Shown: positions 1-64,000 of the stretch, in pieces | How the letters are laid out: each line of letters starts with the position of its first letter | Position numbering within the stretch: position 1 is the stretch's first letter | Source: Streptomyces capillispiralis | Lineage (GTDB): Bacteria; Actinomycetota; Actinomycetes; Streptomycetales; Streptomycetaceae | Reading direction: 5' to 3' | Assembly: GCF_007829875.1 (NCBI RefSeq) | Contig: NZ_VIWV01000001.1 | Coordinates: 3,318,501-3,382,500 of the forward strand | DNA length: 64,000 bases | The notes under the pieces: generated by a model | Seen by the model: only the letters and a program-made list of their open reading frames with translations | The model's database searches: none | What the model was told of the DNA's origin: nothing | Made by a program: the position numbers and the translations under genes

Positions 1-16
1 TTTGTCTGCCGGTTCC

Positions 17-92
17 CCGGGGGCCGCTCATGCGCTTGAGCGAACGGCCCCCGGAGCCTGGCGGAACTGCCCTGCGAGGAATGCCTCGCAGG
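17..92 (-). terminator. Two hairpins downstream of rpsQ
   Basis: Two perfect inverted repeats follow the rpsQ stop. The first has 10-bp arms at 17-26 and 45-54 with an inner 4-bp stem (27-30 with 37-40). The second has 9-bp arms at 71-79 and 84-92 around a 4-nt loop. Neither has a T-tract. The next gene expected in Streptomyces is rplN, beyond the window edge, so these may be processing or attenuation hairpins between the S10 and spc parts of the cluster rather than a full stop. Confidence 0.4.
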
Positions 93-125
93 AACGTACT
101 TGCGGAATTCCCTTGCGGGAACTGC

Positions 126-413
126 CTACTTGGCCTTCTCGAGGATCTCGACGACGCGCCAGTGCTTCGTGGCGGACAGCGGCCGGGTCTCCATCAGGAG
201 GACGCGGTCGCCGATGCCGGCGGCGTTCTGCTCGTCGTGGGCCTTGAGCTTGCTCGTGCTGCGGATGACCTTGCCGTACAGCGCGTGCTTCTTGCGGTCC
301 TCGACGGCGACGACGACGGTCTTGTCCATCTTGTCGCTGACGACGATGCCCTCACGGGTCTTGCGGTCGCCCCGAGCCTCAGTGTTCGTCTCAGTCACGT
401 TGTTCTCGCTCAT
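126..413 (-). CDS. rpsQ: 30S ribosomal protein S17
   Basis: S17 is a primary 16S rRNA-binding protein of the 30S body, with an OB fold. The 95-residue product matches the family: the core begins [20 protein letters not shown] near residue 23 and ends VVEILEKAK. The N-terminal 20 or so residues ([17 protein letters not shown]) are an acidic extension typical of actinobacteria. The start codon overlaps the rpmC stop (TGATG), so translation is probably coupled. It is the last S10-operon gene inside the window. Confidence 0.97.
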
Positions 414-637
414 CAGGCGCTCTCCACCGTCTCGATGCCCAGCTCGCGCTCACGCATCAGGGTGTAGATCCGCGCGATGTCCTTGCGGACGGCCTTGAGC
501 CGACCGTGGTTCTCGAGCTGGCCCGTCGCCGCCTGGAAGCGGAGGTTGAACAGCTCTTCCTTGGCCTCGCGAAGCTTCGCAAGAAGCTCCTCGTCACCCA
601 GTTCGCGCAGCTCGGACGCCTTGGTACCGGCCGACAT
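413..637 (-). CDS. rpmC: 50S ribosomal protein L29
   Basis: L29 is a small coiled-coil protein that binds 23S rRNA near the exit tunnel, where it helps dock trigger factor and SRP. The 74-residue product has the typical [20 protein letters not shown] helix and the [17 protein letters not shown] signature. The ATG at 637 overlaps the rplP stop (TGATG). A GTG one codon upstream is also possible and would give 75 residues. Its downstream end overlaps rpsQ. Confidence 0.97.
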
Positions 638-1056
638 CACGCTTCACCTGCCTCGCGCTTGACGATCCGGCACTTCATCGGCAGCTTGTGGGCCGCACGG
701 GTCAGCGCCTCACGGGCGATCTTCTCGTTGGGGTACGACAGCTCGAACATGACGCGTCCGGGCTTGACGTTGGCGATCCACCACTCCGGAGAACCCTTAC
801 CGGAACCCATGCGGGTCTCGGCGGGCTTCTTGGTGAGCGGACGGTCCGGGTAGATGTTGATCCAGACCTTGCCGCCACGCTTGATGTGGCGGGTCATCGC
901 GATACGAGCCGCCTCGATCTGGCGGTTCGTGACGTAGGCCGGGGTCAGCGCCTGGATGCCGTACTCGCCGAACGCAACCTGCGTGCCACCCTTGGACATG
1001 CCGTTGCGCTTGGGGTGGTGCTGCTTGCGGTGCTTGACCCTACGGGGGATCAGCAT
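637..1056 (-). CDS. rplP: 50S ribosomal protein L16
   Basis: L16 organises the A-site finger region of 23S rRNA and contacts A-site tRNA. The 139-residue product is full length. It starts [19 protein letters not shown] and has the conserved stretch [19 protein letters not shown] near residue 80. It starts 5 nt after the rpsC stop and ends on the rpmC start. Confidence 0.98.
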
Positions 1057-1061
1057 GTCGG

Positions 1062-1889
1062 TCAGGCCTCCGTTCCGGTGCTCTCAGCCGGAGCGGCAGC
1101 CGGAGCGTCGGCCTTGGGGGCCTCGGCAGCGGGAGCCTGCTGCGGCTTGCGGCCGCGGCCGCCACGCTCGCCACCGCGGCCACCACGGGCCGGACGGTCG
1201 GCGCCACCACGGGCCGGGCGGTTGCCGGCACGGGCGGCTGCGTTCTCGGCGCGGACCTCGGCGATGTTCTTGACGTCGCCCTTGTAGATCCAGACCTTCA
1301 CACCGATGCGGCCGAAGGTCGTCTTGGCCTCGAAGAAGCCGTAGTCCACGTTCGCGCGGAGCGTGTGCAGGGGCACACGGCCCTCGCGGTAGAACTCCGA
1401 GCGGGACATCTCGGCGCCACCGAGGCGGCCACCGCACTGGATCTTGATGCCCTTGGCGCCGGCCTTCATGGCGGACTGCATGCTCTTGCGCATGGCCCGA
1501 CGGAAGGAGACGCGGGAGGAGAGCTGCTCGGCGACGGCCTGGGCGACCAGCTGAGCGTCGGTCTCGGGGTTCTTGACCTCGAGGATGTTCAGCTGGACCT
1601 GCTTGCCGGTGAGCTTCTCGAGGTCACCGCGGATGCGGTCGGCCTCGGCGCCGCGGCGGCCGATGACGATGCCCGGACGAGCGGTGTGGATGTCCACACG
1701 CACACGGTCACGGGTGCGCTCGATCTCGACCTTGGAGATGCCGGCGCGCTCCATGCCGGACGTCATCATCCGACGGATGGCGACGTCTTCCTTGACGTAG
1801 TCCTTGTACAGCTTGTCGGCGTACCAACGCGACTTGAAGTCGGTCGTGACACCGAGCCGGAACCCGTGCGGGTTTACCTTCTGGCCCAT
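1062..1889 (-). CDS. rpsC: 30S ribosomal protein S3
   Basis: S3 forms part of the mRNA entry channel and its helicase function on the 30S head. Domains in order are an N-terminal KH type II domain (GxxG-like [19 protein letters not shown] near 77-95) and the C-terminal S3 domain ([18 protein letters not shown] near 155). The 275-residue length exceeds the roughly 233 of E. coli because of a tail (about 215-275) rich in RGG and Ala/Pro, usual in streptomycetes. The ATG overlaps the rplV stop (TAATG). Confidence 0.97.
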
Positions 1890-2236
1890 TACCGGGTTCC
1901 TTCCTTGCTGCTGACGACCACGGTGATGTGGCTGGTCCGCTTGCGGATCCGGTAGGCGCGGCCCTGGGCACGCGGCCGGAACCGCTTCAGGGTCGGGCCC
2001 TCGTCGACGTAGGCCTCGGAAATGAAGAGGCTGTCGACATCGGTGTGGTCGTAGTTGTGCGCGGCGTTGGCGATGGCGCTGTCCAGCACCTTGCCGACCG
2101 GCACGCTCGCGGCCTGCGGGGCGAAACGCAGGACCGCCTGAGCCTCCGTGGCATCCATGCCACGGATGAGGTCCACCACGCGGCGGGCCTTCATGGGCGT
2201 GACGCGGATGTACCGCGCCTGGGCCCTGGCTTCCAT
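1889..2236 (-). CDS. rplV: 50S ribosomal protein L22
   Basis: L22 lines the peptide exit tunnel, and its beta-hairpin tip is a macrolide-resistance site. I chose the ATG at 2236, giving 115 residues starting [20 protein letters not shown], the usual actinobacterial N-terminus. The frame stays open 12 codons further upstream but that extension is not conserved in the family. The tunnel hairpin region ([20 protein letters not shown]) is intact. Coupled to rpsC by overlapping stop and start. Confidence 0.95.
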
Positions 2237-2280
2237 GGTTGTCCCTTCAGTGTCTGTCATGGTCGATTGCACCCCGCCGA

Positions 2281-2562
2281 CTAGCGGCGCTTCGACTTCC
2301 GGTCGTCCTTGACGTGGCCCCGGAAGGTGCGGGTCGGCGAGAACTCGCCGAGCTTGTGGCCGACCATCGACTCGGTGACAAACACCGGGATGTGGGTCTT
2401 GCCGTTGTGCACCGCGATCGTGTGGCCCAGCATGTCCGGGACGATCATCGAGCGACGGGACCAGGTCTTGATGACGTTCTTGGTACCGGCTTCGTTCTGG
2501 ACGACCACCTTCTTGATCAGGTGGTTGTCGACGAAGGGTCCCTTCTTCAAGCTACGAGGCAT
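2281..2562 (-). CDS. rpsS: 30S ribosomal protein S19
   Basis: S19 sits on the 30S head with S13 and contacts A- and P-site tRNA. The 93-residue product is full length: [15 protein letters not shown] at the start and the signature [18 protein letters not shown] near 67-84. It starts 12 nt after the rplB stop. Confidence 0.97.
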
Positions 2563-2574
2563 CTCAACCCGTCC

Positions 2575-3411
2575 TTAGCGCTTCTTGTTCGTCTTGCGGC
2601 GGCGGACGATGTACTTGTTCGACGCCTTCTTGGGCGAACGAGTACGGCCTTCCTTCTTGCCCCACGGAGACACGGGGTGACGACCACCGGAGGTCCGGCC
2701 CTCACCACCACCGTGCGGGTGGTCAACCGGGTTCATGACGACACCACGGACGGTCGGGCGGACGCCCAGCCACCGCTTACGGCCGGCCTTACCCCAGTTG
2801 ATGTTGCTCTGCTCGGCGTTGCCGACCTCGCCGACGGTGGCGCGGCAGCGGACGTCGACCAGGCGGATCTCGCCGGACGGCATGCGCAGGTGGGCCATGG
2901 AGCCCTCCTTCGCGAGCAGCTGCACCGAGGCGCCGGCGGAGCGGGCGAACTTCGCGCCGCCGCCGGGACGCAGCTCGATGGCGTGCAGCGTCGTACCGAC
3001 CGGGATGTTGCGCAGGGCAAGGTTGTTGCCCGGCTTGATGTCGGCCCCGGGACCGTTCTCGACGCGGTCGCCCTGCTGCAGGTTGCGCGGGGCGAGGATG
3101 TAGCGCTTCTCGCCGTCGGCGTAGTGCAGCAGCGCGATGCGCGCGGTGCGGTTGGGGTCGTACTCGATGTGCGCGACCTTCGCCGGCACGCCGTCCTTGT
3201 CGTGACGACGGAAGTCGATCACGCGGTAGGCGCGCTTGTGGCCACCACCCTGGTGGCGCACGGTCACACGACCGGAATTGTTACGGCCGCCCTTGCTGTG
3301 CAGGGGACGGACCAGCGACTTCTCCGGCGTGGACCGCGTGACCTCGACGAAGTCGGCGACGCTGGAGCCACGACGGCCCGGAGTCGTCGGCTTGTACTTG
3401 CGGATACCCAT
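2575..3411 (-). CDS. rplB: 50S ribosomal protein L2
   Basis: L2 binds 23S rRNA next to the peptidyl transferase centre and is needed for subunit association. The 278-residue product is complete. The conserved [21 protein letters not shown] loop near 224-244 contains the histidine implicated in peptidyl transfer (DHPHGGGEG). The basic N-terminal part ([31 protein letters not shown]) is present. Upstream gap to rplW is about 38 nt. Confidence 0.98.
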
Positions 3412-3449
3412 TTCTCAGTCCTCGTCCGATATCGAACGATCCTGACCGC

Positions 3450-3869
3450 TTACGCGGTCGGACCGCCGAAGATGTCGATACGGTCGCCCTCGGCGAGGGT
3501 CACGATCGCGCGCTTGGTCGCCGCACGCTGGCCGAAGCCGGTGCGGGTCCGCTTGCGCTTGCCCTGGCGGTTGATCGTGTTGACCCCGGTGACCTTGACC
3601 GAGAAGACCGCCTGGACGGCCTGCTTGATCTGGGTCTTGTTCGCGTTGGGGTCGACGATGAACGTGTACTTGTTCTCGTCGATGAGCGCGTAGCTCTTCT
3701 CCGACACGACCGGCTTCAGCAGGACGTCACGGGGGTCCGTGTAGGCCTTGCTCGCCGGGGTGACGACGGTGTTCTTGCCCTCGGTGGCGTGGCGACGCGC
3801 CTTCTTGACGCGCGCCTCCTTCGCCTTCTTGGCCGCCTTGGAGGCGATGGAGGGGTGACGGACTGCCAT
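3450..3869 (-). CDS. rplW: 50S ribosomal protein L23
   Basis: L23 surrounds the tunnel exit and is the docking site for trigger factor and SRP. The 139-residue product starts [20 protein letters not shown] with a basic streptomycete N-terminal extension. The L23 core ([20 protein letters not shown]) starts near residue 48. The ATG at 3869 overlaps the rplD stop (TGATG). A longer open frame upstream lies inside rplD in the wrong frame and is not used. Confidence 0.96.
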
Positions 3870-4528
3870 CAGACCTCGCTCCCTTCGTTGTCGTTGGCCG
3901 TGTTCGGGCCGGCGACGAAGGACTCGAAAGCGGCCTTGGTGAAGACCACGTCGTCCGAGACGAGAACGTCGTACGTGTTCAGCTGGCCCGGCTCCAGAAT
4001 GTGGATCTGGGGCAGGTTGCGGGCGGACAGCCACGCGGCCTCGTCGGCGCGGTCGACGACCAGGAGCAGGTTCTTGCGCTCCGAGATCTTGCCGAACAGC
4101 GTCCTGGCGGCCTTCGTGGAGGGCGTCTCACCCTCGATCACGCCGGTGACGACGTGAATACGGTTGTGGCGGGCCCGGTCGGTGAGGGCGTGGCGCAGGG
4201 CCGCGGCCTTCATCTTCTTCGGGGTCCGCTGCGAGTAGTCGCGCGGCTGCGGGCCGTGGACGACGCCACCGCCGGCGAACTGCGGTGCGCGGGTCGAACC
4301 CTGACGGGCGCGACCGGTGCCCTTCTGGCGGTAAGGCTTCTTGCCACCACCACGGACTTCACCGCGGGTCTTGGTCTTGTGGGTGCCCTGGCGGGCAGCG
4401 GCCAGCTGTGCGACGACGACCTGGTGGATCAGCGGAATGCTGACCTTCTCGACGTCGAAGATCTCCGCGGGGAGCTCGACGGTACCGGCCTTGTCGCCCG
4501 CCGGCGAAAGGATGTCAACAGTGCTCAT
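3869..4528 (-). CDS. rplD: 50S ribosomal protein L4
   Basis: L4 reaches into the exit tunnel beside L22. In gamma-proteobacteria it also represses its own operon, which is not known for Streptomyces. The 219-residue product has the tunnel loop [20 protein letters not shown] near 54-73, then [20 protein letters not shown]. Eight nt separate it from rplC. Confidence 0.97.
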
Positions 4529-4536
4529 CGGTTACC

Positions 4537-5181
4537 TCAGGCCCCCTTGGCCGCGGTGCGGACCAGGACGAGGCCGCCGTTCGGACCGGGAACCGCGCCC
4601 TTGATGAGCAGCAGACCCTTCTCCGCGTCAACGGCGTGGACGGTCAGGTTCTGGGTGGTGACCCGCTCGTTGCCCATGCGACCCGCCATGCGGAGGCCCT
4701 TGAACACACGACCCGGGGTGGCGCAGCCACCGATGGAACCGGGCGAGCGGTGCTTGCGCTGGGTGCCGTGCCCGGCGCCGAGGCCACGGAAGTTGTGGCG
4801 CTTCATGACACCGGCGAAGCCCTTGCCCTTGCTCTTGCCGGTCACGTCGACCTTGACGCCGGCCTCGAACACCTCAGCGGTGATCTCCTGGCCGAGCGCG
4901 TACTCGGAGGCGTCCGCGGTGCGGATCTCGACGAGGTGGCGACGGGGGGTGACGTCGGCCTTGGCGAAGTGGCCCTTGAGGGGCTTGTTCACCTTGCGCG
5001 GGTCGATCTCGCCGAAGGCGATCTGGACCGACTCGTAGCCGTCGGCGTCGTTCGTACGGACCTGGGTGACGACGTTCGGGCCGGCCTTGACGACGGTGAC
5101 CGGAACAACACGGTTGTTCTCGTCCCACACCTGCGTCATACCGAGCTTCTCGCCCAGGATGCCCTTGATCTGCTTGGTCAT
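4537..5181 (-). CDS. rplC: 50S ribosomal protein L3
   Basis: L3 is an early assembly protein whose loop reaches the peptidyl transferase centre. The 214-residue product starts [19 protein letters not shown]. The family signature [20 protein letters not shown] with following [10 protein letters not shown] is near 122-152. I took the ATG at 5181 because the 14 residues encoded further upstream are not family-like and would run towards rpsJ. Confidence 0.97.
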
Positions 5182-5197
5182 CTTCAGATCACCGGCC

Positions 5198-5506
5198 TCA
5201 GAGCTTGATCTCGATGTCGACACCGGCCGGGAGGTCGAGTCGCATCAGAGAGTCAACGGTCTTGGGGGTCGGGTCGAGGATGTCGATCAGGCGCTTGTGC
5301 GTGCGCATCTCGAAGTGCTCGCGCGAGTCCTTGTACTTGTGCGGCGACTTGATGACGCAGTACACGTTCTTCTCAGTGGGCAGCGGCACCGGGCCCGCGA
5401 CCGACGCACCAGTGCGAGTCACCGTCTCGACGATCTTCTTCGCCGAGCTGTCGATGACCTCGTGGTCGTAGGCCTTGAGCCGGATGCGGATCTTCTGTCC
5501 CGCCAT
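5198..5506 (-). CDS. rpsJ: 30S ribosomal protein S10
   Basis: S10 is a 30S head protein and, as NusE, links the ribosome to NusG and antitermination. The 102-residue product starts [20 protein letters not shown] and ends [12 protein letters not shown], the standard full length. It is the first gene of the S10 operon; every downstream gene to rpsQ is tightly spaced or overlapping. The open frame extends upstream, but that sequence is leader, not conserved protein. GACAGGA about 14 nt upstream is a rather distant Shine-Dalgarno. Confidence 0.97.
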
Positions 5507-5901
5507 GGCTACTTCGTAGTCCTGTCTCTCTTTACGCTCTGGAACCCGGTGTTCCAGGACTCGTCCTCCGACCCACGCGGTCGGGCGTGTCGCACTCTCG
5601 CTGACATGAATGTCCCTTGTTCGAACATCCCTGCGGGATTGACACGGCCCTACCAGAACCGTGAACCGGGGGCGAAAGGCCCACCGGGTGCCTGGCCGGT
5701 GCCGCGCCCACGCTTCCCGGAAGATTCCCGTACGTCCGTCCCTGAGCAGGGACGACGAGTACTGTGGGACTCGCTTCCGGTCCTCCCGGCGGGAGGCGCG
5801 CAGCATCAACACTCGACCGAGCAACTCGGACAGTCTGCCATATGGGGCGGGGCCCTGGCCAATCGAGCCGGAGACAATACCCCGGAGGCGGCGAGGATCA
5901 A
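5507..5901 (-). promoter_or_regulatory. S10 operon promoter candidate and long leader
   Basis: No gene lies in this stretch of nearly 400 bases. A candidate HrdB-type promoter is TTGATC (5896-5901), a 16-bp spacer and TATTGT (5874-5879), which predicts a leader of about 360 nt. The leader holds a 7-bp hairpin at 5539-5557 and, at 5568-5592, a 25-nt element that recurs with one mismatch in the str operon leader (19921-19945). The promoter is my reading by eye; the repeated element is directly visible. Confidence 0.5.
5568..5592 (-). promoter_or_regulatory. Conserved leader element, S10 copy
   Basis: In the sense direction this is CGACACGCCCGACC followed by GCGTGGGTCGG. It can fold into a hairpin with 6-bp arms CCGACC/GGTCGG around GCGTG. 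The copy in front of rpsL is identical at 24 of 25 positions. Here the element ends 62 nt before the rpsJ start, comparable to 51 nt before rpsL. Function is unknown to me; a shared ribosomal-protein leader signal is the natural guess. Confidence 0.55.
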
Positions 5902-5938
5902 ACCAGGGCTCGCCCGCGCCGCCCCGCAGCGCCCGACG

Positions 5939-7429
5939 TCACGTCGTGGAGCGGGCGCCGGACAGCTCCTCGCCGAAGTCGACGTCGGCGTAGCGGCGGG
6001 TCGCTCCGGCCGAGGTGCCGCCGATCGTGAGCGAGCCACTGGCGACCGGGCCGGTGGCGGAGCCGCGGGCGATCCACACCAGGCCGTCGGAGTTCTCGCC
6101 GGGCGTGCCGACGACGGCCTCGGCCCGGCCGTCCCTGTTCAGGTCGACGAGGTGGGTGGAGGCGCCGAACAGGTCTCCCTGCTCGGCGGCGCCCGGCACA
6201 CCGCTCGTGTTCTGCGTGTACCCCGTGGATCCGGCCGCGGTCAGCCCGCCGGCCGATCCGCGCAGCAGGGTCACCGAGCCTGCCTGGCCGACGGAACCGA
6301 CGGCCTCGCCGTGGCTGCCGACGAGGACGTCCGCGTACCGGTCGCCGTTGGTGTCCCCGACGCCGAGGGAGAAGCCGAACAGGTCGCCGTCCTCGCCGCC
6401 GCCGGGGACCGAGGCGGTGTCCTGGTGGACGACCTGGGGCCGCTGGCCGGCGGTGATGCCCTGGGCGCTGCCGTAGAGGACCTGGATCTCGCCGCCGCGG
6501 TGGGCGGGGGTGTCCCCGGACGTCAGGGACGCGTCGTAGGGGACACCGGTGACCAGGTCGCCGTACCCGTCTCCGTTGATGTCGCCGATCTGCCCGGACA
6601 GGCCGTCGGCGAGCGGGAGTTCGGTGTACGAGCCGTTGTCGTTCTCGAGGTGGACGGGGCCGCTGACGTCTCCGTCGGTGGGGCCGGGCAGCCAGAACCG
6701 CTCGGCCGTTCCGTCGCCGTCGACGTCGCCGGTGACGACTCCTCGGTTGGTGCCGAGCGCGTGCACGAACGCCCTGCGGGCGGGGGTCCCGGTCCGGGTG
6801 AAGGGGCCCGTGTAGGTCGTCGCCCCGCAGTGGCCGGTGACGCCGAGGTCGGGGGCCCCGTCGCCGGTGACGTCGCCCGCGGCGATGCCGGCCGCGAAAT
6901 GGCAGCCCTCGTCCAGGCCGGTGGGCGTCGGGACGGAGGCACCGCCCTTCAGCCCGGCGGAACCGCCCCAGACCACGGTGAGCGACCCGGTCCCGCCCAT
7001 GGTGCCCGCCGCCTCCCCGGGGGTGCCGACCAGCAGATCGGCGTAGCCGTCGCGGTCGAGGTCGGCGGAGGTGACCGCCGTGCCGAAGCGGTCCCACTCC
7101 TCGGGCACACCCGGTACTCCGCTGGTCGCCTGGGTGATCACGGTGCGGCGGGAGGCCGCGACACCGCTCGCGGAGCCGTACAGCACGACGACGGCGCCCG
7201 CGGCGTCGACCGAGCCGTTGGACGCGCCGGGCGCGCCCACGGCCAGGTCGCGGTAGCCGTCGCCGTTGAAGTCGTCCTGGACGGCGGCCGTGTTGGCGCC
7301 GCGGTAGGGGGATGCGGCCACGGCGGGGTGGGCGGGCAGGACCATGGCGGTGAGGGCGGCCGCGGCACCGACCGCGACGGCGGCGGCGAGGCGGCGGGAC
7401 CCGGGGGCGGGCTGGGCGGTGGTGGGCAT
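5939..7429 (-). CDS. Secreted FG-GAP repeat beta-propeller protein
   Basis: Predicted exported protein of 496 residues with an integrin-alpha-like fold. The ATG at 7429 has GGAG 5 nt upstream; an earlier in-frame GTG at 7504 has no ribosome-binding site and abuts the upstream gene. The signal peptide (basic GSRR, hydrophobic stretch, cleavage near AVA-A at about 38-40) is followed by about seven FG-GAP repeats with calcium-binding DxNxDG loops (for example DFNGDGYRDLAVGAPG, DLDRDGYADLLVGTPGE, DTNGDRYADVLVGSHGE). Seven repeats suit a seven-bladed propeller. The ligand is unknown. It lies 71 nt after a similar gene on the same strand, probably a duplicated pair. Confidence 0.85.
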   Translation of the reverse strand: MPTTAQPAPGSRRLAAAVAVGAAAALTAMVLPAHPAVAASPYRGANTAAVQDDFNGDGYRDLAVGAPGASNGSVDAAGAVVVLYGSASGVAASRRTVITQATSGVPGVPEEWDRFGTAVTSADLDRDGYADLLVGTPGEAAGTMGGTGSLTVVWGGSAGLKGGASVPTPTGLDEGCHFAAGIAAGDVTGDGAPDLGVTGHCGATTYTGPFTRTGTPARRAFVHALGTNRGVVTGDVDGDGTAERFWLPGPTDGDVSGPVHLENDNGSYTELPLADGLSGQIGDINGDGYGDLVTGVPYDASLTSGDTPAHRGGEIQVLYGSAQGITAGQRPQVVHQDTASVPGGGEDGDLFGFSLGVGDTNGDRYADVLVGSHGEAVGSVGQAGSVTLLRGSAGGLTAAGSTGYTQNTSGVPGAAEQGDLFGASTHLVDLNRDGRAEAVVGTPGENSDGLVWIARGSATGPVASGSLTIGGTSAGATRRYADVDFGEELSGARSTT

Positions 7430-7500
7430 GACGGCTCCGTGGGCGAAGGGCTGCGGGGACGACGGGGACGTTCCGACGGCGAAGGGGGAAGGTGCGGCGG

Positions 7501-8937
7501 TCACGGGCCGGTCACCACCCCGCCGAGGCGGGCGGCTCCCGCCGACCCGAGCCCCGCGCCGCCGACGCCGAAGCTGACCGCCCCGGTCGCGGTGACGGAG
7601 GCGGCCGAGCCGCGCAGGGACCAGACGGAACCCGCGCCGGCGTTCTCGCCCGGAGCGCCGATCAGCAGGTCGGCGTACCCGTCCTTGTTGGTGTCGACGA
7701 GCCGTACGGCGCTGCCGAACGCGTCGCCCTTCTCCGACGCGCCGGGGACGCCGGCGCTGTTCTGCGTCCAGTCGCGGGCGTGGGCGGTGTCCAGCAGGCC
7801 GCCGGTGCCTCGTACGACCGTGACGGCTCCGGTGCCGCCGTTCTCCCCCGGTGTGCCGATCACCAGGTCGGCCCGCCCGTCCTTGTCGGTGTCGCCGATC
7901 GCGACCGAGGCGCCGAAGCGGTCGCCCGCCTCACCGGTCCCGGGGACACCGGCGGTGTCCTGGCCGATGGTCTGGACGCGGCTCGGGGAGCCGCCGTACG
8001 CGGCGTCGTAGTAGACGGTGACCCGGCCGCCGAGCGAGGTGCCGGGGCTCTGCGCGGGGTCCTCCGGGTTGCCGACGACGAGGTCGGGTGAGCCGTTGCC
8101 GTCCAGGTCACCGACGGCGGAGACCGTGCCGGCGGGGAGGGTGGTGTGCTCGAAGTCGCCGGGGGTGACGAGCCAGGTGCCGGGGTCGTCGCCCTCTCCG
8201 TCGTACCCCCACCCGTCGTCGGAGGTGCCGCGGCCGTGGATCATCAGCCGGTCGTTGGCGGTGTCCGGCAGGTCGACCGCGGTCAGGGCGACGATGCCGT
8301 GCTCCGGATTGAAGGGGGTGCCGGTGCCGCTGCTGCCGGACTGCTCGGACAGGTCCGCCGGCATGAAGGTCACGTCGGCGTCGTTGGCGCCGATGGCGAT
8401 CGACAGCTTGCCGCCGTTCACCGGGTTGAGGGAGTCGTGGGTGGCCACGGCCAGCGTCCTGCCGTACGCGTCGTGGGAGTTGGGCCAGGGGTCGGCGACC
8501 GTCCTGGCCTTCGTCGGGCCGGAGGAGGTGCCCCACACGACCGTGACCGACCCGCCGCCCACGTCGCCGGAGACCTCCTCGCCCGGGGCGCCCACGACCA
8601 GGTCGGCGTACCCGTCGGCGTTCAGGTCGTGCACGACGACGGCGGCGCCGAAGCGGTCGCCCGCCTCGGCGCTGCCCGGGATGCCGGTGGAGTTCTGTGT
8701 CACGACGGTGCGTCTGGTGGTGTCGACGCCCCGGGCCGTGCCGTACAGGACGATGACGGCACCGGCCTTGGCCCGGCCCGCGACCGTGGCGTCCGGCGCC
8801 GAGACGACGACGTCGCGGTAGCCGTCCCTGTTGATGTCGCCCGGGGTGCCGGTGGCGCCGTGGGCCGCCGTCGCGACCAGCGGCGTAAGCCCTGAGGCGA
8901 GCATGACAGCGGATGTCAGCAGAGTGCGTGTGCGCAC
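7501..8937 (-). CDS. Secreted FG-GAP repeat beta-propeller protein
   Basis: A 478-residue paralogue of the downstream gene. I place the start at the GTG at 8937: GGAG sits 7 nt upstream and the product opens with a convincing signal peptide (RTRTLL, then SAVMLASGLTPLVATAAHG). The frame is open for another 180 codons upstream but that part is arginine-rich and unlike a protein. Calcium-loop repeats include DINRDGYRDVVVSAPD, DLNADGYADLVVGAPGE, DLDGNGSPDLVVGNPED, DTDKDGRADLVIGTPGE and DTNKDGYADLLIGAPGE. The middle repeat (about 135-215) is degenerate. Role unknown; cell-surface binding or adhesion is typical of the fold. Confidence 0.83.
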   Translation of the reverse strand: MRTRTLLTSAVMLASGLTPLVATAAHGATGTPGDINRDGYRDVVVSAPDATVAGRAKAGAVIVLYGTARGVDTTRRTVVTQNSTGIPGSAEAGDRFGAAVVVHDLNADGYADLVVGAPGEEVSGDVGGGSVTVVWGTSSGPTKARTVADPWPNSHDAYGRTLAVATHDSLNPVNGGKLSIAIGANDADVTFMPADLSEQSGSSGTGTPFNPEHGIVALTAVDLPDTANDRLMIHGRGTSDDGWGYDGEGDDPGTWLVTPGDFEHTTLPAGTVSAVGDLDGNGSPDLVVGNPEDPAQSPGTSLGGRVTVYYDAAYGGSPSRVQTIGQDTAGVPGTGEAGDRFGASVAIGDTDKDGRADLVIGTPGENGGTGAVTVVRGTGGLLDTAHARDWTQNSAGVPGASEKGDAFGSAVRLVDTNKDGYADLLIGAPGENAGAGSVWSLRGSAASVTATGAVSFGVGGAGLGSAGAARLGGVVTGP

Positions 8938-9532
8938 GAGGCATCTCCAGAGAGCACGGCGGGTCGAGAGCACACAGGAGACCGACGGGACGGCCGAAGA
9001 GTTGTACGGGAACCGAACGGACTTCACCGACGGCCGGCCGCGCCGCCCGGCCCTCCTGAAGGGCTGCCTCGTGAGAGGAAGGAGGTGCCCCGCGTCTTCG
9101 TCGCCCCCGACGGCCGGATCTTCCGCTGCACCGCTCTCCCGGCGGACCTCGCGTGTCTGCGCGAGCGAAGAGTCGCCTTCGAAACAGGACACGGACGCGT
9201 CCTTCACGGTCCGCGACCGGCGGGGCCTGTGCGGCACGTCACCGGCCGTACGTCTCCTCCCGGTCGCCCTCCACACCGCCGTGGCCGCCTGTGCCCTGCC
9301 CGCCCTGACCGGCACGTCGACCCGCCTCACGGGCTGTCCGCCCCTCGCGGCAGCCGGGGTGGCCGCGTTCCTGGTGACGCGCACGGCCCGCGGGGACGCC
9401 ACCCTCCGGTCCGGTAACACCGGACGAGCCGGGACCGGAGGGTGGCGTCCTGAAGACGGGGCGGCGGGCGGAGCCGTACGCGACACCGGTACGGCACCCG
9501 CCTCGCGCCCCGCTCGGCGCTGTCCGGACCGG
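8938..9532. other. Intergenic region without a supported gene
   Basis: About 600 bp between the FG-GAP genes and gdhA. Open frames here are arginine- and proline-rich and lack a spaced ribosome-binding site. The only clear structure is the strong hairpin at 9394-9450. Any promoter for the FG-GAP pair should lie at 8940-9390, but I see no convincing -35/-10. Confidence 0.5.
9394..9450 (-). terminator. gdhA terminator (19-bp perfect stem)
   Basis: Perfect 19-bp inverted repeat with arms at 9394-9412 and 9432-9450 and a 19-nt loop, 83 nt past the gdhA stop. There is no T-tract, which is common for Streptomyces terminators. It would also insulate the downstream FG-GAP pair. Confidence 0.75.
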
Positions 9533-11026
<1,494 letters not shown>

Positions 11027-11106
11027 TTAACGCGATACCAAGACCGCGGCCGGAATGCCCACCATCCGGACAGGGGGCACTAAGCCCCTCCGGGGCAGCA
11101 CCGGCT

Positions 11107-11143
11107 GCCCTCTCAGCCCTCCGGCAGGCCCTCTCAGCCCTCC
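11107..11143. repeat. 21-bp-period repeat duplicating the xylanase stop
   Basis: GCCCTCTCAGCCCTCC occurs at 11107-11122 and again at 11128-11143. The second copy contains the xylanase stop codon, so the gene end and its TGA are duplicated just downstream. It looks like a small slipped-strand duplication. Confidence 0.6.
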
Positions 11144-12285
11144 CGGTCCTCGTGCCGGGCCGCCTCCTTCAGCGTGTCCCGCAGGGCGTGGAAGGCCGGC
11201 TTGCGGTGGAAGTCCTCCGTCATGACGTTGGCGAAGCCCTCGCCCTCGAAGAACACCGGCACCCACGAGTACTTGTCGGTGAAGCCCCAGATGGTGAACG
11301 AGTCGCAGCCCTCGACGGCCAGGCACGCCTCCAGCGTCCGCCGGTAGTAGTCGGCCTGCTTGCGCTCCTGCTCCGCGGTGGGCACGCCGCTCTCCGGCAG
11401 GTCCATGCGCACGTCCAGCTCGGTGACGGCGGTCTCCAGGCCGAGCGCGTGGAACCGGCGCAGGTTGTCCTCCAGGTCGCCCGGGAAGCCGTACCGGGTG
11501 CTCAGGTGGGCCTGGACGGAGAAGCCGTCCACGGGCACGCCCTGCGCGAGCAGGTCCTGGACGAGGGCGTGGTAGGCGGTGCTCTTCGCGTTGACGCCCT
11601 CGACGTTGTAGTCGTTGAAGAACAGCTTCGCCTCCGGGTCGGCCTCGTGCGCCCACCGGAAGGCGTCGGCGACGATGCCGGGGCCGAGTTCGCGGATCCA
11701 GATGTTGTCCTGGGTGCGCAGCCTGCCCTGGTCGTCGAAGATCTCGTTGGCGACGTCCCACTGCTGGATCCGGCCGGCGTAGCGGCCGACGACGGTGGTG
11801 ATGTGCTCGCGCAGGAGGGCGCGCAGTTCCTCCTGGGAGAAGTCGCCCTGCTCCAGCCACTCCGGGTTCTGGCTGTGCCACAGGAGGGTGTGGCCGCGGA
11901 CGACCTGACGGTGCCGCTCGGCGAACTCCACGATGGCGTCGGCCTGGGCGAAGTCGTAGCGGTCCCGCTCGGGGTGGATGTGGTCCCACTTCATCTGGTT
12001 CTCGGGCGAGACCGAGCTGAACTGGCGCGCCAGGATCTTCCGGTACTCCCTGTCGTACGTGAACGGGTCCGGGTAGTCCTGCGACAGGTGGTGGCCGCCG
12101 CCCGCCACGGCGGTGCCGACGACGAAGCCCTCGGGAGCGGCCGCGCGCAGCCGGTCGAAGGCGGCGTTGGAGTGCGGGGCGGCCTCCCGGCCGGGCGACG
12201 GGTCGGCGGTGGCCACACCCGTCATGAGCGGCAGGGTCAGGGCCGCGGCGGCCAGGGACGCGGTGGCGAAGCGAAGGGGTCTCAT
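11134..12285 (-). CDS. Secreted endo-1,4-beta-xylanase, GH10
   Basis: Hydrolyses internal beta-1,4 bonds of xylan outside the cell. The 383-residue product has a signal peptide (MRPLRFATASLAAAALTLPL, cleavage near ATA-D at 27-28) and one GH10 catalytic domain to the end. The acid/base is E181 in WDVANEIFDD, the nucleophile is E289 in TELDVRM, and GHTLLWHSQ is near 131-139. There is no carbohydrate-binding module. The ATG at 12285 has only a weak Shine-Dalgarno. A palindromic candidate operator lies 30-60 bp upstream. Confidence 0.94.
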   Translation of the reverse strand: MRPLRFATASLAAAALTLPLMTGVATADPSPGREAAPHSNAAFDRLRAAAPEGFVVGTAVAGGGHHLSQDYPDPFTYDREYRKILARQFSSVSPENQMKWDHIHPERDRYDFAQADAIVEFAERHRQVVRGHTLLWHSQNPEWLEQGDFSQEELRALLREHITTVVGRYAGRIQQWDVANEIFDDQGRLRTQDNIWIRELGPGIVADAFRWAHEADPEAKLFFNDYNVEGVNAKSTAYHALVQDLLAQGVPVDGFSVQAHLSTRYGFPGDLEDNLRRFHALGLETAVTELDVRMDLPESGVPTAEQERKQADYYRRTLEACLAVEGCDSFTIWGFTDKYSWVPVFFEGEGFANVMTEDFHRKPAFHALRDTLKEAARHEDREG

Positions 12286-12314
12286 ACGGAGGGTCTCATC
12301 CCGTCATCGGATTC

Positions 12315-12345
12315 TCGAATGTTTCGATACTTGATCCGAAACATT
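12315..12345 (-). promoter_or_regulatory. Palindromic candidate operator of the xylanase gene
   Basis: AATGTTTCG at 12318-12326 is repeated inverted at 12337-12345, and the first half is itself part of a smaller palindrome, TCGAA-TGT-TTCGA (12315-12327). CGAA/TTCG palindromes upstream of actinobacterial xylan genes are known targets of LacI-type repressors such as BxlR. Assignment here is by motif and position only. Confidence 0.45.
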
Positions 12346-12564
12346 TGGCGTCGACGGAACCTAAGGGCCCGCCGAGCGCGAGGTCAATACCCGTGCACCG
12401 GATCGCACGCGAAGCGCCCCGCCCCCGGGCTGTGACCGGGGACGGGGTGCACGGGCGCGGCGAGGAGCCGCCGGCCCTCCGGGACGTACGCCAGGGCCGC
12501 CGAACCGTGATGAACTGCCTTCGATCACCGGAGGACCGAGAGGTCGAGAGGGCTGAGGAGAGTC

Positions 12565-12876
12565 ATGACTGCCGGCGCGCGGGTCGACGACATACCCAAG
12601 GACGTCCAGGAGTTGCTGCGCAGCGCACGGCGGCTGGAGTGGGCGGCCGCCGCGTGGGCAGCGGTGGCGCTCGCCCTGTGGGGCTGGTGGTTCGTGTCGT
12701 TCGAGCCCTTGACCGCGCCGCATCCGCTGGACGACGAGCCTCTGTCCAAGGGGCCGATCGGCGTCCTCGCCCTGGCCGTCGTCCCCACGGTCGCCACCGC
12801 GGCGACCTTCGTCTACTCCAGGGTGCTGTTCCACCTGGCCCACCTGGAACTCGGGCGGTCCCTGCGGAGCCGATAG
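12565..12876 (+). CDS. Small two-helix membrane protein, unknown function
   Basis: A 103-residue protein with a clear ribosome-binding site (GGAGAG, 3 nt before the ATG). A short polar N-terminus predicting a helix (DDIPKDVQELLRSARRLEWA) is followed by two membrane segments, about 26-46 (AAAAWAAVALALWGWWFV) and about 70-90 (IGVLALAVVPTVATAATFVY), joined by an acidic loop. I recognise no family. It stands alone between the xylanase and glucanase genes on the opposite strand from the xylanase. Confidence 0.7.
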   Translation: MTAGARVDDIPKDVQELLRSARRLEWAAAAWAAVALALWGWWFVSFEPLTAPHPLDDEPLSKGPIGVLALAVVPTVATAATFVYSRVLFHLAHLELGRSLRSR

Positions 12877-13037
12877 CGGCCCGCCCGCTTAAGCACGCCT
12901 TAAGGCGCCCATAAGCGCCTCCGGGGCCGGTCCAAACCGTTGGTTGCCGCGTGAACCTTCCGTACGATCCCTCAGGATCGACCATGCTCGACCATCACGC
13001 TCGACCCAACCCCCCACAAACAGAGGTGTGTTCAGCC

Positions 13038-13946
13038 ATGGCTGCTCATCGCGCACGCCGGCGGTCGCTCGGCGGGCTCGCGTTCCTGGTCACCGCCGCC
13101 GTCACCGGCACGCTCGTCCTCACCGGCACCGGACCGGGCGCCCACCAAGCCGACGCCGCCACTCCCGTCACCGCCACCCCCACGGCCGTGACATGGTCCG
13201 ACGAGTTCGACGGCGCCGCCGGAACCGCTCCCGACCCGGGCAAGTGGACCCTGGAGACCGGCGGCACGGGCAACGGCAACAACGAGTTGCAGTACTACAC
13301 CAACAGCACGGACAACGCCGCCCTCGACGGCAACGGCAACCTCGTCATCACCGCCCGCAAGAACACCGACTCCGGTCTCCAGTGCTGGTACGGGCCGTGT
13401 CAGTACACCTCGGCCCGCCTCAACACCGCCGGCACCTTCACACAGGCGTACGGTCACTTCGAGGCCCGCATCAAGATCCCGCGCGGGCAGGGCATCTGGC
13501 CGGCGTTCTGGATGCTCGGTGACGACCTGGGCAGCGTCGGATGGCCCAACAGCGGTGAGATCGACATCATGGAGAACGTCGGCAACGAGCCGAACACCGT
13601 CCACGGCACCCTGCACGGCCCCGGCTACTCCGGCAGCGGCGGCATCGGCGCCCCGTACGGCTCCCCGGACGGACGGGCCTTCGCCGACGACTTCCACGTC
13701 TTCGCGGTCGACTGGAGCCCCGACAAGATCACCTGGTCCGTCGACGGCCGGACCTACCAGACCCGCACGCCCGCCGATCTGGGCGGCAACAAGTGGGTGT
13801 TCGACCACCCGTTCTTCCTGATCCTCAACCTCGCCGTCGGCGGCAACTGGCCCGGCAGCCCCGACAGCAGCACCCAGTTCCCGCAGACGATGACCATCGA
13901 CTACGTACGGGTGTCCGCGGCCGACAGCGCCGCCGCGAAGAGCTGA
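13038..13946 (+). CDS. Secreted GH16 endo-beta-1,3-glucanase (laminarinase type)
   Basis: Predicted to cleave beta-1,3-glucan such as fungal wall or laminarin. The 302-residue product starts at the ATG at 13038 (AGAGG 11 nt upstream). It has a signal peptide (ARRR, hydrophobic stretch, cleavage near ADA-A) and a single GH16 jelly-roll domain from TPTAVTWSDEF to DYVRVSAAD. The catalytic signature GEIDIMENVG carries the two glutamates and aspartate. The substrate-cleft motifs GIWPAFWMLG and NLAVGGNWPG are present. Bacterial enzymes with this arrangement are usually laminarinases; an exact substrate cannot be read from sequence. Confidence 0.92.
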   Translation: MAAHRARRRSLGGLAFLVTAAVTGTLVLTGTGPGAHQADAATPVTATPTAVTWSDEFDGAAGTAPDPGKWTLETGGTGNGNNELQYYTNSTDNAALDGNGNLVITARKNTDSGLQCWYGPCQYTSARLNTAGTFTQAYGHFEARIKIPRGQGIWPAFWMLGDDLGSVGWPNSGEIDIMENVGNEPNTVHGTLHGPGYSGSGGIGAPYGSPDGRAFADDFHVFAVDWSPDKITWSVDGRTYQTRTPADLGGNKWVFDHPFFLILNLAVGGNWPGSPDSSTQFPQTMTIDYVRVSAADSAAAKS

Positions 13947-14062
13947 ACCCGAGCGCCCCGCGTCACACCGCCCGTCGGCCCGTCCGCTCCCGGACGTCTC
14001 CCGGCGCCGGCGCCGCGGGGCGCTCCTCCACAGCCCTCACCCCGGTCGAGCCGAGGCTCTCC

Positions 14063-14335
14063 TCACCGCGCTGGACCTGTGGCACGGTCCGCGGCGAAGA
14101 CCTCGGCAGTCGATGCGGCGGTGAGCGCCCGCTCGAACCAGAGCGTCAACACCTCGGGATCCCCGCAACCGACGATGCGCTCCCGGTCCGCCTCGGAGAC
14201 CTCAATACCCCGATGCCCCAGCAGGATCAGAAGGCCCCGCCCCTGCCCCTGAGCCTGACCTTCCGCCCGGCCCTCCGCCCGGCCCTCCGCCCGAAGCCTC
14301 TGAGCAGTCTCCGACTGGAACAGGGACAGGTCCAT
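14063..14335 (-). CDS. Stand-alone duplicate of Rpn C-terminal domain (RpnS-like)
   Basis: A 90-residue frame (MDLSLFQSETAQRLRAEG...) nearly identical to the C-terminal 96 residues of the upstream nuclease gene. It contains the four-residue repeats RAEG (three) and QAQG (one; the parent has two). Its ATG overlaps the parent stop (TGATG), so it would be translated by coupling. Work on E. coli Rpn proteins showed that a separately translated C-terminal fragment neutralises the full-length nuclease. This copy could be an extra antitoxin, or the remains of a partial tandem duplication. The frame is intact and the substitutions are modest. Confidence 0.65.
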   Translation of the reverse strand: MDLSLFQSETAQRLRAEGRAEGRAEGQAQGQGRGLLILLGHRGIEVSEADRERIVGCGDPEVLTLWFERALTAASTAEVFAADRATGPAR

Positions 14336-14625
14336 CACTCCGCGGGTCCTGTCTCCCCGCCCGCCGCGAACACCTCCGCCATCGACGTGGCCGTCAGCGC
14401 CCGCTCGAACCAGAGCGTCAACACCTCGGGATCCCCGCAACCGACGATGCGCTCCCGGTCCGCCTCGGAGACCTCAATACCCCGATGCCCCAGCAGGATC
14501 AGAAGGCCCCGCCCCTGCCCCTGAGCCTGCCCCTGAGCCTGACCTTCCGCCCGGCCCTCCGCCCGGCCCTCCGCCCGAAGCTTCTGAGCAGTCTCCGACT
14601 GGAAGAAAGAGAGGTCGACGGCCAT
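14335..14625 (-). CDS. Nested in-frame C-terminal product of the Rpn gene (RpnS-like antitoxin candidate)
   Basis: Inside the nuclease gene, codon 216 is an ATG preceded by GGAGG (14632-14636) with a 6-nt spacer, a stronger ribosome-binding site than most true starts in this window. Translation from it gives 96 residues covering exactly the repeat-bearing C-terminal domain. This matches the RpnL/RpnS gene-within-gene arrangement described in E. coli, including variable four-residue repeats in the dimerisation helix. Separate expression is inferred from the Shine-Dalgarno, not proven. Confidence 0.6.
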   Translation of the reverse strand: MAVDLSFFQSETAQKLRAEGRAEGRAEGQAQGQAQGQGRGLLILLGHRGIEVSEADRERIVGCGDPEVLTLWFERALTATSMAEVFAAGGETGPAE

Positions 14626-15270
14626 GAGATGCCTCCAGATGTCCGCGGCCGGCGTCTTGCCGAGGCCTTGTTCCATGAGCTCGATGAAGGTGCCTGCGGT
14701 GCTCTCGTCGTCGGCCGACAGGCCCTTGAGTGCCTTTGCCAGCGCGTTCAGTATGGCATCGGCGTCCGGGTCACGGCGGTGCAGAGCCGCCGACAGGACG
14801 GTGAGCGGGATGTCCCGGGCGGCCTCGGCGGGGCTGTCGATCACCGGTACGTCGTCGGGGCCCAGGACCAGCGGCCTCAGGGTGAGCGCAGGCCACTGCG
14901 GCGGCCCGATGTCGACCTGCCGGGCCGCCCACTCGGCCGTCCCCCGATCCGCGCACACGACGAGCAGTACCGGCGGGATGCGGTACTTGGCGTACACGTA
15001 CGACAGGTAGTACGCCCAGCTGGCGGGCTTGCGCCCGTCCGGCTCCCCCTGCGACTCGACCGCGAGGAGAAAGCTGCCGTCCTCGGTGTCCATCCGCAGC
15101 AGGGTGTCCACCCGGCGTTCCAGGGGCTGGGTCTCCGTGAGGTCGGTGGAGAGCTCGGTGCTGGAGATGGGGGGCGGAAAGGCGACGCCGAGGTTCCTGG
15201 CGGCGCGGGCGAAGAGGCCCGGGTCCTGCTGGAAGATCCGGTGCAGGGCCTCATGGGATGAGCTGACCAT
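14335..15270 (-). CDS. Rpn-family PD-(D/E)XK nuclease (recombination-promoting nuclease/transposase-like)
   Basis: A 311-residue member of the Rpn/YhgA group. The nuclease core is near residues 50-105: D55 in ERRVDTLLRM, then E72 and Q74 in LLAVESQGEPD, then a helix around YYLSYVYAKYR and strand VLLVVCA, as in PD-(D/E)XK folds. Residues 110-210 are helical. From M216 the C-terminus carries RAEG (three) and QAQG (two) four-residue repeats and a conserved ILLGHRGIEVSEADRERI block. In E. coli such proteins are DNases acting as toxins or antiphage factors, with a gene-internal antitoxin. Followed by an overlapping C-terminal duplicate. Confidence 0.75.
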   Translation of the reverse strand: MVSSSHEALHRIFQQDPGLFARAARNLGVAFPPPISSTELSTDLTETQPLERRVDTLLRMDTEDGSFLLAVESQGEPDGRKPASWAYYLSYVYAKYRIPPVLLVVCADRGTAEWAARQVDIGPPQWPALTLRPLVLGPDDVPVIDSPAEAARDIPLTVLSAALHRRDPDADAILNALAKALKGLSADDESTAGTFIELMEQGLGKTPAADIWRHLMAVDLSFFQSETAQKLRAEGRAEGRAEGQAQGQAQGQGRGLLILLGHRGIEVSEADRERIVGCGDPEVLTLWFERALTATSMAEVFAAGGETGPAE

Positions 15271-15405
15271 GAGGCCACGTTAGGGACGGAATGGCACGTG
15301 CCGCCCGCACTTGCCACCTCACTCACGCGATCGAGTGACACCCCTGCCCCTAAGACGACGCCCCACAGAGCAGAGCAAGCCCCGCAGGCACGGACAGGCA
15401 CAGCA

Positions 15406-15441
15406 AAGGGGCCCGTACGACCGAAGTCGTACGGGCCCCTT
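15406..15441 (-). terminator. tuf terminator
   Basis: Perfect 16-bp inverted repeat (arms 15406-15421 and 15426-15441) with a 4-nt loop, 57 nt downstream of the tuf stop. It closes the str operon and separates it from the Rpn gene. Confidence 0.85.
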
Positions 15442-15497
15442 CAGGTGCCAGGTGCTCGCGCGGAACTGCCGCGAGCTACCAGGTCAGATCAGCAAGC

Positions 15498-16691
<1,194 letters not shown>

Positions 16692-16767
16692 GGGGGTCCT
16701 CCTGAGAGTGGTTCTGGTACGCCTTACTCATCGGCGCCAGGTGATCTTTGCTGGGAAACCCGGACCC

Positions 16768-16801
16768 GGGACGTTCCCTCACCATGGTGACGGAACGTCC
16801 C
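16768..16801 (-). promoter_or_regulatory. fusA-tuf intergenic hairpin
   Basis: Arms GGGACGTTCC and GGAACGTCCC (16768-16777, 16792-16801) enclose a second self-complementary segment, TCACCATGGTGA, giving a long near-perfect stem. It sits midway between fusA and tuf. Upstream of it (16820-16825, sense TAGGCT) is a possible -10 for an independent tuf promoter, but the -35 is poor. It may attenuate read-through from fusA. Confidence 0.5.
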
Positions 16802-16859
16802 TTGCAGGCTCCGGGGTCAAGCCTAAAGCGTGTGAACGGGGTCCGTTGAACGGAGTCCG

Positions 16860-18986
16860 CTACTCGCCCTTGGCCTTCGCGATGATCTCCTCGGCGACGT
16901 TCCGGGGAACCTCGGCGTAGGAGTCGAACTGCATGGAGTAGCTGGCCCGGCCGGACGTCTTGCTGCGCAGGTCGCCGACGTAACCGAACATCTCCGAGAG
17001 GGGCACGAGACCCTTCACGACGCGGGCACCCGCCCGCTCCTCCATGGCCTGGATCTGGCCACGGCGGGAGTTGATGTCGCCGATGACCTCACCCATGTAG
17101 TCCTCGGGCGTGGTGACCTCGACGGCCATCATCGGCTCCAGGAGCACGGGCGAAGCCTTGCGCGCGGCCTCCTTGAAGGCCTGCGAACCGGCGATCTTGA
17201 ACGCGAGTTCCGAGGAGTCGACCTCGTGGTAGCCACCGTCGATGAGCGTGACGCGGACGCCCGTCATCTCGTAGCCGGCCAGGATGCCGAACTGCATGGC
17301 CTCCTGCGCACCGGCGTCCACCGAAGGGATGTACTCCTTCGGGATGCGGCCACCGGTGACCTTGTTCACGAACTCGTACGAGGCGTCGCCGCCCTCGATG
17401 GGCTCGATCGCGATCTGCACCTTGGCGAACTGACCGGTACCACCGGTCTGCTTCTTGTGGGTGTAGTCCACGCGCTCGACGGCCTTGCGGATCGTCTCGC
17501 GGTACGCGACCTGCGGCTTGCCGACGTTGGCCTCGACCTTGAACTCACGGCGCATACGGTCGACCAGCACCTCGAGGTGCAGCTCGCCCATACCACCGAT
17601 GATGGTCTGGCCGGTCTCCTCGTCCGAGTGGACCTGGAAGGACGGGTCCTCCTCGGCCAGGCGCTGGATCGCGACGCCGAGCTTCTCCTGGTCGCCCTTC
17701 GACTTGGGCTCGATGGCGACCTGGATGACCGGCGCCGGGAAGTCCATGGACTCCAGGATCACCGGGTTCTTGTCGTCGGACAGCGTCTCACCGGTGGTGG
17801 TCTGCTTCAGGCCCATGACGGCGACGATGTCGCCGGCGCCCACCGACTCGATCTCCTCACGCTTGTTCGCGTGCATGCGGTAGATCTTGCCGATGCGCTC
17901 CTTCTTGCCCTTCACGGAGTTCAGCACGGCGGTGCCGGACTCCAGGCGGCCCGAGTAGACCCGGACGAAGGTGAGCTTGCCGAGGTGCGGGTCGCTCATG
18001 ATCTTGAAGGCGAGCGCGGCGAGCGGCTCGTCCTCCGACGGCTTGCGCCGGACGACGACCTCGGGGTCCTTGACGTCGTGGCCCTCGATGGCCTCGACGT
18101 CGAGGGGGGTCGGCAGGTAGCGCACGACCGCGTCGAGCAGGGGCTGGACGCCCTTGTTCTTGAACGCGGTACCGCAGAACACCGGGGTGACCGTGGTGTC
18201 GCTGGACTTGCCGGAGGCGATGGTGATGCGACGGATCGCGGCGTACAGCTGCTCCTCGGTGGGCTCCTGGCCCTCCAGGAACAGCTCCATGATCTCTTCG
18301 TCGTTCTCCGCGACGGCCTCGACCAGCTTGCCGCGCCACTCCTCGGCGGCCTCGGTGTGCGTGGCCGGGATGTCGACGACGTCGTACATCTCGCCCTTGG
18401 CGGCCTCGGCGGACCACACGAGCGCCTTCATGCGGACCAGGTCCACGACGCCCTTGAAGTCGGCCTCGGCGCCGATCGGGAGCTGCATGACGAGCGGCTG
18501 GGCGCCCAGGCGGTCCGAGATCATCTCCACGCAGCGGTGGAACTCGGCGCCGGTGCGGTCCAGCTTGTTGACGAAGCAGATGCGCGGCACGCCGTAGCGG
18601 TCGGCCTGACGCCACACCGTCTCGGACTGCGGCTCGACACCGGCGACACCGTCGAACACCGTCACGGCACCGTCGAGCACACGCAGGGAGCGCTCCACCT
18701 CGACGGTGAAGTCGACGTGCCCCGGGGTGTCGATGATGTTGATGGTGTAGTCGTTGTCCTCGAGCGGCCAGTGACAGGTGGTGGCAGCAGAGGTGATCGT
18801 GATGCCACGCTCCTGCTCCTGCTCCATCCAGTCCATGGTGGCGGCGCCGTCGTGGACTTCACCGATCTTGTAGGAAACGCCGGTGTAGAACAGGATCCGC
18901 TCGGTGGTGGTCGTCTTGCCCGCGTCGATGTGGGCCATGATCCCGATGTTGCGGACCCTGGCCAGGTCAAGCGAAGTGGTAGCCAT
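16860..18986 (-). CDS. fusA: Elongation factor G
   Basis: GTPase that drives ribosomal translocation and, with RRF, recycling. The 708-residue product is full length. The P-loop [17 protein letters not shown] is near 18-34, [20 protein letters not shown] is near 86, and [10 protein letters not shown] is near 140. EF-G domains II to V follow, ending [20 protein letters not shown]. Third gene of the str operon, 39 nt after rpsG. Confidence 0.99.
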
Positions 18987-19025
18987 GAGGCTTCAGTCTT
19001 CTCTCGGTCTCGATGGGGTCTGCGA

Positions 19026-19496
19026 CTACCAGCGGTAGTGCGCGAAGGCCTTGTTGGACTCGGCCATCTTGTGCGTGTCCTCGCGCTTCTTCACAGCGGC
19101 ACCGAGGCCGTTGGAAGCGTCGAGAAGCTCGTTGAGCAGACGCTCGGTCATGGTCTTCTCGCGACGGGCGCGGGAGTAACCGACCAGCCAGCGCAGCGCG
19201 AGCGTGTTGGCGCGACCGGGCTTGACCTCGATCGGAACCTGGTACGTCGCACCACCGACACGGCGGGACTTGACCTCGAGGGTCGGCTTGATGTTCTCCA
19301 GCGCGCGCTTCAGCGTGATGATCGGGTCGTTGCCCGTCTTCTCACGCAGACCCTCCATGGCACCGTAGACGATGCGCTCGGCGGTGGAGCGCTTGCCGTT
19401 CAGCAGCACCTTATTGATGAGGGAGGTCACCAGAGGAGAACCGTAGACCGGGTCGATGATGACCGGGCGCTTCGGGGCGGGGCCCTTACGAGGCAT
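19026..19496 (-). CDS. rpsG: 30S ribosomal protein S7
   Basis: S7 nucleates assembly of the 30S head and lines the E-site. The 156-residue product is full length, from [20 protein letters not shown] to KAFAHYRW. The 16S-binding region ([20 protein letters not shown]) is intact. It begins 2 nt after the rpsL stop. Confidence 0.98.
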
Positions 19497-19498
19497 TC

Positions 19499-19870
19499 TT
19501 ACTTCTCCTTCTTGGCGCCGTAACGGCTGCGAGCCTGCTTGCGGTTCTTGACACCCTGGGTGTCGAGGGAACCGCGGATGATCTTGTAGCGAACACCCGG
19601 CAGGTCCTTCACACGGCCGCCGCGCACGAGCACGATGGAGTGCTCCTGCAGGTTGTGTCCCTCACCCGGAATGTAAGCCGTGACCTCGATCCCACTGGTC
19701 AGACGCACACGCGCGACCTTACGCAGGGCCGAGTTCGGCTTCTTCGGGGTGGTCGTGAACACACGCGTGCAGACGCCACGACGCTGGGGCGAACCCTCGA
19801 GTGCGGGCGTCTTGTTCTTCTCGACCTTGTCCTGCCGGCCCTTGCGGACCAGCTGCTGGATCGTAGGCAC
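19499..19870 (-). CDS. rpsL: 30S ribosomal protein S12
   Basis: S12 controls decoding accuracy and is the streptomycin-resistance target. The 123-residue product starts at the GTG at 19870 with GGAG 5 nt upstream. The open frame continues further upstream but only through leader sequence. K43 ([10 protein letters not shown]) and K88 ([10 protein letters not shown]), the usual streptomycin-resistance positions, are wild type. First gene of the str operon. Confidence 0.98.
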
Positions 19871-19920
19871 TACTTCTCCGGTTTCTGTGTGCCGAATGGT
19901 GAAGCTAACCTGGAACGTCG

Positions 19921-19945
19921 CCGACCCACGCGGTCGGGTGTGTCG
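19921..19945 (-). promoter_or_regulatory. Conserved leader element, str copy
   Basis: In the sense direction this is CGACACACCCGACC then GCGTGGGTCGG, with potential 6-bp hairpin arms CCGACC/GGTCGG. It is identical at 24 of 25 positions to 5568-5592 in the S10 leader and lies 51 nt upstream of rpsL. A GTTCCAG follows downstream in both leaders. Confidence 0.55.
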
Positions 19946-20066
19946 AATCCCGCGGACTTCCACCGCAAGGCGGAAGAAAGCGCGGATTGCGGTGGCCGTT
20001 GACCGGCCTCCGGTGCGGTGTGATGGCACGCACGAAGGCCAGGGCACACCCCAGGCACAAGGTCTG

Positions 20067-20095
20067 AGCGTACCTACCGCATTCGCTGCGGTCAA
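20067..20095 (-). promoter_or_regulatory. str operon promoter
   Basis: TTGACC (20090-20095), a 17-bp spacer and TACGCT (20067-20072) fit the major vegetative (HrdB) consensus. Transcription would start near 20060, giving a leader of about 190 nt to rpsL that carries the conserved 25-nt element. Confidence 0.6.
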
Positions 20096-20166
20096 AACAA
20101 ATGGGGCCGGACCGCCCACCCGCGCGGGACACGTCACAGGCACGGGCAACCGATGATCTTCGATTG

Positions 20167-20733
20167 TCAGCCGGCCGCCAGGGCCAGGGCGAAGGAAAGG
20201 AACATCAGCACCGCCCACCCCGCGTTCGCCAGCCAGCCGAGGGCCAGCCCGGTCAGCGCCAGCCCGTCGCCCTCCTCACCGGTGCGCGCGATCTCCGCGC
20301 GCGCCATGTGGCCCAGGACGACCGCCGGGATGCCGGTGAGCCCGAAGGTGACCAGACAGAGCCCTCCGCAGACGGCGGAGGCGACCGCCTTGCCGTTCAC
20401 CCGCGCCCGGGGCGCCGGCAGGAACACCGCGGGCACCGCGTACGGGGCCTGCGGCGGGACGGGGCCCTGCGGCAAGTCGGCCACCAGCAGCGCCAGCTCC
20501 CCCACCGTACGCGCCGTGTACGCCCGCTCCACGCGCCCGTCGAACTCGGCCTTCTCCAGCCGTCCCTCGCCGTACCCGGCTCTGAGCACGTCGACGGCCC
20601 GCTCCCGGTCGGCGTGCGAGGCGCGCATCGACGGCCCGGCCTGCCCACCCCACGGCTGCGGCCCGCCCTGCCCCTGCTGCCCCTGCTGCCATGGCTGCCA
20701 CGGCTGCCCCTGCGGATACGGCGCGTACGACAC
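20167..20733 (-). CDS. DUF1707/DUF4190 membrane protein
   Basis: A 188-residue protein starting at the GTG at 20733 (GGAGGT 8 nt upstream). Residues 1-35 are a Gln/Pro/Trp-rich tail ([18 protein letters not shown]). Then comes a DUF1707 domain ([20 protein letters not shown] ... [14 protein letters not shown]), then two membrane helices of the DUF4190 type ([53 protein letters not shown]). Common in Streptomyces; molecular function unknown. Earlier ATG codons in frame are possible but have weaker ribosome-binding sites. Confidence 0.8.
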
Positions 20734-20849
20734 CGAGCACCACCTCCCCGTCGCACCGGGTCCCTCCATCATGCGCTGGAGCGGACGTTCCGGCACCGGT
20801 AGGGACGAAACCGGTCGGCGAACCGGTTCCCGGTACCCGGGGACACGCC

Positions 20850-20885
20850 GAGGGGCGGCCACCCCGTACGGAGTGACCGCCCCTC
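20850..20885 (-). terminator. rpoBC terminator
   Basis: Arms GAGGGGCGG (20850-20858) and CCGCCCCTC (20877-20885), 19 nt past the rpoC stop, with partial extension of the stem inside. It ends the rpoBC transcript. Confidence 0.7.
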
Positions 20886-20904
20886 AGTGCGTCAAGCTGC
20901 CCGC

Positions 20905-24804
<3,900 letters not shown>

Positions 24805-24862
24805 TATGCGTCAATCCCTCTCAGGGTTGTAAGTCATGGGGTCTGATACGGGGGTCCTGGGG

Positions 24863-24891
24863 CCGGCGGCCTTCACGCGGAAGGCCGCCGG
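24863..24891 (-). promoter_or_regulatory. rpoB-rpoC intercistronic hairpin
   Basis: Perfect 11-bp inverted repeat with arms at 24863-24873 and 24881-24891 and a 7-nt loop, just after the rpoB stop. No T-tract. As rpoC must be co-transcribed, this is more likely a processing or stabilising hairpin than a terminator. Confidence 0.55.
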
Positions 24892-24898
24892 ACTCCCG

Positions 24899-27800
24899 TC
24901 AGACCTCTTCGACGCTGCTCGGCTCGCGCCGGGACAGGTCGATGCCAAGCTCCTCCGCAGCGCGGAAGACGTCCTCGTCGGTGTCACGCATCTCGATGGA
25001 CATACCGTCGCTGGACAGCACCTCCACGTTCAGGCACAGGGACTGCATCTCCTTGATGAGCACCTTGAAGGACTCGGGGATGCCGGGCTCGGGGATGTTC
25101 TCGCCCTTGACGATGGCCTCGTAGACCTTCACGCGGCCGGTGACGTCGTCGGACTTGATGGTCAGCAGCTCCTGGAGCGCGTAGGCGGCGCCGTACGCCT
25201 CGAGTGCCCACACCTCCATCTCGCCGAACCGCTGGCCACCGAACTGAGCCTTACCACCCAGCGGCTGCTGGGTGATCATGGAGTACGGACCGGTCGACCG
25301 CGCGTGCAGCTTGTCGTCGACCAGGTGGTGCAGCTTCAGGATGTACATGTAGCCGACCGAGATCGGCTCCGGGAACGGCTCACCCGAGCGGCCGTCGTAC
25401 AGCCTGGCCTTGCCGGACGGGAGCACCATGCGCTCGCCGTCGCGGTTCGGGATGGTGTGCTGCAGCAGACCCGCGAGCTCGTCCTCACGCGCACCGTCGA
25501 AGACCGGGGTGGCGACGTTGGTGCCGGGCTCGACCTGGTCGGCGCCGATGACCTGGAGGCGCTGCGCCCACTCCTCCGCGAGGCCGGAGACGTCCCAGCC
25601 GCGGCTGGCGAGCCAGCCGAGGTGGATCTCCAGGACCTGTCCCGGGTTCATTCGGGACGGCACACCCAGCGGGTTGAGGATGATGTCGACCGGGGTCCCG
25701 TCCTCGAGGAACGGCATGTCCTCGATGGGCAGGATCTTGGAGATGACGCCCTTGTTGCCGTGACGGCCGGCGAGCTTGTCACCGTCGGTGATCTTGCGCT
25801 TCTGCGCGACGTAGACGCGCACCAGCTGGTTCACACCGGGGGGAAGCTCGTCGCCCTCCTCGCGGTCGAAGACGCGCACGCCGATGACCTTGCCGATCTC
25901 GCCGTGCGGCACCTTCAGCGAGGTGTCACGGACCTCACGGGCCTTCTCACCGAAGATCGCGCGGAGCAGGCGCTCCTCGGGCGTCAGCTCGGTCTCGCCC
26001 TTGGGCGTGACCTTGCCGACGAGGATGTCACCGGCGACGACCTCGGCACCGATGCGGATGATGCCGCGCTCGTCGAGGTCGGCGAGGACCTCCTCGGAGA
26101 CGTTCGGGATGTCCCGGGTGATCTCCTCGGGGCCGAGCTTGGTGTCACGGGCGTCGACCTCGTGCTCCTCGATGTGGATCGAGGAGAGGACGTCGTCCTG
26201 CACGAGGCGCTGCGACAGGATGATCGCGTCCTCGTAGTTGTGACCCTCCCACGGCATGAACGCGACCAGCAGGTTCTTGCCGAGCGCCATCTCGCCGTTC
26301 TGGGTGGCCGGACCGTCGGCGAGGACCTGGCCCTCGATGACGCGGTCGCCCTCGTTGACGATGACCTTCTGGTTGACCGAGGTGCCCTGGTTGGACCGGG
26401 CGAACTTGGCCAGGCGGTACGTGATGTACGTGCCGTCGTCGTTGGCGGTGGTGATGTAGTCCGCGGAGACCTCCTGGACCACACCCGCCTTCTCGGCCTT
26501 GACCACGTCGCCGGCGTCGACGGCGGAGCGGTACTCCATGCCGGTGCCGACGAGCGGGGACTCGGAGCGGATCAGCGGCACGGCCTGACGCATCATGTTC
26601 GCGCCCATGAGGGCACGGTTGGCGTCGTCGTGCTCGAGGAAGGGGATCATGGCGGTCGCGACCGACACCATCTGGCGCGGCGAGACGTCCATGTAGTCGA
26701 CGTCGTCACCGGGGACGTAGTCGACCTCGCCGCCGCGGCGGCGGACCAGGATGCGGTTCTCGACGAACCGCATGTCGTCGTTGAGCGGCGCGTTGGCCTG
26801 CGCGATGACGAAGCGGTCCTCCTCGTCGGCGGTCAGGTAGTCGACCTCGTCGGTGACCTGGCCCTCGACGACCTTGCGGTACGGCGTCTCGATGAAACCG
26901 AACGGATTGATCCGGCCGTACGAGGCGAGCGAGCCGATCAGACCGATGTTCGGGCCTTCGGGCGTCTCGATCGGGCACATGCGGCCGTAGTGCGACGGGT
27001 GCACGTCGCGGACCTCGAAGCCGGCCCGCTCACGGGAGAGACCACCCGGGCCGAGGGCGTTGAGACGACGCTTGTGCGTCAGGCCCGACAGCGGGTTGTT
27101 CTGGTCCATGAACTGGGACAGCTGGCTGGTGCCGAAGAACTCCTTGATGGAGGCGACGACCGGCCGGATGTTGATCAGGGTCTGCGGCGTGATCGCCTCG
27201 ACGTCCTGGGTGGTCATGCGCTCGCGCACGACGCGCTCCATACGGGCGAGACCCGTACGGACCTGGTTCTGGATCAGCTCGCCGACGTTGCGGATGCGGC
27301 GGTTGCCGAAGTGGTCGATGTCGTCGGTCTCGACCATGATCGAGCGACCCGACTCGCCGACCGTCTCGGTCTCACCGGCGTGCAGCTTCACCAGGTACTT
27401 GATGGTGGCGATGATGTCGTCGGTGGTGAGCACGCCGGCGTCCAGCGGCTCGTCCCCGCCGAGCTTCTTGTTGACCTTGTAGCGGCCGACCTTGGCCAGG
27501 TCGTAGCGCTTGGGGTTGAAGTACAGGTTCTCGAGGAGCGTCTGCGCGGCCTCGCGCGTGGGGGGCTCGCCCGGACGCAGCTTGCGGTAGATGTCGAGCA
27601 GCGCGTCGTCCTGGCCCTGGGTGTGGTCCTTCTCCAGGGTGGCGCGCATGGACTCGTACTCGCCGAACTCCTCGAGGATCTGCTCGGTGGTCCAGCCGAG
27701 CGCCTTCAGGAGGACGGTGACGGACTGCTTGCGCTTGCGGTCGATGCGGACGCCGACCATGTCGCGCTTGTCGATCTCCATCTCCAGCCAGGCACCCCGG

Positions 27801-28384
27801 GACGGGATGATCTTGGCGGAGAAGATGTCCTTGTCGGACGTCTTGTCGATGCTGGAGTCGAAGTAGACACCCGGCGAACGGACCAGCTGCGACACCACGA
27901 CACGCTCGGTGCCGTTGATGACGAAGGTGCCCTTGTTCGTCATGAGCGGGAAGTCGCCCATGAAGACGGTCTGGGACTTGATCTCGCCGGTCTCGTTGTT
28001 GGTGAACTCGGCCGTGACGAAGAGCGGGGCGGCGTACGTGAAGTCGCGCTCCTTGCACTCGTCGATGGAGTTCTTCGGCGGCTCGAAGCGGTGGTCGCGG
28101 AAGGTCAGCGACATCGACCCGGAGAAGTCCTCGATCGGGGAGATCTCCTCGAAGATCTCCTCCAGACCGGACTTGGTGGGGACGTCCTGCCCGTTCTCGA
28201 GAGCCTCCTCGACGCGAGCCTTCCACGCGTCGTTGCCGAGCAGCCAGTCGAAGCTCTCGGTCTGCAGCGCGAGAAGGTTCGGAACCTCGAGGGGCTCCTT
28301 GATCTTTGCAAAGGAGATGCGCAGCGGGGCGGTGCTGGCAGCGTTGTTCGTATTCGCGGTCGAGGCGTTGCGCGAGGCGGCCAA
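24899..28384 (-). CDS. rpoB: RNA polymerase beta subunit
   Basis: Forms the active-site cleft with beta'. I chose the TTG at 28384: AAGGA lies 8 nt upstream and it gives 1161 residues, the known Streptomyces length. An ATG 10 codons earlier reads non-conserved sequence. The rifampicin pocket ([10 protein letters not shown] near 423-432, [14 protein letters not shown] near 435-448) is complete. Position 442 (E. coli 531) is Asn where Ser is usual; the codon reads AAC. H437, R440 and S433 are wild type. The C-terminus runs to [16 protein letters not shown]. Confidence 0.99.
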
Positions 28385-28565
28385 GAGGGGGTCCTTCCGA
28401 GGGCTCGGACTCACTACGCGCGTACCGGCCCCCCACTGTGCACAGAGACAGAGTCCTCTGAATTGGTCAAAGGGCCAGCTCAGAGATCATCTGGTCGTCG
28501 GTGCTCGAGCGAGGGCATGCCCCTGGTGACGGGCAGGGGACAGCTAACAGGCAGCGCAAAGGGTC

Positions 28566-28594
28566 AGTGTAGCCACTTGGCACACTGATGTCCA
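28566..28594 (-). promoter_or_regulatory. rpoBC promoter candidate
   Basis: TGGACA (28589-28594), a 17-bp spacer, then TACACT (28566-28571): five of six matches at -35 and a TANNNT -10, as expected for HrdB. A direct promoter for rpoBC inside the rplL-rpoB gap is established for S. coelicolor; this specific site is my assignment. Confidence 0.55.
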
Positions 28595-28884
28595 GTGCGG
28601 TGTACGAGACCGGGTAGTGGCCCTCGTTGTTCTCAACTCCTGCGACAAGGCGCTGCCCTCAACGCACGTTGATACTGCCCTCTTTGCCGTCGATCCATGC
28701 CTCGGATTCGGATCCTTGTGACGACGCGTCCTGAGAATTGCGCGCTGCGTGCGGTTCGTCAAGGCCCCCTTGCCGTAACCGCCTGCCACCAGGCGAATCT
28801 TCGCGGCCCGTGGAGGCACAACGAAGATCACCCTACCCCCCGCCGTCCCGGGTGCAAGGCAGCCGCCGCCGGAGCCCCCGTACG

Positions 28885-28922
28885 CCGAAGAGCGACCACC
28901 CGGATGGATGATCGCTCTTCGG
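28885..28922 (-). terminator. Attenuator/terminator after rplL
   Basis: Perfect 11-bp arms CCGAAGAGCGA (28885-28895) and TCGCTCTTCGG (28912-28922), about 60 nt past the rplL stop. Probably a partial terminator that lowers read-through into rpoBC. Confidence 0.65.
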
Positions 28923-28981
28923 TGCTTACGCGTTACACGCCCGCTGGGGACGCGTGCCGGGCCCCGGGGGCCCGGAGGGTG

Positions 28982-29365
28982 TTACTTGACCTCGACGGAG
29001 GCGCCGGCGCCCTTGAGGGACTCGGCGGCCTTCTCGGCGGCGTCCTTGGCGACCTTCTCGAGGACGGGCTTCGGGGCGCCGTCCACGAGGTCCTTGGCCT
29101 CCTTCAGACCCAGGGAGGTCAGCTCACGCACGACCTTGATGACCTGGATCTTCTTGTCGCCGGCACCGGTGAGGATGACGTCGAACTCGTCCTTCTCCTC
29201 GGCGGCCTCGGCCGGGGCGGCCGGACCGGCCGGGCCCGCGACGGCCACGGCGGCGGCGGCGGTGACGTCGAACTTCTCCTCGAAGGCCTTCACGAACTCG
29301 GAGAGCTCGATGAGGGTCATCTCCTCGAACTGCGCGAGCAGGTCTTCCTGGCTGAGCTTCGCCAT
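28982..29365 (-). CDS. rplL: 50S ribosomal protein L7/L12
   Basis: Stalk protein that recruits translational GTPases. The 127-residue product has the N-terminal dimerisation domain ([20 protein letters not shown]), an Ala-rich hinge near 38-55 ([18 protein letters not shown]) and the globular C-terminal domain ([20 protein letters not shown]). The start at 29365 is preceded by GGA about 10 nt upstream. Pairs with rplJ. Confidence 0.98.
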
Positions 29366-29488
29366 GATGGCGGTCCTTCCACTAAATCGGCAGGTGCCGG
29401 ATGTACGGGGTGAGGCGGGCGTACGTCGGGCCCGCATCGACCCTCACCTCGTGCGGTTCACGCGGCGAGGATCGGAAAGCGAGCCGAA

Positions 29489-30019
29489 TTACTCGGCACC
29501 GCCCTGCTCGTCCTGCTTGGCACGGAGCGCGTCCACGGTGCGGACGAGCTTCGAGGGGAGCGCCTGGAAGAGCTGCGCAGTCTGGGTCTGCTTGCCCTTG
29601 AAAGCGCCCGCCAGCTTGGCGAGCAGAACCTCGCGGGACTCGAGGTCCGCAAGCTTCTTGATCTCGTCGGCGGACATCGCCTTGCCGTCAAGGACACCGC
29701 CCTTGATGACGAGATTCGGGTTGTCCTTGGCGAAGTCACGAAGACCCTTCGCCGACTCCACCGGGTCACCGGTGACGAAGGCGACTGCCGTCGGACCGTT
29801 GAACAGGTCGTCGAGCGTCGAGATCCCGGCCTCGTTGGCCGCAATCTTGGTCAGCGTGTTCTTCACCACGGCGTACTGGGCGTTCTCACCGAGCGAACGG
29901 CGCAGCTGCTTGAGCTGGGCCACGGTGAGACCGCGGTACTCGGTCAGCACGGCAGCGCTGGAGTTGCGGAACTGGTCCGTCAACTCGGCAACCGCGGCAG
30001 CCTTGTCGGGCCTCGCCAT
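29489..30019 (-). CDS. rplJ: 50S ribosomal protein L10
   Basis: L10 anchors L7/L12 dimers to the ribosome, and the L10-L12 complex usually represses its own mRNA through the leader. The 176-residue product starts [20 protein letters not shown] and keeps the RNA-binding [16 protein letters not shown] segment near 29-44. Its C-terminal helix ([13 protein letters not shown]) binds L7/L12. The frame is open upstream but that is leader sequence. Confidence 0.97.
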
Positions 30020-30300
30020 AGAGCCTCGGCCTCCTTCCGGGTGATTCGGACCGCGCGGACCCGAAGGAGGACTGGGAAAAACGAAACGCCCCGAGCGCAG
30101 GCGCACGGGGCGAAGCTCAACCGGTTGCTCGCGTGCTCGGGGCAGCGAACTCCGGGAACTCTTCCACTGTCACCTGCGCGGGTCGTCCGCAGTTCAGCGG
30201 ATCCTTCGGCCACCGCGAACTCTGACGAGCACACGGCAACGACCAGCGGTCTTTGGCTTCTGTGGAAGAGTACGTGAACGGATCGGCGTCAAGCAAATCG
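30020..30300 (-). promoter_or_regulatory. rplJL promoter and L10 leader
   Basis: TTGCTT (30291-30296), an 18-bp spacer and TACTCT (30267-30272) form a plausible HrdB promoter. The resulting leader of about 240 nt fits the length of known L10 autoregulatory leaders, although I did not fold the kink-turn structure. The rest of the gap to 30560 shows no gene. Confidence 0.5.
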
Positions 30301-30560
30301 GCCGATCGGGAGCATCGGGAGCGGAGGTCCAACGTGTCCTCCGCCGGCGGGGCCACGACCTCGGCCCCGGCCCCGTAATCGGAGGAGGTCGCCGCCCCCT
30401 CATCGTGCCCTGGGGCATCTTCACGCCGACGACCTTCGTCGTCTCGCTCCGCGTCTGGGCCCCTGCGCCCCCGCCGAACCGGCTGCCGCCCTCATGTCGC
30501 CGTCGCCGCCCAGGGCCCGGGAACGGTGGCCCACCCCCGTGACACCGGCGTACGCAAAAG

Positions 30561-30594
30561 CCCGTCCCCGCGCCTCGGTGGGCGCGGGGACGGG
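30561..30594 (-). terminator. rplKA terminator
   Basis: Perfect 14-bp arms (30561-30574 and 30581-30594) with a 6-nt loop, followed in the sense direction by CTTTTG. A classical intrinsic terminator about 40 nt past the rplA stop. Confidence 0.88.
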
Positions 30595-30632
30595 CGGACA
30601 CTGCACGGGGCCGGTCATCCGGCCCACCCGGC

Positions 30633-31358
30633 TCAGACGGCGGCCGGGTCCTCCTCGACGAGGAGGTTGCGGGTGCGGTTGGAGTCGAGCGGAATGCCGG
30701 GGCCCATCGTGGTGCTGATGGCGGCCTTCTTGATGTAACGACCCTTGGCGGCCGACGGCTTCAGACGGAGGATCTCCTCCAGCGCCGCGGCGTAGTTCTC
30801 CACCAGCTTGGTGTCGTCGAACGACGTCTTGCCGATGATGAAGTGCAGGTTCGAGTGCTTGTCGACGCGGAACTCGATCTTGCCGCCCTTGATGTCGTTG
30901 ACGGCCTTGGTGACGTCCGGGGTCACGGTGCCGGTCTTCGGGTTCGGCATCAGACCACGGGGACCGAGCACGCGGCCGAGGCGGCCGACCTTGCCCATGA
31001 GGTCCGGGGTGGCGACGACGGCGTCGAAGTCCAGACGGCCCTTCGACACCTCGTCGATCAGCTCGTCGGCGCCGACGATGTCGGCGCCCGCGGCACGCGC
31101 GGCCTCGGCACGGTCACCGGTCGCGAAGACCAGGACCCGGGCGGTCTTACCGGTGCCGTGCGGGAGGTTCACGGTGCCACGGACCATCTGGTCGGCCTTG
31201 CGCGGGTCGACACCCAGACGGAAGGCGACCTCGACGGTGCCGTCGAACTTGGTCGTGGACGTCTCCTTGGCGAGACGGACGGCCTCGAGCGGGGCGTACA
31301 GCTTCTCCCGGTCGATCTTGGCGTCCGCAGCGCGGAGAGACTTGCTGCGCTTGCTCAC
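30633..31358 (-). CDS. rplA: 50S ribosomal protein L1
   Basis: L1 forms the mobile stalk that moves deacylated tRNA out. The 241-residue product starts at the GTG at 31358 (GGAG 7 nt upstream), reading [19 protein letters not shown]. The family signature [21 protein letters not shown] is near 168-188, and [15 protein letters not shown] near 145. Sits 82 nt after rplK. Confidence 0.98.
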
Positions 31359-31440
31359 TGAAAGCTCCTGTGGATTCTGAGGAGTCGTGGTCCGGGCCGA
31401 GCCGACCCTTCCACTACTGCTTGGCTTACGGGGGTGGAGG

Positions 31441-31875
31441 TCAGCCCTCGACCGTGACGCCCATGGAACGGGCGGTGCCGGCGATGATCTTCTCGGCGGC
31501 GTCCAGGTCGTTGGCGTTGAGGTCGGGCATCTTGGTGGTGGCGATCTCACGGACCTGATCGCGGGTGATCTTCGCGACCTTGGTCTTGTGCGGCTCGCCG
31601 GAGCCCTTCTCCACGCCCGCGGCCTTGAGGATCATCTTCGCGGCCGGCGGGGTCTTGGTGATGAAGGTGAAGGAACGGTCCTCGTAGACCGTGATCTCCA
31701 CCGGGATGACCCAGCCGCGCTGCGACTCGGTCGCGGCGTTGTAGGCCTTGCAGAACTCCATGATGTTCACGCCGTGCTGGCCCAGCGCGGGGCCGACCGG
31801 CGGGGCCGGGTTCGCGGCACCGGCCTGGATCTGGAGCTTGATGAGCCCCGTGACCTTCTTCTTCTTGGGAGGCAT
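31441..31875 (-). CDS. rplK: 50S ribosomal protein L11
   Basis: L11 forms the GTPase-associated centre with 23S rRNA, and is the thiostrepton site and needed for RelA stringent signalling. The 144-residue product is full length. The N-terminal [20 protein letters not shown] (near 25-44) carries the prolines of the thiostrepton pocket. First gene of rplKA. Confidence 0.98.
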
Positions 31876-31979
31876 GGCTCTCCGGGTCCTTTCGATTCGG
31901 GTCCTGCCTGCGAACGGGGGACAACCCGGACGCAGGCATACCGCACAACGATAACGGGTATGGATGCGCGGCCAAAAAC

Positions 31980-32023
31980 CGAGCAGGTCAGGCGGACGCT
32001 CACGCGCCTGCCTGACCTGCTCG
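31980..32023 (-). terminator. secE-nusG terminator
   Basis: Perfect 14-bp arms CGAGCAGGTCAGGC (31980-31993) and GCCTGACCTGCTCG (32010-32023), followed in the sense direction by GTTTTTGG. An intrinsic terminator 21 nt past the nusG stop. Confidence 0.9.
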
Positions 32024-32043
32024 GACGCTGTGTGCCAGAAGAA

Positions 32044-32901
32044 CTAGTTCTTCTGGATCTGGTCGAAGGAGAGCTCGACCGGCGTCTCGCGGCCGAAGAT
32101 CTCCACCAGGCCCTTGACCTTCTTGGAGTCGGGGTTGATCTCGTTGATGGTCGCCTGCAGCGTGGCGAACGGGCCGTCGGTGACGGTGACCGAGTCACCG
32201 ACCTCGAAGTCCAGCACCTGGACCTCGACCTTGCGCTGCGGGGCCGGCTTGCCCTCGGCTTCGGCGGCCTCGCGGGCGGCCTTCTCCTCGGCCTCCGGGG
32301 CGAGCATCTTGACGATCTCGTCCAGCGTCAGCGGGTACGGGTCGTAGGCGTTGCCCACGAAGCCGGTGACGCCGGGGGTGTTGCGGACGACACCCCAGGA
32401 CTCGTTCGTCAGGTCCATGCGGACCAGGACGTAGCCCGGGAGCTTGTTCTGCTTGATCGTCTTGCGGTCGCCGTTCTTGATCTGGACGACCTCTTCCTGC
32501 GGCACCTCGGCCTGGAAGATGTAGTCCTCGACGTTCAGCGAGACGGCGCGCTGCTCCAGGTTGGTCTTCACCCGGTTCTCGTAGCCCGCGTAGGTGTGGA
32601 TGACGTACCACTCGCCGGGCAGCGTCCGCAGTTCCTCGCGGAGCTTCTCCACGGGGTCGCGGTCGTCCTGGGGCTCCTCGGCCGCTTCCTCGGTCTCGGC
32701 GTCAGCGTCGGCGTCGGCCTCGGCGTCAGCGGCCTCGTCGGGGGCGGTCTCGTCCGCGGCGGTGTCGGCAGCCTCGGCGGGGGCCTCGGTGTCCTCGGTG
32801 TCCTCGATGTCCGCGCCCTCGACGGCGTCGAGCGCGTCCTCGGCGGACTCGGCGCCATCGCCGCGAGGCTCAACGGCGTCGTTCACGTTCGGGTCAGACA
32901 C
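32044..32901 (-). CDS. nusG: Transcription termination/antitermination factor NusG
   Basis: Binds RNA polymerase and couples to the ribosome via S10 or to Rho. The 285-residue product has a long acidic low-complexity N-terminus (1 to about 90; [20 protein letters not shown]), usual in streptomycetes. The NGN domain follows ([20 protein letters not shown] near 97-116; [11 protein letters not shown]), then the KOW domain ([20 protein letters not shown]). It follows secE after 80 nt. Confidence 0.97.
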
Positions 32902-32947
32902 GGTGGCTGCTTCTTCCTGGATACAGAGGGGTGGAACACGCGAAAGG

Positions 32948-32968
32948 AGCGCCGAGTCCCTCGGCGCT
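32948..32968 (-). promoter_or_regulatory. secE-nusG intercistronic hairpin
   Basis: Perfect 9-bp arms AGCGCCGAG (32948-32956) and CTCGGCGCT (32960-32968) with a 3-nt loop, followed in the sense direction by CCTTTCG. Lies 14 nt past secE, so it may attenuate or process the transcript ahead of nusG. Confidence 0.5.
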
Positions 32969-32981
32969 CTTCGCTTTCGGC

Positions 32982-33269
32982 TCAGCCGAAGACGTACTTG
33001 GCGGCGTTGCTGAGGCCATAGTCGATCAGGGTGACCAGGCCGATCATCAGCACCACGAAGATGATCACTGCGGTCGTGTACGACGTCAGCTGGTTGCGGG
33101 TCGGCCAGACGACCTTGCGGAGTTCCGCGACGATCTGGCGGTAGAAGAGCGCGAGGCGCTTCAGCGGACCCTTCTTGGCCCGCTTGCCGCCCTTGCGGGT
33201 CTTCTTCTGGGAGTCCGGCGCTTCGTCCTCGGCATCAGGCATGTCGATGGAGCCCACGGCGTCCGTCAC
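32982..33269 (-). CDS. secE: Preprotein translocase subunit SecE
   Basis: Clamp subunit of the SecYEG protein-export channel. The 95-residue product has a charged N-terminus with a basic patch ([13 protein letters not shown]), the conserved amphipathic segment ([20 protein letters not shown] near 44-63) and one membrane helix ([20 protein letters not shown]). Upstream is tRNA-Trp, the usual streptomycete order. Confidence 0.96.
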
Positions 33270-33377
33270 TCGTCCTCACCTGATTCCGGGTCGTGGCCGT
33301 GCCGCGCCCGGTCTGAGCCGCACGGCGGTGCATTGCTGTACGTACATGCGCACACATCCTGGCGAAGGTGTGTGTAG

Positions 33378-33450
33378 CAGGGCCGGAGGGACTTGAACCC
33401 CCAACCGCTGGTTTTGGAGACCAGTGCTCTACCAATTGAGCTACGACCCT
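33378..33450 (-). tRNA. tRNA-Trp (CCA)
   Basis: Cloverleaf with a 7-bp acceptor (AGGGTCG pairing with CGGCCCT), D-arm GCTCAATTGGTAGAGC, anticodon loop CTCCAAA with anticodon CCA, and T-arm GGGGGTTCAAGTCCCTC. Discriminator G as expected for Trp. The CCA end is not encoded. Confidence 0.96.
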
Positions 33451-33744
33451 TTGTGTGTCCCCCAACGTACCGCATCCGACCGGATGCTTGGTGTGCACCG
33501 GCTGAGCGCGGGCCGCTGAAGGCCAACGAGGTGAGAGTGTACGTGTTCCCGGGCCGGGCGTCGAACAGAAAGTGCCCGTGAGGAGCCGTCCCGGCGCGGG
33601 ATCGGCGGAACCTTGGCGGAAGATCGACCTGGCCACGCGGTTCCCGCCGGGGCGATCCGGACTGGTGTTCAGCCATTTGCCCGGTCCTGTTCAGTCTGTG
33701 AAACCCCCGTGCCGCGTGGGTTTCCGGTCTGAAACGATGGGCCC

Positions 33745-34971
33745 ATGAGCGCTGCAACCCCTCCCACCGAGCGCCGGGTCTCCGCCCGAGTCGGCGCGAT
33801 CTCCGAGTCCGCCACCCTCGCCGTGGACGCCAAGGCCAAGGCCCTCAAGGCCGCCGGGCGTCCGGTGATCGGCTTCGGCGCCGGTGAACCCGACTTCCCG
33901 ACGCCGGACTACATCGTCGAGGCCGCGATCGAGGCCTGCAAGAACCCCAAGTTCCACCGCTACACCCCGGCCGGCGGCCTGCCCGAGCTGAAGGCCGCGA
34001 TCGCCGCCAAGACGCTGCGCGACTCCGGCTACGAGGTCGACCCGTCCCAGATCCTGGTGACCAACGGCGGCAAGCAGGCCATCTACGAGGCCTTCGCCGC
34101 CATCCTCGACCCGGGCGACGAGGTCATCGTCCCGGCGCCGTACTGGACGACGTACCCCGAGTCGATCCGGCTGGCCGGCGGTGTCCCGGTCGACGTCGTC
34201 GCCGACGAGTCGACCGGCTACCGCGTGAGCGTGGAGCAGCTGGAGGCGGCCCGCACCGAGAAGACGAAGGTCGTCCTGTTCGTCTCCCCGTCCAACCCGA
34301 CCGGCGCCGTCTACGGCGAGGCCGAGACCGAGGCGATCGGCCGCTGGGCCGCCGAGCACGGCCTGTGGGTGATGACGGACGAGATCTACGAGCACCTGGT
34401 CTACGGCGACGCCGTCTCGGTGTCCCTGCCCGCGCTCCTGCCCGAGCTGCGCGACAAGTGCATCGTGGTCAACGGCGTCGCGAAGACGTACGCGATGACC
34501 GGCTGGCGGGTCGGCTGGATCATCGGCCCGAAGGACGTGGTGAAGGCCGCGACCAACCTGCAGTCGCACGCCACCTCGAACGTCTCCAACGTGGCCCAGG
34601 CGGCGGCGCTCGCCGCCGTCTCCGGCGACCTGGACGCCGTCGCGACCATGCGCGAGGCCTTCGACCGGCGCCGCAGGACCATCGTGCGGATGCTCAACGA
34701 GATCGACGGCGTGGTCTGCCCCGAGCCCGAGGGCGCGTTCTACGCCTACCCCTCGGTGAAGGCGCTGATCGGCAAGGAGATCCGCGGACGGCGGCCGCAG
34801 GACTCGGTCGAGCTGGCCGCGCTGATCCTGGAGGAGGCCGAGGTCGCGGTGGTGCCCGGTGAGGCGTTCGGCACACCCGGCTACCTGCGGCTGTCGTACG
34901 CGCTCGGTGACGAGGACCTCGTCGAGGGCGTGAGCCGGATCCAGAAGCTGCTCGCGGAGGCGCGGGACTGA
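33745..34971 (+). CDS. aspC: Aspartate aminotransferase (class I PLP)
   Basis: Transfers the amino group between aspartate and 2-oxoglutarate in the cytoplasm. The 408-residue fold-type I enzyme has the PLP lysine K247 in [16 protein letters not shown], the SPSNPTG motif near 181-187, the [15 protein letters not shown] substrate region near 73, and the C-terminal arginine in GYLRLSYAL. Monocistronic, with a strong terminator after it. The 294-bp gap to tRNA-Trp must hold divergent promoters but I could not assign them. Confidence 0.95.
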
Positions 34972-34987
34972 CGTCCTCCCACCGCCG

Positions 34988-35020
34988 CAGGGGCGCCCGG
35001 GTTCCTCCCGGGCGCCCCTG
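34988..35020 (+). terminator. aspC terminator
   Basis: Perfect 14-bp arms (34988-35001 and 35007-35020) with a 5-nt loop, 17 nt past the aspC stop and ahead of the adenosine deaminase gene. Confidence 0.85.
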
Positions 35021-35094
35021 TGCGTGTGTGCGAGCAAGACCACGAAAGGGGAAAGCGCTACCGGGACGGGCGGGACGTGCGGCAGGATCGGCGA

Positions 35095-36135
35095 ATGGAG
35101 CGTGTACGTGATGTCTCTGAGCTGCCGAAAGCCCATCTGCACCTGCACTTCACCGGGTCCATGCGGCCCGCCACCCTGCTGGAGCTGGCCGACAAGTACG
35201 GGGTGCGCCTGCCCGAGGCGCTGACCGACGCGCTGACCGGCGGGGAGCCGCCGAGACTGCGCGCCACGGACGAGCGGGGCTGGTTTCGCTTCCAGCGGCT
35301 GTACGACGCGGCCCGCTCGTGCCTGCGGGAGCCCGAGGACATCCAGCGCCTGGTGCGGGAGGCCGCGGAGGAGGAGCTGCGGGACGGTTCCGGCTGGCTG
35401 GAGATCCAGGTCGACCCGACGTCGTACGCACCCCGGCTGGGCGGGCTGATCCCGGCGCTGGAGGTCATCCTGGACGCGGTGGACTCGGCGCGCCGGGACA
35501 CCGGGCTCGGGATGCGGGTGCTGGTGGCCGCCAACCGGATGAAGCACCCCCTGGACGCGCGCACGCTGGCCCGGCTGGCGGTGCGGTACGCGGACCGGGG
35601 CGTCGTCGGGTTCGGGCTCTCCAACGACGAGCGGCGCGGGATGGCCCGCGACTTCGACCGGGCGTTCGCGATCGCCCGGGAGGGCGGGCTGCTGTCCGCG
35701 CCGCACGGCGGCGAACTGGCGGGACCGGCGTCGGTGCGGGACTGCCTGGACGACCTGGAGGCGGACCGGATCGGGCACGGGGTGCGGGCGGCGGACGACC
35801 CGCGGCTGCTGAAGCGGCTCGCGGACCGGCAGGTGACGTGTGAGGTGTGCCCGGCGTCGAACGTGGCGCTGGGCGTGTACGAGAAGCCGGAGGACGTGCC
35901 GCTGCGGACCCTCTTCGAGGCCGGGGTACCACTGGCGCTGGGCGCGGACGACCCGCTGCTCTTCGGCTCCCGGCTGGCCGCGCAGTACGAGATCGCGCGG
36001 GTCCACCACGGCTTCACGGACGCGGAGCTGGCGGAGCTGGCCCGGCAGTCGGTACGCGGCTCGGCGGCACCGGACGACGTGAAGGCGAAGCTGCTGTCGG
36101 GCGTGGACGACTGGCTGGGCGCCCCGGTCACCTGA
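35095..36135 (+). CDS. add: Adenosine deaminase
   Basis: Deaminates adenosine/deoxyadenosine to inosine in purine salvage. The 346-residue product starts at the ATG at 35095, reading MERVRDVSELPKAHLHLHFT. Zinc ligands are in HLHLH (14-18) and SAPHGGE (near 200-206). The adenosine-deaminase-type glutamate is in HGGE, IGHGVR follows, and the metal aspartate pair is in LGADDPLLFG. A longer reading upstream is arginine-rich and follows the aspC terminator, so I rejected it. Confidence 0.93.
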   Translation: MERVRDVSELPKAHLHLHFTGSMRPATLLELADKYGVRLPEALTDALTGGEPPRLRATDERGWFRFQRLYDAARSCLREPEDIQRLVREAAEEELRDGSGWLEIQVDPTSYAPRLGGLIPALEVILDAVDSARRDTGLGMRVLVAANRMKHPLDARTLARLAVRYADRGVVGFGLSNDERRGMARDFDRAFAIAREGGLLSAPHGGELAGPASVRDCLDDLEADRIGHGVRAADDPRLLKRLADRQVTCEVCPASNVALGVYEKPEDVPLRTLFEAGVPLALGADDPLLFGSRLAAQYEIARVHHGFTDAELAELARQSVRGSAAPDDVKAKLLSGVDDWLGAPVT

Positions 36136-36163
36136 CGTGGGTGGGAGCGGGTGCGGCTGCGGG

Positions 36164-36196
36164 TGTGGCTGTGGCTGTGGCTGTGGCTGTGGCTGT
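36164..36196. repeat. (TGTGGC)5 hexanucleotide repeat
   Basis: Five and a half perfect copies of TGTGGC between the convergent ends of the adenosine deaminase gene and murB. The last base is part of the murB stop codon. Prone to slippage but outside coding sequence. Confidence 0.9.
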
Positions 36197-37251
36197 CAGA
36201 GGCTCACGCCCACCGTGACCGGCTCGTTGACCAGCGTGATGCCGAAGGCCTCGCGCACCCCGGCGACGACCTCGCGGGCGAGCGCGAGCAGGTCCTCGGT
36301 GGTCGCCTCGCCGCGGTTGGTGAGGGCGAGGGTGTGCTTGGTGGAGATGCGGGCCGGGCCCCGGCCGTAGCCCTTGGTGAAGCCGGCCTTGTCGATCAGC
36401 CAGGCGGCGGAGGTCTTGGTGCGGCCCTCGCCCGCGGGGTACGCCGGGGGCTCCACGCCGTCGCCGAGCCGCTCCCGCACGCGCGCGCGGAACACGGTGA
36501 AGTCCTCGTCGGTGAGGATCGGGTTGGTGAAGAAGGAACCGGCCGACCAGGTGTCGTGGTCCTCCGGGTCCAGGACCATGCCCTTGCCGGCGCGGAGCTT
36601 CAGCACCGTCTCGCGGGCCGTCGCCAGCGGTACCCGCTCGCCGGGCGCGACCCCGAGGACGCGGGCCGTCTCGGCGTACTTGACCGGGCCGGAGAGGCCG
36701 CCCGCGTCCTCCAGCCCGAAGCGCACGCGCAGCACGACGTAGCGCTCGGGGTCGGACTTGAAGCGGCTGTGGCGGTAGGAGAAGGCGCACTCCTCGTTGC
36801 CGAGGGTGACGGTCTGGCGGGTGCGGCGGTCGTAGGCGACGACCTCGGTGATGGTGGCGGAGACCTCCTGGCCGTACGCCCCGACGTTCTGGATCGGGGT
36901 GGCGCCGGCCGAGCCGGGGATGCCGGCCAGGCACTCGATGCCGGCCAGGCCCGCCTCGACGGTGCGGGCGACGGCGTCGGTCCACACCTCGCCGGCCGCC
37001 AGCTCCAGACGCGTGCCGTCCAGGGCGAAGCCCCGGGTGGCGACGACCAGGGCGGTGCCGTCGAAGCCCTTGTCCCCGATGACCAGGTTCGAGCCGCCGC
37101 CGATGACCAGCAGCGGCGTACCGCTGTCGTCGGCTTCACGGACGACGGCGATCACCTCGTCGTCGGTGGTGGCGGTGACCAGCCGGGTGGCGGGGCCGCC
37201 CAGCCGGAAGGTGGTCAGCGGGGCCAGGGGGGCGTCGTGGAGTTCCTGCAC
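36196..37251 (-). CDS. murB: UDP-N-acetylenolpyruvoylglucosamine reductase
   Basis: Reduces UDP-GlcNAc-enolpyruvate to UDP-MurNAc with NADPH and FAD, the second committed step of peptidoglycan synthesis. The 351-residue product starts at the GTG at 37251 (reading QELHDAPLAPLTTFRLGGPA); no good ribosome-binding site is visible. FAD motifs are LLVIGGGSNLVIGDKGFDG near 46-64 and GIPGSAGATPIQNVGAYG near 108-125. The catalytic serine is in SAGSFFTNP, and AAWLIDKAGFTKG is near 283. A type I MurB. Confidence 0.95.
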   Translation of the reverse strand: MQELHDAPLAPLTTFRLGGPATRLVTATTDDEVIAVVREADDSGTPLLVIGGGSNLVIGDKGFDGTALVVATRGFALDGTRLELAAGEVWTDAVARTVEAGLAGIECLAGIPGSAGATPIQNVGAYGQEVSATITEVVAYDRRTRQTVTLGNEECAFSYRHSRFKSDPERYVVLRVRFGLEDAGGLSGPVKYAETARVLGVAPGERVPLATARETVLKLRAGKGMVLDPEDHDTWSAGSFFTNPILTDEDFTVFRARVRERLGDGVEPPAYPAGEGRTKTSAAWLIDKAGFTKGYGRGPARISTKHTLALTNRGEATTEDLLALAREVVAGVREAFGITLVNEPVTVGVSL

Positions 37252-37305
37252 GGGCCCAAGACTACGAGACGGCACCGACGGCGCCGCCCCCGCGCCGTGT
37301 GCGGC

Positions 37306-37734
37306 TCAGGGCAGCCGCACGACCGCCCGTGCCATGCCCAGCACCTTCTGGCCGTCGCTGGTCGCCGTGAGGTCCACGCGGACGGTGTGGTCGTCGAGCT
37401 TGGCCGCGACCTTGCCGCTGACCTCGATGAGGGCGCCCTTGTCGTCGTCGGGCACGACGACCGGGCGGGTGAAGCGGACGCCGTACTCGACGACCGCGCC
37501 CGGGTCGCCCACCCAGTCGGTCACCACGCGGATCGCCTCGGCCATGGTGAACATGCCGTGCGCGATGACGTCGGGCAGGCCGACCTCCTTGGCGAACCGC
37601 TCGTTCCAGTGGATGGGGTTGAAGTCGCCGGAGGCACCCGCGTACCGGACGAGGGTGGCCCGGGTCACGGGGAACGTCTGCGCGGGCAGTTCGGTGCCGG
37701 CCTCGACGTCGGCGTAGGAGATCTTCGCCGTCAT
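37306..37734 (-). CDS. MaoC-family hot-dog dehydratase (HadB-like)
   Basis: A 142-residue protein reading MTAKISYADVEAGTELP. The catalytic Asp/His pair is in GDFNPIHWNERFAKEVGLPD near 38-57, then IAHGMFTM. Hydratase 2 family, as in (R)-3-hydroxyacyl-ACP dehydratase HadB. The adjacent upstream gene encodes the matching HadA-like half, so the pair should form a heterodimer. Initiation is at the ATG at 37734, or at a GTG four codons earlier that overlaps the neighbour stop (GTGA). Confidence 0.9.
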   Translation of the reverse strand: MTAKISYADVEAGTELPAQTFPVTRATLVRYAGASGDFNPIHWNERFAKEVGLPDVIAHGMFTMAEAIRVVTDWVGDPGAVVEYGVRFTRPVVVPDDDKGALIEVSGKVAAKLDDHTVRVDLTATSDGQKVLGMARAVVRLP

Positions 37735-37742
37735 GGTGTGGT

Positions 37743-38195
37743 TCACGCCTCCTCGGCCGCGCGGGCCACCAGCTTGGTCCAGGCGGTCACGACGTGCTCG
37801 CCGTCCTGGTCGTGCACGTCACCGCGGATGTCCAGCACCTCGTTGCCCGCCATCGACCGGATCTTCTCGATGGTGGAGGTGACGGTGAGCCGGTCACCGG
37901 CGCGCACCGGCCGGTTGTAGACGAACTTCTGGTCGCCGTGCACGACCCGGCTGTAGTCGAGGCCGAGCCGGGGGTCGGCGACGACCTGCCCCGCGGCCTG
38001 GAACGTGATCGAGAACACGAAGGTCGGCGGGGCGATCACATCGGGGTGGCCGAGCGCCTTGGCGGCCTCCGCGTCCGTGTACGCCGGGTTGGCGTCCCCC
38101 ACCGCCTCGGCGAACTCACGGATCTTCTCCCGGCCCACCTCGTAGGGGTCGGTGGGCGGGTAGCTCCGCCCCACGAAGGACTGGTCGAGCGCCAT
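37743..38195 (-). CDS. FAS1-like/MaoC N-terminal dehydratase (HadA-like)
   Basis: A 150-residue protein with the N-terminal MaoC hot-dog fold (SYPPTDPYEVGREKIREFAE; GHPDVIAPPTFVFSITFQA), lacking the catalytic Asp/His motif present in its partner. Members form HadAB-type dehydratases of long-chain acyl metabolism. Start at 38195 with AGGAGGT 9 nt upstream. Overlaps or abuts the downstream HadB-like gene. Confidence 0.9.
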   Translation of the reverse strand: MALDQSFVGRSYPPTDPYEVGREKIREFAEAVGDANPAYTDAEAAKALGHPDVIAPPTFVFSITFQAAGQVVADPRLGLDYSRVVHGDQKFVYNRPVRAGDRLTVTSTIEKIRSMAGNEVLDIRGDVHDQDGEHVVTAWTKLVARAAEEA

Positions 38196-38265
38196 GCGCG
38201 CGGCACCTCCTGTGTCTGGACTGCGGCCGGCCGGTCCTGACCGTGGCCGGCCGGTGGGGAAACGA

Positions 38266-38302
38266 CACGAGGCCGCCCCCCGAGTGGGGGGACGGCCTCG
38301 TG
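38266..38302 (-). terminator. rpmG terminator
   Basis: Arms CACGAGGCCG (38266-38275) and CGGCCTCGTG (38293-38302) are extended by CCCCCC/GGGGGG with one bulged base. In the sense direction TCGTTTCC follows. About 13 nt past the rpmG stop. Confidence 0.8.
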
Positions 38303-38314
38303 TACGAGCCTGTT

Positions 38315-38479
38315 TTATCGCGTTTCGCGGTGCGCGGTGTGCGCATTGCAACGCGGGCAGTGCTTCTTCATCTCAAGACGGTCCGGGTTGTTACGCCGGT
38401 TCTTCTTGGTGATGTAGTTCCGCTCCTTGCACTCCACGCAGGCCAGCGTGATCTTCGGGCGGACGTCGGTGGCAGCCAC
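38315..38479 (-). CDS. rpmG: 50S ribosomal protein L33 (zinc-binding form)
   Basis: A 54-residue protein starting at a GTG with GGAG 8 nt upstream. It reads [20 protein letters not shown] and later [18 protein letters not shown]. The four cysteines (two CxxC pairs, near 14-17 and 41-44) mark the C-plus, zinc-binding form. Streptomyces usually also has a zinc-free paralogue under Zur control; no Zur box is evident here, as expected for the constitutive copy. Confidence 0.95.
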
Positions 38480-38567
38480 GTGAGTGCTCCTTGACGAACG
38501 GATTGACTGTATTTACGCAAGAAGAGTAGCCGATCGAAGGACCGACCCCGCAATCGGCTACTGTCTG

Positions 38568-38640
38568 TAGCGGTGACCGGACTTGAACCGGTGACACAGC
38601 GATTATGAGCCGCTTGCTCTACCGACTGAGCTACACCGCT
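38568..38640 (-). tRNA. tRNA-Met (CAU)
   Basis: Acceptor AGCGGTG/CACCGCT, D-arm GCTCAGTCGGTAGAGC, anticodon loop CTCATAA giving CAU, T-arm CCGGTTCAAGTCCGG, discriminator A. The paired first base rules out initiator tRNA. Elongator Met is most likely; an Ile(CAU, lysidine) tRNA cannot be fully excluded by eye. Confidence 0.88.
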
Positions 38641-38686
38641 TAGATGCGATCGGGCCCCGCCTCGCGGCGGGAACCTCTCACACCAG

Positions 38687-38759
38687 AGCCCCAAAACGGA
38701 ATCGAACCGTTGACCTTCTCCTTACCATGGAGACGCTCTGCCGACTGAGCTATTGGGGC
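38687..38759 (-). tRNA. tRNA-Thr (GGU)
   Basis: Acceptor GCCCCAA/TTGGGGC, D-arm GCTCAGTCGGCAGAGC, anticodon stem TCTCC/GGAGA with loop ATGGTAA (anticodon GGT), T-arm ACGGTTCGATTCCGT. It lies 46 nt upstream of tRNA-Met on the same strand, probably one transcript. Confidence 0.94.
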
Positions 38760-38979
38760 GAGCGATGAAGACATTACACGCTCCGCCGCCGTTCGCCCAA
38801 ATCCGTTTCGGGCCCCCTGTCACGTCCTGGGACGGACGCCCGCGACCGGACCACGCCGGTACGACTATTGCGCTCATCCCGGCGAGCGGCGGGCCGTCAT
38901 CCTAGGCTCGACTCACTCTGCGTGATCTTGTCTCAGCGTGACGTGCGTCCTCGTGCGCAGCCCGAGCCCCAGGAGCGCG

Positions 38980-40245
38980 ATGCCCGGCAGCCAGTCGCAG
39001 CCACCGTCCCACTCGTGGTCGTCGACCCCGGGTCCGGCCGCCCCGGTCCCGCTCCTGCTGAGCGGGGCGCGCCTCACCGACGGCCGGACCGTGGACGTGC
39101 GGCTGGACGGCGGGCGCATCGAGGCGGTCGGTACGGCCGGCAGCCTCGCGACGGACGGCACGCGCGTGTGCGGTACCCGCATCGACCTCAGCGGCTATCT
39201 GCTCCTGCCGGCCCCCGCCGAACCCCACGCCCACCCGGACACGGCCCTGTCCGCCGACGGCGGCGGCCCCGTCTCGTACGACCCGCGGGACGTCCAGCGC
39301 CGCGCGACCGAGGCGGCGCTGCTCCAGCTCGGGCACGGCGCGACGGCGCTGCGGGCGCATGTGCGCGTGGGCGACATGGCCGGCCTCGGCGCGCTGACCG
39401 CCGTGCTGCGGACGGCGCGTGCGCTGTGCGGGCTCGCCGAGCTGACGACGGTGGCCATGCCCCGGGTACTGACCGGTCAGGCCGGGGCGGACGGGCTCGC
39501 GGTGCTGCGGGACGCGGTGAAGATGGGCGCGACCGCGGTGGGCGGCTGTCCGGACCTCGACCCCGATCCCACCGGATACGTGGAGGCCGTCCTGGAGGTC
39601 GCCGCCGAACACGGCTGCCCCGTCGACCTGCACACGGACGGCACCGACCCCGCCCGCCTGGCCCGGTTCGCGGCCATGGCGGGCGGGCTGCGGCCGGGGG
39701 TGACCCTCGGCCCGTGCGGCGGTCTCGCCCGGCTGCCCGCCGAGGTGGCCGGACGGACCGCGGACCGCCTCGCGGCGGCCGGGGTGACGGTGGTGTGCCT
39801 GCCGCAGGGCGGCTGCGGCGCCGCGGACGGCCGGGACGCGGCGCCGGTACGGCTGTTGCGCTCGGCGGGTGTGCGGGTGGCCGCCGGGAGCGGCGCCCTG
39901 CGGGACGTGTCCAACCCCGTGGGCCGCGGCGATCCGCTGGAGGCGGCCTATCTGCTGGCCTCGTGCCACGGGCTGGCCGCCGGGGAGGCCTACTCGGCGG
40001 TGAGCGGGTCGGCGCGGGCGGCCCTGGGGCTCCCCGAGGTGCGCGTGGAGGCGGGTTTCCCGGCCGAACTGCTGGCGGTGCGCGGCGACGGGCTCTCGGA
40101 GGCCCTGTCCCCGGCGTACAGCCGTGTCGTGGTGCACGGGGGGCGGGTGGTGGCGCGGACGAGCGCGGTGCGGGAGTACTGCGGTTCGGCGGTGACCACC
40201 GCGGAGTTGGGGCTGCCGCGACAGGGGCGCGGCGAGACGCCGTGA
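38980..40245 (+). CDS. Degenerate amidohydrolase (cytosine deaminase-like)
   Basis: A 421-residue protein starting at the ATG at 38980 with GGAG 5 nt upstream. It has the layout of CodA-type amidohydrolases: an N-terminal beta-sandwich (LLLSGARLTDGRTVDVRLDG), the HxH of strand 1 (PHAHPD, H83/H85) and H218 in DLHTDG. However, the active-site Glu after H218 is Gly, the strand-6 His is lost (VTLGPCGG, 242-248), and the strand-8 metal Asp is Gly (GSGALRD, 303-309). It is therefore unlikely to be a normal metal-dependent deaminase. Function unknown. Confidence 0.75.
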   Translation: MPGSQSQPPSHSWSSTPGPAAPVPLLLSGARLTDGRTVDVRLDGGRIEAVGTAGSLATDGTRVCGTRIDLSGYLLLPAPAEPHAHPDTALSADGGGPVSYDPRDVQRRATEAALLQLGHGATALRAHVRVGDMAGLGALTAVLRTARALCGLAELTTVAMPRVLTGQAGADGLAVLRDAVKMGATAVGGCPDLDPDPTGYVEAVLEVAAEHGCPVDLHTDGTDPARLARFAAMAGGLRPGVTLGPCGGLARLPAEVAGRTADRLAAAGVTVVCLPQGGCGAADGRDAAPVRLLRSAGVRVAAGSGALRDVSNPVGRGDPLEAAYLLASCHGLAAGEAYSAVSGSARAALGLPEVRVEAGFPAELLAVRGDGLSEALSPAYSRVVVHGGRVVARTSAVREYCGSAVTTAELGLPRQGRGETP

Positions 40246-40328
40246 CGGCGGCCGACGGTCGGCGGGGCGTGGAGCCGTGCGTGCCGCCGTGCGGCCGACG
40301 CGGCGGCCGTCCGGCGCATGAGGTCGTG

Positions 40329-40430
40329 GTCGTCCGGCGAATGGGGTCGTCCGGCGAATGGGGTCGTCCGGCGAATGGGGTCGTCCGGCGAATGGGGTCG
40401 TCCGGCGAATGCGGTCGTCCGGCGAATGCG
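40329..40430 (+). repeat. Six 17-bp direct repeats
   Basis: Six head-to-tail copies of GTCGTCCGGCGAATGGG (units 1-4 identical; units 5 and 6 end GCG) with a partial seventh at 40431. They stop about 20 bp before the next gene start. No spacers, so not a CRISPR array. Confidence 0.92.
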
Positions 40431-40455
40431 GTCGTCCCGGCGTACGGTCGGAGGC

Positions 40456-41112
40456 ATGCGCATTGTCATCGCTGGTGGTCATGGTCAGATCGCGTTGCGG
40501 CTGGAGCGGCTGCTCGCCGCGCGCGGGGACGAGGCGGCGGGCATCATCCGCAGAGCCGAACAGGCCGACGAGCTGCGGCAACTGGGTGCCGAACCGATCG
40601 TGCTCGACATGGAGTCGGCGTCGGTCGAGGAGGTCGCGGAGCGGCTGGAGGGCGCGGACGCGGCGGTGTTCGCGGCGGGCGCGGGTCCGGGCAGCGGGGC
40701 GGGCCGCAAGGAGACGGTGGACAAGGCGGCGGCCGTGCTCTTCGCCGACGCGGCCGTCCGGGCGGGCGTACGGCGTTTCGTGGTCGTGTCGTCCATGGGC
40801 GCGGACCCGGCCCACGAGGGCGACGAGATCTTCGACGTGTACCTGCGCGCCAAGGGCGAGGCGGACGCGTACGTGCGCGGCCTGGACGCCCTGGACTGGA
40901 CGATCCTGCGGCCCGGTCAGCTCACCAACGACGCCGGCACCGGCCTGGTCCGCCTGGAGGCCCACACGGGCCGCGGCCCGGTCCCGCGCGACGACGTGGC
41001 CGCCGTGCTGGCGGAGCTGGTGGACACCCCCGCGACGGCCGGGCTGACCCTGGAACTGATCAGCGGTCCCGCACCGGTGTCGGTGGCCGTGAAGTCGGTG
41101 GCGGGCAACTGA
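40456..41112 (+). CDS. NAD(P)-binding atypical SDR family protein
   Basis: A 218-residue Rossmann protein: MRIVIAGGHGQIALRLERLL (GxxGxxA-type nucleotide loop near 7-13), FVVVSSMGAD near 110, and Y134 with K137 in the atypical position (DVYLRAKGEAD), WTILRPGQLTND near 151-162. It resembles NAD(P)H-binding YwnB/SDR_a5 proteins whose substrates are mostly unknown. The ATG at 40456 has GGAGG only one base upstream, which is unusually close. The tandem repeats lie in the promoter/5' region. Confidence 0.85.
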   Translation: MRIVIAGGHGQIALRLERLLAARGDEAAGIIRRAEQADELRQLGAEPIVLDMESASVEEVAERLEGADAAVFAAGAGPGSGAGRKETVDKAAAVLFADAAVRAGVRRFVVVSSMGADPAHEGDEIFDVYLRAKGEADAYVRGLDALDWTILRPGQLTNDAGTGLVRLEAHTGRGPVPRDDVAAVLAELVDTPATAGLTLELISGPAPVSVAVKSVAGN

Positions 41113-41192
41113 GGATTGCGCGCGGGCGGTCGGCCCGGCCGCGCGGCGCTTGCGGCGCCAGCTGTACTGCCCAGCCAGGTTGGGCAGTACAG

Positions 41193-41405
41193 CTAGAACA
41201 GCGGCATCTGCCCGGGGAACTCCGGTACCACGTAGCCGTCCAACGAGGGCTGCTCCGCCCCGGGCAGCGCCTGTCTGCGTGACCCCGGGCACGAGGTGAG
41301 TTCCCCGCTCCCCCGGGCGCCGGGCGGATCGTGCCGCGCGTACCGCCCGGCGACGACGGCGATCTCGCGACGGCACTCGGGGCAGGGGCGGCGACGGGAC
41401 GACAT
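41193..41405 (-). CDS. Small cysteine-containing protein, unknown function
   Basis: A 70-residue frame, MSSRRRPCPECRREIAVVAG at the start and LDGYVVPEFPGQMPLF at the end. Three cysteines (CPEC near 8-11 and C39) plus H25 could make a zinc site. The codon bias fits a gene, but no clear Shine-Dalgarno is visible. It is flanked by the tRNA-Tyr terminator. A short streptomycete protein of unknown role is the best description. Confidence 0.6.
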   Translation of the reverse strand: MSSRRRPCPECRREIAVVAGRYARHDPPGARGSGELTSCPGSRRQALPGAEQPSLDGYVVPEFPGQMPLF

Positions 41406-41461
41406 GGAGCCAGTGTGCCCCGGTGCGGTCGGCAGCGAAACGAGACCACCGCCCACACGAA

Positions 41462-41505
41462 AAGACCCCCTCCGGTCTGCGTTTCCGCAGTTCGGAGGGG
41501 GTCTT
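41462..41505 (-). terminator. tRNA-Tyr terminator
   Basis: 13-bp perfect arms (41462-41474 and 41493-41505) with a second inner stem CTGCG/CGCAG, followed in the sense direction by TTTTCG. Nine nt past the tRNA-Tyr 3' end. Confidence 0.85.
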
Positions 41506-41513
41506 CCCCAGTG

Positions 41514-41595
41514 TGGCGGCGCCAGGATTCGAACCTGGGAAGGCTGAGCCGGCAGATTTACAGTCTGCTCCCTTTGGCCGCTCGGGCACACCGCC
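41514..41595 (-). tRNA. tRNA-Tyr (GUA)
   Basis: 82-nt class II tRNA: acceptor GGCGGTG/CGCCGCC, D-arm GCCCGAGCGGCC, anticodon loop CTGTAAA (anticodon GTA), a long variable arm, T-arm CCAGGTTCGAATCCTGG, discriminator A. Confidence 0.95.
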
Positions 41596-41832
41596 GGGGT
41601 TGCTGCCTCTCGAACCGCCTTTCGGCGGTGCTCCGTGGCAACGACGTAAACAATACCCGATGGACAGGGGTGCTTCGCCACCCGATTGATCGCCACCCGG
41701 AGGCCCGGGGGGTGACTAGGCTGGTCCGGATGCGGCCCGGGACCCATGGCGGACCCGGGGGCCGCCTCACGTACGCCGGTACGCGTCCGGCGCGCAGCCC
41801 GATACGCACCCCGATACAAGGAGCCACAGGAC

Positions 41833-42321
41833 ATGGCCGACTCCAGTTTCGACATCGTCTCGAAGGTCGAGCGGCAGGAGGTCGACAACGCCCTCAACCA
41901 GACCGCCAAGGAGATCTCGCAGCGCTACGACTTCAAGGGCGTGGGTGCCTCGATCTCGTGGTCCGGCGAGAAGATCCTCATGGAGGCGAACTCCGAGGAC
42001 CGGGTGAAGGCCGTCCTCGACGTCTTCCAGTCCAAGCTGATCAAGCGGGGCATCTCGCTGAAGGCCCTGGACGCGGGCGAGCCCCAGCTCTCGGGCAAGG
42101 AGTACAAGATCTTCGCGTCGATCGAGGAGGGCATCTCCCAGGACAACGCGAAGAAGGTCGCGAAGATCATCCGTGATGAGGGCCCGAAGGGTGTGAAGGC
42201 CCAGGTGCAGGGCGATGAGCTGCGGGTCAGCTCCAAGAGCCGCGACGACCTCCAGACCGTCATCGCGCTGCTCAAGGGCAAGGACTTCGACTTCGCGCTG
42301 CAGTTCGTCAACTACCGGTAG
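41833..42321 (+). CDS. YajQ-family nucleotide-binding protein
   Basis: A 162-residue member of the YajQ/UPF0234 family, two ferredoxin-like folds known to bind tRNA/nucleotides and, in Xanthomonas, cyclic di-GMP. It reads [20 protein letters not shown] and ends [21 protein letters not shown] lies 10 nt before the ATG; the longer upstream frame is not conserved. Role in Streptomyces not established. Confidence 0.93.
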
Positions 42322-42443
42322 GACCGGTCGGCCGGCGGGGCCGGAGCCCTGGTGCTCACCCGTCGCACGGGCGCGGAGGGGTGGTCACCCGTGGGGTGTC
42401 CGCCCTTCTCGCCTGCCGGCGCCGGTCGCGGTCCGGTGTGCGC

Positions 42444-42710
42444 TCAGTCGCGTGAGTGGCCGAAGAGGAGTCGGTAGGCGATCAGGAGGACGAGCGAGCC
42501 GCCGATCGCGGCGACCCAGGTGGTGCCGTCGTAGAAGTCCTTGGTGACCGGGTGGTCGAGCCAACGGGCCGATATCCAGCCGCCGATGAAGGCGCCGGCG
42601 ACGCCGATCAGGGTCGTGCCGATGAGGCCGCCCGGGTCGCGGCCCGGCAGCAGGAACTTCGCTATCGCTCCGGCCAGCAGACCCAGGATCATCCAGCTGA
42701 TGATCGTCAT
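42444..42710 (-). CDS. GlsB/YeaQ/YmgE family membrane protein
   Basis: An 88-residue transglycosylase-associated protein family member with three membrane helices: ISWMILGLLAGAIAKFLLPG, IGTTLIGVAGAFIGGWI and WVAAIGGSLVLLIAYRLL. The glycine-rich first helix and GRDPGG are family hallmarks. Associated with stress responses in other bacteria. Start at 42710; a GTG three codons earlier is possible. Confidence 0.9.
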   Translation of the reverse strand: MTIISWMILGLLAGAIAKFLLPGRDPGGLIGTTLIGVAGAFIGGWISARWLDHPVTKDFYDGTTWVAAIGGSLVLLIAYRLLFGHSRD

Positions 42711-42809
42711 GCGGTGCACCTGCCCTTTTCCTGTCGCTCTCGCACCATGAAGGACGTCACCCGTGCGCGGGGCGGTTGCGCTGATCCCGTCCGGTCGGGT
42801 CCGGTCCGG

Positions 42810-43415
42810 TCAGTGGGGTGCGGCCTCGTGCCGCCGTGCCGGTTCGCCGGCTGCGTCCGGCGCCGGTGTCTCCCGCCCCGGGGAGCCGGTCCAGGGGGCC
42901 AGGTCCGTCGCCTCGTTGTCCTCCTCGTACCAGCCCGTGCCCCGGATCCAGGAGTGCAGCCAGTCCGTGAGCGCGGGGGCGTCGAGGAACCAGGCGAGGT
43001 CGGGGTCGCCCGGGTTGGGTTCGAAGAGGAGGACCGGGGCCCGGGGCGAACGGCAGTCCACACAGGCGTACATGCCGCAGCCCCAGTGGGATATCGGCAG
43101 CACTCCCTCGGGCCAGGGCCAGTCGGGGTCCTCGCGGCCGCTCTCGCGGTGGGCGAGGTACTGGGCCACGGCCGCCGGCTCGCCGGAGGGCGGGCTGTGC
43201 AGGAGGGGCAGCAGACCGTACTCCGGGCCGAAGCCGCCGTCCGCTATCCGCAGGTAGAGGTCGGCGAGCAGTGGGGGCAGGGAGAAGCCCAGGGTGGCCT
43301 CGGCGCGCGCCAGGGTGGCCGCGTCGACGGGCTCGGGGAGGGAAGGCCAGCCCCACGGACGGGTGTTGCGCGCCTTGTCCGCCACCTGTGTCAGCAACTG
43401 CTCGTGCTCGGTCAT
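42810..43415 (-). CDS. SUKH (SMI1/KNR4) domain protein
   Basis: A 201-residue protein with a SUKH-type domain: PVDAATLARAEATLGFSLPP near 30-49, LYLRIADGGFGPEYGLLPLL near 53, and SHWGCGMYACVDC near 108. SUKH proteins are often immunity proteins against polymorphic toxins, but stand-alone chromosomal copies are common in Streptomyces and no toxin gene lies next to it. The C-terminus (about 175-201) is disordered. Confidence 0.82.
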   Translation of the reverse strand: MTEHEQLLTQVADKARNTRPWGWPSLPEPVDAATLARAEATLGFSLPPLLADLYLRIADGGFGPEYGLLPLLHSPPSGEPAAVAQYLAHRESGREDPDWPWPEGVLPISHWGCGMYACVDCRSPRAPVLLFEPNPGDPDLAWFLDAPALTDWLHSWIRGTGWYEEDNEATDLAPWTGSPGRETPAPDAAGEPARRHEAAPH

Positions 43416-43524
43416 GGGTTCATCATGCGGGCCGCCACTGACAATCGTGGCGGACTGTGGACAACCTCGGCGCTGTGGACAACGCCCGCCCCACGGTGCG
43501 ACGGGCGAAGGCTTCCATCGCTCG

Positions 43525-43917
43525 TCAGCGCTGCGCGAACGGCCGGTCCGTCCGGACGATCTCGCGGCCCAGCGGGAGCAGGGACACCGGGATCAGCTTG
43601 AAGTTGGCGAGGCCGAGGGGGATGCCGATGATCGTCACGCACAGGAGGATGCCGGTGACGATGTGGCCGAGCGCCAGCCACCAGCCCGCGAGGAGCAGCC
43701 ACAGCACGTTGACGAGGAAGGAGGGGGCGCCCGCGTCCCGCCGCTCGACCGTGGTGTACCCGAAGGGCCACAGGGCGTAGACACCGATGCGGAACGCGGC
43801 GACCCCGAAGGGGATGCCGATGATCGTGATGCACAGCAGCACGCCCGCGACCAGGTAGCCGAGGAAGAGCCAGAAGCCGCTGAAGACGAGCCATATGAGG
43901 TTGAGGATGGTCTTCAC
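43525..43917 (-). CDS. YccF family inner-membrane protein
   Basis: A 130-residue protein containing two YccF repeats, each an ITIIGIPFG-type motif after a helix: [20 protein letters not shown] and [20 protein letters not shown]. Four predicted membrane segments. The GTG start overlaps the htpX stop by 4 nt (GTGA), so the two are an operon. Function unknown. Confidence 0.9.
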
Positions 43918-44777
43918 TGCTGGTGACCTGCCATCTTTTCGAGCCGGGCGATGCGTTCCGCCATCGGCGGGTGGGTGGAGAACATCTTCGAGAACCCCTG
44001 GCCCGGGCGGAAGGGGTTCGCGATCATCATGTGGCTGGCCGTCTCGATGCGTGGCTCAGGGGGCAGCGGAAGCTGCTTGGTGCCGTGCTCCAGCTTGCGC
44101 AGGGCCCGGGCGAGGGCGAGTGGGTCGCCGGTGAGCTGGGCGCCTGAGGCGTCTGCCTCGTACTCCCGGGAGCGGCTGATGGCCAGTTGGATGAGGGACG
44201 CGGCGAGCGGGCCGAGGATCATGATCAGCAGCATGCCGAGGAGGCCGGGACCGTCGTCGTCGTCCGAGCGGCCGATCGGGATGAGCCAGGCGAAGTTGAC
44301 CAGGAACATGATCACGGAGGCGAGGGCGCCGGCGACCGAGGAGATCAGGATGTCGCGGTTGTAGACGTGGCTGAGCTCGTGGCCGATGACACCGCGCAGC
44401 TCGCGCTCGTCGAGCAGGCGCAGGATGCCTTCGGTGCAGCACACGGCGGCGTTGCGCGGGTTGCGGCCGGTGGCGAAGGCGTTGGGGGCCTCCGTCGGGG
44501 AGATGTAGAGGCGGGGCATGGGCTGGCGGGCCTGGGTGGAGAGCTCGCGGACCATGCGGTACAGCCCCGGGGCCTCGAACTCGCTCACCGGGCGGGCACG
44601 CATCGCGCGTAGCGCCAGCTTGTCGCTGTTCCAATACGCGTACGCGTTGGTGCCCAGTGCGATGAGGACGGCGACGACGAGCCCCGTACGGCCGAAGAAG
44701 CTGCCGATGACGATGATGAGTGCGGACAGTCCCCCGAGGAGGACTGCGGTCCTGAGCCCGTTGTGCCGGCGGTGCAC
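43914..44777 (-). CDS. htpX: Membrane zinc metalloprotease HtpX
   Basis: M48 protease that degrades misfolded membrane proteins. The 287-residue product has two N-terminal membrane helices (about 9-27 and 31-49), the zinc motif HELSH (H133, E134, H137) in [13 protein letters not shown], two further hydrophobic segments, and the third ligand in [13 protein letters not shown]. Coupled to the downstream yccF gene. Confidence 0.94.
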
Positions 44778-44993
44778 GGTACGCCCTCCAAGTCGTGCGG
44801 CAGGGGAACCCTCGCTTGCTGATCTTCCGTCTGACCTGCGCTGCCTACTGGTGTGGTGGGGTCACGTCCAGTGGACCCTCCCGTATCGGTCAACGCCAGG
44901 CGGGGGGCACTAGTTCCCTTGTGCGCGCGGCCGCGCCTGTCAACCGTCCGGGTGACGGCCGCCGCGGGCGGCACGCGCGCGTGGGTGTGGCGT

Positions 44994-45021
44994 GCCTCCT
45001 CGCGCGCGTGCGCGAGGAGGC
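44994..45021 (-). terminator. nuo operon terminator
   Basis: Perfect 12-bp arms (44994-45005 and 45010-45021) with a 4-nt loop, 54 nt past the nuoN stop. The remaining 44778-45074 gap shows no gene and should hold the htpX promoter. Confidence 0.75.
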
Positions 45022-45074
45022 GGCCGAGGCCGGTGGCGGATCGCCCCGGGCGTGCGGGGCGCGGCCCGGTGTGC

Positions 45075-46574
45075 TCAGAAGAGTCCGGTGTCGGTGAGGC
45101 GCAGGACCAGCTGGGGTGCGCCGGACAGGGCGATGCCGAGGACGCCGGTCAGGGCGATCGCGGCGGTGAGGGGCGCGGGGAGGCGGTGCCGGACGGGTTC
45201 GCCCTCGGGGGCGCGGAACAGCAGGGCGGTCCACTGGAGGTAGTAGACGAGGGCGATGACCACGTTGACGGCCATGACGACGGCGAGCCAGCCGAGTCCG
45301 GCGTCGACGGCCGCGGCGAACACGGTGACCTTGGCGAAGAGGCCGATGATGCCCGGCGGGAGTCCGGCGAGGCAGAGCAGGAAGAAGCCCAGGAGGAGCG
45401 CGGTGAGCGGGCTGGAGGCGTACAGGCCGCGGTAGTCGGCGACGCGGTTGAGGCGGTGCGCGCGGCCGACGAGGGCGGCCACCGCGAAGGCTCCCAGGTT
45501 CACGGCGCCGTACATGAGGGCGTAGGCGAGGGTGGAGCCGATCGACTTCTCGGGGTCGCCGGAGTACGCGGCGGCGGCGATCGGCACCAGGAGGTAGCCG
45601 GCCTGGCCGACGGACGACCAGGCGAGCAGGCGTACCGCGCTGTACGCGCGCGTGGCCTGCTGCCTCAGGGCGCCGACGTTGCCGACGGTCATGGTCAGGG
45701 CGGCCAGTGCGGCGAGGGCGGGGCCCCAGACGCCGGCGTACGAGGGCAGGGCGACGACGGTGACGAGGATCAGACCGGAGAAGCCGACCGCCTTGCCGAT
45801 GACCGACAGGTAGGCGGCGATCGGCAGGGGGGCGCCGACGTAGGTGTCGGGCACCCAGAAGTGGAAGGGGACGGCGGCGGTCTTGAAGGCGAAGCCGACG
45901 AGGGTGAGGACGACGCCGGTCTGGGCGAGGGTGTGGAGCTGTCCGTCGACGTCCTGGACGCGCTCGGCGATCAGGGTGAGGTGGAGGGTGCCGGTGGTCG
46001 CGTAGACGAAGCTGACGCCCATCAGGCTGACCGCGGTGGCGGTGACGGAGGACAGGAAGAACTTCAGGGCCGCCTCGGAGGACTTCCGGTCGCCGTGCCG
46101 CAGCCCGACCAGGGCGAAGGCGGGCAGGGAGGCGACCTCCAGGGCGACGATCAGGGTGGCGAGGTCGCGGGAGGCGGGCAGGAGGGCGGCGCCGGCCGCG
46201 GAGGACAGGAAGAGGAACCAGTACTCGCCCTCGGGGAGCCGCTTGCCGTCGTCCTTGAGGGCGGTGACCGACAGGAGGGCGGCGAGGAGGGCGCCGCCGA
46301 GGACCAGGAACTGGATGACGAGGGTGAAGCGGTCCGCGGTGTAGCTGCACGCGCCGGGGTCGCCGACCAGGCAGAAGGTGCTGCGGTCGGCGTCGAGGAG
46401 GGGCAGCAGCATCAGGGTGGCGGCGGCGAGCCCGGCCACCGAGAACCAGCCGAGGAGCGGCTTCCTGGCCTCGCCGACGAACAGGTCGGCGACGAGGACG
46501 ACGAGTCCGACGACGGCCGCGATCGTGGGCGGCGCGATGGCCAGCCAGTCGACGGACTGGACGAGGGAGCTCAT
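45075..46574 (-). CDS. nuoN: NADH-quinone oxidoreductase subunit N (second nuo set)
   Basis: Antiporter-like proton-pumping subunit of the complex I membrane arm. The 499-residue product has about 14 membrane helices. The lysine of TM7-type helix (GFAFKTAAVPFHFWVPDTYVGAP) and the conserved glutamate in TM5 (LIVALEVASLPAFAL) are present. Starts with an ATGA overlap on the nuoM stop. Last gene of the operon. Confidence 0.95.
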   Translation of the reverse strand: MSSLVQSVDWLAIAPPTIAAVVGLVVLVADLFVGEARKPLLGWFSVAGLAAATLMLLPLLDADRSTFCLVGDPGACSYTADRFTLVIQFLVLGGALLAALLSVTALKDDGKRLPEGEYWFLFLSSAAGAALLPASRDLATLIVALEVASLPAFALVGLRHGDRKSSEAALKFFLSSVTATAVSLMGVSFVYATTGTLHLTLIAERVQDVDGQLHTLAQTGVVLTLVGFAFKTAAVPFHFWVPDTYVGAPLPIAAYLSVIGKAVGFSGLILVTVVALPSYAGVWGPALAALAALTMTVGNVGALRQQATRAYSAVRLLAWSSVGQAGYLLVPIAAAAYSGDPEKSIGSTLAYALMYGAVNLGAFAVAALVGRAHRLNRVADYRGLYASSPLTALLLGFFLLCLAGLPPGIIGLFAKVTVFAAAVDAGLGWLAVVMAVNVVIALVYYLQWTALLFRAPEGEPVRHRLPAPLTAAIALTGVLGIALSGAPQLVLRLTDTGLF

Positions 46575-48145
46575 CGGGTGCCTCCTGAGAGGAGCTGCTG
46601 CACGGCCGGGTCGGTCAGCCCGAGCAGGGCCTTGGGCCACAGCCCGGCGACGACGGTGAGGACGACGAGCGGGGTCCAGGCCGCGAACTCGTACGGGCGG
46701 ACGTCGGTGAGCCTCGGGGCGTCCTGCGGTACGGCGCCCATGCAGACCCGGCGGACCACGACCAGCAGGTACGCGGCCGTCAGCAGGGTGCCGAAGGCGC
46801 CGATCGCCATGAAGGTGAGGAAGGCGGGGCGGCTGAGGCCGTCGGCGGGGTCGAACGCGCCGAACAGGGCGAGCATCTCGCCCCAGAAACCGGCGAGTCC
46901 GGGCAGGCCGAGGGAGGCGACGGCGCCGAAGGCGAGCAGTCCGCCCAGGCGGGGGGCCTTGCCGTAGAGGGCGGCGCCGGTCTCCTGGGCGAGGGTGTCG
47001 AGGTCGGTGCTGCCGGTGCGGTCCTTGAGGGCCCCGACCAGGAAGAAGAGCAGGCCGGTGATGAGGCCGTGGGCGATGTTGGCGAACAGGGCGCCGTTGA
47101 CTCCGGTCGGGGTCATGGTCGCGATGCCGAGGAGGACGAAGCCCATGTGGCCGACGGAGGAGTAGGCGATGAGGCGCTTGAGGTCGCCCTTCGCGCCCCG
47201 CCTGGCGAGGGCCAGGCAGGCGAGGGATCCGTAGATGATGCCGACGACGGCGAAGGCGGCGAGGTAGGGCGCGAAGGTGCGGAATCCGTCGGGTGCCGCG
47301 GGCAGCAGGATGCGGACGAAACCGTACGTGCCCATCTTCAGCAGGACGCCGGCCAGCAGGACCGAGCCGATGGTCGGCGCGGCGGTGTGGGCGTCGGGCA
47401 GCCAGCTGTGCAGCGGCCACATCGGGGTCTTCACCGCGAGCCCGACACCGATCGCCAGAACGGCGATGACCTGCACGGATGTGGTCAGCGACCGGCCGTT
47501 GTCAGTGGCGAGTGCCACCATGTCGAATGTGCCCGCCGTGATGCCGATCAGGAGCAGGCCGAGCAGCATGACCACGGAGCCGAGCAGCGTGTAGAGGATG
47601 AACCGCCAGGCGGCCTCGGCCCGCCCCTCGCCGCCCCAGCGGGCGATGAGGAAGTACATCGGGATGAGGACCATCTCGAAGGCGAGGAAGAACAGGATCA
47701 GGTCGAGGACGGCGAAGGTCGCCAGGGTGCCGGACTCGAGGACGAGCAGCAGGGCGACGAAGGCCTTCGGGGAGGGGCCCGCGGGCGGCTTGAAGTACGA
47801 GTAGAGGGCGCTGAGGAAGGTCAGCAGCGCGGTCAGGACCAGGAGGGGGAGGGAAATGCCGTCGGTGCCGAGGTGGATCCGCACGTCGAGTGCGGGGATC
47901 CAGCTGATGTCGGTCGTGGCCTGCATCTTCGACGGCTGGTCGTGGTCGAAGCCGAGCGCGAGGACGACCGCCGCGACGAGGATCGCGCCGGTGACGGTCA
48001 CGCCGTGGCGGAGGACGGCCTGCTCGGGTGACTTCCGCTTCAGCCCCGGCGGGGCCGGCAGCAGGGCCGCGGCGGCGCCGAGGAGCGGGCCGACGACGAG
48101 GAACGCCAGAAGGAACTGCATCACGGACTCGTTGATATCGATCAC
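46571..48145 (-). CDS. nuoM: NADH-quinone oxidoreductase subunit M (second nuo set)
   Basis: Second antiporter-like subunit. The 524-residue product has the TM5 glutamate in LAFEMVLIPMYFLIARWG, the TM7 lysine in GLAVKTPMWPLHSWLPDAH, and the TM8 lysine region LKRLIAYSSVGHMG. The GTG at 48145 leaves 6 nt after nuoL; an internal ATG at codon 9 is an alternative start. Confidence 0.94.
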   Translation of the reverse strand: MIDINESVMQFLLAFLVVGPLLGAAAALLPAPPGLKRKSPEQAVLRHGVTVTGAILVAAVVLALGFDHDQPSKMQATTDISWIPALDVRIHLGTDGISLPLLVLTALLTFLSALYSYFKPPAGPSPKAFVALLLVLESGTLATFAVLDLILFFLAFEMVLIPMYFLIARWGGEGRAEAAWRFILYTLLGSVVMLLGLLLIGITAGTFDMVALATDNGRSLTTSVQVIAVLAIGVGLAVKTPMWPLHSWLPDAHTAAPTIGSVLLAGVLLKMGTYGFVRILLPAAPDGFRTFAPYLAAFAVVGIIYGSLACLALARRGAKGDLKRLIAYSSVGHMGFVLLGIATMTPTGVNGALFANIAHGLITGLLFFLVGALKDRTGSTDLDTLAQETGAALYGKAPRLGGLLAFGAVASLGLPGLAGFWGEMLALFGAFDPADGLSRPAFLTFMAIGAFGTLLTAAYLLVVVRRVCMGAVPQDAPRLTDVRPYEFAAWTPLVVLTVVAGLWPKALLGLTDPAVQQLLSGGTR

Positions 48146-48151
48146 GCCTGC

Positions 48152-50149
48152 TCACGCTCCCGTGGCGACGAGGACGGCGGCGACCGCGAGGACGACGGTG
48201 CCGGCGAGCAGCGCGCTCACATAGGTCTGCAGATTGCCGGTCTGGGCCCGGCGTACGGCGGCGCCCAGCCAGCGGGGCAGTGTGCCCGCGCCGCGTACGT
48301 AGGTCTCGACGACCTCGCGGTCCAGGAACCGGACGAGAGTGGCGCCGGCCCGGACCGGGCGGACGAAGAGGGCCGTGTAGACGGCGTCCAGGTGGAATCC
48401 GGCGGCCGCGTGGCGGTGCAGGGGGCCGAGCAGGAGCCGTCCCGGGTCGGACGGGTCGGGTGCGTACGCGATGTCTCCGTAGGCCGGTTCGTGGCTGGCG
48501 ATGGCCTCCGCCTCGACCCGTCCGGCGTCGCCCTCGGGATGGGCGGCGACGGCGCCGAGGGGGACACGGGCGGCCGCTTGTGCGGTGGTGTGCCGCCAGG
48601 CGCCGTAGGTGACGATGCCGCCGGCCAGGGCCACGCCCGTGCCGAGCACGGAGGTGGTGAGGGTCGGGGTCAGGTCGTGGCCGTCGAACCAGTCGGGCAG
48701 CGCGCGGAAGGCGAAACCGCCGAGCGCGAGGGACGGCACGGCGAGCACCCACAGCACCGCGGTCATCGTCAGCGGCTGCCTGCCGTGGTCGGGTGCCTCG
48801 GTGCCGTGGCCGCGGAAGGCCAGCAGCCACAGGCGCATCGCGTACGCCGCGGTGAGCAGGGCGGTGACGAGGCCGGCGAGGAGGACGATCCAGCCGGCTG
48901 CGGCGGGGGCGTGTTCGGTGTGGCCGGTGACGACGTGCTCGGCGACGCCGAGGACGGCCTCCTTGGAGAAGAAGCCACTGAAGGGCGGGATCGCGGCGAG
49001 CGCGAGGAGCGCCACGGTCATCGTCCAGTAGGCGTCGGGGACGCGGTCGCGCAGGTGGCCCATGCGGGACATGGCGGCCAGCGAGTTGGTGCCGGCGGCG
49101 TGGATGATCACGCCGGCCGCGAGGAAGAGCAGCGCCTTGAAGGCGCCGTGGGACAGGAGGTGGAAGACGGCGGCACCCCGGTCGGCGACGGCGAGGGCGC
49201 CGGTCATGTAGCCGAGCTGGCCGATCGTCGAGTAGGCGAGGACGCGTTTGATGTCGTCCTGGGCGAGCGCGGCGAGCGCAGAGCCCGCCATGGTCACGGC
49301 GGCCATGACGGCGAGGACGACCATCGCGGCCTGTGAGGCCTCGAACAGCGGGAGGAGACGGGCGATGAAGTAGACACCGGCGGCGACCATGGTCGCGGCG
49401 TGGATCAGCGCGGAGACGGGGGTCGGGCCCGCCATCGCGTCGGGGAGCCAGGTGTGCAGCGGGAACTGCGCCGACTTGCCGGCCACGCCCGCCAGGAGCA
49501 GCAGGGCGATCAGCGTGGGGTGTTCGATGCCGCCGTTGGCGACGGCGCCGAGGATCCGGGTGATGCGGAAGGACCCGGCGTCGCCGGCGAGGGCGAACAG
49601 GCCGATGAGGAAGGGGACGTCGCCGAGCTTGGTGACCAGGAAGGCCTTGAGGGAGGCGGCGCGGGCCTCCGGGGTCTCCCAGTAGTGGCCGACGAGGAAG
49701 TAGGAGCAGATGCCCATGACTTCCCAGCCGACCAGCAGCACCATCAGGTCGCCGGAGTAGACGACCAGGAGCATCGCGGAGGTGAACAGGGAGACGAGGG
49801 CGGCGTAGGAGGGGTAGCGCGGGTCGTCGCGCAGGTAGCCCGTCGAGTAGATCTGCACGCAGGTGGCGACGGTGCCGACGAGTACGGCGGTGAGGGCGGC
49901 GAAGCCGTCGATGTGCAGGGCGAGTTCGATCGGGACGGAGCCGGTGGGGGTGAGTTCGGTGGCCGCGTCCAGGGCCCCGTCGCCGCCCTGGCGTGCGGCG
50001 ACCACGGCGGCCAGGGCGAGGGAGGCGAGCGTCGGCAGGACGGCGAGCGGGCGGACGAAGCCGGGGGCCGTCCGGCCCAGGAGCAGTCCGGTGAGCGCGC
50101 CGAGGAACGGCAGGAGGGGGACGAGGACGGCGAGGGTGGTCGTGGTCAC
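48152..50149 (-). CDS. nuoL: NADH-quinone oxidoreductase subunit L (second nuo set)
   Basis: Largest antiporter-like subunit, ending in the long lateral helix. The 665-residue product shows [20 protein letters not shown] (TM5 Glu), [20 protein letters not shown] (TM7 Lys) and [18 protein letters not shown]. The C-terminal amphipathic part (about 560-640) is rich in Ala and Arg. GTG start overlaps the nuoK stop. Confidence 0.95.
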
Positions 50150-50544
50150 GCGGTGGCCTCAGCCTTCTCGGCGGCCGCCCGGGTCGCGGAGGCGTCGCTG
50201 TCGGATGCGTCTGAGTCGGGTTCGTGGCCCTCGGCGGTGTCGCGGAGCTTGTCGATGTCCGAGGTGCCGCGGTTGCGGTGCACGGCGAGGACGATCGCCA
50301 GGCCGATGCCGATCTCGGCGGCGGCGATGGCGATGGTGAACAGGGTCAGGGCCTGCCCGGAGTGCAGCGTCTCCTCGGCAGTCCGGCTGAGCCAGACGTC
50401 GAAGGCGACCAGGTTCAGGTTGACGGCGTTGAGCATCAGCTCGACCGACATCAGGACCAGGATCGCGTTGCGGCGGGCGAGGACGCCGTAGAGGCCGGTG
50501 CAGAAGAGGAGGGCGGACAGGACGGCGGGATAGGCGAGGTGCAT
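50146..50544 (-). CDS. nuoK: NADH-quinone oxidoreductase subunit K (second nuo set)
   Basis: Three-helix membrane subunit. The 132-residue product has the essential glutamates in [18 protein letters not shown] (TM2) and [20 protein letters not shown] (TM3). A 35-residue acidic/Ser/Ala tail ([20 protein letters not shown]) after the last helix is unusual. Overlaps nuoJ upstream and nuoL downstream. Confidence 0.95.
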
Positions 50545-51206
50545 CAGCGGGCCCCTTCCGTGTCGCGCCGGGTGTCCGTGCCGCCGGGGGCGTCCGGGGT
50601 GGTGACCGGGGCGGCTGCCGGGGTGGTGGCCTTCGCCTTGCGGGACAGGACGATCGCGCCGACGAGGGCGGCGAGGAGGAGGACGGAGAGGGCCTCGAAG
50701 GGGAGGACCCAGTGCTGGAAGAGGACGGCGCCGGTCACCTCGGTGGAGCCGGCGGGGGCGCCGTCCAGGTCGATCCAGGTGGTGCGGAAGGCGTCGACGA
50801 CCACCCAGACCAGGGCGGCCGCGGCAACGACGGCCACGGCGAGGGCGACCCAGCGGTTGCCGGAGTCGGCGTCCGGGGAACGGCCGATGGGGGCCCTGGT
50901 GAGCATGAGCCCGAACAGGAGGAGGACGACGACGGAACCGACGTAGATGAGGACCTGCACCCAGGCGATGAACTCGGCGGTGAGCAGGAGGTATTCGACG
51001 GCCAGTCCACCGAGGGCCACCACCAGCCACAGGGCGGCGTGCACCAGCTGCCGGGTGGTGACGGTGATGACGGCGGCGCCGAACGTGACCAGGCCGACCA
51101 GGAGGAAGGCGATCTCCACCCCGGTCGGGGAGAGGAAGCCGTGCGCTTCGGCGGCGGTGGTCGTCGTGGCGTGCGCTGCCGTTCCTGCGGCTGCGGCGAG
51201 GGTCAC
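50544..51206 (-). CDS. nuoJ: NADH-quinone oxidoreductase subunit J (second nuo set)
   Basis: Five-helix membrane subunit. The 220-residue product starts at a GTG overlapping the nuoI stop (GTGA) with GGAGGAGGAG just upstream. TM3 with the pi-bulge region [20 protein letters not shown] is conserved. The C-terminus (about 195-220) is a Pro/Thr/Ala tail. Confidence 0.94.
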
Positions 51207-51754
51207 GACTCCTCCTCCTGCGGTTGGGCCTCGGCGGCGGCGAGTTTGTCGGCGGTCTTGCGGGCGGCGGCGAGTTCCTTCGGCTCCTCCGCGCCGGGGT
51301 CGAGGGCCGGCGGGGCCGGGACGGTCCACATCCACTCGCGGAGCTTGTCGCGCTCGTGGGTGAGGTCGCGGATGTCGGTCTCGGCGTACTCGAACTCCGG
51401 GGACCAGAACAGGGCGTCGAAAGGACAGACCTCGATGCAGATACCGCAGTACATGCACAGGGAGAAGTCGATGGCGAAGCGGTCGAGGACGTTGCGGCTG
51501 CGCTCACGCCCGCCGGGGGTGGCCGCCGGGACCGTCTCCTTGTGGGAGTCGATGTAGATGCACCAGTCGGGGCACTCGCGGGCGCACAGCATGCAGACCG
51601 TGCAGTTCTCCTCGAACAGGCCGATCACGCCGCGGGTGCGGGGCGGGAGGTCGGGCTGGGTGTCGGGGTACTGGTCGGTGACGGACTTCTTCGTCATCGT
51701 CCGCAGGGTGACGGCCAGGCCCTTGGCCAGGCCGGAGCCGGGAATGGGGGCCAT
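51203..51754 (-). CDS. nuoI: NADH-quinone oxidoreductase subunit I (second nuo set)
   Basis: Two-[4Fe-4S] ferredoxin-like subunit that passes electrons towards the N2 cluster. The 183-residue product has [12 protein letters not shown] (C51, C54, C57, C61) and [12 protein letters not shown] (C100, C103, C106, C110), all ligands intact. A 40-residue Glu/Ala tail follows. It starts 2 nt after the nuoH stop. In a complex lacking NuoEFG this subunit would be a natural entry point for ferredoxin electrons. Confidence 0.95.
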
Positions 51755-51756
51755 GG

Positions 51757-52725
51757 TTACTGGATCACCACCTTGACGATGCCGGTGAGGGCGATCTGGG
51801 CGAGGGAGAGGGGGACGAGGAGGGTCCAGGAGAGCTTCTGGAGCTGGTCCTCGCGGAGGCGGGGGTAGGTGACGCGGAGCCAGATGACGACGAAGGCGAG
51901 GACCGCGGTCTTCAGCAGGGTCCACACCCAGCCGAGTCCGTCGGCGCCCCACGGACCGTGCCAGCCGCCCAGGAAGAGCACGGTGGTCAGTCCGCACAGG
52001 ACGACGATTCCGGCGTACTCGGCGAGGAGGAAGAGCGCGAAGCGCAGGCCGGTGTACTCGGTGTACGCGCCGAAGATGATCTCCGAGTCGGCGACCGGCA
52101 TGTCGAACGGCGGGCGCTGGAGTTCGGCGAGGCCGGCGATGAAGAAGACGAGCGCGCCGGTGATCTGCCAGGGCAGCCACCACCACTCGAAGGCGTCGAG
52201 GATGCCGACGAGGGAGACCGTGCCGGCGGCCATCGCCACCGAGGCGGCGGTGAGCAGCATCGGCAGTTCGTAGGCGAGGAGCTGGGCGGCGGTGCGCAGG
52301 CCGCCGAGGAGGGAGAACTTGTTGGCGGAGGCCCAGCCGGCCATGAGCGAGCCGAGGACGCCGACGCCCATGACGGCGAGGACGAAGAACACACCCGCGT
52401 CGATCACCTGGCCGACCGCCCCCTCGCCCGGGCCGATCGGGATGGCGAGCAGGACGAGGAGGTAGGGCAGGAGCGCGACGGCCGGGGCGAGCTGAAAGAT
52501 CCGGCGGTCCGCGCCGGCCGGGACCACGTCCTCCTTCTGCGCGAACTTGACGCCGTCGGCGATGAGCTGGGCCCAGCCGTGGAAGCCGCCGGCGTACATC
52601 GGGCCGAGGCGGCCCTGCATGTGGGCCATCACCTTGTGCTCGGTCTGGCCCACGATCAGGGGGAAGGTGAGGAAGACGACGAACACGACCAGGAGTCGCA
52701 GGGCGACGTCGAGCACGTCGTTCAC
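51757..52725 (-). CDS. nuoH: NADH-quinone oxidoreductase subunit H (second nuo set)
   Basis: Membrane subunit that forms the quinone chamber entrance. The 322-residue product has eight helices, the conserved [12 protein letters not shown] near 31-42 and the acidic quinone-site loop ([20 protein letters not shown]). The GTG start overlaps the nuoC stop, so there is no room for a nuoD between them. Confidence 0.95.
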
Positions 52726-54185
52726 CGCGGGCCTCCTGAGGGGTCTTCGGGGGTGGTTGGTTCGTCGGGGGTGGGGGTGGGGGTGCGGGTGTCGTCGGGG
52801 GCCGGGGGCTTCGGGCCGTCCTGGGGGTCGGTCGTCTCCGGCTGGGAGGTGGGCTCGGCGGCGCGTTCGGGCTCGGCGTCGGTGGCCGGGGCCGTTTCGT
52901 CTTCGGCTCGGCGGGGCGCACGGGCGTCGGGCTCGGTGCCCTCCTCCGCCTCGGGCCCGGTGAAGGAGGGGCGGGCGTGGTGCCAGGGGGCGTCCGGGCT
53001 GCGCGGTGCGGCGGGGGGCCTGCGTTCCGGTCGGCCCTCGGTGGGCGCGGAGGCCGTGTCCTCACCCGACACCGCCGCGTCGTGCGACGGCGCCGCCGTG
53101 TCGGACGCGGCACGCTGGCTCGCGGAACCCCCGGACGCGGTGCGCGCCCGGCGGGGCCCGCCCGCGGCGGGGCCGGCGGAGCGCTGCGACGCCGACCCCT
53201 CGCTCGCACCGCGCGCACGCCGTGCGGGAGCCGTGGTCGGCTCAGGAGCCGTGCCCGGCTCGGGACGCGCCTCGGCCGCCTGGCTCGCGGACCCCTCCGC
53301 CGCCGTGCGGGAACGGCGCGGCGGGGCCGGGGACTGGGCGGCCGGCCCCTCGGCGGACGGCACCTGGCTCGCGGAACCGTCCGCCGCCGTGCGGGAACGG
53401 CGCGGCGGGGCCGCGGGCTGGGCAGGACCCTCCGCCTCCGGCGCCTGGCTCGCGGAACCCTCCGCCGCGCTGCGCGCGCGGCGCGGCGGGCGGTCGGCTC
53501 CCGTGCGGTCGGCCGCCGCGCGGGCCGGGCGTTCCCCGGCCCCGGCCGCTCGGCCGGCGCCCGCCCCCGCGGCCGCCCTGCCGGCGCCGCGCGCCGGGCG
53601 GGCCGGAGCCGGGGGGAGCTGGCCCTTCAGCGGGCCCCATTCGTTCGGGTCGGGGACCCCAGGCGGCAGCATCTGGCGGCGCTTGGGGCCGCCGTGCTCG
53701 GACTCACCGGGTTCCTTGGCGCCGGGCCACGCCTTGGCGACCCGGGCGGCGAGGACGAAGTCCTTGCGCAGCGGGTGGCCCTCGAAGCCGTCCGGCAGGA
53801 GCAGGTGGTCCAGGCCGGGGTGACCGGTGAAGTCGACGCCGAACATCTCGTGCGTCTCGCGTTCGTGCCAGGCGGCACCCGCGTAGACGGTGACGGCGGA
53901 CGGCAGCGTCGGCGCGTCGTGCGCGACCGTGGTGCGCAGCAGCAGGCGTCGTACGGGAGACAGGGCGGCGACGTGGGCGGTGACGCGGAATCCCGTGCCG
54001 GGCTCGTCGACGGCGCTCAGCCAGTCGAAGTACGTGCAGCCGACGCGGTCGCGCGCGGTCTCCAGGGCGGAGATCCAGGAGGCGGGCGGTACGTCGACGG
54101 TCAGGACGCCGTACGACTCCTCCGCCGTGGCCTGCGGACCGAACAGTTCCTCGGCGTCGGCGGGGAGCCAGCCGACCGCGGTCAT
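52722..54185 (-). CDS. nuoC: NADH-quinone oxidoreductase subunit C with long repetitive tail (second nuo set)
   Basis: The 30-kDa-type subunit. Residues 1 to about 160 are the NuoC domain, with the signature [20 protein letters not shown] near 106-125 followed by [18 protein letters not shown]. Residues about 190-487 are a Pro/Ala/Arg-rich disordered extension containing five GSASQ motifs, usually in the context RxRTAxxGSASQ. Bacterial NuoC is normally 180-250 residues, so the tail roughly doubles it. NuoC normally packs against NuoD, which this operon lacks. Confidence 0.9.
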
Positions 54186-54841
54186 CGGCCCTCCCCCTCA
54201 CCGGACGCCCGGCCACCGGCCGCGGGCGGCTCGACCAGTCCGCTCTGCAGCGCCGCCGCCGAGGGGCGTCCCGCGCCGGGAGCGGTGCCGGGACCGGACG
54301 CGTACCGCTCCCCCAGCGACTCCCGGGCGATCTTTTCCTGGAGTTTCAGGATCCCCTGGAGCAGCGCCTCGGGCCGGGGCGGGCAGCCGGGGACGTAGAC
54401 GTCGACCGGAATGATCTGGTCCACGCCCTTGGTGACGGAGTAGGAGTCCCAGTACGGGCCGCCGCAGTTGCTGCATGCGCCGAAGGAGATGACGTACTTC
54501 GGCTCGGGCATCTGCTCGTACAGGCGTTTCACCGCGGGGGCCATCTTGTCCGTGACCGTACCGGAGACGACCATCAGGTCGGCCTGGCGCGGCCCGGGCG
54601 CGAAGGGGATGACGCCGAGGCGGATGAAGTCGTGCCGGGCCATCGACGCGGCGATGAACTCGATCGCGCAGCAGGCGAGGCCGAAGTTGAAGACCCAGAG
54701 GGAGTAGCGCCGGCCCCAGTTGAGGACGACCTTCATCGGCTCGGGGGCCAGCCGGGCCAGGGCGCCGAGCCGCTTCGGCTCCGGCAGCAGGACCGGTTCG
54801 GTGCCCGAGGGGGCGGAGGAGGTCGAGGGGGTCACGTCCAT
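54182..54841 (-). CDS. nuoB: NADH-quinone oxidoreductase subunit B (second nuo set)
   Basis: Carries the terminal N2 [4Fe-4S] cluster next to quinone. The 219-residue product has the tandem cysteines C57-C58 (GLACCAIEF), C123 (GACSNCGG) and C153 ([10 protein letters not shown]), all four N2 ligands. C126 is extra. The ATG at 54841 lies inside the end of nuoA (10-nt overlap) and its stop overlaps the nuoC start. The C-terminal 40 residues are a Pro/Gly/Ala tail. Confidence 0.95.
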
Positions 54842-55239
54842 GTCAGGACGCCCTTCTTGTATGCGTACAGCAGGCCCACGGCGAGGAAGCCGAGGAAGAT
54901 GAACATCTCCACGAGAGTGGTCGCCCCGTAACCGTCGGCGGCGAAGACGGTCGCCCACGGGAAGAGGAAGATCGAGTCGACGGCGAAGATCACGTAGAGG
55001 AAGGCGTAGACGTAGTAGCGGACCTGGGTGTGGGCCCAGCCCTCGCCGACGGGGTCGACTCCGCACTCGTACGTCAGCAGTTTCTCGGGGGTGGGGACCA
55101 CGGGCCGCAGCAGTCGTCCCGCCCCGAAGGCGACGGCGACGAACAGCAGGCCGACGACGGCCAGCAGTCCCACGACCGAGTAGGACTGGAAGTAGTCCGC
55201 CGCGACGACGGTCGAATCGACGACGGTCGGTTCCCGCAC
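54832..55239 (-). CDS. nuoA: NADH-quinone oxidoreductase subunit A (second nuo set)
   Basis: Three-helix membrane subunit. The 135-residue product has the conserved [20 protein letters not shown] loop with its cysteine, then [20 protein letters not shown]. The GTG at 55239 has AGGGG 6 nt upstream. First gene of the operon nuoA-B-C-H-I-J-K-L-M-N. Confidence 0.94.
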
Positions 55240-55477
55240 GTCCGCCCCTCATTCCCTGGCCGATGCTCTGGCCGATGTCCCTGGCCGATGTCCCTGATCG
55301 TTGCTGTGATCCGTGCCGGTGAACGTCACTGTCAGACGATCTGTACGCACGGGAGTCTAGGCCCTGATAAAGGCACGGTAAGCAGCCCGTCACCGTACGG
55401 CATGCGGGGGTGGGGTTTTCCTCAGTGCGATCTGGCGGTCCACCTCATGGCGCAGACCCCCGGCTCCGGGCACGCTG
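55240..55477. promoter_or_regulatory. Divergent nuo/kinase promoter region
   Basis: 238 bp separate nuoA (minus) from the first histidine kinase (plus). For nuo, TTACCG-16-TAGACT on the minus strand is a weak candidate promoter. Three imperfect 12-13 bp repeats of CTGGCCGATG lie at 55254-55290, between that site and nuoA. Nothing convincing is seen for the kinase. Confidence 0.35.
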
Positions 55478-56740
55478 ATGCACATGACCGAACCATTGTC
55501 ACCCCCGGGCCCGCCGATGACGGCGGTCCCGGACCCCGCCGGGCACGGCGACCGCCCGCCACCGGCCCGTTTCGCGTACGACGCGCACACCTGGAAGGAG
55601 ATAGCCCACCTCCTGGCGAACCTCCCGGTGTCGCTGATCGGCTTCGTCTATGTGACGGCCATGCTGTTCACGGGGGTCGGACTGACCGTCACGGTGATCG
55701 GGTTCCCGCTGCTCGCGGCGGGGCTGACGGGTGCGCGGCTGCTGGGCAGGATGGAGCGGGCGCGGGCCAGGAAGCTGCTCGGGGTGCGGGTGGAGGAGCC
55801 GAGCCGGCTGCCGCGTGGTTCCGCCGGGTTCTGGCCGCGGCTGTGGATGGCGGTCAAGGACCCGGTGGGCTGGCGCACGGTCCTGTACGAGCTGATACGC
55901 CTGCCGTGGGGCATCCTCACCTTCGTCGTCACCCTGACCGGTCTGTTCGTGCTGTGGCCGGTGCTCCCGTTCGTGGTGCGGGGCCTAACCAACGCGGACC
56001 GGGCGATGGTGCGCGGCCTGCTGTCGCCCTCCGACGAACTGGAGCGGCGCATCGCCGAGCTGGAGTCCGACCGGGGCGTCGTGGTGGACACGGCGGCGGC
56101 GGACCTGCGGCGCATCGAGCGCGATCTGCACGACGGGGCGCAGGCCCGGCTGGTGGCGCTGGCGATGGGACTGGGGCTGGCCAAGGAGAAGCTCCTGGAG
56201 GACCCCGACGCCGCGGCGACGATGGTGGAGGAGGCGCACGGCGAGGTGAAGCTGGCGTTGCAGGAGCTGAGGGATCTGGCGCGGGGCATCCATCCCGCGG
56301 TCCTGACCGACCGGGGTCTGGACGCCGCCCTCTCCTCGGTCGCCTCGCGCTGCACGGTGCCGGTGAAGGTGACGGTCGATCTGGACGAGCGGCCGGCCGC
56401 CGCCATCGAGGGCATCGCCTACTTCACCGTCTCGGAGCTGCTGCAGAACGTCAGCAAGCACAGCGGGGCCCGGTCCTCGGCGGTGGACGTGTGGCGGTCG
56501 GAGGGCCGGCTGCTCATACAGGTGTGGGACGACGGGCGCGGGGGCGCGAGCCTGGACGGCGGGACGGGCATACGGGGACTCGCCGACCGGCTGGGCGCGG
56601 TGGACGGGCTGTTCGTCGTCGAGTCGCCGGAGGGCGGTCCGACGACGGTGACGGCGGAGCTGCCGTGGCGGGACCGTTCCGGCGCCCTGGCCGAGGATGC
56701 CCGGCCGGCCAAGGGGGCGTCCGTCCGCGGCCGGAGGTAG
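55478..56740 (+). CDS. Sensor histidine kinase (NarL/DesK type), copy 1
   Basis: A 420-residue membrane kinase. Membrane segments lie near 46-64, 66-88 and 141-165 in a Streptomyces-type sensor domain. The HisKA_3 motif RRIERDLHDGAQARLVALAM has phospho-acceptor H218. N box SELLQNVSKH; G boxes DDGRGG and GTGIRGLADR. A close paralogue follows directly, then one response regulator, so both kinases probably feed that regulator. The signal is unknown. The position divergent from the nuo operon suggests a redox or membrane-energy cue, which is inference only. Confidence 0.9.
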   Translation: MHMTEPLSPPGPPMTAVPDPAGHGDRPPPARFAYDAHTWKEIAHLLANLPVSLIGFVYVTAMLFTGVGLTVTVIGFPLLAAGLTGARLLGRMERARARKLLGVRVEEPSRLPRGSAGFWPRLWMAVKDPVGWRTVLYELIRLPWGILTFVVTLTGLFVLWPVLPFVVRGLTNADRAMVRGLLSPSDELERRIAELESDRGVVVDTAAADLRRIERDLHDGAQARLVALAMGLGLAKEKLLEDPDAAATMVEEAHGEVKLALQELRDLARGIHPAVLTDRGLDAALSSVASRCTVPVKVTVDLDERPAAAIEGIAYFTVSELLQNVSKHSGARSSAVDVWRSEGRLLIQVWDDGRGGASLDGGTGIRGLADRLGAVDGLFVVESPEGGPTTVTAELPWRDRSGALAEDARPAKGASVRGRR

Positions 56741-56850
56741 GGAAAACCCCCCGTTCAAGACTGCGACGGACTCCATGGCCCGCCGACCTGCGGCGGAGCA
56801 GTCTGGAGGTACGACAGCACAGCCGCCGGACGAGGAGAAGGACGACGCCG

Positions 56851-58227
56851 ATGGCCACGGACTACGGACAGGGCTACGGACAGGGCTACGGGCTCGACAC
56901 GAGGCCGGAGCACTCCGGGGGTGCCGAGAAGCGGCGGCACCGGCTGCCGGCCGCGTTGCGGGCGCCGGTCGAGGGGCGCACCTGGCGGGAGCTGGCCTAT
57001 GTGCTGCTGAGCCTGCCGATCAGCATCCTGCTGTTCGTGTACGCGGTCACGATGGTGTCGCTGGGAGCGGGCCTGCTGGTGACGTTCCTCGGCGTCCCGG
57101 TGCTGGCGGCGGCGCTCGCCGGCTGCCGCGGCTTCGGGGCGGTGGAGCGGGCGCGGGCGCGCGGGCTGCTGCGCCTGGAGGTGGCCGAGCCGGAGCCGTT
57201 GCGGATGAAGCGGCAGGGGTTCATGGCGTGGATCGGTGCCGTGCTCAAGAGCGGCGCCTCGTGGCGGGCCCTGCTGTACGCGGTGCTGCAGCTGCCGTGG
57301 GCGGTGCTCTCCTTCGTCGTCACGGTGAACGTCTGGCTGCTGGGCTGGTCGCTGCTGACGTATCCGCTCTGGTTCTGGGTGTTCCCGGTGTACGCCGGGC
57401 AGGAGGGCATACAGCTGTACGGCGACGAGCACCACCGGATCTATCTGGACAACCCGTTCGAGATCACGGTGACCGCGCTGATCGGTCTGCTGTTCACCCT
57501 CGCCACGCCGTGGATCGTGCGGGCGCTGACGATGGTGGACCGGTTGATGGTGCACGGGTTGCTGGGACCGTCCCGGCTGGCCACGCGGGTGGTGGAGCTG
57601 GAGTCGGACCGGGGGGTCGTGGTGGACACGGCGGCGGCGGACCTGCGGCGCATCGAGCGGGATCTGCACGACGGGGCGCAGGCCCGGCTGGTGGCGCTGG
57701 CCATGGATCTAGGGCTGGCGAAGGAGAAGCTGCGGGAGGACCCGCGGGTCGCGGCGCAGATGGTGGACGAGGCGCACGGTGAGGTGAAGACGGCGCTGCA
57801 GGAGTTGCGGGACCTGGCCCGCGGCATCCATCCGGCGGTGCTGACCGACCGGGGTCTGGACGCGGCGCTGTCCGCGGTGGCCTCCCGGTGCAGGGTTCCG
57901 GTGCAGGTGGAGGTGGACCTGACGGAGCGGCCCGCGCCGGCCATCGAGGGGATCGCCTACTTCACCGTCTCGGAGCTGCTGCAGAACATCAGCAAGCACG
58001 CGCGGGCGACCTGGGCGGCCGTGGAGGTGTGGCGGACGGAGAACCGGCTGATGCTCCAGGTCGTGGACAACGGTGTGGGCGGGGCGGATGTGTCCGGGGG
58101 TTCCGGCCTGTCGGGTCTGGCGGAGCGGCTGGACGCGGTGGACGGTGTCCTGGTGGTGGACTCGCCGTCCGGCGGCCCGACCCGGGTGACCGCCGAACTG
58201 CCGTGGCGCGCGGAGCGGGCCCGCTGA
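56851..58227 (+). CDS. Sensor histidine kinase (NarL/DesK type), copy 2
   Basis: A 458-residue paralogue. Residues 1-14 are a DYGQGYGQGYG-type repeat. The sensor part has four or more membrane helices and a short extracytoplasmic loop (AGQEGIQLYGDEHHRIYLDN), absent from copy 1. The kinase core from about 247 (VELESDRGVVVDTAAADLRR; H273 in IERDLHDGAQ) is almost identical to copy 1, also at the DNA level. Start at 56851 with GGAGAAGGA upstream. Likely arose by tandem duplication with sensor divergence. Confidence 0.9.
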   Translation: MATDYGQGYGQGYGLDTRPEHSGGAEKRRHRLPAALRAPVEGRTWRELAYVLLSLPISILLFVYAVTMVSLGAGLLVTFLGVPVLAAALAGCRGFGAVERARARGLLRLEVAEPEPLRMKRQGFMAWIGAVLKSGASWRALLYAVLQLPWAVLSFVVTVNVWLLGWSLLTYPLWFWVFPVYAGQEGIQLYGDEHHRIYLDNPFEITVTALIGLLFTLATPWIVRALTMVDRLMVHGLLGPSRLATRVVELESDRGVVVDTAAADLRRIERDLHDGAQARLVALAMDLGLAKEKLREDPRVAAQMVDEAHGEVKTALQELRDLARGIHPAVLTDRGLDAALSAVASRCRVPVQVEVDLTERPAPAIEGIAYFTVSELLQNISKHARATWAAVEVWRTENRLMLQVVDNGVGGADVSGGSGLSGLAERLDAVDGVLVVDSPSGGPTRVTAELPWRAERAR

Positions 58228-58697
58228 CGGCGGGCACGACGGGCCCGATGACGGCGGGCGGAATCCACCCGATGCCGACAGGCTGAGCCGCCACCCGGGA
58301 AGCACCAGGCCGGTGGCCCGGCAAACCGGCGGACCCGTAGGACCTTCCGTACCCCCAGAGTCCCCCAGAGCCCCCCGGAGCCCCCGAAACTCCCCAGGCG
58401 GCGGGTGCGGAGCCACAAGCCCCGCCCGCCCCGCCGCCCCCGCCGCCCCTGCGCGCCGCTCGCGTACGAGACACCGACCGGGCGGGCCGGACCGGACTGG
58501 ACCGGACAGGACAGGCCGGGACAGGACCAGCCGGGACAGGACCGGACAGGACGGCAAGGCAGCTCGATGACACCCCCATTCGAGTCGCCCCGCCCCATCC
58601 CCCGCCGGATGCTGGAATGCTGGACCCGACGGCCGGGCCCGCCATGGGGGCGGGGCAGGGCGACGGGGCTTGGGGGCCGAAGGACGTGGAGGACAGG
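58228..58697. other. Intergenic region with GGACC/GGACA repeats
   Basis: 470 bp between the second kinase and the response regulator. No gene is supported. Between about 58484 and 58556 the plus strand is a run of imperfect GGACAGGACC-type 5-10 bp repeats. The response regulator could be expressed by read-through or from its own promoter here. Confidence 0.5.
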
Positions 58698-59357
58698 GTG
58701 CGGGTGGTCATCGCCGAGGATTCGGTGCTGCTGCGGGAGGGGCTGACCCGGCTGCTGACCGACCGGGGGCACGAGGTCGTGGCCGGGGTCGGCGACGGCG
58801 ACGCGCTGATCAAGACCATCGCCGAGCTCGACGGGCAGGACCAGCTGCCGGACGTCGTGGTGGCGGACGTACGGATGCCGCCGACGCACACCGACGAAGG
58901 TGTGCGGGCCGCGGTGCAGCTGCGCAAGGCGCATCCGGGCATCGGGGTGCTGGTGCTGTCGCAGTACGTGGAGGAGCGCTATGCCACGGAGCTGCTCGCC
59001 GGTTCCAGCCGTGGCGTCGGTTATCTGCTGAAGGACCGGGTGGCCGAGGTCCGCGAGTTCGTGGACGCGGTGGTGCGGGTGGCGCGGGGCGGCACGGCGC
59101 TGGACCCGGAGGTGGTCGCCCAGCTGCTGGGGCGCAGCCGCAAGCAGGACGTCCTCGCGGGGCTCACCCCGCGCGAGCGGGAGGTCCTGGGGCTGATGGC
59201 CGAGGGACGGACGAACTCGGCGATCGCCAGACAGCTGGTGGTCAGCGACGGCGCCGTGGAGAAGCACGTCAGCAACATCTTCCTGAAACTGGGGCTGTCT
59301 CCGAGCGACGGCGATCACCGGCGGGTGCTGGCCGTTCTCACCTACCTCAACTCCTGA
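58698..59357 (+). CDS. LuxR/NarL-family response regulator
   Basis: A 219-residue two-domain regulator. Receiver: acidic pocket AEDS (7-8), phospho-acceptor D57 (VVVADVRMPP), T/S and K of LSQYV and LLKDRV. Output: LuxR HTH from LTPREREVLGLMAEG to VEKHVSNIFLKLGL. I chose the GTG at 58698, with GGAGG 5 nt upstream, which gives the usual length; earlier starts add non-conserved residues. The tandem repeat that follows begins inside the last codons. Confidence 0.93.
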   Translation: MRVVIAEDSVLLREGLTRLLTDRGHEVVAGVGDGDALIKTIAELDGQDQLPDVVVADVRMPPTHTDEGVRAAVQLRKAHPGIGVLVLSQYVEERYATELLAGSSRGVGYLLKDRVAEVREFVDAVVRVARGGTALDPEVVAQLLGRSRKQDVLAGLTPREREVLGLMAEGRTNSAIARQLVVSDGAVEKHVSNIFLKLGLSPSDGDHRRVLAVLTYLNS

Positions 59358-59431
59358 CCACCGGTACCTCAACTCCTGACCACCGGTACCTCGGCTCCTG
59401 ACCACAGGTGTCTCAGCTCCTGACCACCGGC
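59344..59431 (+). repeat. Four 22-bp tandem repeats across a stop codon
   Basis: Units at 59344-59365, 59366-59387, 59388-59409 and 59410-59431. The first two are identical; the others differ at a few positions. Unit 1 includes the last codons (Leu-Asn-Ser) and stop of the response regulator, so the gene end has been duplicated outward. Confidence 0.92.
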
Positions 59432-59576
59432 CGCCACCGGTGCCGTCGGGTCGTCTCGAAGTCGTGTCCAAGATGCGAATCACCCGAGGAAGGCACCCTT
59501 TACGGACGTAGGGTTGATCCAGGGAAGGCCTGCGGGAGGGCCGTCCCGGACAGCCGCCTCGAGGAGGTCCAGTTCA

Positions 59577-61505
59577 GTGACCAGCCAGGTCAGCAGCCCA
59601 ACGGAGCAGACCGACGGAACAGTCCTGGGAGAGCAGCGCAAAGCGGCGGGGGCGAAGGACGTCCGCCGGCTCGACCGGGTGATCATCAGGTTCGCGGGGG
59701 ACTCGGGTGACGGTATGCAGCTCACCGGCGACCGCTTCACCTCGGAGACCGCGTCGTTCGGGAACGACCTGTCGACGCTGCCGAACTTCCCGGCCGAGAT
59801 CCGGGCGCCCGCCGGCACCCTGCCCGGCGTGTCGTCCTTCCAGCTCCACTTCGCCGACCACGACATCCTCACCCCCGGCGACGCGCCGAACGTGCTGGTG
59901 GCGATGAACCCGGCCGCGCTGAAGGCGAACATCGGCGACCTGCCGCGCGGCGCGGAGATCATCGTCAACACGGACGAGTTCACCAAGCGGGCGATGCAGA
60001 AGGTCGGCTACGTCTCCAGTCCGCTCGAGGACGGTTCGCTGGACGGCTACCACCTGCACCCGGTGCCGCTGACCACGCTGACCGTCGAGGCGCTGAAGGA
60101 CTTCGACCTCAGCCGCAAGGAGGCCGAGCGCAGCAAGAACATGTTCGCGCTGGGCCTGCTGAGCTGGATGTACCACCGGCCCACGGAGGGCACGGAGAAG
60201 TTCCTGGCGTCGAAGTTCGCCAAGAAGCCCGACATCGCCGCCGCCAACATCGCGGCGTTCCGGGCGGGCTGGAACTTCGGCGAGACGACCGAGGACTTCG
60301 CGGTCTCCTACGAGGTGGCACCGGCGGCGAAGGCGTTCCCGCCCGGTGTCTACCGCAACATCTCGGGGAACCTGGCGCTGTCCTACGGTCTGGTCGCCGC
60401 GTCCCGCCAGGCGGACCTTCCGCTGTTCCTCGGCTCGTACCCGATCACCCCGGCCTCGGACATCCTGCACGAGCTGAGCCGGCACAAGAACTTCGGCGTG
60501 CGGACGTTCCAGGCCGAGGACGAGATCGCCGGCATCGGCGCGGCGCTCGGGGCCGCGTTCGGCGGTTCCCTCGCGGTCACCACGACCTCGGGTCCCGGGG
60601 TGGCGCTGAAGTCCGAGACCATCGGGCTGGCCGTCTCGCTGGAACTGCCGCTGCTGATCGTCGACATCCAGCGCGGCGGCCCGTCCACCGGGCTGCCGAC
60701 CAAGACCGAGCAGGCGGACCTGCTCCAGGCGATGTACGGGCGCAACGGCGAGGCCCCCGTCCCGGTCGTCGCCCCGCGCACCCCGGCCGACTGCTTCGAC
60801 GCCGCCCTGGAGGCGGCCCGGATCGCGCTGGCCTACCGCACCCCGGTCTTCCTCCTCTCCGACGGTTACCTCGCCAACGGCAGCGAGCCCTGGCGCATCC
60901 CCGAGGTGGAGGAGCTGCCCGACCTGACCGTGCAGTTCGCGCAGGGCCCCAACCACACCCTGGACGACGGCGCCGAGGTGTTCTGGCCCTACCTCCGCGA
61001 CCCGCACACCCTCGCCCGTCCCTGGGCCGTCCCCGGCACGCCGGGCCTGGAGCACCGCATCGGGGGCATCGAGAAGCAGGACGGCACGGGCAACATCTCC
61101 TACGACCCCGCCAACCACGACTTCATGGTCCGCACCCGGCAGGCCAAGGTCGACGGGATCGCCGTCCCCGACGTCGAGGTCGACGACCCGGACGGCGCGC
61201 GGACCCTGGTCCTGGGCTGGGGCTCGACCTACGGGCCGATCACGGCCGCGGTGCGCCGTCTGCGCGCGGCCGGGGAGTCGATCGCGCAGGCGCACCTGCG
61301 CCACCTCAACCCGTTCCCGAAGAACCTCGGCGCGGTGCTCAAGGGGTACGACAAGGTGGTGGTCCCGGAGATGAACCTGGGGCAGCTCGCCACCCTCGTC
61401 CGGGCGAAGTACCTGGTCGACGCCCGTTCGTACAACCAGGTCAACGGCATGCCGTTCAAGGCGGAGCAGCTCGCCGCGGCGCTGAAGGAGGCCATCGATG
61501 ACTGA
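59577..61505 (+). CDS. korA: 2-oxoacid:ferredoxin oxidoreductase, alpha subunit (gamma-alpha fusion)
   Basis: With KorB oxidatively decarboxylates a 2-oxoacid (2-oxoglutarate in best-known actinobacterial cases) to the acyl-CoA, reducing ferredoxin. The 642-residue product starts at the GTG at 59577 (AGGAGGT 8 nt upstream). The N-terminal gamma domain (IIRFAGDSGDGMQLTGDRFT; near 38-220) is fused to the alpha domain (FLGSYPITPASDILHELSRH; FQAEDEIAGIGAALGAAFGG). The C-terminal domain ends with GQLATLVRAKYLVDARSYNQ. Overlaps korB by 8 nt. Confidence 0.94.
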   Translation: MTSQVSSPTEQTDGTVLGEQRKAAGAKDVRRLDRVIIRFAGDSGDGMQLTGDRFTSETASFGNDLSTLPNFPAEIRAPAGTLPGVSSFQLHFADHDILTPGDAPNVLVAMNPAALKANIGDLPRGAEIIVNTDEFTKRAMQKVGYVSSPLEDGSLDGYHLHPVPLTTLTVEALKDFDLSRKEAERSKNMFALGLLSWMYHRPTEGTEKFLASKFAKKPDIAAANIAAFRAGWNFGETTEDFAVSYEVAPAAKAFPPGVYRNISGNLALSYGLVAASRQADLPLFLGSYPITPASDILHELSRHKNFGVRTFQAEDEIAGIGAALGAAFGGSLAVTTTSGPGVALKSETIGLAVSLELPLLIVDIQRGGPSTGLPTKTEQADLLQAMYGRNGEAPVPVVAPRTPADCFDAALEAARIALAYRTPVFLLSDGYLANGSEPWRIPEVEELPDLTVQFAQGPNHTLDDGAEVFWPYLRDPHTLARPWAVPGTPGLEHRIGGIEKQDGTGNISYDPANHDFMVRTRQAKVDGIAVPDVEVDDPDGARTLVLGWGSTYGPITAAVRRLRAAGESIAQAHLRHLNPFPKNLGAVLKGYDKVVVPEMNLGQLATLVRAKYLVDARSYNQVNGMPFKAEQLAAALKEAIDD

Positions 61506-62556
61506 CCCGAACGCGCTTCTGCAGCTGGTGCCGAAGGCCGAGGGCCGGCAGTCCATGAAGGACTTCAAGTCCGACCAGGAAGTGCGCTGGTGCCCCGGCT
61601 GCGGTGACTACGCGGTCCTCGCCGCCGTGCAGGGCTTCATGCCCGAGCTGGGTTTGGCGAGGGAGAACATCGTCTTCGTCTCCGGTATCGGCTGCTCGTC
61701 GCGCTTCCCGTACTACATGAACACCTACGGGATGCACTCCATCCACGGCCGCGCCCCCGCCATCGCGACCGGTCTGGCCACGTCCCGACGCGACCTGTCC
61801 GTGTGGGTCGTCACGGGTGACGGCGACGCCCTGTCCATCGGCGGCAACCACCTGATCCACGCGCTGCGCCGCAACGTGAACCTCAAGATCCTGCTCTTCA
61901 ACAACCGGATCTACGGTCTCACCAAGGGGCAGTACTCGCCCACCTCCGAGCTGGGCAAGATCACCAAGTCGACGCCGATGGGCTCCCTCGACGCGCCGTT
62001 CAACCCGGTGTCGCTGGCGCTCGGCGCCGAGGCGTCCTTCGTGGCGCGCACCGTCGACTCCGACCGCAAGCACCTCACCGAGGTGCTGCGCCAGGCCGCC
62101 GACCACCCCGGCACGGCGCTGGTGGAGATCTACCAGAACTGCAACATCTTCAACGACGGTGCCTTCGAGGTCCTCAAGGACCGGCAGCAGGCGGAGGAGG
62201 CCGTCATCCGGCTGGAGCACGGCCGGCCGATCCGCTTCGGTGCCGACGGGGCCAAGGGCGTCGTGCGCGACCGGGCTACCGGCGACCTGCGGATCGTCAC
62301 CGTCACCCCGGACAACGAGGCGGAGGTCCTGGTGCACGACGCCCGCAGCGCCTCGCCCACCACGGCGTTCGCGCTGTCCCGGCTCGCGGACCCGGACACC
62401 CTGCACAACACCCCGATCGGTGTCTTCCGCTCCGTGGACCGGCCGGTCTACGACACGCTGATGGCCGACCAGCTCGACACCGCCGTCGACCGGCAGGGCA
62501 AGGGCGACCTGGCCGCCCTGCTGGCCGGCGGCGACACCTGGACGGTCGTCGGCTGA
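61498..62556 (+). CDS. korB: 2-oxoacid:ferredoxin oxidoreductase, beta subunit
   Basis: Thiamine-diphosphate and [4Fe-4S] subunit. The 352-residue product has cluster cysteines C32 and C35 (WCPGCGDY), C66 (GIGCSSR) and C215 (YQNCNIFND). The ThDP motif runs from TGDGDALSIGGNHLIHALRR to LFNN. A histidine of the active site is in SIHGRAPAIA. The ATG lies inside the korA end. No ferredoxin subunit is encoded in the operon. Confidence 0.95.
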   Translation: MTDPNALLQLVPKAEGRQSMKDFKSDQEVRWCPGCGDYAVLAAVQGFMPELGLARENIVFVSGIGCSSRFPYYMNTYGMHSIHGRAPAIATGLATSRRDLSVWVVTGDGDALSIGGNHLIHALRRNVNLKILLFNNRIYGLTKGQYSPTSELGKITKSTPMGSLDAPFNPVSLALGAEASFVARTVDSDRKHLTEVLRQAADHPGTALVEIYQNCNIFNDGAFEVLKDRQQAEEAVIRLEHGRPIRFGADGAKGVVRDRATGDLRIVTVTPDNEAEVLVHDARSASPTTAFALSRLADPDTLHNTPIGVFRSVDRPVYDTLMADQLDTAVDRQGKGDLAALLAGGDTWTVVG

Positions 62557-62577
62557 GCGCCGCCGCACGTCGTACGG

Positions 62578-62608
62578 GGCCCGGGCACGCTACCGCGACG
62601 CCCGGGCC
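62578..62608. terminator. Bidirectional terminator between korB and the HxlR gene
   Basis: Perfect 9-bp arms GGCCCGGGC (62578-62586) and GCCCGGGCC (62600-62608) around a 13-nt loop, with flanking CGTACG repeats. The HxlR stop codon (62590-62592) sits in the loop, so the 3' end of that gene forms part of the stem. Confidence 0.7.
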
Positions 62609-62994
62609 TCGTCGTACGCCTGCCGGGCCCCGTCGTACGCCTGCCGGGCGGCGAGTACGTCGGGCAGACGCTGCTCGGTCCACAGGGCCAGGCCGCGGAT
62701 CCGCTCGGCCGCCTCGCGGCCCAGGACGGTGAGGGAGTAGTCGACGCGGGGCGGGATGACCGGCTTGGCGTCGCGGTGAACCAGACCGTCGCGCTCCAGG
62801 GTCTGCAGGGTCTGGGTGAGCATCTTCTCGCTGACCCTGCCGATCGCCCGGCGCAGTTCGCTGAAGCGGTAGGGGCGCTCCAGGAGCTGGATGAGCACGA
62901 GCACGCCCCAGCGGCTGGTCACGTGCTCCAGGACCAGCCGGTGCGGGCACATCGCCTCGGCCTCGCTTCTCCTGCTCTCATCACTTACCGCCAT
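62590..62994 (-). CDS. HxlR-family transcriptional regulator
   Basis: A 134-residue winged-helix regulator. C16 (MCPHRLVLEHVTSRWGVLVL) is the conserved N-terminal cysteine that senses quinones or electrophiles in several homologues. The wHTH runs through RFSELRRAIGRVSEKMLTQT. The C-terminus holds a 7-residue duplication (ARQAYDG, ARQAYDE) encoded by a 21-bp repeat at 62611-62649. Divergent from the quinone-oxidoreductase-like gene, like qorR/qorB (ytfH/ytfG) in E. coli. Confidence 0.92.
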   Translation of the reverse strand: MAVSDESRRSEAEAMCPHRLVLEHVTSRWGVLVLIQLLERPYRFSELRRAIGRVSEKMLTQTLQTLERDGLVHRDAKPVIPPRVDYSLTVLGREAAERIRGLALWTEQRLPDVLAARQAYDGARQAYDEARASR

Positions 62995-62997
62995 GCC

Positions 62998-63022
62998 AGT
63001 ACCTTACTTCAAAGTGGGTACT
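62998..63022. promoter_or_regulatory. HxlR operator candidate
   Basis: Inverted repeat AGTACC (62998-63003) and GGTACT (63017-63022), 13 nt apart, in the 91-bp divergent promoter region and directly before the regulator start. HxlR regulators typically bind GTAC-containing palindromes, so this is the likely autoregulatory and target site. Confidence 0.6.
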
Positions 63023-63085
63023 TTCCATAAGTTAGCGCATCTCCTAGGGTTAGTGACTCACGCACCCCACAAGGAGTCATGGATC

Positions 63086-63940
63086 ATGAGCATCGTCGTC
63101 ACCGGAGCCACCGGACATCTCGGCCGTCACGTCGTGGAGCAGCTGCTGGAGAAGGTGCCGGCCGAGCAGGTCACCGCCGTCGTCCGCAGCGCGGAGAAGG
63201 GGGCGGACCTCGCGGAGCGCGGCGTACGGATCGCGGTCGCCGACTACAACGCCCCCGAGACCTTCGACGGCCTGTTCGCGGCAGGCGACAGGGTGCTGCT
63301 GATCTCCGGCAACGAGTTCGACAAGGGCCGGGTGGGACAGCACCGGGTCGTCATCGACGCCGCGAAGGCCGCCGGTGTCGCCCTGCTCGCCTACACCAGC
63401 GCCCCCGGCCCCCTGGGCGCCGCCCTCGCCGACGACCACCGCGGCACCGAGGAGGCGCTGCTGGACTCGGGCGTGCCGTACGCGCTGCTGCGCAACGGCT
63501 GGTACCACGAGAACTACACCGAGAACCTCGCCCCGGTGCTCGCGCACCACGCGGTGGTCGCCGCCGCCGGTGAGGGCCGGGTCTCCTCCGCCTCGCGGGC
63601 CGACTACGCGGCCGCCGCCGTCGCCGTGCTGACCGGCGAGGGGCACGAGAACAAGACGTACGAGCTCGGCGGCGACGAGGCGTGGAGCTTCGCCGAGTAC
63701 GCGGCCGAGCTGAGCCGGCAGACCGGCGAGGAGATCGTCTACACCCCGGTCACCGTCGAGGCGCTGACCGGCATCCTCACCGGCGCCGGCCTGCCCGAGC
63801 CGCTGGCGGCGATCCTCGCCGGCGTGGACGCCTCCATCGAGAAGGGCGAACTGGTCGTCGACAGCGGCGACCTGTCCCGGCTGACCGGCCGCCCGACCAC
63901 CCCGCTCGCCGAGGCCGTCGCCGCCGCGCTCAAGGGCTGA
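63086..63940 (+). CDS. NAD(P)H:quinone oxidoreductase-like atypical SDR (QorB/NmrA family)
   Basis: A 284-residue protein starting MSIVVTGATGHLGRHVVEQL with the GxxGxxG nucleotide motif (GATGHLG, 7-13). LLAYTSAPGP is near 100-109, and LLRNGWYHENYTENL is near 143-157. It resembles E. coli QorB, which reduces quinones with NADPH. AAGGAG lies 9 nt before the ATG. The divergent HxlR gene and the operator between them support regulation by quinone or electrophile stress. Confidence 0.9.
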   Translation: MSIVVTGATGHLGRHVVEQLLEKVPAEQVTAVVRSAEKGADLAERGVRIAVADYNAPETFDGLFAAGDRVLLISGNEFDKGRVGQHRVVIDAAKAAGVALLAYTSAPGPLGAALADDHRGTEEALLDSGVPYALLRNGWYHENYTENLAPVLAHHAVVAAAGEGRVSSASRADYAAAAVAVLTGEGHENKTYELGGDEAWSFAEYAAELSRQTGEEIVYTPVTVEALTGILTGAGLPEPLAAILAGVDASIEKGELVVDSGDLSRLTGRPTTPLAEAVAAALKG

Positions 63941-64000
63941 CAGGAAGGCCCGCGCACCACCCACCCCCGCCCGTCATGACCGTATAGCGGTACGGACATG

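Follow-up and report, generated by a model that had tools for sequence, protein, structure and literature searches.

Given that a gene of Streptomyces capillispiralis resembles the Rpn nucleases of Escherichia coli and carries a Shine-Dalgarno (SD) sequence inside its coding region, we asked whether this locus encodes two proteins in a single reading frame, a full-length nuclease and its separately translated C-terminal domain. For E. coli Rpn, effects as a toxin, as an antitoxin and on phage are described in excerpts of Zhong et al. 2023 (PMC10327210), where the small form is reported to inhibit. The original prediction, made for a window of 64,000 nucleotides (the whole stretch of DNA analysed), described a 311-residue Rpn-type nuclease in which an internal GGAGG and an in-frame ATG at 14625 would give rise to a 96-residue product. 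The features of the locus, in window positions, are as follows.

14335–15270, minus strand: full-length Rpn-like nuclease (RpnL-like), 311 aa, with an ATG start; from the ORF and its translation.
14656–15270, minus strand: PD-(D/E)XK-like nuclease domain, residues 1–205, with conserved D55, E72-x-Q74 and K81.
15277–15282, minus strand: TAACGT, a candidate −10 located at leaderless spacing from the start codon of the long gene, which has no SD.
14750–14758, minus strand: TGCCATACT, candidate extended −10 of an internal promoter, codons 171–174; from codon conservation.
14632–14636, minus strand: putative internal SD, GGAGG, inside codons W212-R213; from the sequence and the homologue codons.
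14335–14625, minus strand: predicted RpnS-like small protein nested in the long gene, 96 aa, beginning at the internal ATG; a start codon is present in 207 of 210 homologues.
14518–14577, minus strand: four-residue repeats, RAEG three times and QAQG twice, forming part of the long helix that opens the C-domain; from the sequence and the model.
14063–14335, minus strand: stand-alone C-domain copy, 90 aa, a near-copy of the nested domain.

For comparison, we assembled 226 homologous loci, a non-random set made up of the best-scoring places of four homologue searches and 140 further places, of which 80 came from the matches listed in the genus and 60 from the matches listed in the class; some partial and lower-scoring matches were left out. 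These loci yielded 219 full-length ORFs and, with ORFs identical over the last 600 nt counted as duplicates, 211 distinct aligned sequences. Codon 216 was aligned in 210 ORFs, and 210 loci had at least 600 nt of downstream sequence. The first codon counts were made on 130 distinct ORFs from 136 loci; the median pairwise identity in this set was 48%, so that the homologues are distant enough for synonymous sites to be free. The tree was a quick FastTree reconstruction, and the counts of changes drawn from it are accordingly rough.

As modelled, the N-terminal part of the long protein is a PD-(D/E)XK nuclease fold with its catalytic residues intact. All 211 homologues of the alignment kept D55 and K81, and E72 and Q74 were each kept in all but one. 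The AlphaFold model of the long protein (mean pLDDT 90.9) showed an N-part of mixed alpha/beta structure and a C-part made of a helix from residue 226 to 262 and, after it, two shorter helices. PD-(D/E)XK nucleases, namely EndoMS, SdaI, PaqCI, McrC and TnsA, predominated among the structural neighbours of the N-part, and the best of them aligned at Z 7.7 with 3.0 Å rmsd over 101 residues; this score lies below the caution level of 8 given by the tool, yet the neighbours are mutually consistent. The model and its neighbours bear out the PD-(D/E)XK part foreseen in the original prediction. A PDB sequence search with the family alignment A1 returned nothing relevant.

We then turned to the internal start. 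On the minus strand, GGAGG (14636–14632) is followed by the spacer CATCTC and by an ATG (14625–14623) that is codon 216 of the long gene, in frame, precisely as had been predicted together with the 96-residue product. In one gene, such a GGAGG and ATG could be chance, whereas the pattern across 210 homologues is not. Codon 216 was ATG in 149 of the 210 aligned actinobacterial homologues, GTG in 53, TTG in 5 and another codon in 3. All 53 valines at this position were encoded by GTG, which made up 1,055 of the 2,962 Val codons overall in the 130-gene set. Similarly, Arg213 was the rare codon AGG in 136 of 140 cases, against at most 12 of 43 at the other columns of the 130-gene set with at least 40 Arg residues. 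A start codon preceded by an SD run of at least 4 nt occurred at column 216 in 98% of the 210 homologues, compared with 33% at the next-best column (218) and 0.5% at the median column. On the quick FastTree phylogeny of the nuclease part, rough counts gave at least 17 changes at codon 216 and at least 9 at codon 213. Furthermore, mRNA folding in 105 genes was weaker than in synonymous shuffles by 1.23 kcal/mol at −15 (SE 0.28) and by 1.30 kcal/mol at 0 (SE 0.24), and also by 1.5 at −60.

The strongest evidence for the internal start, as read from the codons, is that the peptide passes from W-R to L-E with the signal unchanged. In the group of homologues with glutamate at position 213 (the E213 group, n = 61), codon 212 ended in G in all 61 members, although the residue was L, W, M, V or R; Glu213 was GAG in all 61, against 408 GAA among the 1,508 Glu codons of those genes; the first base of codon 214 was G in 52 of 61, the overall share being 42%; and a start codon stood at position 216 in all 61. 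The SD is rebuilt here as (N)NG-GAG-G, and this codon bias implies that GGAG(G) is kept 5–6 nt from the start by quite different amino acids. Collectively, the comparison shows selection at the nucleotide level for the internal start or its product, which supports the predicted internal translation start, and we infer that the small protein is translated from codon 216. The homologues do not speak against such a start, since only three of the 210 have no start codon at this position; one further homologue had no SD run of 4. The three, L151, L157 and L205, carry CAG, GAG and CTA at position 216, and the nested gene has possibly been lost there or its start shifted.

A second conserved nucleotide signal, which the original prediction did not mention, was found approximately 125 nt upstream of the internal start, at 14758–14750, where the family consensus TGNNATACT forms an extended −10-like element. 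Among the homologues with R or K at position 213 (the R/K213 group, n = 146), ATACT, covering codons 173–174, was present in 136 and the TG in 82. Ile173 was encoded by ATA in 137 of 140 members of this group, whereas only 13 of the 1,696 Ile codons at other positions of these genes were ATA, and the third base of codon 171 was T in 61% of the 130-gene set, against 9% expected. The ATACT element was absent from the E213 group. It is doubtful, in our assessment, that the ATA codon serves as a rare-codon translational brake instead of as part of a promoter. Such a brake would agree with the near absence of ATA from the rest of these genes, and with the observation that no −35 element was evident 17 bp from ATACT, the conserved A at codon 163 being 26 nt upstream and too far away; but it does not predict the T at the third base of codon 171 or the TG of an extended −10, and excerpts of Zhong et al. 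(PMC10327210) describe internal transcription starts in the E. coli rpn genes. The ATACT-containing element is probably an internal promoter for the small form, its promoter activity being predicted from codon conservation.

The long gene itself begins differently. Among the 166 homologues with usable sequence upstream of the long gene, 69 had TAnnnT at leaderless spacing and no SD, against 4.2 expected from shuffles, while 60 had an SD, 37 had neither signal and none had both. The window gene and 10 of the 12 EF-Tu-linked relatives among those listed were of the leaderless type, and translation of the long form in the clade of the window seems to be leaderless. A leaderless start as a rule for the whole family was rejected in view of the 60 homologues with an SD and the 37 with neither signal. 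Within the flanking sequence examined, EF-Tu lay upstream in 14 aligned loci. In the window, a strong perfect-stem hairpin at 15408–15439 stands between EF-Tu and the nuclease gene; it is likely a terminator separating the latter from the ribosomal operon.

The predicted C-domain, with its three RAEG and two QAQG units, is helical in the model and varies in repeat number among homologues. Modelled alone, it adopted a three-helix layout with moderate confidence (mean pLDDT 75.9). A Foldseek search with this model gave no useful match (best E 7.6); the structure of the E. coli small form RpnAS (PDB 7TH0) was not among the matches listed, which is no evidence against a shared fold. Repeat number differed between pairs of homologues mostly by multiples of four residues, and nested domains from different loci had equal repeats in 2 of 11 pairs at 90% identity or above and in 126 of 765 pairs at 60–89%. 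By this comparison, repeat number is turning over rapidly.

Although the original prediction was right about the nested domain, it missed a second, stand-alone C-domain gene immediately downstream (14063–14335). The ATG of this gene overlaps the stop codon of the long gene in TGATG (14337–14333), and its 90-aa product is 89% identical to the nested domain over the aligned part, with one QAQG unit fewer. With at least 600 nt of downstream sequence available, a same-strand C-domain copy was found downstream in 55 of 210 loci and upstream in one. Of the loci with a downstream copy, six had two or more copies and 11 had a copy beginning at the overlapping TGATG position. The best match of a stand-alone copy was its own upstream domain in 28 of the 55 cases and another locus in 27, and we rejected on this ground the idea that stand-alone copies always descend from their neighbour. 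In three loci (L112, L123 and L124), the stand-alone ORF contained two C-domains in one frame, possibly a covalent antitoxin dimer.

That the stand-alone copy is a decaying, functionless duplicate appears unlikely. The weak SD of the copy in the window, its repeat mismatch, and the at least 41 changes between presence and absence on the quick FastTree phylogeny (a rough count) would fit decay, but the ORF is intact, GGAGG precedes a start near the beginning of the domain in 14 of the 55 stand-alone copies, and the nested and stand-alone genes of the window differ at synonymous sites far more than at nonsynonymous ones (pS 0.20, pN 0.05, dN/dS 0.22), indicating that both copies are kept as proteins. 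The comparison thereby shows purifying selection on the stand-alone copy. As for the mismatch, 39 of the 55 nested/stand-alone pairs differed in length by a multiple of four residues, zero included, and only 3 of these 39 were equal. We considered an enforced repeat mismatch in tandem pairs and rejected it, as the control pairs of nested domains were also mostly unequal; unlinked relatives differ about as often as tandem pairs do, which points to fast turnover and not to a proven mismatch rule. In E. coli, one added repeat in RpnCS abolishes counteraction of RpnCLS, according to excerpts of Zhong et al. (PMC10327210). Under that rule, the stand-alone protein of the window, one repeat different, is predicted not to neutralise the adjacent long form, and its role may lie with a different partner or with an earlier repeat state.

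To place the family, we compared it with the E. coli Rpn proteins and with curated models. The window protein scored 11.4 bits (E 0.21) against TIGR01784, the model of the Rpn family, below the curated cut-off of 52.1, and for this reason we do not file the family as a member of Rpn; the 'Rpn-type nuclease' of the original prediction stands in its parallel with E. coli Rpn and is better called Rpn-like. The TIGR01784 alignment nevertheless kept register in the window protein, with 34–91 aligned to 32–89, and weak matches (E of 1 or less) were obtained in 12 of 35 family members, the best at 2e-4. Of the 60 genomes sampled from the phylum, one reached the cut-off of this model, and no match was listed in the genome of the window. 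One actinobacterial genome (G275; L231–L234; L140, L168) matched the curated Rpn model as well as the family of the window. Profile comparison by hhalign against four E. coli Rpn proteins aligned both parts of the family with modest probabilities, the N-part (alignment A1) at E 2.9e-4 over 98 columns (probability 40%) and the C-part at E 1.2e-4 (probability 54%). Neither the window protein nor the 90-aa copy had an accepted match in Pfam, NCBIfam or PADLOC (PADLOC library from 2023), in agreement with the claim that standard annotation misses the system. DUF4351 (PF14261), which excerpts of Zhong et al. (PMC10327210) give as the domain of RpnS proteins encoded by separate genes in certain species, was matched weakly by C-domains of alignment A3 (7 of 36, best E 9.2e-4) and gave no match in the 90-aa protein of the window.

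The parallels with E. coli Rpn extend to the whole layout. Both have a nuclease with the PD-(D/E)XK-type D...ExQ motif, D55 and E72-x-Q74 of the window corresponding by eye to D63 and E82-H-Q84 of E. coli RpnA; in both, the C-domain is encoded also from an SD-led internal start, the first helix of that domain carries variable four-residue repeats, and the gene for the small protein is sometimes repeated downstream. The rpnE/ypaA pair of E. coli K-12 has the same arrangement, with the SD and start copied and the downstream copy one four-residue unit longer. ypaA (L230:7817–8002) is annotated as a pseudogene, yet it has an intact frame and an ATG with the copied SD; its product was detected by tagging, as stated in excerpts of Zhong et al. 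(PMC10327210).

In contrast, several traits set the family apart from E. coli Rpn, besides its score below the curated cut-off. Its internal SD lies within W-R or L-E codons, whereas that of E. coli Rpn lies within K-E codons; its R/K213 group has the near-invariant ATACT element, unlike E. coli Rpn; and many of its long genes, again unlike E. coli Rpn, have no SD and a −10 at leaderless spacing. Toxicity and inhibition are known for E. coli Rpn only. Among the papers listed by searches of an open-access library, none dealt with Rpn toxin-antitoxins of Streptomyces. Judged by its layout and conservation, the locus is a divergent, unannotated, Rpn-like gene-within-gene branch of a kind already known from E. 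coli, and what appears new in the branch is the choice of other internal-start codons, the conserved internal promoter-like element and the partly leaderless-type start of the toxin.

Regarding function, the sequence comparisons, the models and the analogy make it fairly probable that the locus works like the E. coli Rpn toxin-antitoxin, in which a nuclease is restrained by a separately produced copy of its own C-domain. The full-length protein would be a PD-(D/E)XK nuclease whose C-terminal part is a dimerisation domain. This domain would also be made alone from the SD-led codon 216, probably from its own promoter about 125 nt upstream, and the free C-domain would use its repeat-bearing helix to bind the C-domain of the long form, leaving the nuclease inactive. 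Phage infection or another stress might then shift the balance between the two forms. In the clade of the window, a leaderless mRNA would serve for the long form and an SD-led start for the small form, and owing to this difference the two may react differently when initiation changes. It is by analogy with E. coli that toxicity, neutralisation and phage defence are attributed to the window locus.

The internal start may alternatively be real and the small protein an assembly subunit or a DNA-binding cofactor required by the nuclease, rather than an inhibitor. Nucleotide conservation indicates that a product is made and is silent on its function, the modelled C-domain is helical with a long helix that is probably oligomerising, and excerpts of Zhong et al. 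(PMC10327210) cite a precedent in Cas10d/Cas11d. We consider a cofactor improbable, because the layout, the repeats and the stand-alone duplicates match those of E. coli Rpn, whose small form is inhibitory according to those excerpts. Finally, it is very hard to credit that constraints on the protein maintain the W-R-x-L-M motif and that the SD-like sequence is its by-product: W212, found in 127 of 130 of the first group and encoded by TGG only, does force part of the SD, but the AGG and GTG bias, together with an SD re-formed from Leu-Glu codons, refutes this for most of the family, and synonymous recoding of the same peptides predicts SD runs of at least 5 nt before codon 216 in 49 of 210 homologues, not in the 192 observed.

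Extending the toxin-antitoxin reading, we tentatively entertain a broader scheme, which we rate as a speculative one with the odds against it. The family would be a large unrecognised actinobacterial branch of nested toxin-antitoxins, with a leaderless toxin and an antitoxin made from an internal promoter and a canonical SD; stresses or drugs that spare leaderless initiation would release the nuclease, and the stand-alone copies would act as guards against the nucleases of relatives or would preserve a stock of repeat states. If the locus works as a toxin-antitoxin, over half of the sampled genomes of the genus (at least 145 of 246 had a match to the window protein, partial matches included) would carry a nested toxin-antitoxin nuclease that the libraries tried do not call. 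The contrast between leaderless and SD-led starts, together with the repeat mismatch of the stand-alone copies, makes the question of toxin release directly testable, and the codon test used here, in which an SD and a start are kept through a change of amino acids, offers a simple comparative route to genes within genes.

Beyond the genus, a search with a 35-member profile found the family in at least 91 of 394 genomes of the class and at least 28 of 137 genera. No relatives were found among 50,697 phage records. The two plasmid records matched were 2.66 and 11.85 Mb in size and are hardly ordinary plasmids. On the plus strand at 12951–13946 lies a convergent ORF that, from its translation, looks like a secreted GH16-type glucanase. 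The genome of the window contained four matches in all: the long gene, the 90-aa copy, a full-length paralogue and a C-terminal fragment. The paralogue (L002, C1:3903230–3904126) is 60% identical, and the fragment (L004, C1:3500523–3500849) contains two stops.
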